A program made the translations under genes and the position numbers. A DNA stretch of 64,000 nucleotides. Origin: an uncultured Acidimicrobiales bacterium (GTDB lineage Bacteria > Actinomycetota > Acidimicrobiia > Acidimicrobiales > SHLQ01). Where the stretch lies: contig CALHTB010000022.1 of assembly GCA_938038785.1 (NCBI GenBank), forward strand, positions 1-64,000. Direction: 5' to 3'. Numbering within the stretch: position 1 is the first letter of the stretch; every line of letters begins with the position of its first letter. Shown here in pieces: positions 1 to 64,000 of the stretch. Under the pieces are notes generated by a model. The model was not told the origin of the DNA. It saw nothing but the letters and a program-made list of their open reading frames with translations, and did not search any database.

Positions 1-702
1 GAAACCACACTTCACAACGCCATCGGCAGCTACAAGAAGAACGTCGACCTGTTCATCCTCCCAAGCCACTTCCACACAAACAAGCTTGTCGACTGGGGCC
101 TCCCGGCCGACAAGACCCGCTACCTCCCAAATGCCGTCGACGTGTCCGAGATGGTCCCGAACTATTCCGCTGGCGAACGGTTCGTATTTGTCGGCCGCCT
201 CTCAGAAGAAAAGGGCCTACTCACGTTCGTTCAGGCGGTCGCCGACTCGGGCGTCGCCGCAACGATCGTTGGCACCGGCCCCCAAGAAGACGAGCTCCGC
301 TCCCTCGTCGAGCGCACCGGCGCAAACGTCGAGTTTGCGGGTTACCAAACCGGCGACGCACTGTTCGACATCGTCCGTGCAGCCCGAGCACTCGTGCTCC
401 CATCGGAGTGCTACGAGAACGCACCGGTCGTGCTGCTAGAGGCCTATGGCGTGGGCACCCCGGTGCTTGGCTCGGACTTGGGTGGCATCCCCGAGCTCAT
501 CGTTCCAGGCGAAACCGGTCTGCTCGCAACCGCTGGCAGCTCGGCATCGTTCGCCGAGCAGCTGACAACTATGCAGAACCTCAGCGACGGCGAACTCGGC
601 GACATGGGCCGAGCCGGCCGAACCTTCGTTGAAGAACGCTTCGCCCGCGAGCAATACCTCGAGGGCCTGCTCGACATCTACCGAGAACTCGGCGCCGCCT
701 AA
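1..702 (+). CDS. GT4-family glycosyltransferase, 5' truncated by the window edge
   Basis: The frame is open at base 1, so the N-terminal acceptor half is outside; 233 residues are visible. These are the nucleotide-sugar-binding half of a GT-B fold enzyme: an FVGRLSEEKG strand-loop, a GTGPQ turn and the EX7E donor-binding signature in ENAPVVLLEAYG. Such retaining enzymes transfer hexoses from NDP- or GDP-sugars onto lipid-linked glycans at the inner membrane face. Donor and acceptor cannot be read from sequence. The gene sits before a Wzz-like, sulfotransferase and ligase operon, so a role in the same surface polysaccharide is inferred. A 31-bp palindrome follows the stop. Confidence 0.9.
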   Translation, partial: ETTLHNAIGSYKKNVDLFILPSHFHTNKLVDWGLPADKTRYLPNAVDVSEMVPNYSAGERFVFVGRLSEEKGLLTFVQAVADSGVAATIVGTGPQEDELRSLVERTGANVEFAGYQTGDALFDIVRAARALVLPSECYENAPVVLLEAYGVGTPVLGSDLGGIPELIVPGETGLLATAGSSASFAEQLTTMQNLSDGELGDMGRAGRTFVEERFAREQYLEGLLDIYRELGAA

Positions 703-710
703 TCCCGTAT

Positions 711-741
711 CTGACATCTGGAGTCTGACCCCCGATGTCAG
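711..741. repeat. 31-bp hyper-palindrome, copy 1
   Basis: Near-perfect palindrome with 15-nt arms around a single central base; left arm consensus CTGACATCNGGGGTC. It follows the GT4 stop and ends just before the TAGAGT box of the next gene. Two other copies lie at 15301 and 59792. It could act as a terminator or as a mobile REP-like unit. Confidence 0.85.
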
Positions 742-756
742 TTATAGAGTCGGTGG

Positions 757-1491
757 ATGACGCCTGAGGAATTCAACGCCGCAACCGCTCCACAACTCCA
801 GAAGATCGGAGCGATTCACTACTTCCACCCGTACGCGAAGGAAGCAGCCGAGGGGTTGGGTATCGATGGGTTCCGCTTCTACTTCTGTGGTCGCGCTGGA
901 GTGCTCGGCGAGGTGAGCACTGACGTGATGCTCTCGGCGTTTGGTTACTTCGAGCCAGGGCTGGTCGACAAGATGTGGACCACCAGCAAGGAGCGCTGCA
1001 ACGTCGTCGACGCTGCGCAGGCACAAATGGGCGTGTCCTACCGCTTAGGTGCCGAAGCGCTTGGCGACGTCGATGGGTTGGCCGAAGCTGCAGCATCGAT
1101 GGGCGAGCTCGCCGCACAGGTCGACCGCAGCGCCCTCCCGCTCTTCGCCGGGTTCCTGGCGCTCGACGTTCCCGACTCCCCTGCCGAGGCCTTCATGCAC
1201 CAGGCAGTTCTTATGCGCGAACTTCGCGGCAGCGTCCACCTCGCCGCGTTGGCTGCCACCGGGCTCGGGTCGCGAGCTGCTCACCAAATCAAGCGCCCGA
1301 ACGACCTCGAAATGTTCGGCTACAAAGAGTCGCTCAAACTGACCGACTCGGATCATGCCGCCTACGAACTCCTCGAACCCATGACTGACTCGGCGATGAA
1401 TCTTCACGCTGAAGCAATCACCGCTGACCAGCGAGCCCAAATCGCAACTGCGGTCGCGGCCGCACACACCGCGCTCGGCCTCGACGGCTAG
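757..1491 (+). CDS. SCO6745 family protein
   Basis: A 244-residue soluble protein matching the actinobacterial SCO6745 family, whose biochemical role is not established. Family hallmarks visible are the early YFHPYAKEAAEGLG stretch, the GFRFYFCGRAGVLG segment near residue 40 and a conserved ERCNVVDAAQAQ helix near residue 85. The protein is mostly alpha-helical. The ATG at 757 lies six bases after a TAGAGT box (745-750) and has no Shine-Dalgarno sequence, which suggests a leaderless transcript and an independent promoter. It appears monocistronic and unrelated to the flanking polysaccharide genes. Confidence 0.8.
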   Translation: MTPEEFNAATAPQLQKIGAIHYFHPYAKEAAEGLGIDGFRFYFCGRAGVLGEVSTDVMLSAFGYFEPGLVDKMWTTSKERCNVVDAAQAQMGVSYRLGAEALGDVDGLAEAAASMGELAAQVDRSALPLFAGFLALDVPDSPAEAFMHQAVLMRELRGSVHLAALAATGLGSRAAHQIKRPNDLEMFGYKESLKLTDSDHAAYELLEPMTDSAMNLHAEAITADQRAQIATAVAAAHTALGLDG

Positions 1492-1798
1492 CCAAGTTTT
1501 CGCTGCCTCACGCTCACCAAATCGACACGGTTTTACGCGCAATTTCACTCCGCGTGTTCATCCTGACTCAGGTCGTATGGACCTCGGTTGTGTGCCATTG
1601 GTCTCAAAGTAGTGAAAACGTTGGGAATCCGGGCCATCTTGCCCAGCAACGAGCTCCTATTTTGACTTATGGTGGCGGGAGCAGCAGCCGAAACTAATTC
1701 CACGAGACGCATCTAAAACACAAATTTGGATCGTAATTAACACACCATGTGGTTGTGGGAATAGCCTGACTTGACGGCGTGTGAGGAAAGAATTCGGA
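1492..1798. other. AT-rich intergenic region before the polysaccharide operon
   Basis: No gene is supported in these 307 bases. They are clearly more AT-rich than the surroundings, especially near 1700-1760, as expected of a promoter or upstream regulatory region for the wzz-like operon. TTGACT at 1662-1667 resembles a -35 element, but I cannot find a well-spaced -10. No strong hairpin was seen. Confidence 0.4.
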
Positions 1799-3049
1799 AT
1801 GACCGAAGGCGATACAGAAAGTTCAGGGGAGCTCTCCTCCTTCCTGCATTTGACAGGGTGGCGGCCGCTTGTTCTCGCGCTCATCGCGGGGCTTGCTGGT
1901 GCGGTCGGGCTGTTCCTCGCGCTCAGCGCACCAGCGGAATTTCAGGCCCGCTACACCTTGAACGCCCAGCGCATCGCCGACGACGATTTCACCCCGGCAC
2001 AGCTCGACATCTTCGTTGAAGAAATTGCTCAGACGGCCCAGTTCCCACAGGTCATTCGAGCCGTCGAAATCCGCACCGGCCTCGTCGAAGAAGACGACTA
2101 CATGATCACCGTGGGCCAGTCTGGTTCGACCCTGGCCAACGTCGACATCAACGTCGTTTCCGAAGTCGCCGAAGAAGCTCAGCTGGTGGCAGTTGAGACC
2201 GGCATCGAAGCCATGACCGTCACCCTCAACAAGGTCCTCGGCGGCCACGTGGCCAGCGCCGATCAGATCGAAGACTCGATCGCCGAAATCGAAGCCGACG
2301 TAGCCGAGCTCACCCGCTTGGCCGGCGGCCTCAACCCACAGATCGCGTACGACACAGCGGTTCAGCGAGTGATCGCTCGTGAAGAGCGAAACAGCAACCC
2401 TCCACAGATCCCTCGGGACAACGGCGATGGCACCACGAGCTTGGTCGAAGAGCCCGAGCCAGATCCGCCGCTTCAAGAGCTCCGTGACCGGGTCACCGAA
2501 CTCGCCCCCATCCAGCGTCAATTCCAAAACGAATCAGCAGCCCTTGACGCCCTCAACCAGCGCTTGGGCGATCGCAACAACGACATCAGAGACGCCCGGG
2601 CGGCGCTCGCACTCGTCGAAACCGAACGCGACGACGCGCTCATCATCTCCGAGGTCGTTACCGAAGAGACCTCACGAATTGCTGGCCTGCTCACCGGCCT
2701 TTTGTTGTTCGCAGTTCCTGCAGCGCTCGCAGTCATCTTGCTCTTCGTCATATGGGACGCGCTTCGCAAGAAGCCCGAGGCCGATCAGATGCGTCGTGCG
2801 GACGACTTCGAACCGGCTGGAGTGCTCGAAGCAAGTGCGCAGCCAGCACTTCCCGAAGGCAAGGTCACCCCTCTGGTTGTGGTCGACGAAGAAGAGCTCG
2901 ATCCCGCCGACATTGGCGACGACATTCTCGCAGAAGTCGATGACGAAGAGGTCATCGTCGAAGATGACGACCCCGACGACGAACCGAAGTCGAAGAAGCG
3001 TTCCAAAGATGGCCGTTGGGGACGCGACGCCAGTAGCAAAGCAGGCTGA
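1799..3049 (+). CDS. Wzz-like polysaccharide co-polymerase (chain-length determinant)
   Basis: A 416-residue inner-membrane protein with the architecture of polysaccharide co-polymerases: a first transmembrane helix at about 23-44, a long extracytoplasmic helical and coiled-coil region, and a second transmembrane helix at about 294-320. A cytoplasmic, very acidic tail follows (about 360-405), ending in lysine/arginine clusters. There is no C-terminal Walker kinase, so it is not a fused BY-kinase. I chose ATG 1799 over the in-frame GTG at 1781 because GAGGAAAG at 1783-1790 sits at ribosome-binding distance. It heads a tightly packed operon with the sulfotransferase, ligase and GT2 genes, which supports a role in setting chain length during export. 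Confidence 0.75.
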   Translation: MTEGDTESSGELSSFLHLTGWRPLVLALIAGLAGAVGLFLALSAPAEFQARYTLNAQRIADDDFTPAQLDIFVEEIAQTAQFPQVIRAVEIRTGLVEEDDYMITVGQSGSTLANVDINVVSEVAEEAQLVAVETGIEAMTVTLNKVLGGHVASADQIEDSIAEIEADVAELTRLAGGLNPQIAYDTAVQRVIAREERNSNPPQIPRDNGDGTTSLVEEPEPDPPLQELRDRVTELAPIQRQFQNESAALDALNQRLGDRNNDIRDARAALALVETERDDALIISEVVTEETSRIAGLLTGLLLFAVPAALAVILLFVIWDALRKKPEADQMRRADDFEPAGVLEASAQPALPEGKVTPLVVVDEEELDPADIGDDILAEVDDEEVIVEDDDPDDEPKSKKRSKDGRWGRDASSKAG

Positions 3050-3051
3050 TC

Positions 3052-3963
3052 ATGGCGACGAATCCTCCGATCTTTATCGTCGGGGCGGGTCGAAGTGGCT
3101 CCACCGCGTTCCACCACGCCTTTGCCCGCCACCCGCACGTGTCTTGGGTCTCGAAGATCCTCGACGTCATGCCATCAGCTGAAAAGCTGAATTCGGCAGT
3201 GCTCAAAGGGCTCGACAACCCACTCGTCGGCACCGCCTTGAAGCGCGGCATCATCGAACGCGGGCATCTCAAGCCAAGCGAGGCCTACGCCTACTGGGAG
3301 CGCATCGCCCCCGGCTTTAGCGAACCGTTCCGCGACCTGCTCGACACCGACCTCACCGAGAAGACAAAGAGCAACCTGCAGCAGGCCGTCGAACGCCTCA
3401 CAATCGACGAGCGCCCTACCCCACTCCACAAGATCACCGGTTGGCCCCGCGTGGGCTACCTCAACGTCGCTTTCCCCGACGCCAAGTTCATTCATGTCGT
3501 GCGCGACGGACGTGCGGTCGTGAACTCGATCATGCAGATCGACTTCTGGGAAGGTTGGAAGGGCACAAAGGGATGGCGGGGGCTCGATATGACCCCCGAG
3601 CAGAAGGCCCGTTGGGAAGCCAGCGGACAGTCCTTCGTGACCCTCGGTGCCATGGAACTTTCCGATATGTTCGATGCAATGGTGGAAGCAACGGCCAAGA
3701 TCCCAAGCGAACGATTCCTCGAGATCCGCTACGAAGATCTCTGTGACGACCCGACCGGCACGTTCCGAGCCGTCACCGACTATTGCGATCTCGACTACAC
3801 CGACGACTTCAACCAGTCGGTCATCGATTTCGGATTCCGCAACACCAACGAGAAATGGCGCCGCGACCTCACCGAGCTACAACAGCGCCAGCTCGAAGCC
3901 GAGCTAGCTCGCCACCTAACTCACTGGGGCTACCCGCTGGCCTTTGACGCGCCGCCGTCATGA
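3052..3963 (+). CDS. PAPS-dependent sulfotransferase family protein
   Basis: A 303-residue sulfotransferase, expected to move sulfate from PAPS onto a hydroxyl. The 5'-phosphosulfate loop is at the N-terminus (GAGRSGST, residues 11-18), and the 3'-phosphate-binding strand-helix VRDGRAVVNS lies near residue 150. Further on is the typical EIRYEDLCDDP segment. It starts two bases after the wzz-like stop, and its own end overlaps the next gene by ATGA, so it is translationally coupled in the polysaccharide operon. I infer that the exported glycan is sulfated, a property common in marine polymers. The acceptor is unknown; a small metabolite or lipid is possible. Confidence 0.85.
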   Translation: MATNPPIFIVGAGRSGSTAFHHAFARHPHVSWVSKILDVMPSAEKLNSAVLKGLDNPLVGTALKRGIIERGHLKPSEAYAYWERIAPGFSEPFRDLLDTDLTEKTKSNLQQAVERLTIDERPTPLHKITGWPRVGYLNVAFPDAKFIHVVRDGRAVVNSIMQIDFWEGWKGTKGWRGLDMTPEQKARWEASGQSFVTLGAMELSDMFDAMVEATAKIPSERFLEIRYEDLCDDPTGTFRAVTDYCDLDYTDDFNQSVIDFGFRNTNEKWRRDLTELQQRQLEAELARHLTHWGYPLAFDAPPS

Positions 3964-5477
3964 CAACCGTTTCGTCCTCGCGTTCCCGAGATCGTGTTTC
4001 GATCCGGGCCGAGCACGAGTCCGACCAGCCTGAACTACCGGCGCCACTGCCTGGGCCCGCATCGATTCTTGTAGTGCTCGCAGCCATCGTCGCTGGCCTC
4101 GCCATGGCGTTCGCGTTTCAATCGCTGTCGCCCGACACCCCATTCGTCATCCTCGGCGGAACCCTCATGGTCGCGACGATCATGGGGCTCATCGGCCTGT
4201 ACCGATACGAATGGTTCCTACTGCTCACATTGGCTGTACGGCCCGCGCTCGACGACCTAATCGCCGACCAGTTCGGCACGTTCCAACCATCAGCCATCCT
4301 TGGCATCCTCGCCATCGGAGTGACCGCACTCCACCTCGTCAGCCGCCGATTCACCGGCAACTGGAATCGGGTAACACCCTTGGGGCTTGCGTTCATGGCG
4401 TTCTTCCTGGGCTTCCTGCCGAGCTTTGTTACCTCGGTCGACCGGGGAGTGTCGCAAGCAGCGCTCTTTGGCCTCGCATCGGTCGTGCTGCTCTATCTTG
4501 CGATCGAACAACACCTACTCGACGACGGCCGTTTCCTCTACAAGCTCTTGGCGGCAACCGCCCTGGGCATGATCGTGCCCGTCATCACCGGCTTCGTTCA
4601 GTTCTTCTTCACCGGCACCCTCGACCCCGGCGGCTCGGGCCTCGTCCGAATCGATGGTTCCTTCGCCCATCCAAACACGTTCGCCACGTACCTCACGTTC
4701 GTTGTGCTGCTCGCAATCAGCATCATCCCCACCGTTGCCGTCAAGCAGAAGCTGGTCGTTATTTCCGCAGCGAGCCTCGGTGGCTTCCTGCTGGTAGCCA
4801 CCTTCGCCCGCGGCGCCTGGGCAAGCTTCCTCATCGGCGCCTTGGTCATGGCCGCTCGCATCAACCGCAAGCTCGTTGTGGTCATCGCTGGCGGCGCAGC
4901 GTTGGTCGGCGTGGCAGTCCCAGGAGTGCGAAGCCGAGTCGACAACCTCTTTGCCACTACCGGCGCTAACGGTGGCGCCAAGACCGACGATTCGCTCGGT
5001 TGGCGTATTGGCTACTGGGACGAGCTGTGGGGACGCTTTGCCTTCTCCCAGCCGGTCACTGGCATCGGCATCGACGCCACCAAAACCCAGACGCTCGCCG
5101 CCAAAGACCCGCACAACAGTTTCCTGCAGGCCTGGCTCGAAGGCGGCATCATCGGTTTCGTCGGGTTTATGGCAGTGCTCGTCGTCGGAACCATCGCCGG
5201 TTGGAGAACCTGGCAGAAGGCACGACGGGGCCAGCTTGACCATCAAACCAAGCTCATCAGCGTTGGTTCGATCGCTGCGCTGCTATCGGTCGCCGCACAG
5301 CTGATCACCGAGAACGTGCTGCTCAACACCATCGTGTGGTGGTACCTCAACATCGCATTCGCCTACCTCGCAGTTCTGACCTGGGGCAAGCGCGCCACCA
5401 GCGAGCCAACTCCTGACTTCACCCAGTTGGCGCTGCCCGCAGGCGATCGTCGACAACCTGCTGAAAGCTCTCCATGA
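3960..5477 (+). CDS. O-antigen ligase/polymerase family membrane protein
   Basis: A 505-residue polytopic protein with roughly twelve hydrophobic segments and one large extracytoplasmic loop, matching the Wzy_C / WaaL superfamily. The characteristic DPHNSFLQAWLEGG stretch near residue 380 holds the conserved histidine of the ligase loop. It probably polymerises repeat units or attaches a finished glycan to its acceptor outside the membrane; sequence alone does not separate the two roles. Its ATG overlaps the sulfotransferase stop by four bases, and its own stop overlaps the GT2 start by four, so the three are one translational unit. Confidence 0.85.
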   Translation: MTTVSSSRSRDRVSIRAEHESDQPELPAPLPGPASILVVLAAIVAGLAMAFAFQSLSPDTPFVILGGTLMVATIMGLIGLYRYEWFLLLTLAVRPALDDLIADQFGTFQPSAILGILAIGVTALHLVSRRFTGNWNRVTPLGLAFMAFFLGFLPSFVTSVDRGVSQAALFGLASVVLLYLAIEQHLLDDGRFLYKLLAATALGMIVPVITGFVQFFFTGTLDPGGSGLVRIDGSFAHPNTFATYLTFVVLLAISIIPTVAVKQKLVVISAASLGGFLLVATFARGAWASFLIGALVMAARINRKLVVVIAGGAALVGVAVPGVRSRVDNLFATTGANGGAKTDDSLGWRIGYWDELWGRFAFSQPVTGIGIDATKTQTLAAKDPHNSFLQAWLEGGIIGFVGFMAVLVVGTIAGWRTWQKARRGQLDHQTKLISVGSIAALLSVAAQLITENVLLNTIVWWYLNIAFAYLAVLTWGKRATSEPTPDFTQLALPAGDRRQPAESSP

Positions 5478-6370
5478 CCCCCTCCCCCCGTCTGTCGATT
5501 GGCGTACCCGTCTACAACGGCGCCGACTACATCGCCGAAGCCATTCGTAGCCACCTCGAGCAGGATTTCACCGACTTCGAACTTGTGGTGTCTGACAACT
5601 GCTCCGACGACGCCACTCCCGACATCATCAACGAGTTCGTCAACGCCGACTCGCGCGTGACGTACAGCCGAAACGACGAGAACGTCGGAGGGCCAGCCAA
5701 CTTCAATCGGCTCTTTCGTTTGACCACCGGCGAACTCTTCACATGGGCTGCCGCCGACGACCGGATCGAACCGGGCTATCTGTCAAAGGTCATTGCCATG
5801 ATGGACGCCGACCCCGACGTCGTCATTGGCCATAGTGACGCACTGCTCATCGACCCGAAGAGCGAACCAATGCTCGAGATGGACCAAGGCTTCCTCGGCG
5901 GAGATGGCTACATGGAAGCCATCAAGCTGACGCCACCGATCGGTGACGACCGGTTTCACTCGCCGCACCCGCACGAGCGAATCGACGCAGTGATCAACAA
6001 CAACCATCGCAACTTCTACATCTTCGGCATCATGCGCCGCGACGTCATGATGCAAACCCGCTTGCACGGAGCGTTCTACGGCGGCGACCGCACCCTGCTC
6101 GTCGAGATGGCCATGCGCGGCACGTTCCGCAAGGTCCAGGAGCCGCTGTTTGGCTCGAGGAGCCACGGTAGCAACGCCAGCCGAAGCGGCATGGACTTCG
6201 AGCAGCTCAAGCAGCACGGAGCAAAGGACCTATCGTTCGCAAGCCAGGTCATGAAGGGCTACGTCAACGGCGTTCGTTCGGCCGGTGTGAGCCGGTCTGA
6301 CGAGCTCAAATGCCTTGCGGTCGTCGCCAAAAAGTTCAAGCAACCAACCCGTCTGCTCCGCGGCTGGTAG
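5474..6370 (+). CDS. GT2-family glycosyltransferase
   Basis: A 298-residue GT-A fold inverting glycosyltransferase. The N-terminal strand LSIGVPVYNGADYIAEAI, the SDNCSDD acidic nucleotide-binding turn near residue 41 and the AADDRIEPGYL metal-site region near residue 94 are typical of family 2. No membrane helices are visible, so it should act at the cytoplasmic face. It is the last gene of the ATGA-coupled operon, and a strong inverted repeat follows its stop. Sugar donor and acceptor are not predictable. Confidence 0.88.
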   Translation: MTPSPRLSIGVPVYNGADYIAEAIRSHLEQDFTDFELVVSDNCSDDATPDIINEFVNADSRVTYSRNDENVGGPANFNRLFRLTTGELFTWAAADDRIEPGYLSKVIAMMDADPDVVIGHSDALLIDPKSEPMLEMDQGFLGGDGYMEAIKLTPPIGDDRFHSPHPHERIDAVINNNHRNFYIFGIMRRDVMMQTRLHGAFYGGDRTLLVEMAMRGTFRKVQEPLFGSRSHGSNASRSGMDFEQLKQHGAKDLSFASQVMKGYVNGVRSAGVSRSDELKCLAVVAKKFKQPTRLLRGW

Positions 6371-6382
6371 CAAACGCGAAAA

Positions 6383-6423
6383 CTGAGATGGTCTTTACCC
6401 TTCCCTGACAAAGACCATCCCAG
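6383..6423. terminator. Terminator-like inverted repeat after the polysaccharide operon
   Basis: Arms 6383-6396 and 6410-6423 pair over 14 positions with one mismatch around a 13-base loop. There is no U-tract, so it may be a non-canonical actinobacterial terminator or an mRNA-end stabiliser. Confidence 0.65.
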
Positions 6424-6624
6424 TTGTTCGTATCAAGCACAATGACGGAAACGTGTGCGAGATTTTTGCTGAGCCTCAAGACGGTTTGAGACGTCAACAC
6501 GACAAGTCGTAACTTGCTAAGGAACAATTCGGACTCCCATCACATGAATCAAGAAATCATCTGACATAACCCCAACCTTGGGAGTCGATTTCTCGGCTGG
6601 GCAAACGGCATCTACCGTTAACGA

Positions 6625-7146
6625 ATGCCGATATATGCGCTCGAAGACGGATGGGAGCCACAAATCCACCCAGATGCCTATGTCCACCCCGAAGCTGTCC
6701 TGATTGGACGGGTGATTTTGGGCGCAAATTCATCGGTTTGGCCAGGAACCGTCATCCGCGCCGACGACAACACCATCACCATTGGCGAGCGCACATCGGT
6801 TCAAGACGGAGCAGTGCTCCACTGCACCCACGACTTCCCAACGACCGTCGGAAATGACTGCACGATTGGGCACAACGCCCACCTTGAGGGCTGCACGCTT
6901 GAGGATGCGTCCCTCGCTGGCTCCGGGTCGGTCATCCTCCACGGCACCATCGTGTCAAGCGGTGCACTCGTTGGAGCAAACGCACTGGTGCCTGGCGGCC
7001 GCACGATCCCACCCAACGCCATGGCGCTCGGCGTTCCCGCAAAAATTCGCGAAGATGCGAACTCGGTTGAACTCAACCTCTTGAACGCTGCGAGCTACGT
7101 TGAACGCAGCGCCCGCTATGCCAAGGTGATGCGGCAAATCGGGTGA
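6625..7146 (+). CDS. Gamma-carbonic-anhydrase-like hexapeptide-repeat protein
   Basis: A 173-residue left-handed beta-helix protein of the YrdA/CaiE/gamma-CA family. The conserved RADDN (residues 45-49) and the QD pair (60-61) of the active-site region are present. Of the three zinc histidines, H66 and H83 are visible. The usual third ligand, five residues after the GH motif, is replaced by E88, with H86 nearby. Whether it hydrates CO2 is therefore open; many relatives are uncharacterised. ATG 6625 is six bases after TACCGT (6613-6618), which suggests a leaderless mRNA. It is monocistronic. Confidence 0.8.
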   Translation: MPIYALEDGWEPQIHPDAYVHPEAVLIGRVILGANSSVWPGTVIRADDNTITIGERTSVQDGAVLHCTHDFPTTVGNDCTIGHNAHLEGCTLEDASLAGSGSVILHGTIVSSGALVGANALVPGGRTIPPNAMALGVPAKIREDANSVELNLLNAASYVERSARYAKVMRQIG

Positions 7147-7260
7147 CGAGCATGGTTCCTCATAGTCAATTTGACCTAGCTGATTGGGTCTTCCGTGCTC
7201 TCGGCAGGCCGGGTTCGATGACGTACGTTCGGTACTGTTACCAACTTCAACAGGACTGAT

Positions 7261-8424
7261 GTGATTAAACGGCGCAAGACGGACAGTTTGCGAATAGCAA
7301 TGGTGGGCACCCGCGGTATGCCCGCGAACTATGGCGGGGTCGAAACCGTCGTCGATGTACTAGCTCGCCAGTTGGTCTCTCGCGGCCATCAAGTCACCGT
7401 CTTTTGCCGCTCCGAGGACTATGACGTTCATCCCCCGATGATCGATGGCGTCAAGCTCGTATACCTGCCCGCATCGAAGTCACCTGGCGTCGGCGCAATG
7501 ATCCACGCACTTCGGTCCGCCATCTACTGCATCGGCCGTGACTTCGACATCATCCACTTCCACGCACTCGGCCCAGGCATGATGTCGATCATCTCCCGTC
7601 TGCTGACAAAGTCAACCGTCGTCGTAACCGTCCATGGACGTGACGACAAGCGAGACAAATGGAGTCGGGCCACACGAACCCTTCTGCGCTTCGCTGCCAC
7701 CATCTCGGCCCGCGTGCCGCACTCGACCCTCGTCGTATCCCAAACACTGGCCAACGAATACGCCGACGAATTCCGACGTAGCACCACTGTTGTCCCTAAC
7801 TCGACACACCCAATCGCCGAGGTCTCGGCCGGGTCGACACTCGAACGCTTCGGACTGCAACCTCAGCGCTACTTCGTGTCGGTGGGACGACTCGTCCCCG
7901 AAAAAGCACCTCACGAGACTGTTCAGGCGTACAACGCGGCAATGACCGACATGCCACTCGTCATCATTGGCGGCGCAGCTGGCACCGAAAGCTACGTCAA
8001 GCACCTTCACGATCTCGCCGAAGGCAACGACAACATCATCTTCACCGGTCCGCTGTACGGCGAAGAACTTGCCGAGATGCTGACCAACGCTGGAGCGTTC
8101 GTTACATCGTCACATCTTGAAGGCTTGCCCACGGCACTCATCGAAGCCGGCCGCGCTGCACTGCCGATCATCGCTAGTGACATCCCACCACACTGTGAAA
8201 TTCTGAACACGACCACGGGTTCTGACGGCCGTCGGGTCTACTCAACCGGCGACACCTCAGCGCTCGCCGAGCTGTTCGGCCTTATCGAACAAGCCCACGA
8301 CGAAGAACTCTTCGGCGCCAAGATGCTCGCTTCCGAGCTCGACGACCGCTACGCGCCACGCCGCACCGGTGAAGTCCACGAACACGCCTACGTAGCCGCG
8401 ATCGCCAATCGGCATCGCCGGTAA
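7261..8424 (+). CDS. GT4-family glycosyltransferase with DUF1972-type N-terminus
   Basis: A 387-residue GT-B glycosyltransferase. The N-terminal AMVGTRGMPANYGGVETVV segment is the DUF1972 signature found in rhamnosyl- and other exopolysaccharide transferases. The C-terminal half carries VSVGRLVPEKAPH and the EX7E motif in EGLPTALIEAG. The start is GTG with AGGA a few bases upstream; starting later would cut into the conserved GTRG motif. It stands apart from the wzz-like operon but probably belongs to the same glycan pathway. A large repeat block fills the region after its stop. Confidence 0.88.
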   Translation: MIKRRKTDSLRIAMVGTRGMPANYGGVETVVDVLARQLVSRGHQVTVFCRSEDYDVHPPMIDGVKLVYLPASKSPGVGAMIHALRSAIYCIGRDFDIIHFHALGPGMMSIISRLLTKSTVVVTVHGRDDKRDKWSRATRTLLRFAATISARVPHSTLVVSQTLANEYADEFRRSTTVVPNSTHPIAEVSAGSTLERFGLQPQRYFVSVGRLVPEKAPHETVQAYNAAMTDMPLVIIGGAAGTESYVKHLHDLAEGNDNIIFTGPLYGEELAEMLTNAGAFVTSSHLEGLPTALIEAGRAALPIIASDIPPHCEILNTTTGSDGRRVYSTGDTSALAELFGLIEQAHDEELFGAKMLASELDDRYAPRRTGEVHEHAYVAAIANRHRR

Positions 8425-8948
8425 CAGCCGGCGGTTGGCGATCGCGATATTTCCCGCTCGTTCCTCGCTCCCGGCAGTCGCATCCTCCGCTTCGCTCCGG
8501 ACACTCTGCGGCTGCGCCTGAGGCGGCGTCCAGTCGTTCGTCCCTCACTCCTTCGGGAACTGGCGAGTCCTTTGTGCGTATACAAGCTCACGCGTTTAGC
8601 TGGAGCAAGCTCCGCTGTCGCGGTCGGTCATTGCGTAGTGCCCTCAGACCTTTTCGCCTTTCCGCTGGTATTCGTCGATCACCCAACGAAACGAACCTGG
8701 TACCTTTTTGCCGAAAGGTACCACGTTCGTTTTTGCGATTAGGAGCCTGGTACCTAAAGAGCGTCAGTTGTCGGGTTCCCCTGTGCCGTCGCTTATACGC
8801 ATAGAGGAATGCGAAGCCGCGTGCGGGAGTGAGGGACGAGCGACCAGGCTCCGCCTCTGGCGCAGCAGGCGCGAGGTCGAGGGAGCCCTACGAGCGCAGC
8901 GAGTCCCTGCGTACGGATTTGAGCCCTGGAGGGCGCAGCCCGGGAAAC
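8425..8948. repeat. Repeat block A between convergent gene ends
   Basis: No gene is supported here. The block contains a hairpin at 8691-8730 whose arms centre on CTGGTACCTTT, recurring degenerately at 59047-59087. A pair of 19-nt inverted arms lies at 8533-8551 and 8826-8844 with one mismatch, enclosing about 300 bp. A CGCCTTT...GCTGGTATTCG motif recurs at 40745-40762, and a TTTGTGCGTATACAA motif recurs in the 53.8-54.2 kb block. Together this looks like a nested, decayed inverted-repeat element family, with some arms possibly serving as bidirectional terminators. Confidence 0.7.
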
Positions 8949-9779
8949 TCAGAAGCTGAGTTTTAGGCCTTCTGTTGCTGCTAGGACTTCGCAGCTGGTG
9001 GCTTGGCTTTGGGTCTCGGCCAGGAGGGCGTCGACCACGTCGTCGCTGTGCAGCGGATCGTGGTGGAACATCGCTAGCTTCGCGGCGCCACAGGTCTCGG
9101 CGATGTGCAGTGCATACGTGGGCGTGCAATGGCCCCAGTCAGAGCGCTTGGCCAGCAGTTCTGACGTGAACTGGGCGTCGTGGATCACCAGATCGACACC
9201 GTCGACTAGCTCTTTCACCCCAGGGGCGATTGAGGTGCCGTCTGCAGGCTCCTGATGGTCAGGAATGTACGCCACGGAGAAGTCTGGCCATTCGATGCGG
9301 TAGCCGTTTGTGTTGCCGCTGTGGGGCACTGGACGGGCGGTGATTGATGCGCCGTCCACCGAGACGGTGTCATTCGCCAGATCGGTGAAGGCAAGGTCGC
9401 CGGGCAGAGTGGACAGCCGAACCGGGAAGTACGGAGGCCGCACAAAACCAGAAAGTGCCTCCTCGAACGACATGTCGTCCTCAGGAGGCCCATAAACGGT
9501 TGCGGCAGAATCGGAGTTCAAGAGCTGCGGGAAGAATGGCAATCCCTGCACGTGATCCCAGTGAAGGTGGCTGATGAGCACGGTGCCGTCGAAGGAATCA
9601 GCGCCCATGTCGAGGCCGAAGAAGCGAAGCCCAGTGCCAGCGTCGCAGATGATCGGCTTCTCGCCGTCGCGTTGGATGACCACACACGAGGTGTTGCCGC
9701 CGACCCGAGCCATGGATTTGCAGTGACAAGGAGTGGAACCGCGTACGCCGTAGAACGACACCGTTACTCCAGCCTGCAT
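8949..9779 (-). CDS. MBL-fold metallo-hydrolase
   Basis: A 276-residue metallo-beta-lactamase superfamily hydrolase with the HLHWDH di-metal motif at residues 71-76, the GVRGSTPC N-terminal signature and a later HSGNTNGYR segment. These fit the phosphodiesterase / RNase-Z-like branch often annotated as cyclic-nucleotide phosphodiesterase-like; the substrate is not known. The frame extends upstream to 9863, but ATG 9779 is preceded by a GAGGGGGG ribosome-binding site and begins right at the conserved domain, so I prefer it. No signal peptide is present, so it should be cytoplasmic. Confidence 0.85.
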   Translation of the reverse strand: MQAGVTVSFYGVRGSTPCHCKSMARVGGNTSCVVIQRDGEKPIICDAGTGLRFFGLDMGADSFDGTVLISHLHWDHVQGLPFFPQLLNSDSAATVYGPPEDDMSFEEALSGFVRPPYFPVRLSTLPGDLAFTDLANDTVSVDGASITARPVPHSGNTNGYRIEWPDFSVAYIPDHQEPADGTSIAPGVKELVDGVDLVIHDAQFTSELLAKRSDWGHCTPTYALHIAETCGAAKLAMFHHDPLHSDDVVDALLAETQSQATSCEVLAATEGLKLSF

Positions 9780-9925
9780 TGTCCCCCCTCTTGTGTGAAT
9801 GGACCGTGGTCGTCCATCGGTTAGCTCATCGGTATTTATGAGAATACGGCGGCAAACGAGCATCGGTAAGACGTTGTGACGAAGTTGACGCGCTGCGCGT
9901 TCGAGGCCGTTATTGCCGCTACGGC

Positions 9926-10816
9926 CTACGGAAGCGTCAGCCGGCCGTCCTCTTCGACGACGAGGCCGTCTCGAAACAGCGACCTCAGCACGCGGTTGGT
10001 TCGCTCGGTGTCGTCGAACCCAAAGACCTCAGCAACGTCGACGACCAGCACGGGCCCGCTGCGCAGCTGACGGACCAGCTCGCCTCGTGCCTGTCTGTCA
10101 GAGCCGGCAAACACGGCCTGCGTGGAGCTAACGCCCGCTGACCCGACCGCCGGGTCGGCGCCTTCCCCCGACCATTTGCACACCGATCGAGCCGGACACT
10201 GCGAACACTCCGGCGACCGCTTCGTGCAGACCATCGCGCCAAAGTCGAGGATCGCCTGATTCCACTCCCAGCCGGCGGCCGTGGGCACCAGCTCGTCGGC
10301 GAGCCCCTGGGCCTCGTTAGCCGAAAGCGTCCGCGCGTTCAGGCGTGCCAGCACGCGCCCGACGTTGGTGTCCACAACGGCGACGTCGTGTTCGAACGCG
10401 AACGCCAGAATCGCTCGAGCCGTGTATGGCCCGATGCCTGGAAGCGCCATGAGCTCGGCCACCGTTTCTGGAAACTCACCCTCGTAGTCGGCCACGACGG
10501 TTTCGGCGCATCGGTGCAGGTTCAATGCCCGTCGGTTGTACCCCAACCCATCCCAAAGCTCAATCAGCTCCCCCGCCGTTGCAGCGGCTGCCGTCTCGAC
10601 GGTAGGGAATCGCTTAAGAAAGGCCTTCCACTTGGGGATAACGCGATCCACCTGGGTTTGCTGGGCCATCACCTCACTGACGAGCACCTCCCACGGGTCG
10701 CGCGACGCTCGCCATGGCAAGTCCCGAGCAACCTCGGGCCACCACTCCCGGACCAGCTCGACAAATCGGCCGTCCGCTCCAGGTGGAGCAGCTTGGGTGT
10801 GGGGTTTCGTGGGCAA
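9926..10816 (-). CDS. mutY: A/G-specific adenine DNA glycosylase MutY, without NUDIX domain
   Basis: Base-excision repair glycosylase removing adenine opposite 8-oxoguanine. Visible are catalytic Glu in VSEVMAQQTQV (about residue 48), the helix-hairpin-helix LPGIGPYTARAI, catalytic Asp in LDFGAMVC, and a 4Fe-4S loop with CX6CX2CX5C spacing. The usual C-terminal NUDIX-like 8-oxoG sensor is absent. A short winged-helix-like tail (RTNRVLRSLFRDGLVVEEDG) is present instead, as in several actinobacterial MutYs. The start is uncertain: I chose TTG 10816. ATG 10945 has a GGAG seven bases upstream, but it would overlap the divergent aminotransferase and add non-conserved sequence. Confidence 0.85.
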   Translation of the reverse strand: MPTKPHTQAAPPGADGRFVELVREWWPEVARDLPWRASRDPWEVLVSEVMAQQTQVDRVIPKWKAFLKRFPTVETAAAATAGELIELWDGLGYNRRALNLHRCAETVVADYEGEFPETVAELMALPGIGPYTARAILAFAFEHDVAVVDTNVGRVLARLNARTLSANEAQGLADELVPTAAGWEWNQAILDFGAMVCTKRSPECSQCPARSVCKWSGEGADPAVGSAGVSSTQAVFAGSDRQARGELVRQLRSGPVLVVDVAEVFGFDDTERTNRVLRSLFRDGLVVEEDGRLTLP

Positions 10817-10909
10817 GTTCGCACTGTGCCACAACTCGGCGCCACAACTCAACGGGGCAAGGCTTCGACCGATGGAGATGGGTACATCGACCCCTGTCCG
10901 GAGGCCTAC

Positions 10910-12157
10910 GTGTTCAATCCAGCAACCCCTGCCGAGCCCATCCATCTCTCAGCTCCGCACATGACCGAGCGCGAACGCAACGTGCTGCTCGAGGCCTTCG
11001 ACTCGAACTGGATCGCCCCGGTCGGACCTGCGCTCGACGAGTTCGAAGCGCGCCTGCGCTCGATCGCCCACACCGAGGCTGCGGTCGCTGTCACCAGTGG
11101 CACCGCTGCTCTTCACCTTGCCTTGCTCGTCATGGACATCGGACCCGGTGACATTGTTCTTTGCCCATCGGTGACCTTCGTGGCCTGCGCAAACGTCATC
11201 GAGTACGTCGGGGCAACTCCACACTTCGTTGACTGCGACCCGGTCAGCGGCAACCTCGACGCCGAATCACTCGTTCACGCACTCTCATCGCTGGACTCGG
11301 CCGGCCACCGTGCTGCAGCGCTCATAGTCGTCGACCTCTACGGCGTCTGCGCCGACTACACGACCATCAACGCGATCTGCGAACGGTATGACGTGCCGAT
11401 CATCGAAGACGCAGCCGAAGCCATCGGAGCAAGCCACCTCGGCAATCCGGCAGGTTCGTTCGGCACTGTGGCTGCCTTCAGCTTCAATGGCAACAAGCTC
11501 GTGACGACCGGCGGCGGCGGAGCCCTTGTCGGCCCAGCCGACCTCATCGCGAAGGCTAAGCACCTCGCCTGCCAAGCTCGCCAACCAGTCCGGCACTTCG
11601 AACATGACGCGATTGGCTACGCCTACCGACTCTCGAACCTTTCCGCCGCTGTTGGCATTGCCCAGCTCGAACGGCTCGACTCGATGATGAGCCACACCCG
11701 GGCTATCCACCGCCGCTACGCCGAAGAGCTCGGCACGATCGACGGAGTCCGATTCGCGTCACAATCGACGGACGGATTTGGCAACGGCTGGCTCAGCGTT
11801 GCGCACCTCGACCCATCACTTCACCCAAGCCCAACTGCAGTTTGTGATGCTCTCGCACAGCACAACATCGAGGCTCGACCTACCTGGAAGCCAATGCACC
11901 TTCAGGCGATGTTCACCTCGGCTGGACGAACTGGCGGAGCCGGTTCAGAAGCCCACTTCGCGACGGGACTCTGCCTGCCGAGTGGGTCCTCAATGAGCAA
12001 CGCAGACCAAGCGCGAGTGATCCAAGCGGTGAAGAGCGCGCTCAATCTCGAAGAGGCACCGGTTATTGACGTTGCTGACCAAATCGACATTGCTGACCAA
12101 ATCGACGTTAGAGACGGGCAATCTCAGCAACATCAGGGCAATCGGGCGACCACGTAG
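10910..12157 (+). CDS. DegT/DnrJ/EryC1/StrS aminotransferase, EpsN-like
   Basis: A 415-residue PLP-dependent sugar aminotransferase. The N-terminal LSAPHMTERE...NWIAPVGP region matches the EpsN/PglE-type group that aminates keto-sugars for surface polysaccharides. The PLP lysine is K196 in FNGNK, followed by the glycine-rich TTGGGGAL. The start is the GTG at 10910, with a perfect GGAGG five bases upstream; the frame is open much further but lies over mutY. The C-terminus is unusual: an 18-bp tandem repeat encodes two ADQID units, and the last 50 bases overlap the convergent gene's 3' end. Confidence 0.87.
   Translation: MFNPATPAEPIHLSAPHMTERERNVLLEAFDSNWIAPVGPALDEFEARLRSIAHTEAAVAVTSGTAALHLALLVMDIGPGDIVLCPSVTFVACANVIEYVGATPHFVDCDPVSGNLDAESLVHALSSLDSAGHRAAALIVVDLYGVCADYTTINAICERYDVPIIEDAAEAIGASHLGNPAGSFGTVAAFSFNGNKLVTTGGGGALVGPADLIAKAKHLACQARQPVRHFEHDAIGYAYRLSNLSAAVGIAQLERLDSMMSHTRAIHRRYAEELGTIDGVRFASQSTDGFGNGWLSVAHLDPSLHPSPTAVCDALAQHNIEARPTWKPMHLQAMFTSAGRTGGAGSEAHFATGLCLPSGSSMSNADQARVIQAVKSALNLEEAPVIDVADQIDIADQIDVRDGQSQQHQGNRATT
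12071..12106 (+). repeat. 18-bp tandem repeat, two copies
   Basis: Two units (12071-12088, 12089-12106) differ only in the first base and encode repeated DVADQI/DIADQI near the aminotransferase C-terminus. The adjacent convergent gene stops directly after it at 12108. Confidence 0.85.
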
Positions 12158-12722
12158 TCGTCGCTGCGAGCCCCTCGGGGCCAATCAGGTCATCGAACAT
12201 ATCGAGCGCCAAACGTTCGGTGGCTTGACCATCTGAGCTCTCAATCCGTTCGAGATAGCTGGCCCACAACATCGGCGGCAGCCGAGAGCCCAATGGCGTC
12301 ACGATGACCACCGACCGGCCAGCTGAACGCGCTTGTTCAACCCACGCAGTTGTGCCCAACGGACAGATGACCTCGATGTCGCCGTCCGAGGTTCGACCTG
12401 ATGCGATCGAATCGATGACATCGGTACCACCCGACTCGGTGACCGCGATCGTCTCGGCGATATCTGCGGTGCGGTCTTCGTTTAGTGCGTCGGAGAAATC
12501 CCACCCGGCCTCGAGGGGGTCGAGCGCGTGCATCATGTGCGCACCGAGCGCCAACAACCCAGGCGAATCAGGCTGACGAGAGATCAGCTGACGAACAGCC
12601 ACCAGCAGCATCTGTGGCTTGCGGGCGAAGGCACCAAACGCCGGTAGCGATTCGGCGACCAAGATCCGGTCGGGCGCAGAACCAGCGCGAGCTACATACC
12701 GAAGTCGCTCAATTGGGTGCAT
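12108..12722 (-). CDS. Conserved actinobacterial protein, possibly eIF2B-like
   Basis: A 204-residue soluble protein starting MHPIERLRYVARA, which resembles a widely conserved actinobacterial family sometimes annotated as remotely similar to eIF-2B subunits. The central part (ICPLGTTAWVEQARSAGRSVVIVTPLGSR is its most regular segment) looks like a Rossmann-type alpha/beta core; no catalytic motif is evident. The frame runs further upstream over the next gene, but ATG 12722 lies seven bases after TACTAT (complement of 12730-12735), typical of leaderless initiation here. Its 3' end overlaps the aminotransferase by 50 bases. Function unknown. Confidence 0.7.
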   Translation of the reverse strand: MHPIERLRYVARAGSAPDRILVAESLPAFGAFARKPQMLLVAVRQLISRQPDSPGLLALGAHMMHALDPLEAGWDFSDALNEDRTADIAETIAVTESGGTDVIDSIASGRTSDGDIEVICPLGTTAWVEQARSAGRSVVIVTPLGSRLPPMLWASYLERIESSDGQATERLALDMFDDLIGPEGLAATTTWSPDCPDVAEIARL

Positions 12723-12744
12723 GGCCCAAATAGTACAGCGTTGC

Positions 12745-13224
12745 TCAGACGGCGGTACCCGCGTATGGCGCCGGGTCCTTTGGGCCAGGCACACCGAGTG
12801 CGGTCCATCCGGTTTGCTCGGCCAGCGTGTCGGTGATTGCTCGCCACGCCGCCGGGTTCCAGCCCTCGGCGGAATCGATGATTGTGCCGTCCTGGCGAAC
12901 CAATGCGAGCGCCGGAAGGGTGGACAGCCCAAGTGCCTTGACCGCGGCGCGATCGGGGTCGGAGAACGTGAGGAACTCTTCGGCGTATGGCCCGAGGAAC
13001 GACTTCACGCCATCTTCGGGAGCCGTAGCGAGCCAAGCAACCCGGACGCCGGCGCCCTTGTAGTGATGGAAGACGCGCTTGACCGTGTCGAGCAACCACG
13101 AGCTCTCGTGGGTGTACGGGTCGATCGCACCGACCAACATCGGGAACGTCGTCAGCCAGTCAGAGAACGGCCGCGCTTGACCGTTGAGCGGATTCAGGTC
13201 TGGATCACCATCGAGCATTGCCAC
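12745..13224 (-). CDS. Thioredoxin-like fold protein without CXXC
   Basis: A 159-residue protein with a thioredoxin-type layout: FPMLVGAIDPYTHESSWLL after the first strand, FSDPDRAAVKALGLSTLPAL (the cis-Pro loop, LPAL) and a closing EGWNPAAW segment. The redox CXXC is missing, so it is probably not a disulfide oxidoreductase; relatives in actinobacteria are uncharacterised. GTG 13224 follows TACCGT (complement of 13232-13237) at seven bases, favouring a leaderless start; an ATG two codons later is the alternative. It lies just upstream of the eIF2B-like gene on the same strand, but that gene seems to have its own promoter. Confidence 0.65.
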   Translation of the reverse strand: MAMLDGDPDLNPLNGQARPFSDWLTTFPMLVGAIDPYTHESSWLLDTVKRVFHHYKGAGVRVAWLATAPEDGVKSFLGPYAEEFLTFSDPDRAAVKALGLSTLPALALVRQDGTIIDSAEGWNPAAWRAITDTLAEQTGWTALGVPGPKDPAPYAGTAV

Positions 13225-13289
13225 GGCCGAAACGGTATCGGAAATGCGCCTAAAACTCTCGACTCTCCACCCGAATTTGTTGAGTTTCG

Positions 13290-14699
13290 CTAGGCGCAGG
13301 CGGTGACCCGGATGAGATCAGCGGTTGGGTAGAAGACCTCCCGGCCGTCTCCGAGGCCAGCCCACTGTTCGAGTGCAGCGGCATAGTCGTCGAGCTCGTC
13401 GGGGGTATCGGCTGCGATATGGCTTCGCACGCACGTCTGGCTACCTTGGCGCCAGGCAACGAACGAGTCGCCATTCCAGCCGTCGGCTATGCCCAGCGCT
13501 TCGGTGCGGTCGGTGAGGTCGCTCAGAATCGATGCCCACCCAGCCTGGCCCCACACTCCGGCTTCGAAGACTTCTCCATCGGCGGGCGGGTTCTTCAAGG
13601 TTGGTGTTGGAGACCCGGAAAGGAAGCCGTTGGGGTCGAGGATTGCTTCTGACGTTGCTGGTGGCTCCTCGAACGCGTCATCGAGGGTTCCTTCTCCGTC
13701 GTCCCACAGCGCGGTGGCAAATGTTTCGCCGTAGCGATAGCGACCAAATTGGAGCTCGAGGAAGGACGAGTTGAACTCGGTGAGTGACACCGTTCGAGGC
13801 AATGCCCGGCGGGCCGCAGCTTCTTCCTCGAGCTTCGCGCTGGAGAACGTGGCCCGATATTGGGACTCGACCCGGCGGGCCGAACCCTCGATCAGCGCAG
13901 AGAACGTCCACTCGAGCTCGTTCTGGGCATCGCCGTACTCGGGCCTGTCGATGTCGAAGACCTGGTCTTCCAAGGCGTGAACCAGTTCGTGGACAAGCAC
14001 GGTCTCGGTGAAGGCATTGATCTCACCCGAGCGCAGCTTGATGCTCGCGCTGTCGTGGTCGTAGTAACCAATGACGCCCGCATCGCCGAACCGCTGCCAG
14101 ATTTCCTCGAGGCTCCGGTCGCCCTCGATGATGCCCATAGCGCGGTAGATGTCGGTGTAATTGATGTAGTCGGAGGTGTTGCTGGCGTAGTCCTCAGCAA
14201 TGAGCGTGGACCACGCAGCACCAAACTCAGCACTGTCGAGAACTTCAATCGATGGACGCGAGCTGAACTGGTATCCGCGCTCTGCTTCGACGAAGGCAAT
14301 GAGTTCGTTCACCAGCTCGTCGAACTCGGTCAACGGCTCGCTCGGCGCCGTAGTCGTGGCGGGTTCCGCAGGATCGTCGGGCGTTTCGCTGTCCGCTCTG
14401 CTGGGCGTGTCGGCGGGCTCATTCGGGTCTGCGTTGTTCGATTCGAATGCGAGACCCTCTGGGAGATCCTCATCGGCGCTCGCGCCGTCGATGGTCCCTG
14501 CGGGTTCGGCCAGCGTGCGACCAGCCGTCGAGGCATCCCCGCGTTCCTCGCTCGTAACGTTGTTGTCGGCTCTAGCTGAGTTCTCCGAGCTGTCTTCGAT
14601 CTCCTCGACATCGCCGGGGAGCTGCGGCTGTGGGCCAGGCTCGCTCGAACACGCAGACGCGAGCAGTGCCAAAGCGAGGAGTAGTCCACGAACAGCCAT
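13290..14699 (-). CDS. Lipoprotein with a HExxH zinc-protease motif
   Basis: A 469-residue predicted lipoprotein. The signal LLLALALLASAC gives a lipobox cysteine near residue 19, followed by about 130 residues of acidic, low-complexity Asp/Glu/Ser/Pro linker. The folded domain contains VHELVHALED with H237, E238 and H241, the zincin signature, so a cell-surface metallopeptidase is likely. No family name can be assigned confidently. ATG 14699 is chosen because it opens the signal peptide; the frame continues upstream across the divergent bpa gene without coding character. The linker would hold the catalytic domain away from the membrane. Confidence 0.7.
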   Translation of the reverse strand: MAVRGLLLALALLASACSSEPGPQPQLPGDVEEIEDSSENSARADNNVTSEERGDASTAGRTLAEPAGTIDGASADEDLPEGLAFESNNADPNEPADTPSRADSETPDDPAEPATTTAPSEPLTEFDELVNELIAFVEAERGYQFSSRPSIEVLDSAEFGAAWSTLIAEDYASNTSDYINYTDIYRAMGIIEGDRSLEEIWQRFGDAGVIGYYDHDSASIKLRSGEINAFTETVLVHELVHALEDQVFDIDRPEYGDAQNELEWTFSALIEGSARRVESQYRATFSSAKLEEEAAARRALPRTVSLTEFNSSFLELQFGRYRYGETFATALWDDGEGTLDDAFEEPPATSEAILDPNGFLSGSPTPTLKNPPADGEVFEAGVWGQAGWASILSDLTDRTEALGIADGWNGDSFVAWRQGSQTCVRSHIAADTPDELDDYAAALEQWAGLGDGREVFYPTADLIRVTACA

Positions 14700-14759
14700 A
14701 CTTGCAGTATCGACCAAACAACGAAAAACCTTTGCGCAGAACATGTGCGATATGGCGCC

Positions 14760-14765
14760 TACACT
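14760..14765 (+). promoter_or_regulatory. TANNNT box deciding the bpa start
   Basis: TACACT ends seven bases before ATG 14773, and no ribosome-binding site is present. This supports 14773 over the in-frame ATGs at 14743 and 14752, which would lie upstream of or within the box. Confidence 0.6.
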
Positions 14766-14772
14766 CTCTTCT

Positions 14773-15285
14773 ATGAGTGACATCACGCCTGAACCAGCCA
14801 CCAATATCCCCGCTGCCGACGAGGCCAATGACGGCGCGGTCATCACCGATGCAGCCAAGCTCATCCGCCTTGGCACGATGACCCAGTCGCTAATGACCGA
14901 AGCCCGCGAAGCGCCGCTCGACGATGCAGGACGCACCCTTCTCGCCAACATCCACAGCGAAACAATGGAAGCGCTCGAAGACACGATGAGCGAAGATCTG
15001 CTCGACGAGCTCAAAGAATTTCAGCTTCGTTTCAACGACGACGGCGAACCTCCATCAGAGGGCGAGCTTCGTATTGCGCAGGCCCAGCTTGTGGGTTGGT
15101 TGCAAGGCCTTCACCAGGGCTTCCAGGCCATGGCGATGGCACAGCAGGCAGCCGCGATGCAGCAGCTTCAGCAGCTCCAAGCACGTGCTGCGGGCGGCCC
15201 ACAGGGCCTGCCACCGGGCGCCACGCCCAGCGGTGCTCCCGCCGAGGCAATCGACGCAGCCAGCCGGCCCGGCACCTACCTCTAA
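14773..15285 (+). CDS. bpa: Bacterial proteasome activator Bpa/PafE-like
   Basis: A 170-residue homologue of Mycobacterium Bpa (Rv3780), the ATP-independent ring that opens the 20S proteasome and feeds it unfolded proteins. The helical core is clear: TDAAKLIRLGTM, EAPLDDAGRTLLANIH and the conserved ELRIAQAQLVGWLQGL near residue 105. The C-terminus is GTYL, corresponding to the GQYL docking tail that inserts into the proteasome alpha-ring. After the core comes a Gln/Met/Ala-rich helix and a Pro/Gly-rich flexible linker. No proteasome genes are in this window. The start at 14773 is supported by a leaderless box. Confidence 0.87.
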   Translation: MSDITPEPATNIPAADEANDGAVITDAAKLIRLGTMTQSLMTEAREAPLDDAGRTLLANIHSETMEALEDTMSEDLLDELKEFQLRFNDDGEPPSEGELRIAQAQLVGWLQGLHQGFQAMAMAQQAAAMQQLQQLQARAAGGPQGLPPGATPSGAPAEAIDAASRPGTYL

Positions 15286-15300
15286 GAACCGCGTCGGTTT

Positions 15301-15331
15301 CTGACATCGGGGGTCTGACCCCGGATGTCAG
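15301..15331. repeat. 31-bp hyper-palindrome, copy 2
   Basis: The most symmetric copy: 15-nt arms with one mismatch around a single T. It fills most of the 53-bp gap between the convergent ends of bpa and the hupE-like gene, a position suited to a bidirectional terminator. Confidence 0.9.
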
Positions 15332-15338
15332 TTAGAGG

Positions 15339-16634
15339 CTAGGGCAGCGGGATAAGTTCGTTTCGTTCGCGTGCCCGTAGGTAGAGGCCTCCGGCGATCA
15401 AGGTTGCCACTGCGCACACGATGTATCCGTTCGGCGAGCTCGCGAACGACTCGACGACGCTGTTGGTGCCCAGGTCGGTTTCGAAGATGCGCTCGATCAT
15501 CCAGCCGATGGCCAGCACCGACAGCAAAATCGATCCGGCCTTGAGCACCGGTTCGTAGGCCGACGTGCGGCGCAACAAGAACAGCGCTGGGAACAGAATC
15601 AAGATGACGACGACCTGGCCGATCTCAATGCCGATGTTTCGACCGAGCAGCGACAGAAGCTGAGTACCTTTGGAGACCTCGAGGTTGTCGACCAAGCCAG
15701 CAAAACCCATGCCATGAAACAGTCCAAACACGAAGGCCAAGGCCCACTCTCGGTTCGGCCAGATCGGCTTGAGGTTATGTAGCGCCGCCCCCGCAATGGA
15801 GGCCGCGATGATGGTCTCGGTGAGCTTCGATGGGGGCAGTGGCATGAGGTCGAGACCTGCGAGCGTGAAGGTGATCGAGTGGGCGATCGTAAAGAATGTG
15901 GCGATCTTGAGCACGCGCCATAGCGACGAACGGAAGCCGGTCGCAGGCTCCCACCGGTCACGGAACACGAGCACCGATGGCAGCAGCAGAGCAAGCACAA
16001 ACAAGATGTGGTCGGGTCCGGTACGGATGTGGTCGATGCCCAACGTGACCCCGCTCTTGACCGTGTCCCAGCCCGAATCAACCTCGAGATCGACGCCCTG
16101 GGTGCGGCTGTCATTCGTGAACGTCTGCAGCTTCTCTCGATCGCGAATGAACTCGCCGTTTTCGAACCCGCCGTTGACCAGTAGCAACCCGTCGCGTCCG
16201 TCGATCTCGTCGAGGAATGGCTCGAACCGAACGTCGAGATCGGACGGCACCGCACCGTCGGGAACTACCGCCTTGTACTGAATGATGGCGAACGCGAGGG
16301 TGCTGTTCTCGCGGAACAGGTCGACGCGCCCCCACTCGATCGGCCATTCGCTCTCGCCATCTCCGACCGCGAAGTTTGCGTCGGCATAGGCCGTGAGCTC
16401 GGCGCTGGCCGCCCGCAGGTTGGCCTCGGTCTCAGCATCGGTGCCCGACACGTCGATGCCAAGTACCTCACCGACATCGTTGATCGACAGCTCGAGACGG
16501 CCATCGACGGTTGTCTCGCTAACGAACAGGTAGGCGTAGGGCTGCTCGGTCTCGTGAGCTGCTGCGGGTTGAGCGAAGGCAACCACCGAGATCGCAAGGA
16601 TCAAGAGTGCAGCAAGACCCCTACGCCGGTTCAT
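15339..16634 (-). CDS. HupE/UreJ family membrane protein
   Basis: A 431-residue membrane protein. It has a signal peptide ending AQPAAAHE, an extracytoplasmic domain of about 200 residues, then about seven transmembrane helices forming the HupE/UreJ_2 domain. Signature residues are GIDHIRTGPDHILF and FGLFHGMGFAG, whose histidines are thought to handle nickel or another metal in this family. The ATG overlaps the preceding gene's stop (ATGA), so the two are translationally coupled. Function is inferred as metal permease or a related role; no hydrogenase or urease genes are nearby, so the link to nickel is weak. Confidence 0.78.
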   Translation of the reverse strand: MNRRRGLAALLILAISVVAFAQPAAAHETEQPYAYLFVSETTVDGRLELSINDVGEVLGIDVSGTDAETEANLRAASAELTAYADANFAVGDGESEWPIEWGRVDLFRENSTLAFAIIQYKAVVPDGAVPSDLDVRFEPFLDEIDGRDGLLLVNGGFENGEFIRDREKLQTFTNDSRTQGVDLEVDSGWDTVKSGVTLGIDHIRTGPDHILFVLALLLPSVLVFRDRWEPATGFRSSLWRVLKIATFFTIAHSITFTLAGLDLMPLPPSKLTETIIAASIAGAALHNLKPIWPNREWALAFVFGLFHGMGFAGLVDNLEVSKGTQLLSLLGRNIGIEIGQVVVILILFPALFLLRRTSAYEPVLKAGSILLSVLAIGWMIERIFETDLGTNSVVESFASSPNGYIVCAVATLIAGGLYLRARERNELIPLP

Positions 16635-17605
16635 GACTTGCCGAACATAACGCGGCCGCCCACGAACCCGCCTACGAGCACAAGAAGCACAACTGGGATG
16701 ACCCACGTTGGTGATCCGCCACCTTCAGAATCGATGGGTGCTGCTGCGACCTCGGCAGCATCATCATTAGCAGCGTCCTCGGCAGCGTCGTCCTCGGCAA
16801 CTTCGACGGCGCCAGCGACTTCGGTCTCGATGACCTCCTCGGCAGGCTCGCCCGCGGCCACCGGAGCATCGCCCTGCGGGGTTGCATCGCCTGAGTCTTC
16901 GCCAGTGGCGGCAGCTGCCTCGGCCTCTTCAGCCGCAGCGATCTCAGCCAGCGCTTCCTCGGCTCCCTCGACATCGATCGTCAGTTCTTCCTCGCCGGTG
17001 TCAACCGGTGCGTCAGCGCCGGGCGGTGTGGTCCACCAGGCATTCAGAGGTGCCCCAAACTCCAGGAAACCGTCGGGACGGTCGATCGTGCGCTCGGCGG
17101 GGGTGCCGAACTCCTCGGTCTCGCCCACCGCTACCGAGAAACGGGACGGAGCGTGCCCGTTCACCACAACCTGATGGCGGCCAGCCTGGGCCGGCTGACG
17201 GTCTTCGTAGAGCGTGACGTAGCTGGTTCCCGAAAACGGTTCGTCGAAGATTTCGCCGGGTACTGGTTCGACAGTTTGCACGCTGCCATCGGGGAAGATG
17301 ATGTCCATCGTTGGCAGTTCATCGACGCTGAGCCCGAGCTCGGGGTCGAGGTTGGGAATGAGGAGGCTGATGTAAAGCTCGTCGCCGTCGCGCAGGTCGA
17401 ACTCGAAGCCACGGGTATCGCCGTCGTCGAGCACGCTGCCGTAGATCGCCCACGAGATCGACCCGTCAGGAAAATACGGGCCGGTTTCAGGGGTGCTTTG
17501 CTCGTCGGTCAAAAAGATCGGGTCGTGCGCGGCCGCGGGCGCCGAAAGCGCAAGCAGTGTCGCAAGGACAACAGCGATGAACGCTGCCCTGTGTGTACGA
17601 GTCAT
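16631..17605 (-). CDS. Secreted, membrane-anchored protein of the HupE operon
   Basis: A 324-residue protein with an N-terminal signal peptide (LLALSAPAAAHD) and a C-terminal transmembrane anchor (VIPVVLLVLVGGFVGGRVMF). Between lies a beta-rich domain of about 180 residues and then a long Ala/Glu/Asp-rich linker. Mature N-termini of this protein and of the HupE-like partner both begin near a histidine (AHD, AHE), a possible metal ligand. A GGGGG ribosome-binding site precedes ATG 17605. I do not recognise the family; coupling to the HupE gene suggests a periplasmic/surface partner of that membrane protein. Confidence 0.65.
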   Translation of the reverse strand: MTRTHRAAFIAVVLATLLALSAPAAAHDPIFLTDEQSTPETGPYFPDGSISWAIYGSVLDDGDTRGFEFDLRDGDELYISLLIPNLDPELGLSVDELPTMDIIFPDGSVQTVEPVPGEIFDEPFSGTSYVTLYEDRQPAQAGRHQVVVNGHAPSRFSVAVGETEEFGTPAERTIDRPDGFLEFGAPLNAWWTTPPGADAPVDTGEEELTIDVEGAEEALAEIAAAEEAEAAAATGEDSGDATPQGDAPVAAGEPAEEVIETEVAGAVEVAEDDAAEDAANDDAAEVAAAPIDSEGGGSPTWVIPVVLLVLVGGFVGGRVMFGKS

Positions 17606-17703
17606 TTCGCATCCCCCTCAACCGCCAGTAGGTGTGTCCGCCCCTACGCCGAGGGTAGAACCTCAGCGCAGATGTGCAAGTCGGGAGATGGGCGCGGGAG
17701 TAC

Positions 17704-19083
17704 CTACTGGCGAAGCGACTCGGGGCCGAAGAACGCCTGCCATGCAAACCAGAACTCGTTTCGGTGCTCTACCGGCGCCAACTGCTGGCCAGCGAGTTCG
17801 CCGTCGACGGCACGTCCGAGCACGTTCCAGGTCGAACCGGTCTGGTCGTCGGTGAAGGTCTCATCGTCGTTGGCGGCGAACGTCAACGTCTGACCATCGA
17901 GCACGGGGTCATGGGCAATCGCCGAGCCAATCGCATTCGAGATGGCGATTGCACCAGCGTCGAGCGCGTCGGCGGTGTCGCCAGCGTGGAACACCACAAG
18001 CGGCACCCCATCAACTTCGTCGTTGACGACGCTCTCGGCTTGGAGCCGTGCGAACGAGTACGACGCGGCGACGTCTCCAGATGTGACGCCGATGACCCGA
18101 GCGAGGGGCTCGAGCCGGTCGTCGGTTTCACCCGAGAACAGGAACGGGCGGGCCGATGACGAGTAGCCCTGGTACGGGTTCGACCCATAGGCAGTACGTC
18201 CAAAACCGGACTCGGCTGCAAGCGACTTGCCTTCGGGGAAGTTCTCTGCGAACTGGGCAAACGAGACAATCGAAGTCGGCACGCTTTCGAGCTGGGCACC
18301 CGCGTAGGTGCCAATGACTCCATCGCCGGTGATTTGCTGCCATAGCGAGGTCGTCTTGTCGTCCCACATCACGAGATCGCTATTGCGTAGCAAGCCCGAC
18401 ACACCGAGGCGAAGCACCTCACCGTTGACCCGACGGTCAAAGGCAATGGCGGTGTTGCACAGCGGGCAGAACGTGACTGCAACTGGGATGTCGCCAAAGG
18501 CATCGTTGACAATCTCGTGGCGGGTCATGATCGACAGCGGGTAAAAGCGAGCCTCGCCGTTGAGCTGCACAAGGGCGCCAGGCTCTCGGCTGCCAAGCCA
18601 CTGGGAAGCCAACGCAGGCGACTCAAATACCGGAGTGTCGATCGGCGGAATTCCGTCGCGAGGGTCGGTTGCTTGCAGGCCAGCGCCGAATTCGTTCCAG
18701 TCTTCGACGGTTCGTCGGGTCCAATCGGTTGGCCAATCGACGTACCGTTCAAGGGCGCCCCGCTCGGGGTCGTCTTCGACTATCAGACCTTCGACGGCGT
18801 CGGGATCGAACTCGGCTCCACCGTCGATGGCGAAGTCGACATCGAGATCGGGAACAAACGTGGTCGTTGGCCCCGTGACGGTAAGAACTGTTGTGGTCGT
18901 CACCGAGTCATCAGCGGGAGCCGTCTGCGGATCGTCGCCCGAGTCACCCGACTCGGGCGAATCGCCAGACTCCGCAGCCGCTGCATCAGAACTAGGAGCA
19001 GCGACGGTTGGCGACGAACTTGAACATGCCGAGGCAACGAGTGCCATCAACAGCAGGACAGACGGGAGGTAACGACGGGTCAT
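17704..19083 (-). CDS. DUF3179 domain lipoprotein
   Basis: A 459-residue predicted lipoprotein with lipobox LMALVASAC, a Ser/Asp/Thr-rich linker, and a DUF3179 domain. Diagnostic segments are the YPLSIMTRHEIVND stretch, TFCPLCNTAIAFDR with a CPLC pair, and GVSGLLRNSDLVMWD. DUF3179 proteins are surface proteins of unknown function; the CXXC could bind metal or be redox-active. The ATG at 19083 begins the signal peptide. It is divergent from the small gene at 19176, and the 92-bp gap holds both promoters. Confidence 0.8.
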   Translation of the reverse strand: MTRRYLPSVLLLMALVASACSSSSPTVAAPSSDAAAAESGDSPESGDSGDDPQTAPADDSVTTTTVLTVTGPTTTFVPDLDVDFAIDGGAEFDPDAVEGLIVEDDPERGALERYVDWPTDWTRRTVEDWNEFGAGLQATDPRDGIPPIDTPVFESPALASQWLGSREPGALVQLNGEARFYPLSIMTRHEIVNDAFGDIPVAVTFCPLCNTAIAFDRRVNGEVLRLGVSGLLRNSDLVMWDDKTTSLWQQITGDGVIGTYAGAQLESVPTSIVSFAQFAENFPEGKSLAAESGFGRTAYGSNPYQGYSSSARPFLFSGETDDRLEPLARVIGVTSGDVAASYSFARLQAESVVNDEVDGVPLVVFHAGDTADALDAGAIAISNAIGSAIAHDPVLDGQTLTFAANDDETFTDDQTGSTWNVLGRAVDGELAGQQLAPVEHRNEFWFAWQAFFGPESLRQ

Positions 19084-19175
19084 GCCCCCCAAACCCCGGC
19101 TCAGCGCCGCGAAATTCCCTTTTGAATCCGGCGCCGAAGTCCGAGTCTGTGGCGTCGGGCCGTTAGCCTGTCCCC

Positions 19176-19562
19176 ATGGCCAAGACCATCGATCTCCAAC
19201 AGCGGATTCGCGCCGGCGCCAAAGTCAAAGCAACCGTCGACCTTCCCAACGTTCCCAAGGGCACCGAGGGCAAAGTCGCACTGTCGAACGGCGTCACCTG
19301 GCTGCGCTACTGGGTTCGGTTCGAGAACGGCGAGCTCCTCAGCCACGTCGACCACAGCGACATCGTGCAATCGCGCGCATGGGATCAGTTCTTCTGGCAA
19401 CAAGAGCGCGACGCCGAGGCTGCAGCCGCGGCGGCAGCTGGCAGCTCGAGCGGCGACGGCGGTGGAGGCGGCAGCGCTGCTGCCGACAATGCCTTTGGTG
19501 TGCCGCAGTACTTGCTCGACCGCACAAAGGCCGCGCTCGAGCGCTTCGGCGTCGAGCGCTAG
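19176..19562 (+). CDS. Small conserved protein upstream of the DUF3516 helicase
   Basis: A 128-residue soluble protein. The first 75 residues form a conserved beta-rich module (DLPNVPKGTEGKVALSNG, then WLRYWVRFENGE), resembling an SH3-like barrel. A poly-Ala/Gly/Ser linker and a short C-terminal helix follow. TAGCCT (19164-19169) ends six bases before ATG, indicating leaderless transcription. It stops eight bases before the likely helicase start, so the two should share an mRNA. It may be an accessory or nucleic-acid-binding partner of that helicase; this is only a context inference. Confidence 0.7.
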   Translation: MAKTIDLQQRIRAGAKVKATVDLPNVPKGTEGKVALSNGVTWLRYWVRFENGELLSHVDHSDIVQSRAWDQFFWQQERDAEAAAAAAAGSSSGDGGGGGSAAADNAFGVPQYLLDRTKAALERFGVER

Positions 19563-19570
19563 GCCCGGCC

Positions 19571-22168
19571 ATCTCTCTCCTCGACCATCGCCCGCAGTCG
19601 GGAGCCGAACCAGACGACCTAATCGACGCGTTCATCGACTACGCCGCGTCCATCGGGCTTGAGCTGTACCCCGCCCAGGAAGAGGCCATCCTCGAACTGC
19701 TCTCGGGCAACCACGTCATCCTGGCTACCCCAACCGGCTCGGGTAAGTCGCTGGTCGCCATGGCCGGCCACTTCGCAGCGATGTCCCAAGGCAAGCGCAG
19801 CTACTACACCGCACCGATCAAGGCCCTCGTGTCGGAGAAGTTCTTTGCGCTTAGCCGCGAGTTCGGCTCGGACAATGTCGGCATGGTCACCGGCGACGCC
19901 GCGGTAAACGCTGACGCACCCATCATCTGCTGCACCCAGGAGATCTTGGCCAACATTGCATTGCGTCAAGGTGCCAGTGCCGACATCGGCCTGGTCGTCG
20001 CCGACGAGTTTCACTACTACGCCGACCCCCAACGTGGTTGGGCCTGGCAGGTACCACTGCTGCAGATGCCCCAAGTGCAGTTCTTGTTGATGTCGGCCAC
20101 GCTGGGCCCAACCGCTCGGTTCGAAGAAGAACTGCTCGAACGAACGGGGCGAGACGCCGTCACCGTGTCGAGCACCGAACGCCCGGTGCCGCTCGACTTC
20201 GCCTGGCAGACCACTGCCATCCACGAGACGGTCGAGTCGTTGCTCGGGCTCGACCGCGCTCCCGTGTATGTCGTGTACTTCACCCAGAAGTCGGCGCTCG
20301 AAGCTGCCCAAGCGTTCACCAGCCTGTCGATCTGCAGCAAGGAAGAGAAGGCGGCCATTCGAGACGAGGTCGGCAACTTTCGTTTCGACTCCCCCATTGG
20401 CAAGGACCTCAAACGCTTCTTGTCGCACGGCGTCGGCATTCATCACGCAGGGCTACTCCCGAAGTATCGGCTGCTCATGGAGAAGCTCGCCCAAAAGGGC
20501 TTGCTGAAAGTCATCGTGGGTACCGACACGTTGGGCGTGGGCGTCAACGTGCCGATCCGCTCGGTATTGATGACCCAGCTGTTTAAGTACGACGGCCAGC
20601 GCGTCCGTATTCTGTCGGTGCGCGAGTTTCAGCAGATCGCCGGCCGTGCCGGCCGGAAGGGTTTCGACGATCTCGGAACCGTGTGGGTGCAGGCCCCACC
20701 GCACGTCATTGACAACCTGGCGGCTGAACGCAAGGCCGCGGCCGACCCGAAGAAGAAAAAGAAGATCCAGAAGAAGAAGGCACCCGACAAGCGCTACGCC
20801 CATTGGACCGAGGACACGTTCGACAAGCTCGTCAACGGCGCCCCCGAACCCATGGTGTCGAGCTTCAACGTCAGCCACCAGATGCTGCTTAACCTTCTCG
20901 ACCGGCCACCGATCACGGGCGAGTTCCCCCAGCCGGGCGGGTGCGACGCCGTCAAGCTGATACTTCGCGACAACCACGAAACCGTCAAGGCGCGCCGAGG
21001 TCATACCCGTCGGGCCATCTCGATGTACCGATCGCTCCTCGACGCCGAGGTAATCGAGCACCTCGAGCAACCCGACGAAGACGGCCGCACCATCCGCGTC
21101 ACGCTGGACCTTCAAGACGACTTCGCCCTCAACCAACCGCTGTCGCTGTTCGCGCTCGAGGTGGTCGAAAGCCTCGATCGCGAAGCCCCGGATCACGCTC
21201 TGAACGTGCTTTCGGTGATCGAGTCGGTATTGGAAAACCCGGGGGCGATCTTGGCCGCTCAACTCGACAAGGCCAAAGGCGACGCCATCGGCGAAATGAA
21301 ACGCGACGGCGTCGAGTACGAAGAACGCATGGAACGACTCGAAGAGATCGAGTATCCAAAACCGTTGCGAGACGACCTGTACGAGGCGTTCAACGGCTTT
21401 CGCGCCCGACACCCGTGGGTTGGACAGGAGAACGTAAAGCCCAAGTCGGTGGTGCGCGAGCTGTACGAACGGGTCATGACCTTCAGCGAGTACGTCAGCG
21501 AGTACGGCATGAAACGCAGTGAGGGTCTCGTGCTTCGCTATCTCACCGACTGCTACCGAGCGTTGAGCCAGACCGTCCCCGACACCGAGAAGACCGACGA
21601 GGTGGTCGACATCATCGAGTGGCTCGGAGAGCTCGTCCGACAAGTCGATTCAAGTCTCATCGACGAATGGGAACGCCTCATCAATCCCGAGCCACAAGAC
21701 GACGCACCCGAATCGCGGTTTGCAACCATCGAAGCGGCACCTCGGGACATCACACAAAACAAGCGAGCCTTTGGTGTCATGGTGCGCAACGAGGCCTTCC
21801 GGTGGGTGCAGCTGCTCAGCCGCCGAAACGCATCAGAGCTCAGCCGGATTTCGGCGCCCGATCACGCCGCCGAAACCGACCGCACTCCAGCACCGCTTCG
21901 CCCGGTCGAGCTGGTCGAGCGAATGGTCGAGGCCTACTACGACGAACACGACAGTGTCGGAACCGGGCCCGAGGCTCGAGGCGGCCAGTTCTTCCAGCTC
22001 GATGAGTCGGTCGAAGAGGTCGAGGGCAGCGAGATTGTGAAGGTCCGCCAAGGCATCGTCGACCCAGAAGGCTTCAACGAGTGGGGCCTGCTTGGATGGG
22101 TAGACCTGACCCGCTCACGCGAGCTCGGCCGTGCAGTGGTTGTCTTCGACGAACTTCGGCGGTTGTGA
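19571..22168 (+). CDS. DEAD/DEAH-box helicase, DUF3516 family
   Basis: A superfamily-2 Ski2-like helicase of about 865 residues. Motif I is ATPTGSGKS (about 52-60), motif II DEFH (about 143), motif III SAT, and motif VI QIAGRAGRKG (about 354). A lysine-rich insert precedes the C-terminal DUF3516 domain. Homologues begin with a short SLLD-type peptide before the conserved segment, and here the equivalent SLLDHRP follows an ATC codon at 19571. No ATG, GTG or TTG exists in frame between the upstream stop and the helicase core; the nearest in-frame ATG is 19379, inside the previous gene. The start is therefore marked as ATC with doubt. RNA or DNA remodelling is the likely role. Confidence 0.85.
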   Translation: MSLLDHRPQSGAEPDDLIDAFIDYAASIGLELYPAQEEAILELLSGNHVILATPTGSGKSLVAMAGHFAAMSQGKRSYYTAPIKALVSEKFFALSREFGSDNVGMVTGDAAVNADAPIICCTQEILANIALRQGASADIGLVVADEFHYYADPQRGWAWQVPLLQMPQVQFLLMSATLGPTARFEEELLERTGRDAVTVSSTERPVPLDFAWQTTAIHETVESLLGLDRAPVYVVYFTQKSALEAAQAFTSLSICSKEEKAAIRDEVGNFRFDSPIGKDLKRFLSHGVGIHHAGLLPKYRLLMEKLAQKGLLKVIVGTDTLGVGVNVPIRSVLMTQLFKYDGQRVRILSVREFQQIAGRAGRKGFDDLGTVWVQAPPHVIDNLAAERKAAADPKKKKKIQKKKAPDKRYAHWTEDTFDKLVNGAPEPMVSSFNVSHQMLLNLLDRPPITGEFPQPGGCDAVKLILRDNHETVKARRGHTRRAISMYRSLLDAEVIEHLEQPDEDGRTIRVTLDLQDDFALNQPLSLFALEVVESLDREAPDHALNVLSVIESVLENPGAILAAQLDKAKGDAIGEMKRDGVEYEERMERLEEIEYPKPLRDDLYEAFNGFRARHPWVGQENVKPKSVVRELYERVMTFSEYVSEYGMKRSEGLVLRYLTDCYRALSQTVPDTEKTDEVVDIIEWLGELVRQVDSSLIDEWERLINPEPQDDAPESRFATIEAAPRDITQNKRAFGVMVRNEAFRWVQLLSRRNASELSRISAPDHAAETDRTPAPLRPVELVERMVEAYYDEHDSVGTGPEARGGQFFQLDESVEEVEGSEIVKVRQGIVDPEGFNEWGLLGWVDLTRSRELGRAVVVFDELRRL

Positions 22169-22169
22169 T

Positions 22170-22496
22170 CTACGCAGAGGCGAGTTCGCGAACCCTCTGA
22201 GATACGGACGCACGCGCGGCCTGCGCCGTCGGGGCTAGCGCAGTTTCACCAGCATGCGGAGGTTGCATAGTCGTGAGGGTCGACCACTCAACCTCAACTT
22301 CTGCGACATGAGTGTCCTTGTCAAACGAGAGAACGGTTGCCCATCCCCAGATGGTCTCCTCGTCTACTTCAAAAACAACAACCCGCTCCCCCACAATGAG
22401 AGGCCCAGAGGTATGGCGCAGCGATGCTGTCACACCACTGCTTCCTCGCTGACCGAACATCACCCGAGCAATTGATGGAGCCTGCTTTGCTGTCAC
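22170..22496 (-). CDS. Hypothetical protein, third gene of a lower-GC islet
   Basis: A 108-residue protein of unknown family: a beta-rich core (GERVVVFEVDEETIWGWATVL) and an Ala-rich C-terminal helix. The frame opens at 22535, but GTG 22496 has AAGGAGGG directly upstream and overlaps the preceding stop as GTGA, so it is the coupled start. Its stop lies one base from the convergent helicase stop. Codon use and GC are lower than in neighbours, as in the two genes before it. Confidence 0.55.
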   Translation of the reverse strand: MTAKQAPSIARVMFGQRGSSGVTASLRHTSGPLIVGERVVVFEVDEETIWGWATVLSFDKDTHVAEVEVEWSTLTTMQPPHAGETALAPTAQAARASVSQRVRELASA

Positions 22497-22867
22497 TTTG
22501 CCCTCCTTGGATTTGCTATCGGTTCGTCGAAGCACTGAATAAACAAGTTGACCGCTCCGAGGTCAACTGTAGAGGGCGTCGCGTCGACGTGTCGATCGGG
22601 GTCAATTGCTCCTTCGGCCCTGGTGAAAACGATCGAGAACCCCACCTCAGCTAGTTGTCGAGGGGTGGTGGTCCTTACCTTTCCGTTTGGGATCGGACCG
22701 GCATTGCAGGCTGCCAATAACGGGTCTTCATCCTCATCGAAGCCAACCCATAGCGACAGCGAGCCATCGTCCTCGAGCTTCTCCAAGATGAAATCTGGGT
22801 CGCTCAGAAGACCTCCTGCTACTGCAACTACGATCGCAGAAGTTGGTCTACTCAAAGGAACGGTCAC
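22493..22867 (-). CDS. Hypothetical protein, second gene of a lower-GC islet
   Basis: A 124-residue soluble protein with no recognisable domain: an N-terminal hydrophobic stretch (AIVVAVAGGLL), an acidic middle and a Pro/Asp-rich C-terminal half. It starts at GTG 22867, 20 bases inside the preceding gene, and its stop overlaps the next start. The nested overlaps indicate a compact operon. I do not recognise homologues. Confidence 0.55.
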   Translation of the reverse strand: MTVPLSRPTSAIVVAVAGGLLSDPDFILEKLEDDGSLSLWVGFDEDEDPLLAACNAGPIPNGKVRTTTPRQLAEVGFSIVFTRAEGAIDPDRHVDATPSTVDLGAVNLFIQCFDEPIANPRRAK

Positions 22868-23192
22868 CTGTGTTCCGGTAGAGATTGTTCAAGAATTCCT
22901 CGTCGCCCACGAAACCGATATCAAGGAGGGTGCATCTGACAAAGTGGACGTTTCGAAGGTAGAGCACTCCAGCAGGAGCAGGTTCGCCAGGGCCCGTCTT
23001 CTTAGCCACGAGGGCCGACCGGCCACCCGGAACAAAAAAGTCACAGAAGGAAAACTCGCAGTTTTCGAGCGGAGCGATTATCGCTGGACCTTCAATACGG
23101 CAGTTTTCAAAGCCAAGCCCCGTTAATTCAGATCCCCTCTTGAGTTTCTGCGTAAGCCGAAGACTTGTATTTCGGTCCCATTTCATGCCCAT
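22848..23192 (-). CDS. Hypothetical protein, short beta-helix-like, first gene of a lower-GC islet
   Basis: A 114-residue protein. Strings such as LTGLGFENCRIEGPAI and ENCEFSFCDF repeat an xFxxC pattern like a short right-handed beta-helix or pentapeptide-like coil, which is suggestive only. ATG 23192 is six bases after TAGGTT (complement of 23199-23204), so the three-gene operon probably begins with a leaderless mRNA. Lower GC than the flanking helicase and kinase genes hints at acquisition by transfer. Confidence 0.55.
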   Translation of the reverse strand: MGMKWDRNTSLRLTQKLKRGSELTGLGFENCRIEGPAIIAPLENCEFSFCDFFVPGGRSALVAKKTGPGEPAPAGVLYLRNVHFVRCTLLDIGFVGDEEFLNNLYRNTGDRSFE

Positions 23193-23274
23193 GTGTGAAA
23201 CCTATCAACGCCATCTGACATCAACTTGGGCAGCTGAAACGACCATCCAACGACTCCACCCCTACTATCGACCC

Positions 23275-24159
23275 GTGCGCGTTCATGTCTTGCGGAACCC
23301 GGCTGGTGGTAGCGCGTCCTCGCGCAAGCACGCAGCTCGCTCGATCGGAGCATTGCGCGGCGGGGGCCACGAGGTCATCGAGCTCACCGGCTCGACGGCC
23401 GATGATTCATCCACTGCGCTTGCCGAGGCCCTGGCGGCCGGTGAGGTGGAGCTGTTGTTGGTCGCTGGCGGCGACGGGCTGGTGCATCTTGCTATTCAAC
23501 ATCTTGCCGACGCGCCGGTTCCGCTGGTGTTGGCTCCGACCGGCACCGGAAACGACTTTGCTACCGCGCTCGGCATCACCAGCGATTCCGATATCGAACG
23601 GGCGCTCGCCGGTCCGACGACAGCGGTTGATCTGCTTCGCATCACGACGAACCACTCGAACCCCACGTTCGTCGCCTCGATAGCGATCGCGGGCTTCCCG
23701 GCCGACATCAATGCTCGCGCCAACACGATGTCGCTGCCGATCGGTCGGCAGATCTACACCGTCGCTGCAGCGTTAGAGCTTCCGAAGTTCACTCGTCGCC
23801 GCATCAACATTCGCGTTGATGGCGCTGCACTAGTGCTGGACACGGCCATGCTCGCCATTGGCAATACCAGCCTCTTCGGCGGAGGCATGCTCGCCTGCCC
23901 CGATGCAACCGCAACCGACGGCAAGCTCCACCTCACCTCTATCGAAGGGGTGGGGCGATTGGGCATTCTGCGCCATCTCCAGGGTCGAGCGGGGGGCACT
24001 GCTGACCGGCCCGAAGTCACGCGCCTGGTGGGCAGCCGCATCGATATCGAGACACCCGGAATCGACATTTGGGGTGACGGCGAGCCGATCGTTACCAGCC
24101 CGGCGACCCTCCAAATCGTGCCACATGCGATCAACATCGCAGGCATGCCCGCCGACTGA
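23275..24159 (+). CDS. Diacylglycerol kinase family lipid kinase
   Basis: A 294-residue YegS/DAGK-type lipid kinase: N-terminal VLRNPAGGSAS phosphate loop, the AGGDG nucleotide motif at about residues 63-67 (GGDGT is usual; here GGDGL) and PTGTGNDFA soon after. It likely phosphorylates diacylglycerol or a related lipid at the cytoplasmic membrane face. The GTG at 23275 begins the first core strand and lies six bases after TACTAT (23263-23268); the frame extends upstream across the islet promoter without coding signals. Substrate choice within the family is not predictable. Confidence 0.83.
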   Translation: MRVHVLRNPAGGSASSRKHAARSIGALRGGGHEVIELTGSTADDSSTALAEALAAGEVELLLVAGGDGLVHLAIQHLADAPVPLVLAPTGTGNDFATALGITSDSDIERALAGPTTAVDLLRITTNHSNPTFVASIAIAGFPADINARANTMSLPIGRQIYTVAAALELPKFTRRRINIRVDGAALVLDTAMLAIGNTSLFGGGMLACPDATATDGKLHLTSIEGVGRLGILRHLQGRAGGTADRPEVTRLVGSRIDIETPGIDIWGDGEPIVTSPATLQIVPHAINIAGMPAD

Positions 24160-24230
24160 GCACTACTGTCAGTACTGCTCGAGACGAAAGACCAACCAAT
24201 CGTCTCTTTGAATAAGGGAAGGCACCCCAC

Positions 24231-24872
24231 ATGTCAGAATCACTACTCCAAGGCCTCGCTCAGCAGTTCAGCGGCGAAACAATCGGCCAAATTTCCAACC
24301 TGCTCGGCGCGCCGCAGGATCAGACCGGTAACGCCGTCGCCGCAGCCCTGCCCATGCTTCTGGGGTCCATGATGGGAGCAGCCCAGCAGCCCGAGGGAGC
24401 AAACGCACTCTTCGGCGCGCTGAACAACGATCACGACGGCTCGATCCTCGACATGCTTGGCCCACTTCTCAGCGGCGGCTACGCCTCTCGCGCCCTTGGC
24501 GCAGACGGCGGTCGAATTCTCGGCCACATCCTGGGAAACAACCGCAGCAACGTCGAACAAGCCGTCTCCCGCGGCGCTGGTGTAGAGGCTGGCCTCATCC
24601 AAAAGCTCCTCCCAATGCTCGCTCCAATCGTGATGGGTTACCTCGGCAAGCGCCTTCGGGGCGGGGGTCTCGACGCAGGCGGCCTCGGTTCGCTGCTCGG
24701 CGCTGAACGCGAGCAAGCCCGCCAGCAGGACTCGGGCCTCGGCGGCCTCCTCGACATGCTCGGCGGTGGCCAGCAACAGCAGCAAGACCAGGGTGGCGGT
24801 CTTATGGACCTTGCTGGTGACCTGCTCAAGGGGCCAGCTGGCAAGGCCATCCTCGGTCAGATCCTCAAGTAG
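24231..24872 (+). CDS. DUF937 family protein
   Basis: A 213-residue protein of the YidB/DUF937 family. It has amphipathic helices with repeated LLGxLL-type patterns, an AVAAALPMLLGSMMGAAQQ segment and a Gly/Gln-rich C-terminal part including a run of six Gln near residue 183, ending in another DLLKGPAGKAIL helix. DUF937 proteins have no firm function. AAGG lies upstream of the ATG. It may share a transcript with the YbaK gene 17 bases downstream. Confidence 0.78.
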   Translation: MSESLLQGLAQQFSGETIGQISNLLGAPQDQTGNAVAAALPMLLGSMMGAAQQPEGANALFGALNNDHDGSILDMLGPLLSGGYASRALGADGGRILGHILGNNRSNVEQAVSRGAGVEAGLIQKLLPMLAPIVMGYLGKRLRGGGLDAGGLGSLLGAEREQARQQDSGLGGLLDMLGGGQQQQQDQGGGLMDLAGDLLKGPAGKAILGQILK

Positions 24873-24889
24873 ACGTTCCGCACTAGGCA

Positions 24890-25360
24890 ATGACGCCTGC
24901 ATGCCTCGCGCTCGATGCTGCGGGCGTCTCCTACGAACTACATCCCTACACCCACGACCCGGCAGCCGAGTCCTACGGCCTTGAAGCTGTCGATGCTCTC
25001 GGTGTCGAGCCCGACCAGGTCTTCAAGACCTTGATGGCCGAGCTCGACACCGGCGAGCTCGTGGTCGCTGTGGTTCCGGTGAGCGCGATGCTCGACCTCA
25101 AGGCGCTGGCGTCAACGCTAGGAACGAAGAAGGCTGCAATGGCCGACGTGGCCAAGGCCGAGCGGAGCTCGGGTTATGTAGCTGGTGGCATCAGCCCGTT
25201 TGGCCAACGCACCGAGCGACGCACCGTGCTCGACGAGTTGGCGTTCGCAAGCGACACCATCTTCGTGTCTGGGGGACGTCGAGGGCTCGACCTTGAGATC
25301 GACCCAAACGACCTCATCGAAACGCTACAAGCGGTAACGGGGCCCATTAGTTCCACCTAA
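24890..25360 (+). CDS. ybaK: Cys-tRNA(Pro)/Cys-tRNA(Cys) deacylase, YbaK/EbsC
   Basis: A 156-residue YbaK-type editing protein that hydrolyses mischarged Cys-tRNA(Pro). The catalytic-pocket lysine is in DQVFKTLMAEL, followed by VVPVSAMLDLKALA, TKKAAMAD, and the GGISPFGQR loop; length and order fit YbaK well. It starts 17 bases after the DUF937 stop. A second, more divergent YbaK-domain protein is encoded at 40808-41284, so the genome has at least two trans-editing paralogues. Confidence 0.88.
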   Translation: MTPACLALDAAGVSYELHPYTHDPAAESYGLEAVDALGVEPDQVFKTLMAELDTGELVVAVVPVSAMLDLKALASTLGTKKAAMADVAKAERSSGYVAGGISPFGQRTERRTVLDELAFASDTIFVSGGRRGLDLEIDPNDLIETLQAVTGPISST

Positions 25361-25645
25361 CGTGGGAAATCTCTGGTCGGGGGTGACCTAGACCGTTACG
25401 TAATCGTCATACAGTGGCTTCCATGCAACGAGTCCGACACAAAGACCGGCCGGTTGCCACGGCCAGCGAGGACCCAGCAACGCAGAGCGTGAACTGCTCC
25501 CCCATCACCTCGCAATGCTCACTGCGAGGAGTTCGCCGTTCACGCGCGAAGCTCGCGGGTATCAACCATTGCAGTTCCCCTAATCGAATTCGCTCACTAG
25601 TGTCAGGTCAACGTGAGAAGTGGGATTCCATTGGGAGGCGAGACG

Positions 25646-26641
25646 ATGGCTACTAAGGCCACATCGAATGAGCAGACGCGTTGGCGTCGGCCAACGCGGC
25701 GCAGCGGGGCAGGACTCGCCCTGAGCGCAATGGCGCTATCACTGCTCGCCGTCACACCTGCGGGTGCCCAGTCCGGGTGCGGCGACTACAGCTACGGCTT
25801 CGAGGGCACACGACTTTTGAACGACGGCATTTCGAACTCGTCAGGCCCCTTCGAAATCGATCTTCCCGCAGGCACCTACACGGTGACCTTGGTAGCCCAC
25901 GACCACCACTCGACTCAGCCCGACGTCCCTAGCCAGGCCAACGAGCAATACCAGGTCGTACTCGATTCGGGGTACGTCTCCCCTGCCTCAACCGACATTC
26001 CCGATGATGCCGACACCACAACCACCGTGTTCACTGGCCAGGTCATTGGGCAGTCGAACGCCATCTCCGTGCAACACATCGGTGCTCCCGGAATCAACTC
26101 GGTCAACGTGGTGTGCGTTGGCTTCACCGTCGAGGCAGCGTTGGTCGAACCGGTTCCGCCGCTCGTCGCTGAACCCGCACCCGCAGATACCCCCGAGGAA
26201 CCAGCAGTAGAGGCGCCAGCTGACGTGGCAGATACCCCCGAGGCCCCGGCCGACCCAGTAGTACCGGTTGCACCCGAACCAGACCCGGCCGTAGAACTTC
26301 CAGTAATTCCAGAAGACGTCGTGCAGGACATTGGCGAACCAGTTGGAATTATCCGGAACCCCAACGTCCCAGCACCCGATGCAGCTCCGACCGAAGCACC
26401 GCCCGCAACAGTCGCAGCATCTCCTACTCCCGAACCACCGGCCGAAGAACCTACAGTGCAAGTAGCCGGAATCACTCTCGTGCAGGACACCGAGCCGCAA
26501 GCTCAAGTTCCACTTCTGGCCATAACGGGCCCGGGCACGGGCGCGATTGCCCTCACCGGCTTCGGCCTGCTGTTCTTGTCGGTTGGCCTGATGTTGGTCC
26601 AATCGGAACGGTATTTCTTCAGACGTCCACAGAGGACCTAG
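25646..26641 (+). CDS. LAxTG-anchored cell-wall protein (putative class E sortase substrate)
   Basis: A 331-residue secreted protein. It has an Arg-rich N-region with a signal peptide ending VTPAGAQS, a beta-rich domain of about 110 residues with paired cysteines, and a long Pro/Ala/Glu-rich stalk. The C-terminus shows LAITG (about 290-294), a hydrophobic helix and a terminal FFRRPQRT charged tail. LAxTG is the motif recognised by class E sortases in actinobacteria, so covalent wall attachment is likely. ATG 25646 is used because GGGAGG precedes it; the frame extends upstream to 25613. No sortase gene is in the window. Confidence 0.75.
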   Translation: MATKATSNEQTRWRRPTRRSGAGLALSAMALSLLAVTPAGAQSGCGDYSYGFEGTRLLNDGISNSSGPFEIDLPAGTYTVTLVAHDHHSTQPDVPSQANEQYQVVLDSGYVSPASTDIPDDADTTTTVFTGQVIGQSNAISVQHIGAPGINSVNVVCVGFTVEAALVEPVPPLVAEPAPADTPEEPAVEAPADVADTPEAPADPVVPVAPEPDPAVELPVIPEDVVQDIGEPVGIIRNPNVPAPDAAPTEAPPATVAASPTPEPPAEEPTVQVAGITLVQDTEPQAQVPLLAITGPGTGAIALTGFGLLFLSVGLMLVQSERYFFRRPQRT

Positions 26642-26703
26642 CCGCATCTGTTTGGGCCAAAGTTCCCGTTTAGGCGTGTGGTAAGACCGTCGATAGAGCT
26701 TGC

Positions 26704-26991
26704 ATGGCTTCGTTCTTTCAGCGTCTTGTTGATCGCGCACCTTTGCGCTCTCGCAACCGATTCCCGATTGTGCGCCGGGGCTACTCCCCCAACGAGGTTG
26801 ACGTGTTTCTCGACGAGCTCGAGCGAGGCGTGCCGGTGTCGGACAAGACGCTGCTCAACAAGGTGTTCACCACCGTGAAGCACGGATATGACCGCCCCGA
26901 GGTTCATCGGTTCCTCGCTGAACTGGTCACCGAAGAGCCTGTCGAAATTCGGCGGATACCTGCCTTTGAGCCTGGTCAGGTCGCGGCCTAA
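26704..26991 (+). CDS. Small DivIVA-like protein
   Basis: A 95-residue protein with two successive DivIVA-N-like half motifs: FPIVRRGYSPNEVDVFLDEL and, later, HGYDRPEVHRFLAEL. DivIVA domains bind curved membrane and recruit growth or division factors; here the long coiled coil is missing, so this may be a regulator or adaptor. Its stop interlocks with that of the convergent ABC ATPase (four shared bases). Confidence 0.65.
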   Translation: MASFFQRLVDRAPLRSRNRFPIVRRGYSPNEVDVFLDELERGVPVSDKTLLNKVFTTVKHGYDRPEVHRFLAELVTEEPVEIRRIPAFEPGQVAA

Positions 26992-28013
26992 ACGAACGCG
27001 TTTGCGGCTTCGCCAATGTAGGCCACAGACACTTGATCGCCCCGGCTCCACGACGCCCGAGCTGGCGCACGTACCTGCACCTCGGTGCCACCGTCGATCG
27101 CCACGGTCACCATCATGTCGTGCCCGTAGTATTCGGTGAGGGTGACGGTACTTGGACCGTCGGTTGCCAGCTCGAGGTCCTCAGGTCGCACGAGAACACT
27201 GACGGGGCCGTTACCGGGAGTTGCTAGCGGCAACTGCCCGAGGACCGTGTCGGCTACGACGCCACTTCCGGTCCCTTCGAGCACGTTGACTTCGCCAACG
27301 AACGAGGCAATCCACGGCGAAGACGGGCTGCGGTAGATGTCTTGAGGTGCGCCGATCTGCTCGATGCGCCCGTCCTGCATGACCGCCACTTGGTCGCCGA
27401 GCACAAAGGCTTCTTCTTGGTCGTGGGTGACGAACACCGAGGTGATTCCAAGGTCGACGAGCAGCCGATGTACTTCGGTGCGAACGCCGACGCGCAGAGC
27501 GCTGTCGAGGTTTGAAAATGGCTCGTCGAGCAGGAGAACGGTCGGGCGCGGAGCAATGGCGCGGGCCAACGCCACCCGCTGCTGTTGTCCACCCGAGAGT
27601 GTGTCGGGCATGCGATCGGCGAGGTCAGCGAGGCCAACCATGTCGAGCGCTTCGTGCACCCTCGGTCCTTTGCGCTCGGCTCGGGGCAACCCATATCCCA
27701 CGTTGCGGCCAACGGTGAGGTGTGGGAACAACGCCCAGTCCTGGAAGACCATGCCGATGTTGCGCTTCTCGGGCGGAACCCATGTGGCCCCGTCGACCAT
27801 GACCTCGTTGCCGACGTGGATCGTGCCAGTGTTCGGACGATCGAGTCCAGCGATCAAGCGGAGCAGGGTTGTCTTGCCGCAACCGCTTGGGCCAAGCAGC
27901 GCAAGGCTGGTGCCCGGCTCCACCGACAGATCGATACTGCGCAACACCGAGGTGTCACCAAATGACTTATCGACGCCGCGAACTTCCACCCCGCGGGCGT
28001 GTGACTGATCCAT
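26988..28013 (-). CDS. ABC transporter ATP-binding protein, iron/polyamine (FbpC/PotA) type
   Basis: A 341-residue ATPase. Walker A GPSGCGKTT, Q-loop VFQDWALFPH, signature LSGGQQQR, Walker B LLLDEPFSNLD and H-loop VTHDQEEA are all intact, with a C-terminal TOBE-like regulatory region. It belongs to the MalK/FbpC/PotA class energising import of iron, sulfate, spermidine or similar solutes. No permease or binding-protein gene is adjacent, so it must pair with distant subunits. ATG 28013 is seven bases after TACACT (complement of 28021-28026); upstream frame is discarded. Confidence 0.85.
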   Translation of the reverse strand: MDQSHARGVEVRGVDKSFGDTSVLRSIDLSVEPGTSLALLGPSGCGKTTLLRLIAGLDRPNTGTIHVGNEVMVDGATWVPPEKRNIGMVFQDWALFPHLTVGRNVGYGLPRAERKGPRVHEALDMVGLADLADRMPDTLSGGQQQRVALARAIAPRPTVLLLDEPFSNLDSALRVGVRTEVHRLLVDLGITSVFVTHDQEEAFVLGDQVAVMQDGRIEQIGAPQDIYRSPSSPWIASFVGEVNVLEGTGSGVVADTVLGQLPLATPGNGPVSVLVRPEDLELATDGPSTVTLTEYYGHDMMVTVAIDGGTEVQVRAPARASWSRGDQVSVAYIGEAANAFV

Positions 28014-28038
28014 AGCGGTCAGTGTAGGAGCGGGCGGA

Positions 28039-29061
28039 CTAGCCCAGGGCTCCATTGAAGGTGTCGCACGAGGATGCACCCAGATCAAAGCCTCGGCTGA
28101 ACCATTCGATTCGCTGGGCTGAGGAGCCGTGGGTGAAGTTCTCTTGGTTGCTGCTGCCAGTGATGGCATCGTCGCCCACTGCGCCTGCCGCCCGCACGCC
28201 TTCTTCAAGATCGCCCTCTTCGATGATGCCACCGCGGGCATCGGCGTCGGCGGCCCATGCGCCAGCAAAACAATCAGCTTGTAGCTCCAACATGACCTGC
28301 AGCTCGTTTGACTGTGCTCGGCTTACGCCGCTCTGTGCTCGACGCATCGCATCGTTGATTCCGGCCAAGTTCTGCACGTGGTGGCCGATCTCGTGGGCAA
28401 GGATGTAGGCCTGGGCAAAGTCGCCGCCAGCTCCAAGCTGGCGCTGTAGCTGCAGCATGAACGCAAGGTCGATGTAGGCCTTGCTGTCAGCGGGGCAATA
28501 GAACGGACCAACATTGCTGCTCGCAGTTCCGCAGCCTCCGGTGGAGGTCCGGCCGGTGAACAGGTCGAGCTGGGCGGCGCGATATGGCTGGCCGAAGATG
28601 CTGGGGTACTCGTCAACCCAGAAGTTGTCTTGGACGTCGTCGAGCACGAAGTTGACCAAGTCGACCTCGTTGGCGAACTCGTCGCTGCTTTCATCGATCG
28701 GGTCAAACGACGAGCTGCTTCCACTCGAACCAGTCGACGTGCCGCCGGTGTTGCCGCTGTTACCGCCGCCACCTTGGCAGGCAAAGAACAACAGTGCGAG
28801 AAGGACAAGGACGACGATGAGGCCCATGCCGCCGCAGCCGCCACGTCGACGTCCGGTTGCGGCTCCTGCGCCTCCGAGGGCTCCACCGAGACCTCCGCCT
28901 CCCATGTTTCCTCCGAGGCCGCCGCCTCCAAGGCCCCCACCGAGACTGCCGCCGCTAGAGCCGCGTCGGCTTGGGAATCCGAATCCTCTGCCGCCGCCAC
29001 CGCTCGAGCCGCGGCGATCGTTGACGTTTCGGCTGCGATATCCCTTAGGAACCTTGACCAT
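28039..29061 (-). CDS. Neutral zinc metallopeptidase, YpfJ family
   Basis: A 340-residue protein with a Gly/Ser/Arg-rich cytoplasmic N-terminus, one transmembrane helix (MGLIVVLVLLALLFFACQ) and an extracytoplasmic zincin domain containing LAHEIGHHVQN, the HExxH motif of the YpfJ/neutral zinc peptidase family. Later ELQADCFAGAWA carries the third, downstream ligand region. GGGGAGAGAG precedes ATG 29061, supporting that start. Substrate is unknown; a role in envelope protein turnover is plausible. Confidence 0.83.
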   Translation of the reverse strand: MVKVPKGYRSRNVNDRRGSSGGGGRGFGFPSRRGSSGGSLGGGLGGGGLGGNMGGGGLGGALGGAGAATGRRRGGCGGMGLIVVLVLLALLFFACQGGGGNSGNTGGTSTGSSGSSSSFDPIDESSDEFANEVDLVNFVLDDVQDNFWVDEYPSIFGQPYRAAQLDLFTGRTSTGGCGTASSNVGPFYCPADSKAYIDLAFMLQLQRQLGAGGDFAQAYILAHEIGHHVQNLAGINDAMRRAQSGVSRAQSNELQVMLELQADCFAGAWAADADARGGIIEEGDLEEGVRAAGAVGDDAITGSSNQENFTHGSSAQRIEWFSRGFDLGASSCDTFNGALG

Positions 29062-29224
29062 GATGCTCTCTCCCCTCACACACACCGGTGCGGGCACTCT
29101 CAAAAACCGTAATAAGCCTAGTCAGCTTCGACCCAAGCTGTGGAATGAAGCGTGGCAATGGGTTCACTCCGCGTGGCTACAACGGCAGTATGCAAACCCG
29201 CCGCACGACTGGTCGAGCGGCTGA

Positions 29225-29632
29225 TCAGCGCTGTGCTGGCCAGTTGATCTCGCCGGTGGTCTGGCGACGGTCGGGCCGTCGACCTCGCGAGCTTCGCACC
29301 GTTGGCGCCTCGGGAATGTGCACACCTGAGCCCGGCTTAGAGCCGGCCGGCCGGTCCGAAATGACGGCGACTGGTCGGCGGTCGGGACGAGGTTTGCTCG
29401 GGCCAGAGGCTTGCGCCTTAAGCGGGCGCTTCGAGGGATGTGCTGCAGATTGCGGAACCCGGCGAGGCCATATCAAGAAGGTGAACAGGTATGCCATTCC
29501 ACCAATAAACAACAGTTGAGCAGCCACAAGACCACCGCTAACGGGTTCGTCTCGAGTTGTTACAAATACAAGTGCAATCAGGGCCGCAACCGTTAATAGG
29601 TACAGCCCGAATCGTCTCCAACCTCCACGCAT
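29225..29632 (-). CDS. Small two-helix membrane protein
   Basis: A 135-residue protein with two transmembrane helices (about residues 8-24 and 35-53) and a basic, Pro/Arg-rich cytoplasmic tail. No domain recognised. ATG 29632 follows TACGTT (complement of 29640-29645) at seven bases, consistent with a leaderless mRNA, and marks the point where coding character begins. It is divergent from the 29716 gene. Confidence 0.55.
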   Translation of the reverse strand: MRGGWRRFGLYLLTVAALIALVFVTTRDEPVSGGLVAAQLLFIGGMAYLFTFLIWPRRVPQSAAHPSKRPLKAQASGPSKPRPDRRPVAVISDRPAGSKPGSGVHIPEAPTVRSSRGRRPDRRQTTGEINWPAQR

Positions 29633-29715
29633 GCCCGCGAACGTAGGCGCGAACCCAAAAACACTCCAACTCGGTGAACAATCTCTGTCCGCTCCAGGCC
29701 GTAGGCTGAGCAACG

Positions 29716-30591
29716 ATGAAGCGATCACACATTCTCGCCCGCGAACTTCGCGGCACCCTTTTGGTGCTGCTCGTCGCCGCCATGATTGCTTGGCTTTTCG
29801 TTCGCCTGAACGACGATCGGGCCGCAGCACAGGTTGAACTTGCGGCTCGCCAAAGCACTACTTCTCTGGTGCAAACCACCACGACATCAACAACGGTTGT
29901 GGTCGACGGCAACGAGCGATTGTGCTCGTTGTCAGAGAAGTTCCGCAACGACCTCAGCAACATCAAAGTCGAGCTGGTGAACCTCGCAGGCGACAAACTC
30001 GCCAGAGCTGACGACCTCCCGATCGACATTGGCCTGCACCCCGACGGAGACATCCCCGAAGAGGTCCGCGAGGAGCGCACCGTCGCTGGCGAAGAGGCCT
30101 TTGCAAATGGAGCTCTTTTCACCACCACGACCGAACCGGTCGACTCCACCACCACTACGGTGCCGCCGCCGGTCTCTCGGCAACCTCCAGGAATCGTCGA
30201 CACCAAACGCATCGATCCGCTTGAGTCTGGTCTGCTCGGCGAGCCTCAGCAGGTGGCGTTGAACTTCTATACGACGGCGTCAGCGTTGCGTCTTGGCACG
30301 ATCACAGCGGACTTTGCCTCCAGTGCCGACTACTTCGCTGACTTTGTGGAGATCGGCGAGCCAGCTCGCTGGGATCTCGAAGAGCTCGCCCAATCCGATT
30401 TCAGTGACCAGTGGACTGCGCTTTCGACCCGGCCCGTGTTCGGCATCGATGCAACCCTCGCCTACATCGAGGAAGAGTGCAGCATTCGAATCGGCAACGG
30501 TTTCGTGTACCGAGAAGAAGCCAAGAAGATCGAGACGTTTACGCCCGAAGAGGTCACCGCAGCCATCGACCCCGACGCGCTCGGAAATTAG
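29716..30591 (+). CDS. Membrane-anchored extracytoplasmic protein, function unknown
   Basis: A 291-residue protein with one N-terminal transmembrane helix (about 13-28), then Thr-rich linkers (TTTTSTTVVV and TTTTEPVDSTTTTVP) separating two small folded parts; two cysteines occur in the ectodomain. The C-terminal 120 residues look like a compact alpha/beta domain. TAGGCT lies eight bases before ATG. It is 12 bases upstream of the glutaminyl cyclase gene and is probably co-transcribed. No family recognised. Confidence 0.6.
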   Translation: MKRSHILARELRGTLLVLLVAAMIAWLFVRLNDDRAAAQVELAARQSTTSLVQTTTTSTTVVVDGNERLCSLSEKFRNDLSNIKVELVNLAGDKLARADDLPIDIGLHPDGDIPEEVREERTVAGEEAFANGALFTTTTEPVDSTTTTVPPPVSRQPPGIVDTKRIDPLESGLLGEPQQVALNFYTTASALRLGTITADFASSADYFADFVEIGEPARWDLEELAQSDFSDQWTALSTRPVFGIDATLAYIEEECSIRIGNGFVYREEAKKIETFTPEEVTAAIDPDALGN

Positions 30592-30603
30592 AGACCAGCA
30601 CTG

Positions 30604-31566
30604 GTGAACAAGCGAGCTTCCACTGCTGCAGCACTGGCCGTGCTCGTGGGTTTGGGGCTGGTTGGCGTGGTTCTCCTACTCGGCACGATCGGCCGAAGCG
30701 ACCAAGACACTGTCCTCACCGACCTTGAAGAAGCAGCAGTGGTGACCGAGAACGACCCCGTCGCCGTCACGACGGCCGAGTCGATTGCGGTGCCATCGCC
30801 CGACGCTGAGAACGATTTTCCCGCCGTCACAACCGACGCCATACGCGACAGCGGCACGGTCGGCGCGCCGGTTCCTCTGGGGTTTACGATCGTTGAAACG
30901 CTGCCACACGACACCGGTGCGTTCACACAGGGGCTCGAGATCGACAACGGCCGTCTGTTCGAAAGCACGGGCCTTGTGGGCCGCTCGTCCATTCGGGAGA
31001 TCGACCTCGGTACCGGCGAGATCATCCGCCAACAGGCTGTCCCCGACGTTTTTGCTGAAGGGTTGACGCTGCTCGACGACAGCGCGATTCAGCTGACCTG
31101 GCAGGACGGGGTGGCCTACCGGTACAACACCGACACCTTCGAGGTCACCAATACCTACAGCTACGAAGGCGAAGGCTGGGGTCTGTGCGATTTTGGTGCC
31201 GAGCTCGTGATGAGCGATGGCACCCCCACCCTCGACTTTCGAGACTCGACCACATTCGAACTGCTGTCTTCGGTCGACGTAACCCTTTCGGGGGCACCGG
31301 TATCGATGCTCAACGAACTCGAATGTGTTGACGGGACGGTGTGGGCCAACATTTGGCAATCGTCACTCATTGTCCAGATCGATCCGGCGACGGGTGACGT
31401 CATTGGCGTGTTGAACGCGGCCACCCTGACCCCGCCCTCGGTTGCCGACGACAACAGTGCCGTCCTCAACGGCATCGCCTACGACCCCGCCGACGGCACG
31501 TTTTTGCTCACCGGAAAGCTCTGGCCATCGATCTTTCGGGTTCGCATCGATGCCCAAGCCCAATAG
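30604..31566 (+). CDS. Glutaminyl-peptide cyclotransferase (plant-type), membrane anchored
   Basis: A 320-residue protein with an N-terminal membrane anchor (VLVGLGLVGVVLLLG) and a five-bladed beta-propeller of the Glu_cyclase_2 family, which converts N-terminal Gln of secreted proteins to pyroglutamate. Signature stretches are PHDTGAFTQGLEI, the GLVGRSSIR turn, FAEGLTLL, QLTWQDGVAY, LNELECVDGTVWAN and LNGIAYDP. The GTG start at 30604 opens the anchor. It is followed closely by three further + strand genes. The acidic linker after the anchor is variable and probably only a spacer. Confidence 0.88.
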   Translation: MNKRASTAAALAVLVGLGLVGVVLLLGTIGRSDQDTVLTDLEEAAVVTENDPVAVTTAESIAVPSPDAENDFPAVTTDAIRDSGTVGAPVPLGFTIVETLPHDTGAFTQGLEIDNGRLFESTGLVGRSSIREIDLGTGEIIRQQAVPDVFAEGLTLLDDSAIQLTWQDGVAYRYNTDTFEVTNTYSYEGEGWGLCDFGAELVMSDGTPTLDFRDSTTFELLSSVDVTLSGAPVSMLNELECVDGTVWANIWQSSLIVQIDPATGDVIGVLNAATLTPPSVADDNSAVLNGIAYDPADGTFLLTGKLWPSIFRVRIDAQAQ

Positions 31567-31575
31567 CGTCTGAAC

Positions 31576-31794
31576 ATGGTTGACGAGCCCACTCCAGATC
31601 GGTCAACTCCGCGTCGTGACCCGAAGACGCCGCCCGAACGCGGCGTTGCCCCCGGCCCACTCCTTGCCGTCATGGCTGCACTCATCGCAACGTTGCTCGT
31701 CGCCGCCTGGTTGACCGGGCAATGGCAGTTCGTCTTCCTCGGGCTGTTCGGTGTGGCCGCAGGTATCTTGCCCTTCCTCAACCGCCGAAAATAG
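31576..31794 (+). CDS. Small two-helix membrane protein
   Basis: A 72-residue protein: charged, Pro-rich N-terminus then two transmembrane helices with a WLTGQWQ turn, ending FLNRRK. TAGCGT (31564-31569) overlaps the preceding gene's stop and lies six bases before the ATG, suggesting an internal leaderless promoter. No function can be inferred. Confidence 0.6.
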   Translation: MVDEPTPDRSTPRRDPKTPPERGVAPGPLLAVMAALIATLLVAAWLTGQWQFVFLGLFGVAAGILPFLNRRK

Positions 31795-31796
31795 CT

Positions 31797-32486
31797 GTGG
31801 CAGAAAGCCCGACGGTGCTTGGCGTCGACGGAGCCCGCGGTGGTTGGCTCATCGCCGAGCACGCCGGTGAATCAGTTCGATTCGAATTCGCCGAAGCGCT
31901 TGAGCCGTGCGTCGAGCGGCTGAGACATGGTGGCGTCGATGTCGTCGCCGTCGACATGCCAATCGGCCTCTCGGCTCGCGGGCACAGACCTGCTGACCAG
32001 TTGGCACGCAACCGCCTGGGTGCTCGCCGCTCGACGTTCTTCCCCACACCGATTCGATCTCTGCTCGACTTCGATGACTATGCCGAGGCCAACCTCCACG
32101 CCAAGGAGACGACGGGTAAGGGTGTGTCCAAACAGGCCTGGAATCTCATTCCGAAAATCCGAGAGGTGGATGCGCTTTGGCGTCCCGAGCTCGCCGGTCG
32201 GCTCGTCGAAACCCACCCCGAGACATCGTTTGGCGAGCTAGCAGGTGCTCCGTTGTTGTCGAAGAAGTCGAGCCTTCAGGGACGTCAAGAACGGGTCGAG
32301 CTGTTGCGAGGTGTCTTTGGCGCTCAGCTCGAAGACGCGCTCGAACCGTTGAGCAAGTCGCTGTGGGTAGACGCACTCGACGCCGCCATCGCCGCGTGGA
32401 CAGCAATGCGGGTCGCTACTGGCGACGCGATTGTTCTCGGCGGTGAACTCGACCCGGCCGGGCGCCCCATGCAGCTCACCATCTGA
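31797..32486 (+). CDS. DUF429 domain protein
   Basis: A 229-residue DUF429 protein, a family with a predicted RNase-H-like nuclease fold. The first acidic residue is in GVDGARGGW, the second in VDMPIGLS, and the later acidic ones in ETHPETSF and WVDALDAAIAAW. GTG 31797 begins three bases after the previous stop; upstream frame only overlaps that gene. Nuclease activity has not been shown for most members, so the role is open. It sits just before gluQ in the same transcript. Confidence 0.8.
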   Translation: MAESPTVLGVDGARGGWLIAEHAGESVRFEFAEALEPCVERLRHGGVDVVAVDMPIGLSARGHRPADQLARNRLGARRSTFFPTPIRSLLDFDDYAEANLHAKETTGKGVSKQAWNLIPKIREVDALWRPELAGRLVETHPETSFGELAGAPLLSKKSSLQGRQERVELLRGVFGAQLEDALEPLSKSLWVDALDAAIAAWTAMRVATGDAIVLGGELDPAGRPMQLTI

Positions 32487-32498
32487 GAAGCTGTTCAG

Positions 32499-33401
32499 GT
32501 GACTGTCGTTGGCCGCTACGCCCCCTCACCCTCGGGCGATCTACACGTGGGCAACCTGCGGACTGCGATGCTGGCGTGGCTATCGGCGCACCACCAGGAC
32601 GGCGAACTGCGGCTTCGGATCGACGATCTCGACCCGCGGGTGTCCACACCCGAGCACGAGGCGAGCCAGCGAGATGACCTTGCGTCGTTGGGCATCACCT
32701 TCTCGGGAACCGAGCTGCGCCAGTCTGAACGCACCGAGCTCTACCAGTCGGCGATCGATCAGCTCGCGAACGCCGACCTGTTGTACCCGTGTTTCTGTTC
32801 TCGCCGCGAGGTGCGCGAGGCCGCAGCCGCCCCGCACGTGCACCTGCCCGAAGGGGCCTACCCCGGTACGTGTCGAAGCCTGTCCGTCGCCGAACGACAG
32901 AGCCGAAGCGCAGACCGGCCAGCGGCGATGCGGGTTCGGGCTAGCGGCGTGACGGTGGGCTACGTCGACCGTCACTACGGCGAGCAGAGCGAGTTTGTTG
33001 ACGACTTTGTGATCCAACGCAACGACGGGGTTCCGTCATACAACTTGGCCACCGTGCTCGATGACGAGGCCCAAGGCGTCACCGAGGTTGTCCGCGGTGC
33101 CGACCTGCTAGCCGGCACGGCCCGCCACGTCTGGCTTCGAACTGTGCTCGACCTTCGTCAGGTCGAGCACGCCCATGTTCCCCTCGTGCTTAACAACGAC
33201 GGTGACCGGCTCGCGAAACGTGACGGTGCGGTCACCCTCGCCGACCTGGCCGAGCTCGACATCTCGGCCGCCGACGTGCGCTCTCGCCTGGCCACCACCC
33301 TCAACCTGGCCGAGTCGGGCGAACCGGTGTCGATGGACGATCTGCTGGACCGCTACGACCCAGCAACACTCCCCCTCGAACCAGCCGTATGGGGCCTGTA
33401 A
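32499..33401 (+). CDS. gluQ: Glutamyl-Q tRNA(Asp) synthetase
   Basis: A 300-residue stand-alone GluRS catalytic paralogue that attaches glutamate to queuosine in tRNA(Asp). It has the PSPSGDLHVGN (HIGH-like) motif at residues 9-19, a zinc site with CFC followed by YPGTC, as in YadB, and a degenerate RLAKRDGA in place of KMSKS; the anticodon-binding domain is absent, which fits the family. GTG start. Presence implies that the organism makes or salvages queuosine. A terminal-inverted-repeat element follows the stop. Confidence 0.88.
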   Translation: MTVVGRYAPSPSGDLHVGNLRTAMLAWLSAHHQDGELRLRIDDLDPRVSTPEHEASQRDDLASLGITFSGTELRQSERTELYQSAIDQLANADLLYPCFCSRREVREAAAAPHVHLPEGAYPGTCRSLSVAERQSRSADRPAAMRVRASGVTVGYVDRHYGEQSEFVDDFVIQRNDGVPSYNLATVLDDEAQGVTEVVRGADLLAGTARHVWLRTVLDLRQVEHAHVPLVLNNDGDRLAKRDGAVTLADLAELDISAADVRSRLATTLNLAESGEPVSMDDLLDRYDPATLPLEPAVWGL

Positions 33402-33404
33402 CTC

Positions 33405-33550
33405 GTCGGGACTTCCGCCCGACATCCGCTGGCACCTACATGGTCGTCCGCTCCGCTTCCTCCCCTTAAGCGCTTCCTCCAAGCGCTCAAGGAGAGCGAA
33501 GCTCGCGTAGCGAACTTGGAAGCTTCCGCGGATCTCGGCGGAAGTCCGAG
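33405..33550. repeat. Inverted-repeat element B (MITE-like)
   Basis: A 146-bp unit filling the gap between gluQ and the convergent DUF445 gene. Its ends (33405-33429 and 33528-33550) are imperfect terminal inverted repeats around GACTTCCGCC. Its inside carries AGTTCGCTACGCGAGCTTCG in reverse orientation, shared with the repeats at 53.8-54.2 kb, and GCGGACGACCATGTAGGT in reverse, shared with 37.8 kb. No coding potential. Confidence 0.75.
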
Positions 33551-33551
33551 G

Positions 33552-34841
33552 TCAAAACAGCTGATTGCTGATCGTGTAGATGATCAGCCCAGCGAGGCCG
33601 CCGACGAGGGTGCCGTTGATGCGGATGAACTGAAGGTCTCGGCCAACTTGCAGTTCGATTCGGTCGGCGGTTTCCTCGGCGTCCCAACCTTCGACCGTGT
33701 TGGCGATCAATCCACCGATTTCGTCGCCGCCGGCTTCGGCGAGGTAGACGATGATCGACTGGAACCATGCGTCGACCTTGGTTTGCAGGTCGGTGTCATC
33801 GACCAGGCGGTGGGCCAAAGCGACGATCGCTTCTTCGATCCGTCGCCGCACGTCGGAGTCGGCCTCCTGAGTCGCCTCGCCGAATCCGCGCTGCAACGAC
33901 GACCAAAGGTCCTTCGTCCACGCCTGGAACTCGGGGTGGTCAAGCAATTCCTGTTTTAGCTTCTCCCCCTGTTCGATCATTCGCTCGTCGGTTCGCAGCC
34001 TGTCGGCCAGCTCGCGCGAGCGAACGTCGATGTCTTTCTTCACGTGATGTTCGGGGTTTGAGTCGACCTCGCGCAAGAACGTCATCACCGCGCCATAGAT
34101 CTTCTCGAAGACCTGGTTGTCGATACCTTCGGGCACCCACCACGGCGATTCGTTGATGAGGCGTCGGCGGAACGTGTCGCGGTTGTCGTCAAGGAAGTTC
34201 GCAGCTCCGCTGAGCACGGCGTTATACACCTCGTGGTGGTGGTCGCCATCCATGCCAGCGTCGATTACCCGGCCAACGATCGGGGCGACGGGAACCCGGG
34301 AGAGACGATCGCGCACCAATGAATCCACCATGACGCGTACGTCTTCATCGTCGCTCAACACCTCGGACACCGCCGAAACAACGACAGCTACTTCGCCCAC
34401 CATCGAGCGAGCGTTATCGGGAACCTGCAGCCATTCGCCAAGACGACGGGACAACTCGACGCTCTCCAACTTCTCGGCCACAACATCGCCCGTGAGAAAA
34501 TTCGACTGGACAAATTCACCGAGCCCGGCGCCGATCTCGTTCTTTCGTTTCGGAATGATGGCTGTGTGCGGAATGGGTAGCCGAAGCGGATGCTTAAACA
34601 GCGCGGTAACGGCGAACCAATCGGCGAGCGCTCCAACCATCGCTGCCTCCGCAGTGGCTCGGACATACCCCGCCCAGCTGTGGTCTTCCTGATAGGCGTG
34701 AGCCACGATGAAAATCACTGCCGCCAATACCAACATCGAGGTAGCGACCATCTTCATTCGTCCGAGCTCGGATCGCTGCGCAGCCTCAGCTGCGCTGTCA
34801 CCACTTGCTACGTTCGTCGTTGCCTGTGCCGGAGATACCAC
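33552..34841 (-). CDS. DUF445 family membrane-associated protein
   Basis: A 429-residue DUF445 protein. N-terminal hydrophobic helix SMLVLAAVIFIVAHAY, the diagnostic EAAMVGALADWFAVTALFKHP, and a long alpha-helical body with a C-terminal hydrophobic helix (GTLVGGLAGLIIYTI). DUF445 proteins are membrane-linked and uncharacterised. GTG 34841 is preferred because TACGCT (complement of 34848-34853) ends six bases upstream; GTG 34865 is the alternative. The gene is divergent from the ABC-F gene, 46 bases away. Confidence 0.82.
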   Translation of the reverse strand: MVSPAQATTNVASGDSAAEAAQRSELGRMKMVATSMLVLAAVIFIVAHAYQEDHSWAGYVRATAEAAMVGALADWFAVTALFKHPLRLPIPHTAIIPKRKNEIGAGLGEFVQSNFLTGDVVAEKLESVELSRRLGEWLQVPDNARSMVGEVAVVVSAVSEVLSDDEDVRVMVDSLVRDRLSRVPVAPIVGRVIDAGMDGDHHHEVYNAVLSGAANFLDDNRDTFRRRLINESPWWVPEGIDNQVFEKIYGAVMTFLREVDSNPEHHVKKDIDVRSRELADRLRTDERMIEQGEKLKQELLDHPEFQAWTKDLWSSLQRGFGEATQEADSDVRRRIEEAIVALAHRLVDDTDLQTKVDAWFQSIIVYLAEAGGDEIGGLIANTVEGWDAEETADRIELQVGRDLQFIRINGTLVGGLAGLIIYTISNQLF

Positions 34842-34847
34842 TCTGAG

Positions 34848-34853
34848 AGCGTA
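34848..34853 (-). promoter_or_regulatory. TANNNT box of the DUF445 gene
   Basis: TACGCT on the minus strand, six bases from GTG 34841. It lies only 27 bases from the divergent ABC-F box (TATCCT, 34875-34880), so the two promoters are back to back. Confidence 0.55.
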
Positions 34854-34887
34854 GAGGCCGGGCACGCGCGGTCCTATCCTTTACCGA

Positions 34888-36882
34888 GTGCTTACCGTCT
34901 CAGGTCTTTCCAAAGCTCATGGAGCGCGCCATCTCTGGAGTGACGTCACCCTCCAGCTCTCCGCGGGCCGACGGATTGCGCTCATCGGCGGAAACGGCAC
35001 TGGCAAGACCACGCTGATCGAATCAATCATGGGTGTCCAAGAGCCCGATGCAGGTGTCATTCACAAGCCGAAGGACCTTCGCATTGGCTACCTGGCCCAG
35101 GAGCTACCCGAGGCCACCGACCGAACCGTCCTGGCTGAAACACTCGACGGAGCCGAACACGTGCGCAAGATCGCTGAGCGGTTGCGCAAGCTCGAAGGCG
35201 AACTCAACACCGATGACGGCTCGAATATGGAACGGATCATCGACCAGTACGGGCAAGCCCAGAGCGAGTTCGAAACAATGGGCGGCTACGCCATCGAGTC
35301 CGAAGCGCATCGGGTGCTCGCTGGCCTTGGCTTCCCGCCGGCGTGGAACGACCGCCCGATCAAGGAACTTTCCGGTGGATGGCGAATGCGGGTGGCCCTT
35401 GCACGTCTTTTGCTCAGCGAACCCGATGTGTTGATTCTCGATGAGCCAACGAACCATCTCGACGTCGATTCGGTTGCCTGGCTCGAGAACCACCTCGCCA
35501 ACTGGGGCGGTGCGCTGCTGTTCGTTTCGCACGATCGCGACTTCATCGACGCAGTAGCCAACCGCATCCTCGAGATCTCCGCAGGTAGCGCCACCGAATA
35601 CGTCGGCACCTTCCTCGAATTTGTGGCCGCTCGCGAAGAGCGGTTCGCTCAAATCGCAGCTCAGGCAGCGCAACAACGCAAGTCAATGGCCGCAACCGAA
35701 GCATTCGTGGAGCGCTTCCGGTACAAGGCCACCAAGGCAAAGCAGGTCCAAAGCCGCATCAAGGCCATGGAGAAGCTTGAGCTCATCGAGGTGCCTACCG
35801 AGAAAGAGATCGCAGCCAAGTTCGACTTCCCCGAGCCGCAGCGGTCTTCGCGAATCGTTGCCGAGATCGAAGATGCAACGGTGGGCTACGCCAACGACGA
35901 TGGTAGTGAAACCACCATTCTCGAAGACGTGAACATCGTGGTCGAACGCGGCCGCAAGGTTGGGTTGGTCGGCCCGAACGGTGCCGGCAAGACCACGCTT
36001 ATCCGCCTGCTGACCGGTGCGCTACAACCCACGAAGGGTTCGGTCACGATTGGCAGCAACGTCGACTTGGCCGCCTTTGCCCAGGACCAGGCCGAGGACA
36101 TGGATCCGGCCCGCACGGTGTACGGCGAGTTGTTGACCGTCACGCCCAAGAACACCACCCGCAATTGGCGCACGGTCCTGGGTTCGTTTGGCTTCACCGG
36201 CCAGGCTGCCGACCGCAACATCACCGAACTGTCTGGCGGCGAGCGCACGCGATTGGCTCTGGCAAAGACCATGGTGAACCCAGTCAACTTGCTCGTGCTC
36301 GATGAGCCGACGAACCACCTCGACCTTCCCAGCTGCGACGTTCTTGAGGATGCGCTTACCGCCTATCCCGGAACCGTCCTGCTCGTTACCCACGACCGCC
36401 ATCTGATTCGTGGGGTTTGCGATGCGTTGATCGAGGTGCGCGGTGGCAAGGCCGTATGGCACGAGGGCGTGGCCGAGAAGGTCCTCAACCCGCTTGGCAC
36501 GGTTGAGGCTGACGTTGGCGCGGCAAGCCGTGAGGCCGGCGGTAACAAGAAGCAGGCAAAGGCCAAGAGCGGCAAAGGTGGCAGCACCGCTGCAGACAAG
36601 AAGGCGAAGAAGCGGGCAGAAGCGGAGGCGCGCAACAGCAGCCACGTCAACACCCGCGACCTACGCAAGAAGCAGCAGTCCGCAGAACGCAAGTGGGAGA
36701 AGGCTGAAGGCCAAGTGGCACTGATCCAAGAACAACTCGCCGACCCGGCTGTCTACGAGGACAACGAAAAGGTCAAAGAGTTGGTCGCCGCGCTCGACTC
36801 GGCAAAGGACAAGGCCGCCGACCTCATGGGCGAATGGGAACACGCCACCGAAGCCCTTGAAGCCGTATCGGCTCAGCCCTGA
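34888..36882 (+). CDS. ABC-F family ATPase
   Basis: A 664-residue soluble ABC-F protein with two ATPase domains and no membrane helices. First Walker A GGNGTGKTT and signature LSGGWRMR with DEPTNHLD; second GPNGAGKTT, LSGGERTR and DEPTNHLD. An arm-linker rich in RYKATKAKQVQSRIK lies between. The C-terminus has a Lys/Ala-rich linker and a coiled coil of about 80 residues. ABC-F proteins act on the ribosome as translation factors or antibiotic protectors; this long-tailed type resembles Uup/EttA relatives more than resistance forms. TATCCT precedes GTG by seven bases. The stop codon lies inside a repeat motif. Confidence 0.87.
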   Translation: MLTVSGLSKAHGARHLWSDVTLQLSAGRRIALIGGNGTGKTTLIESIMGVQEPDAGVIHKPKDLRIGYLAQELPEATDRTVLAETLDGAEHVRKIAERLRKLEGELNTDDGSNMERIIDQYGQAQSEFETMGGYAIESEAHRVLAGLGFPPAWNDRPIKELSGGWRMRVALARLLLSEPDVLILDEPTNHLDVDSVAWLENHLANWGGALLFVSHDRDFIDAVANRILEISAGSATEYVGTFLEFVAAREERFAQIAAQAAQQRKSMAATEAFVERFRYKATKAKQVQSRIKAMEKLELIEVPTEKEIAAKFDFPEPQRSSRIVAEIEDATVGYANDDGSETTILEDVNIVVERGRKVGLVGPNGAGKTTLIRLLTGALQPTKGSVTIGSNVDLAAFAQDQAEDMDPARTVYGELLTVTPKNTTRNWRTVLGSFGFTGQAADRNITELSGGERTRLALAKTMVNPVNLLVLDEPTNHLDLPSCDVLEDALTAYPGTVLLVTHDRHLIRGVCDALIEVRGGKAVWHEGVAEKVLNPLGTVEADVGAASREAGGNKKQAKAKSGKGGSTAADKKAKKRAEAEARNSSHVNTRDLRKKQQSAERKWEKAEGQVALIQEQLADPAVYEDNEKVKELVAALDSAKDKAADLMGEWEHATEALEAVSAQP

Positions 36883-37017
36883 CGGGCTTCCCCGAACCCG
36901 AGTTTGTCGCTGGCGCTCCAAACGTCGCATTCAAAAAGCGAGGTAGGGGAGGGAGCGAAGCGGACGACCATGTATCGGCTCAGCCCTGACGGGGTATCGA
37001 CTCAGCCCTGACAGGCA
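36866..37017. repeat. Repeat block C1
   Basis: Begins within the last codons of the ABC-F gene. It contains three copies of a TATCGGCTCAGCCCTGACGG motif (36869, 36973, 36998), a module around GAGTTTGTCGCTGGCGCTCC (36900-36935) and GGGAGCGAAGCGGACGACCA. All recur at 37679-37840 and inverted near 54.26 kb. Confidence 0.75.
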
Positions 37018-37051
37018 GAACCTCACTAGTTGATGCTGTGTGCTGCACCCG

Positions 37052-37564
37052 TTAGTTCGCTCGTACCTGAGCGATATCGCCAGGTCCGATGCTATTCACA
37101 AAGTCGATCCCAACAACGAAGTCGAACTCGGCGGCTTCACAACCCCCGTTGTTCGGATCGGTTTTCGGGTGCTGCACTCGCAGCTTCAAGCGACCCTCTA
37201 ACTCCTCTACAAACAGTGTCGGCACAATCCCGCAGAGTGGCCCCGTGATGTCGTAAATCGCATAGTCATACCCTAGATAGTCGCGAAATACCTCAGGCGC
37301 GCCAGATACTTCGCCACCGACTGTTACCCGGTTGCGACTAGGAGGCGGTGAGTACGGAATGAGAGCCTCGGCCTTGGCGACCAACTCAGCTCCGCTTCCC
37401 TCGACATCAATCGCAACACCAGCGTTACCTTCAAAGTCGTAGCGGGCGAATTCCACGGCTGCTGGCTCGCCAACTACCTCGTCGGTAGCCGTCAACGAGT
37501 CCACGCCACCGCACGCTCCCGACATGAGAGCCAGTCCCACAACGATTGCCCGTCGACATATCAT
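37052..37564 (-). CDS. Hypothetical lipoprotein
   Basis: A 170-residue predicted lipoprotein, lipobox LMSGAC, with no recognised domain; one more cysteine pair occurs in the mature part (GPLCGIV and NNGGCEAAE). AGGTGGGG precedes the ATG. GC is lower than for neighbours and both flanks are repeat blocks (C1 and C2), so it may be a recently gained gene. Confidence 0.55.
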   Translation of the reverse strand: MICRRAIVVGLALMSGACGGVDSLTATDEVVGEPAAVEFARYDFEGNAGVAIDVEGSGAELVAKAEALIPYSPPPSRNRVTVGGEVSGAPEVFRDYLGYDYAIYDITGPLCGIVPTLFVEELEGRLKLRVQHPKTDPNNGGCEAAEFDFVVGIDFVNSIGPGDIAQVRAN

Positions 37565-37678
37565 TCACCCCACCTCTCATGAAACGACCGTGGATCCAGT
37601 GCTAGCACACGACATCAGGCCGCATACCTCAGCAGCGGGCAGCAGCACCCAACCGGCGCTCACAGAACAGCGCTACCC

Positions 37679-37840
37679 TCCCGGAGCGGACGACCATGTA
37701 TCGGCTCAACCCTAACGGGCTTCCCCGAACCCGAGTTTGTCGCTGACGCTCCAAACGTCGCATCCAGAAAGCGCTCCAGGGGAGGGAGCGAAGCGGACGA
37801 CCATGTAGGTCGCCGCGGATCTGGGCGGGAGTCCCAGCAA
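37679..37840. repeat. Repeat block C2
   Basis: Same module order as C1: GGAGCGGACGACCATGTATC, CTCAACCCTAACGGG, GAGTTTGTCGCTGACGCTCC, AGGGAGCGAAGCGGACGACC, ending in GCGGATCTGGGCGGGAGTCC, which equals the terminal repeat of element B. The plsC box TACAGT begins two bases later. The 37565-37678 remainder of this gap holds nothing recognisable. Confidence 0.75.
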
Positions 37841-37855
37841 GATACAGTTCTCCTC

Positions 37856-38533
37856 GTGGCAGAAACTGACCTTGCAGAATGGGCGGCTGAGATTTCCGAC
37901 AAGCCCTATGGCGAGCGGATCTATTCGATCACGAAGTTGGTCGCGGAGCAGACGTTGTTCCGGATCATCGATGTACGACACGAGGGGGTTGAGCGTCTTC
38001 AGACCGCTCCCCCGGTGATCATTGCGCCTGTGCACCGATCAAACCTCGACAGCGTCATCATTGGCGTCCTGGGCGGCCGGCGGCTACCGACCTTGTCGAA
38101 GGAGTCGTTGTTCAAGATCAAACCCGTGGCGTGGTGGATCGCGGGTCTCGGCGCTATCCCGCTCGACCGAGATGCTGCAGATCGCGAAGCGACCACGGCA
38201 GCCAGGAAGATTCTCGACTCGGGAAAGCCGTTGATGATCTTCCCCGAGGGAACGCGACAAACCGGCCAGCGGATCGGCGAGCTCTTTGACGGCACCACCT
38301 GGATTGCTGCCAAGACGGGCGCGTCTATCGTGCCGGTTGGTATTGCTGGAACCGAGGAGGCAATGCCCCACGGTGCGAAGTTCCCCAAGCGGGTCCCAGT
38401 GGGCGTGGTGGTCGGCGAGCCAATCCCAATGCCCGAAGGCCGAGTTCCGCGGTCGAAGCTGACCGAGCTCACCGAACAGATGCGAGCGTCACTGCAAGCC
38501 GCAAACGACCGCGCCCACGATTTGGTCAGCTAG
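37856..38533 (+). CDS. 1-acyl-sn-glycerol-3-phosphate acyltransferase
   Basis: A 225-residue PlsC-type acyltransferase that adds the second acyl chain to lysophosphatidate. The HX4D catalytic motif is HRSNLD (60-65) and the glycerol-phosphate-binding motif is FPEGTR (about 129-134); TPLS-like PLDRDAAD follows the second helix. No clear transmembrane helix, so probably peripheral. GTG 37856 is seven bases after TACAGT (37843-37848). Its stop interlocks with the convergent phoH stop (CTAG). Confidence 0.85.
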   Translation: MAETDLAEWAAEISDKPYGERIYSITKLVAEQTLFRIIDVRHEGVERLQTAPPVIIAPVHRSNLDSVIIGVLGGRRLPTLSKESLFKIKPVAWWIAGLGAIPLDRDAADREATTAARKILDSGKPLMIFPEGTRQTGQRIGELFDGTTWIAAKTGASIVPVGIAGTEEAMPHGAKFPKRVPVGVVVGEPIPMPEGRVPRSKLTELTEQMRASLQAANDRAHDLVS

Positions 38534-39840
38534 TAGTCGAGGGCGGTGCTTACCAGCGCCGCGATTTCTGAGCGTTCGCTTGTGGTTAGCGAGATGTGGG
38601 CGAAGAGCGGGTGTCCTCGAAGTGACGAGATGACCGACGCAATGCCATCGAAGCGGCCCACCCGAAGGTTGTCGCGCTGGGCGACATCATGGGTGAGCAC
38701 AACCCGAGAACCTTCACCGAGCCGGCTGAGCGCGGTGAGTAGGACGCTTCGTTCGAGGTTCTGTGCTTCGTCGATGATGACAAACGTGTCGCTCAGCGTG
38801 CGACCCCGGATGTAGGTGAGTGGCAGGACCTCGATCAGGTTGCGACGGGCGATCTCTTCGATCGCGTTCTCCGAAGCAATGGCGTCGAGCGCGTCGTGGA
38901 CGGCGTCGGTCCATGGGCGCATTTTCTCGTCCTCGGTGCCTGGCAAGAAGCCAAGGTCTTGGCCACCAACGGCGTAGAGAGGCCGGAAGATCATGACCCT
39001 TCTAGCGCTTTGCTTTTCGAGCACAGCTTCAAGACCAGCGGCGAGAGCGAGGACCGACTTTCCGGTTCCAGCAGGTCCGCCGAGGCTGACGATGCCGATC
39101 GACTCATCGTTTAACACGTCGAGGGCAATGCGCTGCTCGGCGTTGCGTCCCCGAGCTCCGAAGACTTCGAGATTCTGCTTGACCAACTTGATCGAGCCGT
39201 CGGAGGTGACCCGTCCGAGCGCCGACTGTCCGCCGGCCTTCACAACGACGCCGGTGTGCACCGGAAAGCCCGAGGCTTCTTCGAGGGTGATCGTCTTGTC
39301 GGAATAGAGCTTGTCGACGTCGGTTCCACGGACGTCGAGCTCGACGATGCCACGCCAGTCGAGGTCTTCGTCGGTGTGGCGGAATTCAACTGCCGTCATT
39401 CCAATAACGCCGGCTCGCAGCCTCAGGGGCAGATCTTGGGTGACGAGGACAACCTCGTTGCCATCGGACCGCAGGTTTGCCGCCACCGTGAGAATGCGGT
39501 GGTCGTTGCTGTTGGCCTCGCGCAGAGGCTCGGGGATGAGCTCGTCGTCCTTGTGGTTGATCTCGACACGCACGGTGCCACCGTCGCCAATTGGCAACGC
39601 CTCAGTGAGTGAGCCGTACTCCTCACGTAGGGCCTCGAGAGTTCGCAAGGACGTTCTCGCCGCCCACCCAAGGTCGGGATGATGGCGCTTCGATTCGAGC
39701 TCGGTGAGCACGATGATTGGAAGCACGACATCATTGTCGGCAAATGCATGGAGTGCTGCCGGGTCGCTTAGCAGCACTGAAGTGTCGAGGACGTACGTCT
39801 TGCGGCTGATGCTTCGACGGTAGCGTGTGTGCGTGCGCAT
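38530..39840 (-). CDS. PhoH family ATPase with N-terminal PIN domain (PhoH2 type)
   Basis: A 436-residue fusion of a PIN nuclease domain (acidic sites in YVLDTSVLLSDP and in the VVLVTQDLPLR region) and a PhoH helicase-like ATPase with Walker A GGPAGTGKS near residue 255 and Walker B FVIIDEAQNLE. PhoH2 proteins unwind and cleave RNA in mycobacteria. ATG 39840 is chosen; a TTG at 39852 is possible. Its 5' end overlaps the divergent surE start by eight bases, so each gene's promoter must lie inside the other's coding region. Confidence 0.86.
   Translation of the reverse strand: MRTHTRYRRSISRKTYVLDTSVLLSDPAALHAFADNDVVLPIIVLTELESKRHHPDLGWAARTSLRTLEALREEYGSLTEALPIGDGGTVRVEINHKDDELIPEPLREANSNDHRILTVAANLRSDGNEVVLVTQDLPLRLRAGVIGMTAVEFRHTDEDLDWRGIVELDVRGTDVDKLYSDKTITLEEASGFPVHTGVVVKAGGQSALGRVTSDGSIKLVKQNLEVFGARGRNAEQRIALDVLNDESIGIVSLGGPAGTGKSVLALAAGLEAVLEKQSARRVMIFRPLYAVGGQDLGFLPGTEDEKMRPWTDAVHDALDAIASENAIEEIARRNLIEVLPLTYIRGRTLSDTFVIIDEAQNLERSVLLTALSRLGEGSRVVLTHDVAQRDNLRVGRFDGIASVISSLRGHPLFAHISLTTSERSEIAALVSTALDY
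39821..39826 (+). promoter_or_regulatory. TANNNT box of surE, inside phoH codons
   Basis: TAGCGT six bases before GTG 39833 supports that start over GTG 39827. It lies within the first codons of the opposing phoH gene. Confidence 0.6.
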
Positions 39841-40672
39841 CTTGGTGACCAATGACGACGGAATCGACTCGCTCGGGCTTCATGCCCTGGCCAACGCAAT
39901 GCGGCCGTTCGGGGAGGTGACGGTTATTGCGCCGGCGAGCGAATACTCCGGTGCCGGTGCATCGCTTGGCACGCTGACTTTCGAAGAGCCAATTGCCAGG
40001 CGCCGAGATATCGAAGCGCTCGATGGCCTGGCGAGCTGGTCGATTACCGGCCCTCCTGCACTGTGCATCATGTACGCCCAGCTCGGGTCGTTTGGCGACG
40101 AACCGTTCGACCTGATCGTGTCTGGCATCAACCCCGGTCAGAACGTGGGCTGGTCGGTGTATCACTCAGGCACGATCGGCGCGTGCCTTACCGGTCGCAA
40201 CCGAGGCACGAGCGGGCTGGCGATGAGCCTTGGGTTCAACGGCAAGGAGGTCGAGGGCCAGACCTGGGGCCAAATTGTCGAGGGCATGCTGTGGGACACC
40301 GCCGCCACCATCGCCGCCGAAATCGTCCAAGGCATGATTGCGTCGCCCACCACACCGCCATCGGTCATCAACTGCAACGTACCGAACAAGCCGCTCGACG
40401 AACTTTCGGGTTGGAGCTTGGCCAAGGTCGGCGGCGAACCTCCGCGGAAGCTGGTTACCGGGTCGCTTGTGGAGGAAGAGCCCGACGACGAGGGCGAGCG
40501 GTTCCGTCTCACCATGGACTGGGGAGCCGCAAGCGAACCCAAGCCCGGAACCGACGCCTACCTCGTACGCAACAACATCGTGTCGGTCAGCTGGCTAGGA
40601 AACCTCACCGACACCGAACCCGACACCGCCCAACACGGCGAAGTATCAAGCCGCCTCGACACGCTGTTCTAG
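39833..40672 (+). CDS. surE: 5'/3'-nucleotidase SurE
   Basis: A 279-residue SurE phosphatase acting on nucleoside monophosphates. Metal-binding TNDDG at residues 6-10, SGINPGQNVGWSVYHSGTIGA with the second acidic/Ser/Asn region, and a C-terminal domain with DAYLVRNNIVSVS. GTG start chosen from the leaderless-type box. Divergent overlap with phoH is unusual. An inverted repeat lies downstream between it and the convergent YbaK-like gene. Confidence 0.87.
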   Translation: MRILVTNDDGIDSLGLHALANAMRPFGEVTVIAPASEYSGAGASLGTLTFEEPIARRRDIEALDGLASWSITGPPALCIMYAQLGSFGDEPFDLIVSGINPGQNVGWSVYHSGTIGACLTGRNRGTSGLAMSLGFNGKEVEGQTWGQIVEGMLWDTAATIAAEIVQGMIASPTTPPSVINCNVPNKPLDELSGWSLAKVGGEPPRKLVTGSLVEEEPDDEGERFRLTMDWGAASEPKPGTDAYLVRNNIVSVSWLGNLTDTEPDTAQHGEVSSRLDTLF

Positions 40673-40713
40673 ACACCACGACCGATCTGCCGGGTACGGG
40701 CCGCTAAGACTCT

Positions 40714-40761
40714 GAATACCAGCAAAACCCGTGCAGATCTGTACGCCTTTGGCTGGTATTC
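40714..40761. terminator. Inverted repeat between convergent surE and ybaK-like genes
   Basis: 10-nt perfect arms GAATACCAGC (40714-40723) and GCTGGTATTC (40752-40761) with a 28-base spacer. The right arm and its CGCCTTT prefix recur in block A (8656-8674). Likely bidirectional terminator or REP-like unit. Confidence 0.55.
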
Positions 40762-40807
40762 GACCCCACTGACGTGGCCGTGCCCGCCCGTCCCCAAGGG
40801 TCGTGGG

Positions 40808-41284
40808 TTATTCGGTGAAGTCTACTTCGGTGGCGCCGGTTGCTGTGAGTAGGTCAGCGGGGCTGAGTGGGAACACATGGCGCGGGGTGCCGGCTGCGGC
40901 CCAGACCACGTCGTGGGTGAGTAGTGCCGGGTCGAAGAATGCTCGGACGGCGTTGGCGTGGCCGAACGGTGGAACTCCCCCAATAGCAAAGCCCGTGACC
41001 TCTCGAACTTGGTTGGCGTCGGCACGATCGCACCGTTCGCCACCGGCAGCCGCTGTCAGCTTTTTGGTGTCGACGCGATTCGACCCGCTCGTCAACGCAA
41101 GCACTAGCTCGCCGTCGACCGAGAAGATCAGCGACTTCACGATCTGACCTACCTCGCAACCAACGGCCGCAGCTGCGTCGTCGGCGGTGCGGGTGCCGTC
41201 GGGGTACTCGACCACCTCCAGGCTGAGGCCATGGCTTGCGGCCGCCTCGACAACACGTTGTGCACTCGGGGGAAGTTCAGACAT
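40808..41284 (-). CDS. YbaK/ProRS-associated domain protein
   Basis: A 158-residue trans-editing-type protein of the YbaK/aminoacyl-tRNA deacylase superfamily: catalytic lysine in GQIVKSLIFSVDG, then LALTSGSNRVDTKKL and the FAIGGVPPFGH loop. It is closer to the general YbaK-domain (ProX-like) group than to classic YbaK. ATG 41284 begins two bases after the aldo/keto reductase stop, so they are co-transcribed. Which misacylated tRNA it clears is unknown. Confidence 0.84.
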   Translation of the reverse strand: MSELPPSAQRVVEAAASHGLSLEVVEYPDGTRTADDAAAAVGCEVGQIVKSLIFSVDGELVLALTSGSNRVDTKKLTAAAGGERCDRADANQVREVTGFAIGGVPPFGHANAVRAFFDPALLTHDVVWAAAGTPRHVFPLSPADLLTATGATEVDFTE

Positions 41285-41286
41285 TG

Positions 41287-42312
41287 CTAGCTCTCGCTCG
41301 AACGAGCCCACAGGTTGATGCCCGTGTCGGTGGCGTGTTGATCGATGCGGGCCAGTTCGTCATCGGTGAACGACGTGTTGTCGGCAGCAGCGACACATTC
41401 GACCACTTGGGACAACTTGCTCGCTCCGATCAGCGCCGACGTCATGGTGTCGTGACGCAGAACCCACGCAATCGCCAGCTGGGCCAATGTCTGACCACGG
41501 TCGCTCGCAATCTCGTTGAGGTCCTTGATGTTCTCAAGCGCCGTGTCGGTGATGAGATTGGGGCTCAGCGACGTGCCCTTCGTTGCTCGTGAACCTTCGG
41601 GCAACCCGTTCAAGTACTTGGTCGACAACATGCCCTGAGCCAGCGGTGAGAACGCAATGCAACCAATGCCAAGGTCGGACAACGTCGAGAGCAAGTCCTC
41701 TTCCACCCACCGGTTCAACATCGAATACGACGGTTGATGGATCAGACACGGAGTACCAAGGTCGGCCAGTATTGTGGCCGCTTCCGCAGTCTTTTCCGCC
41801 GAGTACGACGAGATGCCGACGTACAGCGCCTTGCCCTGACGAACGATCGAGTCGAGCGCCCCCATGGTCTCTTCGAGCGGCGTCTCGGGGTCGTAGCGGT
41901 GCGAGTAGAAGATGTCGAAGTAATCGACACCGGTGCGAGCCAGGCTTTGATCGCAACTGGCCATGAGGTACTTGCGCGACCCCCATTCGCCGTACGGGCC
42001 GGGCCACATGTCGTACCCGGCCTTGTTCGAGATGATTAGCTCATCTCGGTAGCCGTGGAAATCGGTCTTGAGAATTCGACCGAACGTCTCCTCAGCCGAC
42101 CCTGGCGGCGGGCCGTAGTTGTTTGCCAGATCGAAGTGGGTCACGCCCAGGTCGAAGGCGCCGCGCAGCATTGCCCGTGCGTTCTCCTCGGTGTCGACCC
42201 CACCGAAGTTGTGCCACAGTCCAAGCGATACCGCCGGAAGCTTGAGTCCGCTTCGTCCGGTTCGGCGATAATGCCGGTCGTCGTATCGATTTTCTGCTGG
42301 CAGATAGCCCAC
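41287..42312 (-). CDS. Aldo/keto reductase, L-glyceraldehyde 3-phosphate reductase (YghZ) type
   Basis: A 341-residue NADPH-dependent reductase. Catalytic tetrad visible as D (THFDLAN), Y (NNYGPPPG), K (SNKAGYDMW) and H (YSHRYD). The NNYGPPPGSAEE and GYDMWPGPYGEWGSRK stretches match YghZ, which detoxifies L-glyceraldehyde 3-phosphate or related carbonyls. GTG 42312 is preceded by AGAGGAG. It heads the two-gene operon with the YbaK-like gene. Confidence 0.87.
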   Translation of the reverse strand: MGYLPAENRYDDRHYRRTGRSGLKLPAVSLGLWHNFGGVDTEENARAMLRGAFDLGVTHFDLANNYGPPPGSAEETFGRILKTDFHGYRDELIISNKAGYDMWPGPYGEWGSRKYLMASCDQSLARTGVDYFDIFYSHRYDPETPLEETMGALDSIVRQGKALYVGISSYSAEKTAEAATILADLGTPCLIHQPSYSMLNRWVEEDLLSTLSDLGIGCIAFSPLAQGMLSTKYLNGLPEGSRATKGTSLSPNLITDTALENIKDLNEIASDRGQTLAQLAIAWVLRHDTMTSALIGASKLSQVVECVAAADNTSFTDDELARIDQHATDTGINLWARSSES

Positions 42313-42350
42313 GGTTCTCCTCTGGTGCGAGATTCAGACGCTAGCGGGCA

Positions 42351-43805
42351 CTACCTCCAGATGCCGATTGAACGTGGCGGAAAGCTGACCGCTCCGTCGG
42401 CGTCGCGGCTAGCGCTTCCCCACAGCTGCACGGCGTCGAGCGCGAGGGTATTGGCAGGCATGGGCACCACGTCAGGCTCATCGGCGTGGTTGATGGCCAC
42501 CACCACCCGGTCGGCTCCCGTGCCTCGGGCATAGACGTAGGTGCGGCCAAAGTCGGGGCCAGGAACCGGGCCGATGCGTTCGAAGTCGGGCGATCGCAAC
42601 CCGGCCTCGGCGTGACGCAGCGCGATCAGCTCGGTCACAGCGGTGGTCAGTTCGGGGTGGGAGTCCATGGAGTCCCATGGGAAGCCGCGACGACAATCGG
42701 GGTCGGGGCCGCCTTCAAGCCCGACCTCGGTCCCGTAGTAGATACACGGGGCTCCGGGCATCGTGAACAGCACGGCAAGGCACAAAATGACGAGCTCAGC
42801 GTCGCCGCCCGCCATCGACATCATGCGGCCGGTGTCGTGGCTGTCGAGCAGGTTCAACATGGCGGTTCGCTCATTCGGGCCATACAGGTCCATCAACCAG
42901 TCGACGCGGTCGGCAAAGGCACCGGCGTTGAGGCCAGGGGTAACGAAGTAGTCGTTGTTGTCAACGATCGCTGCTTCGTTGATCCGGTTTCCGATGCCAT
43001 ACGCAATTGTCGCAGTGGTCATTGGATAGTTCATGACGCCGTCGAAGGGACCATCAGCGCCAACCCAACCCGTGGCTTCATGCCAGATCTCGCCCACAAG
43101 GTATGCGTCGGAGTTCACGGCGCGCACACGACTGCGGAACTCGTCCCAGAACCCGTCAGTGCTGATCTCGTTAGGCACGTCAAGGCGCCAACCGTCGGCA
43201 CCTCGTTCGATCCAGTGGGTGCCCACGCCCCAGAGGAACTCACGAACGGCTTCGTGGTCGGTGTTGAGCACTGGCAGCGCGTGCAACCCCCACCACGCGT
43301 CGTAGGTTGCCGGAGTGTCTTCGTCGTAGGGCGTAATTGGAAACTCTCGGATGCGAAACCAGTCCGCAAAAGCCGACTTCTCTTGATGCTCAGCAATGTC
43401 GCTGAACTGAAAGAAGCCACGGCTGGCGTGATTAAAGACACCATCGAGAATGACCCGGATGCTGCGGGCATGAGCCGCCTCGATCAGGGCATCAAACGCC
43501 TCGTTGCCACCGAGAACTGGGTCGACCTGAAAGTAGTCGTGGGTGTGATAGCGGTGGTTCGACGCACTTTGGAAGATCGGGTTGAACCACAGTGCGTTGA
43601 TGCCGAGCCCGGCGAGGTAGTCGAGCTTGTCGATCACACCCCACAAGTCGCCTCCTTTGTAGCCGGTGATCGTTGGAGGTTCGTCCCAGTCGTCGAGGCG
43701 AAGACCAAGGTCGACGCGCCCCGATCGAGCGAAGCGATCGGGGAAGATCTGGTAGAACACGGCGTCGGCTACCCAGGCAGGTGGGCTTGTGATGGGGGTT
43801 GTCAC
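42351..43805 (-). CDS. GH13 alpha-amylase family glycosidase
   Basis: A 484-residue cytoplasmic glycoside hydrolase (no signal peptide) resembling the neopullulanase/cyclomaltodextrinase group but without their extra N-terminal domain. Conserved regions: DGVFNH, the nucleophile D209 in GWRLDVPNE, the acid/base E239 in VGEIWHE and D324 in LLDSHDT. It should cleave alpha-1,4-glucans or malto-oligosaccharides inside the cell. GTG 43805 is seven bases after TAACAT (complement of 43813-43818), so it is probably transcribed alone. Confidence 0.87.
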   Translation of the reverse strand: MTTPITSPPAWVADAVFYQIFPDRFARSGRVDLGLRLDDWDEPPTITGYKGGDLWGVIDKLDYLAGLGINALWFNPIFQSASNHRYHTHDYFQVDPVLGGNEAFDALIEAAHARSIRVILDGVFNHASRGFFQFSDIAEHQEKSAFADWFRIREFPITPYDEDTPATYDAWWGLHALPVLNTDHEAVREFLWGVGTHWIERGADGWRLDVPNEISTDGFWDEFRSRVRAVNSDAYLVGEIWHEATGWVGADGPFDGVMNYPMTTATIAYGIGNRINEAAIVDNNDYFVTPGLNAGAFADRVDWLMDLYGPNERTAMLNLLDSHDTGRMMSMAGGDAELVILCLAVLFTMPGAPCIYYGTEVGLEGGPDPDCRRGFPWDSMDSHPELTTAVTELIALRHAEAGLRSPDFERIGPVPGPDFGRTYVYARGTGADRVVVAINHADEPDVVPMPANTLALDAVQLWGSASRDADGAVSFPPRSIGIWR

Positions 43806-43910
43806 GAGGCGAATGTTAGATCGTTCGACGCAGATGCGGTGCGAGGTCAGCGCCGTTCGCTCCGCTCACTAACCAAGTTTCTCGCCCAGGGGGCTCGGAA
43901 CTCGATACGG

Positions 43911-45125
43911 CTAAACACATTTGAGCAACCATTTTGCGAGGTCACCGCTATCGGTCACTTCGATCTTGTCGACGCCTACCAGCTGCGACAGATCTCGTAC
44001 GGCGTCGGCAACTCGTGCGGCAGTATCGAGGTTGTCATGCCCGGGCTCGGCGTGCGATGCCTGAATGCGCAGCACCCCATCTTGGCGGTCGGTCTTCACG
44101 TCGAGCCGCGCCACCAGGTCACCGTCGACCATGACGGGCAGAACGTAGTAGCCGTACCTTCGTTTGTGCGCCGGCACGTAGATCTCGATGCGATATTCAA
44201 AGTCCCAGATACGTTCGGCGCGTTCGCGGAACCATACGACCGGGTCAAACGGCGACAACACGGTTGCGCCCGTGATTGCGCGCGGCGTCTTTGCGTTGGG
44301 GTCAGCGAATGCCGGGTCCGGCCAGCCCTTCACCGTCGCATCGACGATCCGGCCGTCCTCCACCAGGTTCGCCAGCACCGGCCGCGCATCTCGAACCGAC
44401 ACCCGGAAGTAGTCAGCGATGTCCTTGGCCGTGCCCACGCCAACCGCCTGCACCGATTGCACCATGAGCTCGGCAAACGCGTCCTCGGGCGACGGAGCAG
44501 GCAGGCTTCGAATCTCAGCGGGGATGATGTTCTCGATCGGGGTGAAGACCTTCTCGAAGTTGCCTTGCCGCCGAACGCCAAGGTCACCCACGCGATACAG
44601 CCAGTCGAGCGCCATGACGCCAAGCGAGCGATTCCACCAACCCGAACCATCACCGGGGATCGGCCGCGGGTCGTCGAGCGTTCCGCCGGTGACCGTCCCT
44701 TTCTCCCGTACTTCATCGAGAATTGACTGCACGTAGTTCGGCTCCCGAACCGAAACCTCGTGGAGGTTCTTCCAAGTGCGGCCCTCGCGGGCCTTGTCCC
44801 ATGTCCAGCGGATGAGCGGCTCGGATTCGACGGGCAAAATCGACGCTTCGTGTGCCCACACCTCGAACCACGAGTCGTCCTTGTAGGCCACCCGGTCGAG
44901 CAAGGCCGGGTCGTAGGGACCGAGCCGAGAATGGAATGGCAGGTATTGGGTACGAATGACGATGGGAATCGAGTCGAGCTGGAGAACCTTGAGCCGACCC
45001 ATCACTCGTTTCATATGGCGCTTGGTAACCGAACCCGTTGGCGCCGCGTCGGCAAAGCCTTGAGCTCCCAGGGCAACCCGTCGCGCCACATCGGCTGACA
45101 TGTTCCACTGACCGGTGCGACTCAC
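43911..45125 (-). CDS. Winged-helix DNA glycosylase, YcaQ/AlkX family
   Basis: A 404-residue protein of the HTH_42 (YcaQ) family, which unhooks alkylated or cross-linked bases. The catalytic-type QΦD motif appears as LQLDSI near residue 45, followed by RTQYLPFHSRLGPYD, the region of the DNA-binding beta-hairpin; GLGVRRQ and later SPFDPVVWFRERAERIWDF are typical. GTG 45125, eight bases after TAGCCT (complement of 45134-45139), fits homologue N-termini; ATG 45101 is the alternative. It is divergent from the FKBP gene with a very short promoter gap. Confidence 0.8.
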   Translation of the reverse strand: MSRTGQWNMSADVARRVALGAQGFADAAPTGSVTKRHMKRVMGRLKVLQLDSIPIVIRTQYLPFHSRLGPYDPALLDRVAYKDDSWFEVWAHEASILPVESEPLIRWTWDKAREGRTWKNLHEVSVREPNYVQSILDEVREKGTVTGGTLDDPRPIPGDGSGWWNRSLGVMALDWLYRVGDLGVRRQGNFEKVFTPIENIIPAEIRSLPAPSPEDAFAELMVQSVQAVGVGTAKDIADYFRVSVRDARPVLANLVEDGRIVDATVKGWPDPAFADPNAKTPRAITGATVLSPFDPVVWFRERAERIWDFEYRIEIYVPAHKRRYGYYVLPVMVDGDLVARLDVKTDRQDGVLRIQASHAEPGHDNLDTAARVADAVRDLSQLVGVDKIEVTDSGDLAKWLLKCV

Positions 45126-45133
45126 AATTGGCG

Positions 45134-45150
45134 AGGCTAGTCGGTAGCGT
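45134..45150. promoter_or_regulatory. Back-to-back TANNNT boxes of the ycaQ-like and FKBP genes
   Basis: TAGCCT on the minus strand (45134-45139) and TAGCGT on the plus strand (45145-45150) lie five bases apart, with starts at 45125 and 45159. The intergenic region is just 33 bp, so both promoters' upstream elements lie in the opposite gene. Confidence 0.55.
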
Positions 45151-45158
45151 TGACGCCC

Positions 45159-46085
45159 ATGCCTACGAACTCTGCTCGCCGCTGCGCTGCGCTGCTTCTC
45201 ACCCTCATTCTCGTCGTCGCCGCGTGCGGTGATAGCGACGGCGTGGACACCGCCGAAACACCCGATCCCGCCGAAACCACCGAAGCTCCCGAGACCACCG
45301 AGCCCGACGAACCAGCTGACGCACCTGACGAACCCGCCGCCGAGCCGGCCGATAGCGGCAGCACGGGCAAGCCCGAGGTGCAAATCCCCGAAGGCGACCC
45401 GCCAACCGAACTCGGCATCGACGACCTCATCGAGGGCGAGGGCGATGGCGCCCAGCCGGGCGACTTGCTGGTCATGCACTACGTCGGCGTCCTGCACGAG
45501 AACGGCGAGCAGTTCGACGCCAGCTGGGACCGCGGACAGACCTTCGACTTCGTACTCGGCCAGGGCCGCGTCATTCAGGGCTGGGACGAAGGCATCGTTG
45601 GCATGAAGGTAGGCGGACGCCGCCTGCTCAACATTCCCCCAGAACAGGCCTACGGGTCAGGCGGCCAGGGTGGCATTCCGCCGAACAGCGCACTGGTGTT
45701 TGTCGTCGATCTCGTCGACATCGTGCGAACCCCAACGGTCGAGAACGCTCCCGAGCCCGTCACCGAACTCGAGGTCACCGTGCTCGAAGACGGTGACGGC
45801 ACCGAAATCGCTACGGGGTCAACCGTGACAATGCACTATCAGATCCTTCTTCAAACCACTGGCGAAGTGATCGACTCGTCATACAGCCGAGGTCAGCCAT
45901 TGACCTTCGCCGTCGGAACCGACCCAACAATCCCCGCATGGGACGAAGCGCTCGTCGGCAGGCGCGGTGGTGATGTCGTACGCATTGTCATCCCGCCCGG
46001 GCTCGGCATCGATGACCCCAGTGGGACCATTCCCGCTGACGCGACAATCGTGACGCAGGTGGAGATCCTGCGCGTCGGGGGTTAG
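45159..46085 (+). CDS. FKBP-type peptidyl-prolyl isomerase lipoprotein with two FKBP domains
   Basis: A 308-residue lipoprotein, lipobox LVVAAC, with a Thr/Glu/Pro/Asp linker and two tandem FKBP folds. The first is complete (VMHYVGVLHENGEQFDASWD, then FVLGQGRVIQGWDEGI and IPPEQAYG). The second lacks several pocket aromatics and is probably structural. It should assist folding of exported proteins at the membrane surface. ATG 45159 lies eight bases after TAGCGT; its stop interlocks with the convergent gene (TTAG). Confidence 0.87.
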   Translation: MPTNSARRCAALLLTLILVVAACGDSDGVDTAETPDPAETTEAPETTEPDEPADAPDEPAAEPADSGSTGKPEVQIPEGDPPTELGIDDLIEGEGDGAQPGDLLVMHYVGVLHENGEQFDASWDRGQTFDFVLGQGRVIQGWDEGIVGMKVGGRRLLNIPPEQAYGSGGQGGIPPNSALVFVVDLVDIVRTPTVENAPEPVTELEVTVLEDGDGTEIATGSTVTMHYQILLQTTGEVIDSSYSRGQPLTFAVGTDPTIPAWDEALVGRRGGDVVRIVIPPGLGIDDPSGTIPADATIVTQVEILRVGG

Positions 46086-46666
46086 AGCGACTCGCCTGAG
46101 TCTGCGGGGCCAGCGTCGTCGTTGAACCCAAACTTCAGCCTGATGCTGTCGAGAAAGCGTTCGAACACATTCTCGTCGTCGACGCCGTTGTCGCCCAGGC
46201 GTTCGGCACGGAACTCGGCAACTTGCTCGGTGCGGTCTTCAGAAGACTGCACCACCCCGGCTTCGATATCGAACGCCATCACCCGCTCGTAATGCCACAC
46301 CGGCGGAAACCCAGCGTGGACATACAGATCGAGAATCGGGTCAGCACCAGCAAGCAAGTCACCACTCCACTCGACCGGCAAGTCGAGCTCGAGGTACGTC
46401 CAGACCTGGCCGTACTCGTCGGTGGTTGCTTCGACACCGTTGATCGCAGGCGGAGCGTCGACCGACCCGACCTGAAAATCTGACAGAAGCAAACGACCGT
46501 CATCGTCGATGCGATATCGGGCCAACTCACCTCGAGTATTGGCCGAACTAATCATTACCGGAGCCACTCCGTGAGCACGTGCGTCAAACACGGTTCCCGA
46601 CTCTGGCTCTGCTAACACGTACTCTTCGCCGCCCAGGACAATGACATCTGGCATCTGTCCGCTCAT
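46082..46666 (-). CDS. Hypothetical soluble protein
   Basis: A 194-residue protein of unknown family, mainly beta-strand with a central WTYLELDLPVEWSGD stretch and an acidic C-terminal third. AAGGGG precedes ATG 46666. No signal peptide, membrane helix or catalytic motif seen. It ends by sharing four bases with the FKBP gene stop. Confidence 0.6.
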   Translation of the reverse strand: MSGQMPDVIVLGGEEYVLAEPESGTVFDARAHGVAPVMISSANTRGELARYRIDDDGRLLLSDFQVGSVDAPPAINGVEATTDEYGQVWTYLELDLPVEWSGDLLAGADPILDLYVHAGFPPVWHYERVMAFDIEAGVVQSSEDRTEQVAEFRAERLGDNGVDDENVFERFLDSIRLKFGFNDDAGPADSGESL

Positions 46667-46687
46667 GGTTGACCCCTTGCACTCGCT

Positions 46688-49600
46688 CTATTGGTCAGTG
46701 ACGACTCTACTGCCGTTGACAGCCTCGTCGGGGCCACGATGGCTGGCGGCCTCCAACACGTGCCGTCGACGCAAGGACAGATCGTCGACCGATCGAACGA
46801 TCGGACCACTTGCCTGCGCGAACACGAACTGCACGTCGGACACGGTCATCCCGGTCGACATCTCGACCGCCACGGCATAGGCCGCACCTTGCAACGAATA
46901 GCGCTCGAGCTTGCCATCCACATCGGCCGCATTGCGCACCGCGTCGGTCTTGTAGTCGACGACCACAAGCCCATCTGGGGTCTCGACCAGCAGGTCGACG
47001 TAACCCTCGATGGTGATGTCGCCCACCGGCGCAGCAACGAACAGTTCTTTCCAGTGCCGTGCTGTTCGGCAGGACGCAACGATGTCGGCTGACAGCGCCG
47101 ACCTCACCGAAGCCGCGATTGCATCGACATGCTCGGGCACCGACTCGGCCCACGCCTGAGAGACGCACAGCGAGTCGACGTCGGCCTCATCGGGGGTGGC
47201 GAGGTCGATCAGTTGCAACACGCCGTGAACGGCGCTGCCGATCGACGTACCAGCTCGACCCCGACGGAACTCTTGGGGGATGGCGTCTTCGTTAACCGAC
47301 TCGGCCACATCGTCGAACTCGGCCTCGGTCCATTGGTCGTCGTGCCCGTACTCGTCGACGAACCCTGCACGCTCACGTTCATAGTGCTCCTTGGCAATTG
47401 CGGTGGCAGACATAACCGAACGCGCCGAGGCCGATGTCAACCGCTTCGAATGCGAAGATCGCCACTCGGCCAGCGTCGGCAAGGCCGGAGGAGCATGAAC
47501 TTCTGGTTGCGGCTCGTCGATGGGCGTTGACAACGGAAAAAGGGTCGCCTGGCCAGTGAGGGGGCGGACGAGGTCTGCACCAGCCTCGATCGACCAACCG
47601 TGGATAAGCGAGCCATGCGACTCGATGACCTTCCCGGTCTTACGCAACCCGTGATAACCCGACGCCACAAGATGATCCCGGGCTCGGGTCAGCGCAACAT
47701 ACAACAAACGATCTCGCTCGGGCTTAGCCATCTCATCGTCGAGCTCCTTGGCCAGCTCGAAGTGTGACGTGCTGAGGTTCTTCGACACCTTCACTTCCGG
47801 CAGTGAGCCTGCGGCACCCCACACGACCTCGCCGCGGTTGACGCGGGCACGGCCAAGCTCGGTTGTAAGCCCCGAGACGATCGTTATCGGAAACTCGAGG
47901 CCCTTCGAGCCATGGATGGTCATAATGCGAACGGCGTCATCGTCGGGTTCGTCGAGCATTGGTTCGTGGGCCTTCGACCCGTCGAAGCCCTGAAGACGGG
48001 TCCACGCCAGGTACTCGCGGAGATCCCCTCCCCCAGTTTCGGCAAAGGCACGCGCCTGGTCGACGACGTAGCGAATGCGACGCCAGGTGTCTCGGGCCCT
48101 GCGGCCGTGGGCTGGCAACGCCATAGCGAAACGCTCGTCGATGATGCGAAGGAGAAGCTGGCTAGGTTCATCCCACCATCTACGCCGGGCGAGTTTGTTG
48201 AGATGTTCGATGCCCTCGGCCACCGGCGTTCCCAGTAGCGAGTCGGGAATCGGCGCAGCAAGGTCGAAGCGACCCCCACCGGAAACGAAGGTGTAGAGGT
48301 CGTCGTAGCCACAGGCATACAGCGGCGACCGAAGCGCCGCCACCAACGCGATCTGGTTCGAAGAGTCGTCGATAGCCGCGAGCACGTTGAGCAGGTCCTT
48401 AATCTCCTGCGTCTCATACACGAGGCTGCCGGTATCGGCACGATACGGGATGCCCTTGTCGTCGAGCGCATGGGACAGCTGCGACATCGACGTGCGGGTT
48501 GGGAGCAGCACTGTGATGTCGCGAAGCTCGGGAAGACGCCACCCGCCGGACTTGACGCTGACGAGCCAGCGGCTGGGGTTGTCACGTATGTCCGCAATGG
48601 CCGCAGCGACATCGGCAGCCTCGGTCTCGCGAAGCTCTCGAGCTGATGCCTCGAGCCCGCCACCGAGGACGACCGGGCGATGATCGACTTCGCTCGGGTC
48701 ACGTGTTGCAAGCAGCGGCGAGTACTTTGCCTGCGCGTCGGTGTTCTCGGGCATGACCTCGCCGAAGAACGAGTTCACCGCGTCGATAACCGGACGAACC
48801 GTACGGAAGTTTCGACGAAGCACCACGCCACCGTCGGCAAACGCGTCTCGAGCCTTCAAGAACAACCCAATGTCGGCGCGACGGAAGCGATAGATCGACT
48901 GCTTCGGGTCGCCCACCATGAACAGACGACCCGGATCTGGCGTGAGCTGCTCAAGCGCGTCGTCGGTGGTGAACTGACCGTCGACCGACGATGCCAAGAG
49001 CAAGGCAAGGTCGAGCTGTATGGGGTCGGTGTCCTGAAACTCGTCGAGCATGAGAACCGAGTAGCGCTCGGCCAGCGATGCCCGAGCCTCGGGTGATTGA
49101 CGCAGAAGCATTTGGGCCAACACCAACAGATCGTGAAACTCGAGGACTCCTTCTTCCCGGCGTCCTTGGGCAGACTCGCGGGTGAAGATAGCAATGCGAG
49201 CGGCCAGCCGCGTCAGTGTCTGGGAGGAGACCGCATCCATCAACGTGACGCAAGCTTCGGCAAGGTCAGCGCAGCAGTCCTTGGCCGCAACCAGATCGAC
49301 CCAGGAGCCCTTTCTTCCATGGGAGAACTTTTGGTCTTTGAGTTGTTTCACCGACCGGAGGCGCTCGTAGTCGGTGCTCGCCCGCTCGAACCGTTCGAAT
49401 GCTGGTTCAGCGTTACGAATGTGAGCGAGCAACTTGTCGCTGTCGTCGGAACAGTCGGCGGGAAGCTGTCGAATGCGGTAGATCGCCTCGCGCACGCCTG
49501 CAAAATCGATGGGGACCGGCGGCGTTTCGACAATGTCGACTCCGATGAGGCGGTCCCAGTTGTCGTCGAACTCTTGGGCGACGTTGCGAAGCTCGACGCC

Positions 49601-50164
49601 GGTCAGGCTGACCCCCAGAATCGATGCCCGAACGATGAACTCGGTGAGGCTGGGGTCGTCGTAGAGCGAGTCGAGAAACGAGCCCCACCGCTCGTCGAAG
49701 GCCACTTGGCTGCGAACCTCGTCGATGACTTCGACCCGCGGAGGCACTCCGACCTCGACGGGGAACTCGGACAGCAATCGTTGGGCAAAGGCATGCAAGG
49801 TGGAGATCGCCGCAACATCGGCATCTTCGAGCGCCTTGGTGCAGCGCTCGACTATTTCGCTTAGGCCTTCGACCTCGGCCTCACGAAGCATCTTTTCGAA
49901 CGTTGACCGGATGCGCTCGCGCAACTCGGCGGCGGCCGCCTCGGTAAAGGTGATGGCGGCAATTTGGCTGAGTGGAGTTCGCGCTGACGGGTCGGGGCTC
50001 AACACGAGCTGCACGATGCGGTTGACGAGCGCTGACGTCTTGCCGGTGCCAGCTCCGGCCTCGACAAAGAGCGTGCGCGACAGCGCCGTGCCGATGGTGA
50101 CGCGGGCTTGTTCGTCGGCGGCGACAAGTTCTTCGGCGGTGCTTTCGTCGAGAGGGGAGGTCAC
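46688..50164 (-). CDS. AddA-like UvrD helicase with C-terminal RecB-type nuclease
   Basis: A 1158-residue superfamily-1 helicase-nuclease for double-strand-break end processing. Walker A AGAGTGKT (36-43), ITFTEAAAAELRERI (motif Ia), LMLDEFQDTDPIQ (motif II), GDPKQSIYRFRRAD (motif III), and motif VI region ALTRARDHL are present. The C-terminus holds a PD-(D/E)XK nuclease: SAVHGVLQLID, EGYVDLLV and VVDYKTDAV (about 1069). It overlaps the upstream nuclease gene by four bases, so the two are translationally coupled. AddA is the closest fit; a lineage-specific RecB/AdnA relationship is possible. Confidence 0.85.
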   Translation of the reverse strand: MTSPLDESTAEELVAADEQARVTIGTALSRTLFVEAGAGTGKTSALVNRIVQLVLSPDPSARTPLSQIAAITFTEAAAAELRERIRSTFEKMLREAEVEGLSEIVERCTKALEDADVAAISTLHAFAQRLLSEFPVEVGVPPRVEVIDEVRSQVAFDERWGSFLDSLYDDPSLTEFIVRASILGVSLTGVELRNVAQEFDDNWDRLIGVDIVETPPVPIDFAGVREAIYRIRQLPADCSDDSDKLLAHIRNAEPAFERFERASTDYERLRSVKQLKDQKFSHGRKGSWVDLVAAKDCCADLAEACVTLMDAVSSQTLTRLAARIAIFTRESAQGRREEGVLEFHDLLVLAQMLLRQSPEARASLAERYSVLMLDEFQDTDPIQLDLALLLASSVDGQFTTDDALEQLTPDPGRLFMVGDPKQSIYRFRRADIGLFLKARDAFADGGVVLRRNFRTVRPVIDAVNSFFGEVMPENTDAQAKYSPLLATRDPSEVDHRPVVLGGGLEASARELRETEAADVAAAIADIRDNPSRWLVSVKSGGWRLPELRDITVLLPTRTSMSQLSHALDDKGIPYRADTGSLVYETQEIKDLLNVLAAIDDSSNQIALVAALRSPLYACGYDDLYTFVSGGGRFDLAAPIPDSLLGTPVAEGIEHLNKLARRRWWDEPSQLLLRIIDERFAMALPAHGRRARDTWRRIRYVVDQARAFAETGGGDLREYLAWTRLQGFDGSKAHEPMLDEPDDDAVRIMTIHGSKGLEFPITIVSGLTTELGRARVNRGEVVWGAAGSLPEVKVSKNLSTSHFELAKELDDEMAKPERDRLLYVALTRARDHLVASGYHGLRKTGKVIESHGSLIHGWSIEAGADLVRPLTGQATLFPLSTPIDEPQPEVHAPPALPTLAEWRSSHSKRLTSASARSVMSATAIAKEHYERERAGFVDEYGHDDQWTEAEFDDVAESVNEDAIPQEFRRGRAGTSIGSAVHGVLQLIDLATPDEADVDSLCVSQAWAESVPEHVDAIAASVRSALSADIVASCRTARHWKELFVAAPVGDITIEGYVDLLVETPDGLVVVDYKTDAVRNAADVDGKLERYSLQGAAYAVAVEMSTGMTVSDVQFVFAQASGPIVRSVDDLSLRRRHVLEAASHRGPDEAVNGSRVVTDQ

Positions 50165-53100
50165 GAGCCCTCCTCTGCTTCATCTGCAGTAGGCGGTGTC
50201 TGCATCAACACGTAGTCGACGAGGCGCCCCGAGACCACCGCCTGTTCGAACTCTTCGTCGCGATCCACGGGGCAGATACGGGTGAACGGGCAGTAGTTAC
50301 AGTTCGAGAACGAGCCGTAGAACGGGTTGTAGTCGCCGGGGTTCGGCGGAAAGTCGCCCCGCTCGATTCCATCGACGATCGTGGTGACGGCCTCGACGAA
50401 CCGTTCGCGACGCTCGGCGTTCCATGGGTACCCGGGCCGCTTGAACTCGCCCCGGGTGGAGGTGTGCCAGTAGTAGGCGTGCGCTGAATCGGTTCCGAAG
50501 TGTTGGGTGACGGCCTCGGCGTACACCCCGAGCTGCAACTTTCGCCCGCCGAGCACCGGGTCGATTTCCAAATGTTTCTGCCCAGACCCGACCCCAACCT
50601 TGCCGGTCTTGTAGTCGAGCACGACGGGTTGCCCGCCGGGGCCCATGTCGACTCGGTCGATTAGGCCGCCCAGGCGAACCGTGCGCCCATCGTCGAGCTC
50701 GATCTCGGCAGCGTCGATCGATGTTTCGCCCGTTGGGGCCTTGAGACCAAATCGCAGCTCGACATCGTGGGGAGTGGTTCGAAGGGCCGCCCGCGTTTCG
50801 TTATCGGCTCGCAGGAACGCGTCGAGGTCGGCGTTGGTCTCCTCGACGCGGATAGCCCAGAGGATGTCGCGGCCCGTGCGGCCGAGGTTTTCGTATTCGT
50901 CGTACCGCTTCTTGGCGTGGGCGAAGAGACGGTCTCGGTCGGCCTCGGTCCACTGATAGTCAGGGCTATCGATTGAGTGGACGGCACCCGGCACCGCCTC
51001 GCCAATGAAGTCTTCGAGGATCTGATGCCACAATGAACCCCGATCGAGCGCGCTTATCTCGACGATCTCTTCGGGACGATCGATCTCGCTCAGACGAAGC
51101 AGCTGCTCGAAGTAGTAGCGACGGGGACAGGTTGCCCACGACTCGAGGCGGCTGGGGCTGATGGTGCGGCCGTCCTCAAGTGGGGACACCACATCGACGC
51201 CGGTGAGATCGCCAGTGAAACGGTTGAACCCATCGAGACGCTGATCGATTTGGGCCCGGCCGCGTCGCAGAGGCCCCGCTAAGGCTTCGGGATCGAGCTC
51301 GACCGCGAGACGAGCATCAGCGTGCACCTGATGCAATTGAAAATCTGATGCTGAGGTGGCGATGTTGTTTCGCACCGCAGAGGTGAGCGACTCGCTGAAC
51401 GAACCGAGCCGCAAATCGGCCACCGGTGCAGACTTGCCCCAGTCTTCCGAGCTCAACGATGCATCGCCGGTGGTGGATCGCAGCGCCTCGACCCACCAGC
51501 GCGATGCCGTTCGTTCTCGCCCGTTGCGGTGGTCGCCGCGCGGGCTAACCAAGGTGACCGAAGTACCAGCAGCCACAGCGTGCAGGTAACGCTGTTTCTC
51601 ATCGCGGTTCTTCTGGGCGCGCATTGCGAGCGCTCCGTTGGTGAGCTGACGCTCGGAGTCGGGCAGGAGCGTGTCCTCTCGGATGGGGCGAGGACACATG
51701 CCTTCGGCCATTCCGACAATGAATACTTCGTCAAGGTCGAGCCCGACGGCCGACGCCAGCGGCGCCACGAGCACACCGGTGCCAAACCGTCCACGCCGGC
51801 CCGCGGGCACATCAAGTTCGAGCTGGATCGCCCGCAGAAAAGCTGACGCAGTGAGGTTCGGTTCGATCGAGTCGAGCACACCCACCCGGTGCAAGATCTT
51901 GTCGACACGCTCGGCCGCTTCGACCTCGGTCTCGGGCCAGCTGGTCCGGCGGTTTTCCTTGGGGAGGAGCGCCGCCAACGTTGTTCGAGCCCACTGGGAT
52001 CGCTCGGCCCACGAACGCCCCACCGCTTCGGGCGAGGTGAGGTTGGCAATCCAATCGACAAAGGCTGCCAAAGCAGTAGCCGCCTCGCGCTCGCGACCGA
52101 GGCCATCGAGAAAGGCCGGGCTGGCATCGGCGCTAGAGTCGTCGATCCGCTTGGTGAGCGACTGATCGAAGGCTGCGAGCCGGGCAGCCCATTCGTCGAG
52201 ACCGGCCACAACACCGGCTTTGCGAGAGATGTTCTCCCACGGCCCCGATCGAACCGGCCGACCGTCGGGGCCGCGAAGCGGCGCAGCCTCAACCAGCGCA
52301 AGAACAGTCTCACGGTCAAATCGCTTCTCCCAAGCGGTCGACAACGCAGAGTCGGCGAGCGCCAACAGGCGAAGTAAAAGGCGCCCCGTCATCGAGTCTG
52401 CAAGCGTGCGGTGGTCGGGGCCAGCCGTGGGAACTCCGGCAGCATCGAACTGCTCGCGCAGCGACCGCAAGTACGGGGCACGAACCGGAACAAACACCGC
52501 CATGCGGTCGAACCGGACCCCCCGTTCGGCAGCTTGCAGCACTGAACGAACCACCGCGCGTACTTCCTCATCGGGGTCAGCAACGGGAAGAAAGGCGTTC
52601 GGCACGGGCTGCACCGGCCGTTCGCTTAGCATCGCCGAGTGGGCCACATCGCTGCCAAATATCAGCGCCGCCTGCTCACCCGCGGCCGCATCGACCTGCT
52701 GGTCGCCGGTGATCGCCCATACCGCCGCCCGCCCAGCTGTGCACGAACTCGCGGCGTCGCGGAGGAACTCGAGCGTGGCGAGACCCTGAGTGAACGGACC
52801 GCAGAACACCAGCGCCTCATCACCCAACCCGCCATCTCCGTTGGCGAGTAGGCGGGCCGCTTCGGACAGCACCGTGTATTCGTCGTGATAGCGGTGAGCG
52901 GTTCCGCTGTGGAGATGCGCCTCGACCGCAGTCACATAGTCGAGCAGTTCCTGCGTGCGCGACGAACTAGAGGTGTGTAACGCCTTGCGTTGGGCTGGCG
53001 GTAGCTCGGTGATCTCGCCGTACGCGCGAATGAGCGACGACTCGGTGGCGACGTGTTCGGCAACAACACCGAACCGCCCCGGGTCGGTGGCGAGCACATG

Positions 53101-53412
53101 GCGAACCGCAGCGGCAAGCACCGCAGTCGTGAGCGGCCGCTGCCCCGAAGACGCAAGCGAGGGTGCGGCAACCAACGAGGCGTACTGAAACGGCGTCGAG
53201 AATTGGACGTTCACAATGCCCGCAGGAACAAGGGCACCATCAGCCCCGTCGAGCAAGCGCGACCCCAAGAGGCGCCGCAACGACAACCCCGCAAGGTTCG
53301 ACGACACAACAACCCGAACCGCCCGCAGCGGATCGCCAGCTTTGGCCATGGTGATCGCCCGGCGAACCTCGGTTGTCGTTGGGCGCCCTGCCGGGGAATA
53401 CACGAGGTCCAC
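50161..53412 (-). CDS. AddB-like PD-(D/E)XK nuclease with Fe-S cluster
   Basis: A 1083-residue partner of the AddA-like gene. The C-terminal nuclease carries GSLWHQILEDFI, LIDRVDMGPGG and VVLDYKTGKVG. Four cysteines fit the AddB 4Fe-4S staple: one in WATCPRRYY (about 760) and three in CNYCPFTRIC (about 1036-1047). The N-terminal helicase-like half lacks a recognisable Walker A where AddB normally has one. GTG 53412 is chosen because TACGAT (complement of 53419-53424) ends six bases upstream; the open frame to 53583 overlaps the DUF2237 gene. Confidence 0.83.
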   Translation of the reverse strand: MDLVYSPAGRPTTTEVRRAITMAKAGDPLRAVRVVVSSNLAGLSLRRLLGSRLLDGADGALVPAGIVNVQFSTPFQYASLVAAPSLASSGQRPLTTAVLAAAVRHVLATDPGRFGVVAEHVATESSLIRAYGEITELPPAQRKALHTSSSSRTQELLDYVTAVEAHLHSGTAHRYHDEYTVLSEAARLLANGDGGLGDEALVFCGPFTQGLATLEFLRDAASSCTAGRAAVWAITGDQQVDAAAGEQAALIFGSDVAHSAMLSERPVQPVPNAFLPVADPDEEVRAVVRSVLQAAERGVRFDRMAVFVPVRAPYLRSLREQFDAAGVPTAGPDHRTLADSMTGRLLLRLLALADSALSTAWEKRFDRETVLALVEAAPLRGPDGRPVRSGPWENISRKAGVVAGLDEWAARLAAFDQSLTKRIDDSSADASPAFLDGLGREREAATALAAFVDWIANLTSPEAVGRSWAERSQWARTTLAALLPKENRRTSWPETEVEAAERVDKILHRVGVLDSIEPNLTASAFLRAIQLELDVPAGRRGRFGTGVLVAPLASAVGLDLDEVFIVGMAEGMCPRPIREDTLLPDSERQLTNGALAMRAQKNRDEKQRYLHAVAAGTSVTLVSPRGDHRNGRERTASRWWVEALRSTTGDASLSSEDWGKSAPVADLRLGSFSESLTSAVRNNIATSASDFQLHQVHADARLAVELDPEALAGPLRRGRAQIDQRLDGFNRFTGDLTGVDVVSPLEDGRTISPSRLESWATCPRRYYFEQLLRLSEIDRPEEIVEISALDRGSLWHQILEDFIGEAVPGAVHSIDSPDYQWTEADRDRLFAHAKKRYDEYENLGRTGRDILWAIRVEETNADLDAFLRADNETRAALRTTPHDVELRFGLKAPTGETSIDAAEIELDDGRTVRLGGLIDRVDMGPGGQPVVLDYKTGKVGVGSGQKHLEIDPVLGGRKLQLGVYAEAVTQHFGTDSAHAYYWHTSTRGEFKRPGYPWNAERRERFVEAVTTIVDGIERGDFPPNPGDYNPFYGSFSNCNYCPFTRICPVDRDEEFEQAVVSGRLVDYVLMQTPPTADEAEEGS

Positions 53413-53418
53413 GACCGC

Positions 53419-53424
53419 ATCGTA
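53419..53424 (-). promoter_or_regulatory. TANNNT box deciding the addB-like start
   Basis: TACGAT on the minus strand, six bases from GTG 53412. It removes the need for the upstream extension that would run into the divergent DUF2237 gene at 53473. Confidence 0.55.
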
Positions 53425-53472
53425 TGTCCGAGGTGTGTCATTTTGCCCCACCGTCGGCAAACTCAAGGTGCG

Positions 53473-53829
53473 ATGGCGAAGAATGTGCTCGGAACCGATC
53501 TTGTTGAATGCAGCCTTGATCCGCTGACCGGATTCACGCGCACCGGCTGCTGCGACCATCATCCCCAAGACAGCGGCTTCCATACGGTGTGCGCCCTAGT
53601 CACCAACAGCTTCCTCGAATTCTCCAAACAGCAAGGCAACGACCTGTCGACGCCCCGACCCGAATACGGATTCTCCGGTCTCAAGGCGGGCGACCGATGG
53701 TGCCTCTGCGTGAGCCGCTGGGTCGATGCGTTCGAAGCAGGAGTAGCCCCCAAAGTCGTGCTCGAAGCAACCCACGCCAACTCGCTCGAATGGGTAGACC
53801 TAGCCGACCTCCGAGCACACGCGATTTAG
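53473..53829 (+). CDS. DUF2237 family protein
   Basis: A 118-residue protein with the full DUF2237 pattern: KNVLGTDLVECSLDPLTGF, the TGCCDHHPQDSGFHTVCA cysteine cluster, GNDLSTPRPEYGFSGLKAGD and RWCLCVSRWVDAFEAG, followed by VVLEATHANSLEWV. Conserved cysteines suggest metal binding; function is unknown. The frame is open upstream over the divergent addB-like gene, but ATG 53473 matches the family N-terminus. A large repeat block follows. Confidence 0.87.
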   Translation: MAKNVLGTDLVECSLDPLTGFTRTGCCDHHPQDSGFHTVCALVTNSFLEFSKQQGNDLSTPRPEYGFSGLKAGDRWCLCVSRWVDAFEAGVAPKVVLEATHANSLEWVDLADLRAHAI

Positions 53830-53846
53830 TTCTCGAACTTCCGCCG

Positions 53847-53941
53847 AGATCCCCACTTCGCTTTCAAGTTCGCTACGCGAGCTTCGCTCTCCTCTCGCCG
53901 GAGGCGCCTCGTTTGTGCGTATACAGACTTTTGTTTTCGCT
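53847..53941 (+). repeat. 95-bp direct repeat, copy 1
   Basis: Identical to 54092-54186 except for one base (53926). It contains CAAGTTCGCTACGCGAGCTT and TTTGTGCGTATACAG, both seen elsewhere in the window. Confidence 0.9.
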
Positions 53942-54091
53942 GAAGAAAGCACAACGCTTGGACCAAGCGATGTTCCAGCTCGTAGAGATGGAACTCGGTT
54001 AGAGAGCGCAGCGAACGGCGGGAAGCCCGCCAGGGCTGAACCGATACCGCTACGCGAGCTTCGCTCTCATAAAGCGCTGGGACTCCCGCCC

Positions 54092-54186
54092 AGATCCCCA
54101 CTTCGCTTTCAAGTTCGCTACGCGAGCTTCGCTCTCCTCTCGCCGGAGGCGCCTCGTTTGTGCGTATACAAACTTTTGTTTTCGCT
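54092..54186 (+). repeat. 95-bp direct repeat, copy 2
   Basis: Second copy, starting 245 bases after the first; near identity implies recent duplication or ongoing gene conversion. Confidence 0.9.
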
Positions 54187-54406
54187 GCTACTTCTCGACA
54201 CTTCCGGTCGAGATCCGCGGAAGCCGACTTGGTCGCTACGCGAGCTCCGCTCCCCGAACGCGCTTTTTGAAGGCGACGTTTGGAGCGTCAGCGACAAACT
54301 CGAGTTCGAGGAAGCCCGCTAGGGCTGAGTCGATACCTGGGCCGTTTGAATCACTCAATGGCGCTACACCGCGGGAAGATCTGGGTCGATACCTAGGGAA
54401 GCTCTT

Positions 54407-54964
54407 ATGGCTCCTTCCCGTTCTTCTTTCTTCGGCTATCGCAACTCTCCCTCTCGTGATCGATGGGATGAGGCCGCGGCCGCGCTAGGGTTTGCCGCAG
54501 CACACCGCCGCAGTTCACGATCAATGGGTGGAACGATTAGGGGCAACAACGTCGAAATCGTCGACCTGCCCGACTCGCCGCTGATCATGTTCATCGACAT
54601 CGACGAAGAGGCCCAAGCAACCATGCCGCACTTCGTCGTACAAATGCAGTTGGACAAGGATCCGCGGGCAACCGGACTCCAGCCGATCGACACGGGCGAC
54701 CTGGCCTTTGAACATCAACTCATCCTGTTCGGAACGAAGGCGAACCAAATCCTCTCGTTTATCAACCTTGCGCGCCGAGACATCCTGATGGAGCTGCAAA
54801 AGGCGGTGCTGATCGAGTCAATCACGAACGAAGGCCTACGGGCGACCCTCGAGCTCGATGAGTGGGAAGCCGACGACCTCGTCGAAATGGTGTCAACCGC
54901 CGCCGAAATCGTCAGCCGCTTCTATGAGCATCAGAGCGAGCTGGCTGCCCCGCATAGCCGCTGA
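54407..54964 (+). CDS. Hypothetical soluble protein
   Basis: A 185-residue protein. The N-terminal third is Arg/Ser/Ala-rich (RDRWDEAAAALGFAAAHRR) and reads like a short helical hairpin; the rest is a predicted alpha/beta domain ending in acidic helices (ELDEWEADDLVEMV). No family recognised, no signal peptide. The start immediately after the repeat block is the only ATG giving the full domain. The next gene has its own TANNNT box, so co-transcription is uncertain. Confidence 0.6.
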   Translation: MAPSRSSFFGYRNSPSRDRWDEAAAALGFAAAHRRSSRSMGGTIRGNNVEIVDLPDSPLIMFIDIDEEAQATMPHFVVQMQLDKDPRATGLQPIDTGDLAFEHQLILFGTKANQILSFINLARRDILMELQKAVLIESITNEGLRATLELDEWEADDLVEMVSTAAEIVSRFYEHQSELAAPHSR

Positions 54965-54978
54965 CTAGCTTGGGCGAC

Positions 54979-55368
54979 ATGTCAATCGCCGAAGAAGAGT
55001 ACGTCAGCCTCGTCACCTACACGAAAGACGGACGGCCCAAGCCTCTGCCCGTGTGGATTGTTGACCTCGGCGACAACACGGTCGGGTTCACCACATGGGG
55101 CGAGAGCTGGAAGGCTAAGCGGGTTCGCAACAACCCCAACGTCACCCTGCAGCCGTGCGACCAGCGAGGCAACGTCACCGAAGGGTCAGCCATTGTCGAG
55201 GGCACTGCCCGGATGGTCGATGGCGGCGACGAATACGCCAAGGTCGCGGCGCTCGTGAAGGACAAGTACGGCTTCTGGGTCACCCTGATCAAGATGATGA
55301 ATTCGGTTCGCTCGGCACTCGGCAAGGGCGGGCAAAGCAGCTCGGCCATGATCATCGACCTGAGCTAG
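54979..55368 (+). CDS. PPOX-class (pyridoxamine oxidase-like) flavin/F420 oxidoreductase
   Basis: A 129-residue split-barrel protein of the pyridoxamine-5'-phosphate oxidase-like superfamily: LVTYTKDGRPKPLPVWIVD at the start, TTWGESWKAKRVRNNPNVTLQPCDQRG in the middle (cofactor-phosphate region) and EGTARMVDG. In actinobacteria this short class commonly uses F420 or FMN. ATG 54979 is seven bases after TAGCTT (54966-54971); a TTG nine bases earlier is less likely. It stops three bases before the next gene. Confidence 0.82.
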   Translation: MSIAEEEYVSLVTYTKDGRPKPLPVWIVDLGDNTVGFTTWGESWKAKRVRNNPNVTLQPCDQRGNVTEGSAIVEGTARMVDGGDEYAKVAALVKDKYGFWVTLIKMMNSVRSALGKGGQSSSAMIIDLS

Positions 55369-55371
55369 CCG

Positions 55372-56379
55372 GTGGTTCTCCTCATCATCGCGTTGATCGC
55401 CATCGCGACCATCGCGTTGGCGGCCAAGGTGGTGTATCCCGAAATGCTCGAGCAGAGGCAACAGAACGAGCTCGAGCAGCGCAACAAATGGGAGCACGTC
55501 GCCAAGCTGTTTGGGCTTCAGTTTCTGCCGGGCCGAACATCGGCCGACAATGAACTAAGCGGCACGATCGAGGGCTTTCCCGTTCGCATCCGCTCGACCG
55601 AGACAGGCACGAGGTACTCGGTCCGTATACCCGACATCGGTGCGCCAATCATGTCGATTCGCCGGCGAGGAGTTTCGGCTCGTGCCTTCGATGACCCGTT
55701 GCGCTATTTGGGAAAGAGACACAAGACCACGGTTCCGTTCGATCAGGGGGTTGATATAACCGCGGACGATACCGATGCCGTTCAGCGCTTTCTCACACCA
55801 GCTCGAAAGAGCGCACTCCAAGAGCTTTTTGCAACAGTTGGGGAAGCCTTGGTCACCGATCGGCACGTCGAGGCCGAACTATTTGAGTTCGATTTTCCCC
55901 GTGCAACCACGATGATCGAGACAACAACGGCGCTCATCAAAGCCGCGACCGCGATGAGCCCGCCGCAGGATCGCCAGCTCGAATCGCCGAGGGACCGCGA
56001 ACTTGAACCCGTAGCGATGTCACAGTCGAGTCTCCCAACCGACGTGAGGTCGGTTCTCAGCGAACTGTTCGACTCGGCACGAAGCGGCTTCGAAGTCGAC
56101 GAGCAATTTGCCGAGCATTACCTGGGACGCTCGGTCGAGTGGAGCGGCATCGTCGAGATCGTTCGGGATTTTCGCCATGACAGCGACTTCGGAACGAACG
56201 GCCGCAAGGTCATCGTGAATCTCGGCAACAGCGAGGGAACATCCGCGGTGCTGAGCGTTTCCCAAACGACTGAGATCGCTGAAGGTGACGCCGTGAGGTT
56301 CAGTGGCTCGATGATGCGCTTTGCCCGCGTTGCGAACCAGATTTACATCAGAAATGGCTCTCTCGGTCGACCGAACTAG
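55372..56379 (+). CDS. Membrane-anchored protein of unknown function
   Basis: A 335-residue protein: one N-terminal transmembrane helix (residues about 2-22), a basic helical neck, a cytoplasmic alpha/beta region and a C-terminal beta-barrel-like part (WSGIVEIVRDF... VRFSGSMMRFARVANQIYI) that reads like an OB-type fold. It starts at GTG three bases after the PPOX stop, so they form an operon. No family recognised. Confidence 0.6.
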   Translation: MVLLIIALIAIATIALAAKVVYPEMLEQRQQNELEQRNKWEHVAKLFGLQFLPGRTSADNELSGTIEGFPVRIRSTETGTRYSVRIPDIGAPIMSIRRRGVSARAFDDPLRYLGKRHKTTVPFDQGVDITADDTDAVQRFLTPARKSALQELFATVGEALVTDRHVEAELFEFDFPRATTMIETTTALIKAATAMSPPQDRQLESPRDRELEPVAMSQSSLPTDVRSVLSELFDSARSGFEVDEQFAEHYLGRSVEWSGIVEIVRDFRHDSDFGTNGRKVIVNLGNSEGTSAVLSVSQTTEIAEGDAVRFSGSMMRFARVANQIYIRNGSLGRPN

Positions 56380-56440
56380 CCATACGCGGCCCATACGAAA
56401 GGGTCACATATTGATATCGGACCCTTATGACCGCGTTCAC

Positions 56441-56446
56441 TACAGT
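56441..56446 (+). promoter_or_regulatory. TANNNT box deciding the dehydrogenase start
   Basis: TACAGT seven bases before ATG 56454 favours that codon over the in-frame ATG at 56427. Confidence 0.6.
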
Positions 56447-56453
56447 CGAGTCC

Positions 56454-58994
56454 ATGAAGACGAACACTCAGGTAGTAGTTGTTGGCGGCGGCGTGGTCGG
56501 GGCATCGATCCTGTATCACCTGACCAAGAACGGCTGGACCGATGTCGTCTTGCTCGAACGCACCGAGCTCACCGCCGGTTCGACCTGGCACTCCGCGGGC
56601 GGCATGCACACGATCAATGGCGACCCGAACGTAGCCAAGCTGCAGAAGTACACCATCGAGCTCTATCGAGAAATTGAAGAGCAGTCTGGCCAAGACTGCG
56701 GCATCCACATCACCGGCGGCGTCATGTTGGCCGACACCCCCGAGCGTGCTGACTGGTTGAAGGCCACCCACGCCAAGGGCCGCTACCTCGGTCTCGACAC
56801 CGAGCTGATCTCGGTTGACGAAGCCAACGAGATGCACCCGATCTTCGACAAGAAGTTCTTCGTCGGCGCCATGTACGACGCGCACGATGGCCACGTCGAC
56901 CCCACCGGCGTCACCCACGCCTACGCAAAGTGTGCCCGCCAGAACGGCGCCGAGGTGTACAAGGACACATGGGCTCGGGGCATGCGCCGTGCCCCCGACG
57001 GCGGCTGGCTCGTCGACACGATCAAGACCTCGACGGGCGAGGAGCTCGAGACCATCCACTGTGAACACGTGGTCAATGCCGGTGGCTTGTGGGGTCGTGA
57101 GGTTGGCCGCATGGTCGGCCTGGAGTTGCCGATCCTGGCCATGGCCCATCAGTACATCCTCACCGAAGACCTGCCCGAGGTTGCCGAGATCAACAAGTCG
57201 ACTGGCAAGGAGGTTCTCCACGCCGTTGACTTCGGCGGCGAAATTTACATGCGACAGGAAGCCGGTGGCCTGCTGCTCGGTACGTACGAGCCCAACGGCA
57301 TCCCGTGGTCGAAGAAGCAGACGCCGTGGGAGTTTGGCATGCAGCTACTGACCCCCGACCTTGAGCACCTAGCCGACCACTTGGCCACCGGCTTCGAGCA
57401 CTTCCCCATCTTCCAGAACGCTGGCATTAGCTCGGTCGTGAACGGCCCGTTCGTGTTCTCTCCCGACGGCAACCCGTGCATCGGTCCGGTGCGCGGCCTG
57501 CAGAATTACTGGTCGGCAACGGCGATCATGGCTGGCCTGTCTCAGGGGGGTGGCGTTGGTCTGGCGCTGGCTAACTGGATGACTGACGGCGATCCCGGCC
57601 ACGACATTTGGGGCATGGACATTGCCCGCTTCGGCGACTTCAACACCATGGCCTTCACCGAAACGAAGGTGCGCGAGAACTACGGCCGTCGTTTCCGCAT
57701 CACGTTCCCGAACGAGTTCTTGCCGCAGGGCCGCCAGCTGCAAACCACGCCGATCTACGACAAGCTCGTCGACGCCAACTGCGTCTTCGGCAACAGCTAC
57801 GGCCTCGAAGCCCCGCAGTGGTATCAAGAGGAAGGGCTGGACCCGGTCGAGGAGTTCACCTGGTATCGCAGCAACGCCTGGGACCAGGTCAAGAAGTCGA
57901 CCAAGGCCGTACGCGAGGGCGTCGGCATCATGGAAACGACGGGCTTTGCGAAGTTCAGCTTCAACGGCCCAGGCGCCCGTGAATGGCTCGACCGTGTACT
58001 CGCCGGGCGCATTCCCAAGGCCGGACGCATGTCGCTCACGCCGATGACCAACGAGAACGGCAAGCTCATCGGCGACCTCACGGTTGCCTGCTTGCCCGCA
58101 ACCCCTGGCGAGCCCGAAGGCCCCTATTCGACGCACACCGCTGGGGCCACCGGCAACACGACCGTCGAGCACGAACAGTTCATGATGTTCGGCTCGGGCG
58201 TGGCCACCCGCTACTACCAGCGCTACTTCGAGTCGCTGCTTCCAACCGACGGTTCGGTGCGCTACCGCACGCTCGGCTACGAGATGACAGGCCTGTCGAT
58301 CGCTGGGCCGAAGAGTCGCGAGCTGCTCGAGCGCCTTACCGAGAGAGATGTGTCAGCCGATGCGTTCAAGTTCATGGCGTTTAAGGAGATCGAGCTCGGG
58401 TGGGCCAAGGTCATGTGTGGTCGAGTCACCTTCTCGGGCGACCTTGGCTATGAGTTCTGGATGCCTGCGAGCTACCAGCGCTACTGCTTCGACCTGTTGA
58501 TGGAAGCCGGTGCCGATCTCGGCATCGAACTGTTCGGCTCCAAGACACTCGACTCGCTGCGTCTCGAGAAGAGCTTCGGTTCGTGGGCCCGCGAGTATCG
58601 CCCGATCTACGACCCGTTCGAAGCCAACCTCGGTCGCTTTGTCGACATGGACAAGGACTTCATTGGGCGCGACGCGCTGGTCGACATCGCGAAGAACGGT
58701 CCAGCCCGAAAGCTCTGCACCTGGGTTGTCGACTTGCCGACCGAAGGCCGCCAGGAGGGCGTTGCCGATGTCATTGGTGACGAGCCGGTGTGGCTCGATG
58801 GTGAAGTTGTGGGCTGGATCACCTCGGGCGGCTTTGCCCACCACAGCAACGTGTCGGTGGCCATGGGCTACGTCCCCACCGAGCACGCCGAACGCACCGA
58901 TGGGTGGCAGATCGAGATCCTCGGCGTCATGCGAGACGCCACCCTGCGCACCGAACCCATCTGGGACCCCAAAGCCGAAAAGATGCGCAGCTAG
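56454..58994 (+). CDS. Dimethylglycine/sarcosine dehydrogenase-type FAD-GcvT fusion enzyme
   Basis: An 846-residue two-domain enzyme. The N-terminal half is a DAO-type FAD domain (VVVVGGGVVGASILYHL dinucleotide fold). H46 in AGSTWHSAGG is at the position that carries covalent FAD in dimethylglycine and sarcosine dehydrogenases. The C-terminal half is a GcvT/aminomethyltransferase domain (about 430-840) that would pass the released one-carbon unit to tetrahydrofolate; GDLGYEFWMP and ERLEKSFGSW-like LRLEKSFGSW are typical. A role in demethylating betaine-derived methylamines is likely. ATG 56454 is supported by a TACAGT box. Its stop lies in a 27-bp tandem duplication. Confidence 0.85.
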   Translation: MKTNTQVVVVGGGVVGASILYHLTKNGWTDVVLLERTELTAGSTWHSAGGMHTINGDPNVAKLQKYTIELYREIEEQSGQDCGIHITGGVMLADTPERADWLKATHAKGRYLGLDTELISVDEANEMHPIFDKKFFVGAMYDAHDGHVDPTGVTHAYAKCARQNGAEVYKDTWARGMRRAPDGGWLVDTIKTSTGEELETIHCEHVVNAGGLWGREVGRMVGLELPILAMAHQYILTEDLPEVAEINKSTGKEVLHAVDFGGEIYMRQEAGGLLLGTYEPNGIPWSKKQTPWEFGMQLLTPDLEHLADHLATGFEHFPIFQNAGISSVVNGPFVFSPDGNPCIGPVRGLQNYWSATAIMAGLSQGGGVGLALANWMTDGDPGHDIWGMDIARFGDFNTMAFTETKVRENYGRRFRITFPNEFLPQGRQLQTTPIYDKLVDANCVFGNSYGLEAPQWYQEEGLDPVEEFTWYRSNAWDQVKKSTKAVREGVGIMETTGFAKFSFNGPGAREWLDRVLAGRIPKAGRMSLTPMTNENGKLIGDLTVACLPATPGEPEGPYSTHTAGATGNTTVEHEQFMMFGSGVATRYYQRYFESLLPTDGSVRYRTLGYEMTGLSIAGPKSRELLERLTERDVSADAFKFMAFKEIELGWAKVMCGRVTFSGDLGYEFWMPASYQRYCFDLLMEAGADLGIELFGSKTLDSLRLEKSFGSWAREYRPIYDPFEANLGRFVDMDKDFIGRDALVDIAKNGPARKLCTWVVDLPTEGRQEGVADVIGDEPVWLDGEVVGWITSGGFAHHSNVSVAMGYVPTEHAERTDGWQIEILGVMRDATLRTEPIWDPKAEKMRS

Positions 58995-59029
58995 ACGTAC
59001 CACGAAAAGATGCGCAGCTAGACGTACCA
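58976..59029 (+). repeat. 27-bp perfect tandem duplication over a stop codon
   Basis: Units 58976-59002 and 59003-59029 are identical and carry the last codons and TAG stop of the dehydrogenase, so a second KMRS-TAG end lies 27 bases downstream. Confidence 0.95.
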
Positions 59030-59046
59030 CGCTCCTTTCACCCAAA

Positions 59047-59087
59047 ACGACCCTGGTACCTTTTTGCCAATAGGTACTAGGTTCCTT
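59047..59087. repeat. Degenerate copy of the CTGGTACC hairpin
   Basis: Shares CCTGGTACCTTTTTGCC with the block A hairpin at 8691-8730, but its right arm has decayed. It lies in the short gap before the HAD gene. Confidence 0.55.
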
Positions 59088-59124
59088 CGGCGGGGAGGGA
59101 TGGTCCGCGAGATAGCGTCAGTGG

Positions 59125-59757
59125 ATGAGTCACGGCATTGACGCAGTCATCTTTGATCATGACGGAACGCTGGTTGATAGCGAGGGCATCACGTTGATGG
59201 TGGTGGCGGGCATCGCTACCGAGGCCGGGGCCGAGATCTACCCCGACGACCCCGACAGGTTTGTTGGCGCCGACTTGCACGTCGTGTTCGAAGAGATCGA
59301 GCGCCGCAGCGGCAAGCCGTTGCCCGACGACATCATGGAGCAGTTCCGGGCTCGTCAGACCGAGATGATTCGAGATGGCCTCCAGGAAGTCGACGGCGCA
59401 ACCGCTCTGCTCGCATCGCTGACAATTCCGCGAGCTGCGGCCTCGAACGCTCCGGTGGCAAAGATGGAGTTGTGTCTCGGCGCAACCGATCTGCTCCGGT
59501 TCTTTCCCGACGGCCATTTTCTCAGCGCCTATGACGTAAACGCATGGAAGCCCGACCCTGCGGTGTTCCTCGCTGCCGCTGAAGTCCTCGGTGTCGACCC
59601 AACGCGATGCGCGGTCGTGGAGGACAGTCGTCCCGGCGTCGAAGGGGCCATCGCTGCGGGCATGCAGGTCTTTGCGCTCGACCCGGGCAACCGGTTCACC
59701 GACCTGTCCGGCTTCACCCGAATCTCCAAGCTCGCCGAGCTCAGCGAGTACCTCTAG
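59125..59757 (+). CDS. HAD-superfamily phosphatase
   Basis: A 210-residue HAD hydrolase of the beta-phosphoglucomutase-like subfamily. Motif I is DHDGTLVDSE (nucleophile and general acid Asp), motif II SNAP, motif III lysine in NAWKPDP and motif IV VVEDSRPGVEGA. It should dephosphorylate a small sugar phosphate or similar metabolite. TAGCGT (59113-59118) is six bases upstream of ATG. Its stop directly abuts the stop of the convergent GT87 gene with no base between. Confidence 0.87.
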   Translation: MSHGIDAVIFDHDGTLVDSEGITLMVVAGIATEAGAEIYPDDPDRFVGADLHVVFEEIERRSGKPLPDDIMEQFRARQTEMIRDGLQEVDGATALLASLTIPRAAASNAPVAKMELCLGATDLLRFFPDGHFLSAYDVNAWKPDPAVFLAAAEVLGVDPTRCAVVEDSRPGVEGAIAAGMQVFALDPGNRFTDLSGFTRISKLAELSEYL

Positions 59758-60960
59758 CTACGCCGCCCTCGGCAAGTCGGTTGCAGTGAAACTGACATCC
59801 GGGGTTTGACCCTCGATGTCAGACGACCAATCCGTTCCGACGGAGCGACCCCACACCACAGCGGCGGCCAACATGCCAATCGTTGATGGGGCGACAATGT
59901 CGTTGATCGACGCAAACGGCTCAAACGACATGATCGTCATAAGCGAGCTGATGACATAAATCGCGATGAGCTGTTCGAGCACTCGCCTTGGCACGCCTGC
60001 CTGAACGGCAACAGCGAATGGAATTACGACGAGTGTGGTGTCGTAGATCAACAAGTGCGGCGAGACGAGAATCGACGCGAAAACCGCTGCACCTGAGGCA
60101 AGGTCGACCCGGTCGGGCCACACACGCAGGGCCATCCGAAGCACAACTGCGGCGATGCCGAGAATGACCAGTTGGGTCACCGCGCTCGTTCCGATCTCGA
60201 AACCAAGCGCACGCGACACCAGCTCACTGACCGTTGGTTGGTTGTAGACAATGTCGATTTGGCTGCGCTCGTCAAGCGCCGCAAGAAAGGCCTTCCACAC
60301 ACCAAATCCGCCGATAAGCGTTGCCGACACAAGCGTCGTCCCGAGTGCGAACGCAGACAACAGAGCCGGGTACCAACGCCGCCAATCCACCAGCCACCAG
60401 ATCGCAACTCCGAGCAACAATGTCGGCTTCAGTACCGCGAGCCCAGCAACAAGACCGGCGGGCACGGTTCGTCCATCGACACACAACCGGTGGATCGCAG
60501 CGGCCCACAGCAGCGCGAAGAATCCAGTCTGGGCGTGGTAAATATTCGCCACCCCAAGTGGAAGCGCCAGGGCGAGGAAACCAGCCCACACCGGAAGGCG
60601 AAGGAGTTTCAGCGCGCCGAAGACGGCGAGCACACTCAACACCATCCAGACCACGAGTGCCGTGTTTCCTGACAACCACGACAGCGGCAAGAGCGCCCAG
60701 GCAAATGGTGGCGTGCTGATAAACACATCGAGCTCGCGAGCAGATTCGACGTCCATGTCAATCGCAGCTGCGCGAAAAACATTCGGATCGTATGCCTCCT
60801 CCAGCCGCCCCTCGCCAGCGAACTCGGCACCGAGATGGAGTACTCGAAAGTCGGTGAACGCCCGAGCGCGATTAACCCAGAAGCCGAACGCGTAGATCAA
60901 CCCCGAGAACAGCATGAAGACGCGTATGACGCGTGTTCCCAATGAGTCCGCTTCCGACAT
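59758..60960 (-). CDS. GT87/DUF2029-family polyprenol-dependent mannosyltransferase-like protein
   Basis: A 400-residue polytopic membrane protein, about ten helices, resembling actinobacterial GT87 alpha-mannosyltransferases that use polyprenyl-phosphate mannose outside the membrane. An early RVLHLGAEFAGEGRLEEAYDP loop and a VFISTPPFAWALLPLSW stretch are typical. GGAG precedes ATG 60960. The last about 20 residues are read through a copy of the 31-bp palindrome, so that tail (SSDIEGQTPDVSF) is not likely to be ancestral. Confidence 0.78.
   Translation of the reverse strand: MSEADSLGTRVIRVFMLFSGLIYAFGFWVNRARAFTDFRVLHLGAEFAGEGRLEEAYDPNVFRAAAIDMDVESARELDVFISTPPFAWALLPLSWLSGNTALVVWMVLSVLAVFGALKLLRLPVWAGFLALALPLGVANIYHAQTGFFALLWAAAIHRLCVDGRTVPAGLVAGLAVLKPTLLLGVAIWWLVDWRRWYPALLSAFALGTTLVSATLIGGFGVWKAFLAALDERSQIDIVYNQPTVSELVSRALGFEIGTSAVTQLVILGIAAVVLRMALRVWPDRVDLASGAAVFASILVSPHLLIYDTTLVVIPFAVAVQAGVPRRVLEQLIAIYVISSLMTIMSFEPFASINDIVAPSTIGMLAAAVVWGRSVGTDWSSDIEGQTPDVSFTATDLPRAA
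59792..59822. repeat. 31-bp hyper-palindrome, copy 3, inside a coding 3' end
   Basis: Same palindrome as 711 and 15301, with a few arm mismatches. It is translated in the GT87 C-terminus and lies near two convergent stops. Confidence 0.85.
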
Positions 60961-61003
60961 TTGCTCCAAATCGGCCGAAGCGACCACGAGATAAGGGCGT
61001 GTT

Positions 61004-61930
61004 CTAGTTGCCGGCGCCTTCGAGCGTGCCTTCGACGAGCACCGTCTCGTTCGCGTCGCCCACGAGGCACTGCACCTTGCGGTCGCCGCGGCCCCATCGA
61101 GGCTCGGTCGGAACGAAGGTCCATACCTGCCAGGGCGAGCTTGCGAACTCTCCACCGACGAACTCGTCGTACTGTGCCCGGCAGAAGTCTTGCCCGATGG
61201 CGAACGTTCGCTCGACCCCGGGGTACCCCTCGGACGTGACATCGCTGAACACACTGTTCGACGTCGTGAACACCTCATAAGCGTGGGCCTTATCGCAGTC
61301 GGTGGTGTCGACCACGAAGACGTTGCGGAACTCACCCTCAACTTCGCTGAAGAAGTCGCTGATGCACTGGCCCGACTCGAGCTCGGTGACAAGCGTTGCG
61401 GACTGCACACGGTCGATGAAGAGATAGCCGTAGTAGGCAACACCAAGCACAGCGAGAATGGCGATTCCGTTGAGCACCTTCTTGACGACTGGAGACATAC
61501 CCGGCGGGCGAAGGTCGGGGCGGCTGTCCTTCTTCTTGTGCTTGGCGGCTTTGCTCTTTTCGCCCTCGACCTCCTCGGCTTTGGCCTGGTTCTTTTGCGC
61601 CTCCATATGTGCGGCCATCTCCGCGCCCGTCGGCGGGAACATCCCATCAAAGTCCATCGGAGCAGCCGCTGCCTCTACCGGGACGGGGATGGAGTCGGCC
61701 GGAGCAGCGGGAGGTGCTGGCTGGCTTCCTGGCGCACTCGTAAGGGCGGCGGCTGGAATCGGGGGCGGGGTGAGGTCGGGTGACGCAGCCGGCGCTGATG
61801 GTTCAGGCACCGGTGCTAGTGCGGCTGGCTCAGATTTGAGCATTGCAGATGACTGAATGTCTGGAGGTAGGGCTGGAAGTTGCGGGCGCTCAATAGCGTC
61901 CAATGCAGAGATCCCAGGAGTGCCGTCCAT
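61004..61930 (-). CDS. Septum formation family protein
   Basis: A 308-residue bitopic protein. It has a Pro/Ala-rich cytoplasmic N-terminus of about 145 residues with a Lys-rich stretch, one transmembrane helix (ILAVLGVAYYGYLFI), then an extracytoplasmic Septum_form-type domain with ESGQCISDF, a DCDKAHAYEVF segment and further cysteines. Such proteins are linked to septation in actinobacteria, mostly by homology. Start taken as the first ATG; internal starts are possible. It lies 44 bases upstream of the GT87 gene on the same strand. Confidence 0.75.
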   Translation of the reverse strand: MDGTPGISALDAIERPQLPALPPDIQSSAMLKSEPAALAPVPEPSAPAASPDLTPPPIPAAALTSAPGSQPAPPAAPADSIPVPVEAAAAPMDFDGMFPPTGAEMAAHMEAQKNQAKAEEVEGEKSKAAKHKKKDSRPDLRPPGMSPVVKKVLNGIAILAVLGVAYYGYLFIDRVQSATLVTELESGQCISDFFSEVEGEFRNVFVVDTTDCDKAHAYEVFTTSNSVFSDVTSEGYPGVERTFAIGQDFCRAQYDEFVGGEFASSPWQVWTFVPTEPRWGRGDRKVQCLVGDANETVLVEGTLEGAGN

Positions 61931-62006
61931 ACCACTTTTGGTCGGCCAATTTTGTGCCTCGTGTTATGGGGTTTACGAACTATGTGGCATCTGCGACGCT
62001 AGTGCG

Positions 62007-63344
62007 ATGACAGGACGAATTTTGCCAGGTTCGATGGCGCCGGGGAGAGAGTTCTTTCGTCACCGCGACGGTGACGGAACGCCCGAATTCACCCTCGCCT
62101 CAACCGACAACCATCACCTCGTACTCGGCCCTGGCGAACCAGCCATCAGCGAAATCGCTGCGGCAGGGGTGCCGTTGCCCGATCTCGAAGCGATCCGGGT
62201 GTATCGCCAAGGTCGGGTGAAGCAAAAGCTCAACGAGTTTGGATACGACGCCGTTTTGGTGATGGACCCGCTCAACATTCGCTACATCACCGATACGACC
62301 AACATGCAGGTGTGGGTCACACACAACGCGGCCCGGTACGCGCTCATGACCGCCGACGGCTATGTGATCTTGTGGGACTACGAGAACTGTCAGTTCCTTG
62401 CCGGGCACCATGACCATGTCGACGAAGTCCGGGCCGGGATCGGCTCGACCTATTTCCTCGCCGGTGATCGATTCGCAGAAATCTCCCAGCGATGGGCCGA
62501 CGAGATGGCCGAAGTCATCACCGCCCGATGCGGCCCGAACGCTCGGGTAGCGGTCGACCAAGTCAATTTCCTCGAAGGCACGATGCTCACGAACCACGGC
62601 ATCACCATCGAGCGGGGCCAACAGCTCATGGAACAAGCCCGCCTCATCAAGAGCGCGGACGAGCTCGACTCCATGCGCTGCGCCGGAGTTGCGTGCACCG
62701 AAGCCATGCGCGAAATGGCCGAAGCAGTTCAGCCGGGCATGACCGAGCAAGACGTTTGGGCCATGTTGCACGCGGGCAACATCCGCCGCGGAGGCGAATG
62801 GATCGAAACGCAGATCTTGTCATCGGGACCTCGCACCAACCCGTGGTTTCAGGAGGCCTCATCTCGCGTTATCGAGAACGGCGACATCTTGGCCTATGAC
62901 ACCGACCTCATTGGCGCCTACGGCCAATGCATCGACATCAGCCGCACCTGGGTGGTGGGCGACAAGGCGCCAACGGCACACCAAAAGTCGATCTATGAGA
63001 TGGCGCTGCACCAGATCAATCACAACATCGAGCTCATCAAACCCGGCGTGACCGTCGAAGAGCTCACGCACAAGAGCTGGACCCCGCCGGTCGATCAGTA
63101 CCGCCATTACTCGTGCCTGTTCCACGGGGTCGGCCAGTGCGATGAGTACCCCGAGGTCTACTTCCCGGCAGCGTGGGATGACTGGGGCATCGACTGCACT
63201 CTCGAACCTGGCATGGTGCTCAGCGTCGAGGCCTACGTAGGTAGTCGAGACGGCGGCGAAGGCGTGAAGCTAGAAGAACAGTTCGTCGTCACCGAAACGG
63301 GCTATGAACTCGTGGCCCACTTCCCCCTCGACCTCGAACTCTAA
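62007..63344 (+). CDS. dddP: DddP-type DMSP lyase (M24 peptidase-like metalloenzyme)
   Basis: A 445-residue creatinase/M24-fold protein that aligns closely with what I recall of DddP, the enzyme cleaving dimethylsulfoniopropionate to acrylate and DMS. The metal ligands fall at D298, D300, D310, H373, E408 and E423, matching Ruegeria lacuscaerulensis D295, D297, D307, H371, E406 and E421. The proposed base D377 matches D379 (HGVGQCDE) and Y366 matches Y368. Family-specific stretches DPLNIRYITDTTNMQVW and GGEWIETQILSSGPRTNPWF are also present. ATG 62007 fits the family N-terminus. An M24 aminopeptidase without lyase activity is the alternative. Confidence 0.83.
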   Translation: MTGRILPGSMAPGREFFRHRDGDGTPEFTLASTDNHHLVLGPGEPAISEIAAAGVPLPDLEAIRVYRQGRVKQKLNEFGYDAVLVMDPLNIRYITDTTNMQVWVTHNAARYALMTADGYVILWDYENCQFLAGHHDHVDEVRAGIGSTYFLAGDRFAEISQRWADEMAEVITARCGPNARVAVDQVNFLEGTMLTNHGITIERGQQLMEQARLIKSADELDSMRCAGVACTEAMREMAEAVQPGMTEQDVWAMLHAGNIRRGGEWIETQILSSGPRTNPWFQEASSRVIENGDILAYDTDLIGAYGQCIDISRTWVVGDKAPTAHQKSIYEMALHQINHNIELIKPGVTVEELTHKSWTPPVDQYRHYSCLFHGVGQCDEYPEVYFPAAWDDWGIDCTLEPGMVLSVEAYVGSRDGGEGVKLEEQFVVTETGYELVAHFPLDLEL

Positions 63345-63358
63345 ACCCCACAAAACCG

Positions 63359-63411
63359 CGAATCTGTGGAGTCTGATGTTCGATATTCGGTCATCAGACT
63401 CCACAGATTCG
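63359..63411. repeat. Perfect 20-bp-arm hairpin after dddP
   Basis: Arms 63359-63378 and 63392-63411 are exact reverse complements around a 13-base loop. The arm core TGGAGTCTGA also occurs in the 31-bp palindrome copy at 711. It lies 15 bases after the dddP stop and may act as terminator or be a mobile palindrome. Confidence 0.9.
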
Positions 63412-63433
63412 TAAAGGGTGCTTTGAAAACGAG

Positions 63434-63461
63434 CAAAGCCCGGGCTTGTGCCCGGGCTTTG
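63434..63461. terminator. Bidirectional-type intrinsic terminator
   Basis: Perfect 12-bp stem CAAAGCCCGGGC with a TTGT loop. It is followed by T-rich sequence on both strands and lies between dddP and the convergent small gene. Confidence 0.8.
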
Positions 63462-63484
63462 TGCGTTTTGGTTAGTCGGAGCGA

Positions 63485-63706
63485 CTACTCGCCTTCGACT
63501 GCCTCGGCTGCTGCTTCAGCTGCCTCGCCGGCTTCGCCGCCAGCGCCTGGGATCTTGTCGGTCATCTCGTCCATCTTGCCCGTGACACCGTCGATCTTCT
63601 CGGCGATACCTTCGCCACCAGGAACCTTGCTGGCCATGTCCTTTGCCTGATCGGCAAGCCCTTCAGCCTTGTCCTTCATTTCGTTGACTTTGTCAAACAT
63701 TCCCAT
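63485..63706 (-). CDS. Small Gly/Ala/Glu-rich helical protein
   Basis: A 73-residue acidic protein: an amphipathic N-terminal helix with KDKAEGLADQAKDMASK-type heptads, a GEGI turn, a second helix, and an Ala/Glu-rich tail. It resembles small CsbD- or antitoxin-like actinobacterial proteins, but no firm family call can be made. GAGAGG precedes ATG 63706. The hairpin at 63434 serves as its terminator. Confidence 0.6.
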   Translation of the reverse strand: MGMFDKVNEMKDKAEGLADQAKDMASKVPGGEGIAEKIDGVTGKMDEMTDKIPGAGGEAGEAAEAAAEAVEGE

Positions 63707-63807
63707 GTCAATACCTCTCGTGGGTTTGAACCGCCCGGTTTCGGAGGTTCTTCGTGTGTATGACGCAACGTACTAGCAAAAAGTTGCATCAACAGGGTCT
63801 AATTCGG

Positions 63808-64000
63808 TTAGACCATGCTGGCGATCAAGTCCCAAGTTTGGTCATTTTGCTCGGGTGAACCGATGAGATTCATCGCAACTTCGTCGGTTCCGGCGGCGCG
63901 GTATTGCTCGATTCCAGCCCTAACGGTGTCCGAATCGCCGATGAGCACGAGGTCCGCCGCCTCAGTTGCGCCTTCTCGGTCCATAACCGCCCGATACGAC
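63808..64000 (-). CDS. LLM-class F420-dependent oxidoreductase, C-terminal fragment
   Basis: Only the last 64 codons are inside the window; the frame is open at 64000. The tail reads LVLIGDSDTVRAGIEQYRAAG then TDEVAMNL, the closing barrel strand-helix of luciferase-like monooxygenases that in actinobacteria usually use F420. Substrate unknown. Stop TAA is at 63808-63810. Confidence 0.7.
   Translation of the reverse strand, partial: SYRAVMDREGATEAADLVLIGDSDTVRAGIEQYRAAGTDEVAMNLIGSPEQNDQTWDLIASMV

Follow-up and report, generated by a model that had tools for sequence, protein, structure and literature searches.

A DddP-like M24-fold protein of an uncultured acidimicrobial bacterium belongs to a sister clade of DddP and may act on a betaine-type osmolyte

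Does an uncultured bacterium of the Acidimicrobiales carry a genuine DMSP lyase? The question is raised by a gene at positions 62007-63344 (plus strand) of a 64,000-nucleotide stretch of DNA, hereafter the window, which lies on contig 22 of a 134-contig genome of 3.7 Mb that is 73% complete. Counts of the gene dddP commonly serve to gauge how many bacteria can make dimethyl sulfide, a climate gas, from DMSP, and an earlier note on this DNA had read the present gene as a DddP-type DMSP lyase. It is an uninterrupted open reading frame of 445 codons and a stop, encoding an M24-fold metalloenzyme of 445 residues that we call the DddP-like protein. Its frame is already open from 61857, upstream of the start at 62007, and a 91%-identical relative from the same genus aligns with residue 1 of that start. 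Among the matches listed, the closest named one, again at 91%, belongs to an uncultured Acidimicrobiales MAG, and others come from Candidatus Microthrix and Ilumatobacter MAGs.

The actinobacterial context had been put forward as the remarkable feature of this gene. A DddP homologue is indeed present, but its presence in Acidimicrobiia is not new, since Acidimicrobiia and other actinobacterial homologues have been predicted from MAGs (PMC7494906, PMC13280387). Its distribution in actinobacteria is patchy. Of the 59 genomes searched, 17 have a copy that is at least 56% identical, and an even draw of the phylum gave a match with E of at most 1e-90 in 8 of 396 genomes, six of these eight matching at 58% identity or more (the genome studied here is counted in both searches). 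A 2018 study describes sequenced actinobacteria as having no known functional ddd gene, though isolates release dimethyl sulfide from DMSP (PMC6309047). The DddP-like gene would not explain those isolates, because they belong to other genera. The genome also holds a second, deeper DddP-like paralogue on contig 34 (43668-44822; L002 / L164), with 36% identity and 300.6 bits to the DddP family model NF043017, and similar paralogues occur in several genomes of the genus.

The M24 fold is common to enzymes of very different activities, among them Xaa-Pro peptidases. In a phmmer search of solved chains the DddP-like protein scored 381.5 bits with the DddP of Ruegeria lacuscaerulensis (RlDddP) and 362.3 bits with that of Roseobacter denitrificans (RdDddP), against 68.3 bits for the next best chain, a peptidase, a likeness to the two that is far beyond chance. 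The AlphaFold model has a mean pLDDT of 86.4, with confidence below 50 at residues 1-23, 101-105 (a segment that contains W103) and 129-133. It matches RlDddP with a query-normalised TM score of 0.88, at 1.8-1.9 A over 416 columns that include the N-terminal domain, whereas the scores of peptidases, DoeA and creatinase in the list of 50 matches lie at 0.58-0.69 when normalised by the query and go up to 0.83 by the target. The reading as an Xaa-Pro peptidase falls because phmmer gap and fold both favour DddP, and Asp379 and Phe281 stand where an M24 paralogue in the same genome (L003), which has five of the six metal ligands, carries two histidines. Such a histidine exchange in DddP has been suggested to abolish peptidase activity (PMC5395565). 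In the actinobacterial branch 23 of the 39 rows have Met or Tyr in place of Phe281. The protein is therefore a member of the DddP superfamily and no peptidase, as had been supposed from the sequence.

Is it DddP proper? With 474.9 bits it stays under the curated cut-off of 600 bits of the NCBIfam equivalog model NF043017, which none of the 11 genomes of the genus reaches. Of 24 further genomes or records, nine pass it: Loktanella (870), Paracoccus (849), Oceanimonas (629), Oceanisphaera, Psychrobacter, Leucothrix, two Pseudomonas and one SAR116 copy. It is no clean limit, since a SAR116 copy that belongs to clade I, the clade of RlDddP and RdDddP, misses it at 588.7 (L114).

Phylogeny places the protein more precisely. 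We built a tree of 112 rows, leaving out L043, L044, L045 and L050 (duplicates of relatives), L026-L035 and the repeat fetches L123-L139 and L141-L158, as well as trees of two hand-picked subsets of 62 and 52 rows, the former bootstrapped. Fungal DddP and the DddP2 of Oceanimonas doudoroffii are likewise proven in print, so that the proven set may reach beyond the clade of RlDddP and RdDddP. In both the 112- and the 62-row trees the window protein falls into a clade II that is the sister of clade I. Support in the 62-row tree is 100/99 for clade I, 97/94 for clade II with the window protein inside, and 99/96 for the two joined. AU tests, for which the groups were named after the first tree had been inspected, rejected a window genus forced into clade I (p-AU 2.15e-9) and did not reject a union of the whole actinobacterial branch with clade I in place of one with the Roseibium/Mesorhizobium branch (p-AU 0.077). 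Clade II as one clade is thus not firm. The phylogeny that the earlier note had proposed as a check upholds membership of the superfamily but not a place inside clade I, and of its identification we retain a DddP-type protein; DddP proper is not supported as it stands.

The active site does not separate the two clades. Alignment with RlDddP equates D295, D297 and D307 of that enzyme with D298, D300 and D310 here, at an offset of three, and Y366, H371, D377, E406 and E421 with Y368, H373, D379, E408 and E423, at an offset of two, so that the correspondence with Ruegeria DddP at a nearly constant offset was correctly seen. In RdDddP the same six metal ligands have been named, with Asp377 and Tyr366 as candidate bases (PMC4108388). 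The tyrosine, the aspartate and five of the ligands (D298, D300, D310, H373 and E423 in our numbering) are identical in all 99 rows of clades I and II (33 and 66 rows, respectively), and the equivalent of RlDddP E406 in 98 of the 99. W103, which we take to be the tryptophan meant in the proposed DddP mechanism, is likewise kept in 99 of 99. Within clade II, W103, Y368, the proposed base D379 and the six ligands are present in 66 of 66 rows; of 12 rows from more distant relatives, all 12 retain the ligands, 11 the tyrosine and 7 the aspartate. These residues had been cited in favour of DddP. They are all there, but ligands, tyrosine and aspartate are alike in clades I and II and therefore do not discriminate, and we reject their conservation as proof of a DMSP lyase. 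One difference is fixed: all 33 clade I rows have G282, where all 66 clade II rows have S285. Partial differences between the clades are A103/Y111, F155/W163 and P283/S286.

Gene neighbours offer another view of function. A gene at 56427-58994 (plus strand), 3.0 kb from the DddP-like gene, encodes an FAD/GcvT protein of 855 residues with DAO, FAO_M, GCV_T and GCV_T_C domains. Its best solved matches, dimethylglycine dehydrogenase at 496.4 bits and then N,N-dimethylglycine oxidase at 254.8, point to an enzyme of dimethylglycine-dehydrogenase type. A methylamine dehydrogenase-type gene had been announced at this distance; the distance is right, the identity is not, both the domains and the best match speaking against it. 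The three genes in between are taken as unrelated: a HAD-type hydrolase (59125-59757, plus strand) with no sign of belonging, a GT87-type glycosyltransferase-like frame (59758-60987, minus strand, start approximate) and a Septum_form-domain protein (61004-61930, minus strand) divergent from the DddP-like gene. Linkage is loose in the window genus: of the 8 genomes that carry the window-type gene, no more than 3 place the dehydrogenase within 3.1 kb of it on one contig. The window also contains a GC-rich interspersed repeat, CGCTACGCGAGCTTCGCTCTC, at 53832-54264 and 33492-33512, with five copies at three mismatches or fewer against a mean of 0.00 in 100 shuffles. The region includes a 111-nt duplication (53832-53942 and 54077-54187, 95%), and the 205 fetched loci hold no exact copy of the repeat.

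The association is much clearer across the superfamily. We compared 80 named loci, 52 of clade II and 28 of clade I; they are the best 80 of at least 592 matches, so that distant relatives are under-sampled, and all counts in this paragraph refer to them. All 52 clade II loci offered flanks of at least 2.7 kb, as did 25 of the 28 clade I loci. A dimethylglycine-dehydrogenase-type gene occurs in 31 of the 52 loci of clade II, against 1 of the 28 of clade I (Fisher p 2.7e-7, relatedness ignored). It lies within 200 bp in 21 of 52 against 0 of 28, and in 21 of the 52 clade II loci it directly precedes the DddP-like gene. An MTTB-family gene is present in 30 of 52 against 1 of 28. Mesorhizobium contributes 18 of the 80 loci, all of clade II and each with both an MTTB and a dimethylglycine-dehydrogenase-type gene; without them the dehydrogenase contrast is 13 of 34 against 1 of 28 (p 0.0016). 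On the tree the linkage changes 11 times. The dehydrogenase tree, window copy included, shows an actinobacterial versus Roseibium/Mesorhizobium split that largely mirrors the clade II tree, which suggests that the dehydrogenase and the DddP-like gene were inherited jointly; the match is imperfect, because Kiloniella and Ilumatobacter take other positions than they do among the DddP-like genes. Candidatus Microthrix has the MTTB gene first, then the dehydrogenase and then the DddP-like gene, the last two nearly touching. Among solved proteins the Microthrix MTTB best matches 4yyc (322.6 bits), labelled a putative trimethylamine methyltransferase, and it scores 305 bits with glycine betaine methyltransferase against 129 with the trimethylamine methyltransferase 7xcl; trimethylamine may still be its substrate.

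Further genes adjoin members of the superfamily. A mandelate-racemase-family gene lies beside six actinobacterial clade II genes (L058, L059, L060, L063, L064, L065) and is 59-63% identical to a copy in Leucothrix (L115, clade I); inspection of these six clade II loci and the one clade I locus gave no hint of its substrate. A DddP-like group with a short N-terminus (L037, L040, L041, L204) has Rieske oxygenase neighbours, of which that of L204 resembles the glycine betaine monooxygenase GbcA (442.9 bits, cut-off 670). BCCT- or ProU-type transporters lie near L037, L040 and L204 (for L204 judged by sequence alone), and in the Rhizobium member of the group a 4-hydroxyproline epimerase also adjoins. 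This group would be another betaine-type context for relatives of DddP. In open-access PMC text we found no link of DddP-like genes with a dimethylglycine/betaine cassette or a betaine-type Rieske gene, and among the matches listed for hydroxyproline betaine nothing was related by title.

The genome itself seems to belong to a user of methylated amines, perhaps a specialist, since it holds nine MTTB-family matches, all on contigs other than that of the window, and sixteen stretches matching the dehydrogenase, though some are pieces of one gene or match the GcvT part only. The suspicion of osmolyte use that accompanied the first reading of this DNA appears well placed, given how often clade II genes stand beside dimethylglycine- and betaine-type genes. 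We therefore favour, with a probability just under one half (about 0.47), a DddP-like onium lyase acting in the catabolism of betaine-type osmolytes. The protein would be a two-metal lyase of the M24 fold, working as a dimer that binds an onium compound bearing a carboxylate. The two metals would hold the carboxylate, and W103 and Y368 would lie close to the cationic head; Asp379 would take the alpha proton and the onium group would leave. This follows the proposal made for DddP, in which the metals hold the carboxylate, a tryptophan and a tyrosine face the sulfur and an aspartate is the base (PMC5395565), elements that all have counterparts in the DddP-like protein. A site of this kind could accommodate either a sulfonium or an N-methyl onium head. 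Site chemistry and gene neighbours together make an N-onium compound or betaine derivative a somewhat likelier everyday substrate than DMSP, which might be a side substrate. One conceivable reaction is the conversion of beta-alanine betaine to trimethylamine and acrylate, which would be a nitrogen counterpart to the cleavage of DMSP. The partners in the breakdown of N-methylated osmolytes would probably be an MTTB-family betaine methyltransferase and dimethylglycine dehydrogenase.

Might the enzyme nevertheless be a real DMSP lyase, yielding dimethyl sulfide and acrylate, with betaine genes close by through the joint import and breakdown of DMSP and betaines? We regard this as a serious possibility that falls short of even odds. 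All catalytic residues are kept, and divergent relatives are active: the DddP2 of O. doudoroffii is described as cleaving DMSP more efficiently than DddP1 and as differing from most DddPs, and expression in E. coli of the 55%-identical DddP of the scallop symbiont HWgs001 released dimethyl sulfide (PMC10989825). The first ligand of the symbiont enzyme, D263, is nearer to the D265 of the short-N-terminus type than to the listed rows of clades I and II (285-311), so that clade II may lie between relatives that cleave DMSP. Among 21 genomes drawn around an Oceanimonas genome, 8 gave a match at E 1e-40 and two contain the short-N-terminus type (D265); one of the genomes (G466) has three copies, two of clade I and one with the short N-terminus, and which of them, if any, is DddP2 is a guess. 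Betaine-type genes also occur near some clade I genes: 3 of 31 clade I loci, plasmids included, have a GbcA-like Rieske gene, one a BCCT and one an MTTB gene. Against a DMSP lyase stand the place of the protein outside clade I and the NF043017 cut-off missed throughout the genus, imperfect as that limit is. The acrylate side of the pathway gives a divided answer. Of the prpE and acuI genes that the earlier note wished to see, an AcuI/YhdH protein is found, at 429.7 bits against a cut-off of 297.25 and above it in 10 of 11 genus genomes, but no PrpE exceeds its cut-off in the 11, although the step could fall to different acyl-CoA ligases. Nor does AcuI/YhdH mark DMSP users alone: 2 of 14 control genomes exceed the cut-off. 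A DmdA-like protein of the genome comes near its cut-off (396.6 against 410 bits), which 0 of 11 genus genomes pass. An AcuI/YhdH-type gene accompanies 3 of 31 clade I genes, plasmids included, directly upstream of DddP in three SAR116-type loci (L096, L114, L120), an order that would fit real DMSP cleavage, whereas none of the 52 clade II loci has an AcuI- or DmdA-like gene nearby. An enoyl-CoA-hydratase-family gene near one clade II gene (L058) could serve acrylate.

An improbable third reading is a hydrolase of C-N bonds, similar to creatinase or ectoine hydrolase, that would release dimethylglycine or sarcosine for the neighbouring dehydrogenase. A neighbouring dehydrogenase of dimethylglycine type would fit it, and DoeA and creatinase share the fold superfamily, with TM scores of 0.65-0.68 to the model. 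Yet sequence and fold are much nearer to DddP, and the histidines of the M24 paralogue L003 are replaced by Asp379 and Phe281.

The choice between an onium lyase of the betaine pathway and a DMSP lyase has consequences for environmental counts. Published searches for dddP used limits of E 1e-30 (PMC8520302) or below 1e-70 (PMC5395565), and such limits would probably count the DddP-like protein, which is 44% identical to RlDddP; in PMC8520302 hits were curated by tree and key residues, and two DddP sequences were assayed. A sediment survey predicted dddP in 37.8% of bacteria on average, with Pseudomonas and Mesorhizobium prominent (PMC7039863), and the Mesorhizobium genes among our best 80 of at least 592 matches are, as noted, of clade II. 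Should clade II have another substrate, counts based on dddP are inflated; should it cleave DMSP, a candidate lyase is added for an actinobacterial class. That clade II forms a separate N-onium lyase or another enzyme of the betaine pathway, so that a sizeable share of metagenomic 'dddP', Mesorhizobium and Acidimicrobiia included, makes no dimethyl sulfide, is conceivable, though less likely than not.

How does the DddP-like protein compare with known systems? RlDddP (4rzy/4s00/4s01) and RdDddP (4b28) are its closest solved relatives, alike in fold (TM 0.87-0.88), in the six ligands, in Tyr366 and Asp377, in a tryptophan equivalent to W103 and in length. They are 44% and 42% identical to it, form the sister clade, have G282 instead of S285 and keep other gene neighbours. 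The M24B Xaa-Pro peptidases, DoeA and creatinase have the pita-bread fold in common with it at 16-25% identity, among the 50 matches listed, and differ from it in histidines that are Asp and Phe in the DddP-like protein. The Acidimicrobiia 'dddP' of ocean MAGs (PMC7494906, PMC13280387) comes from the same class; those assignments are predictions from sequence similarity. DddP2 and the HWgs001 DddP are, like the DddP-like protein, divergent relatives of DddP, and these do cleave DMSP. The ligand numbering of the symbiont enzyme indicates that they are probably of the short-N-terminus type; if this is true of DddP2, then clade II has DMSP-cleaving enzymes on either side of it. The protein is ordinary as one more DddP homologue of the Acidimicrobiia; its moderate interest lies in its membership of a distinct sister clade, in which the neighbouring genes suggest a substrate other than DMSP.
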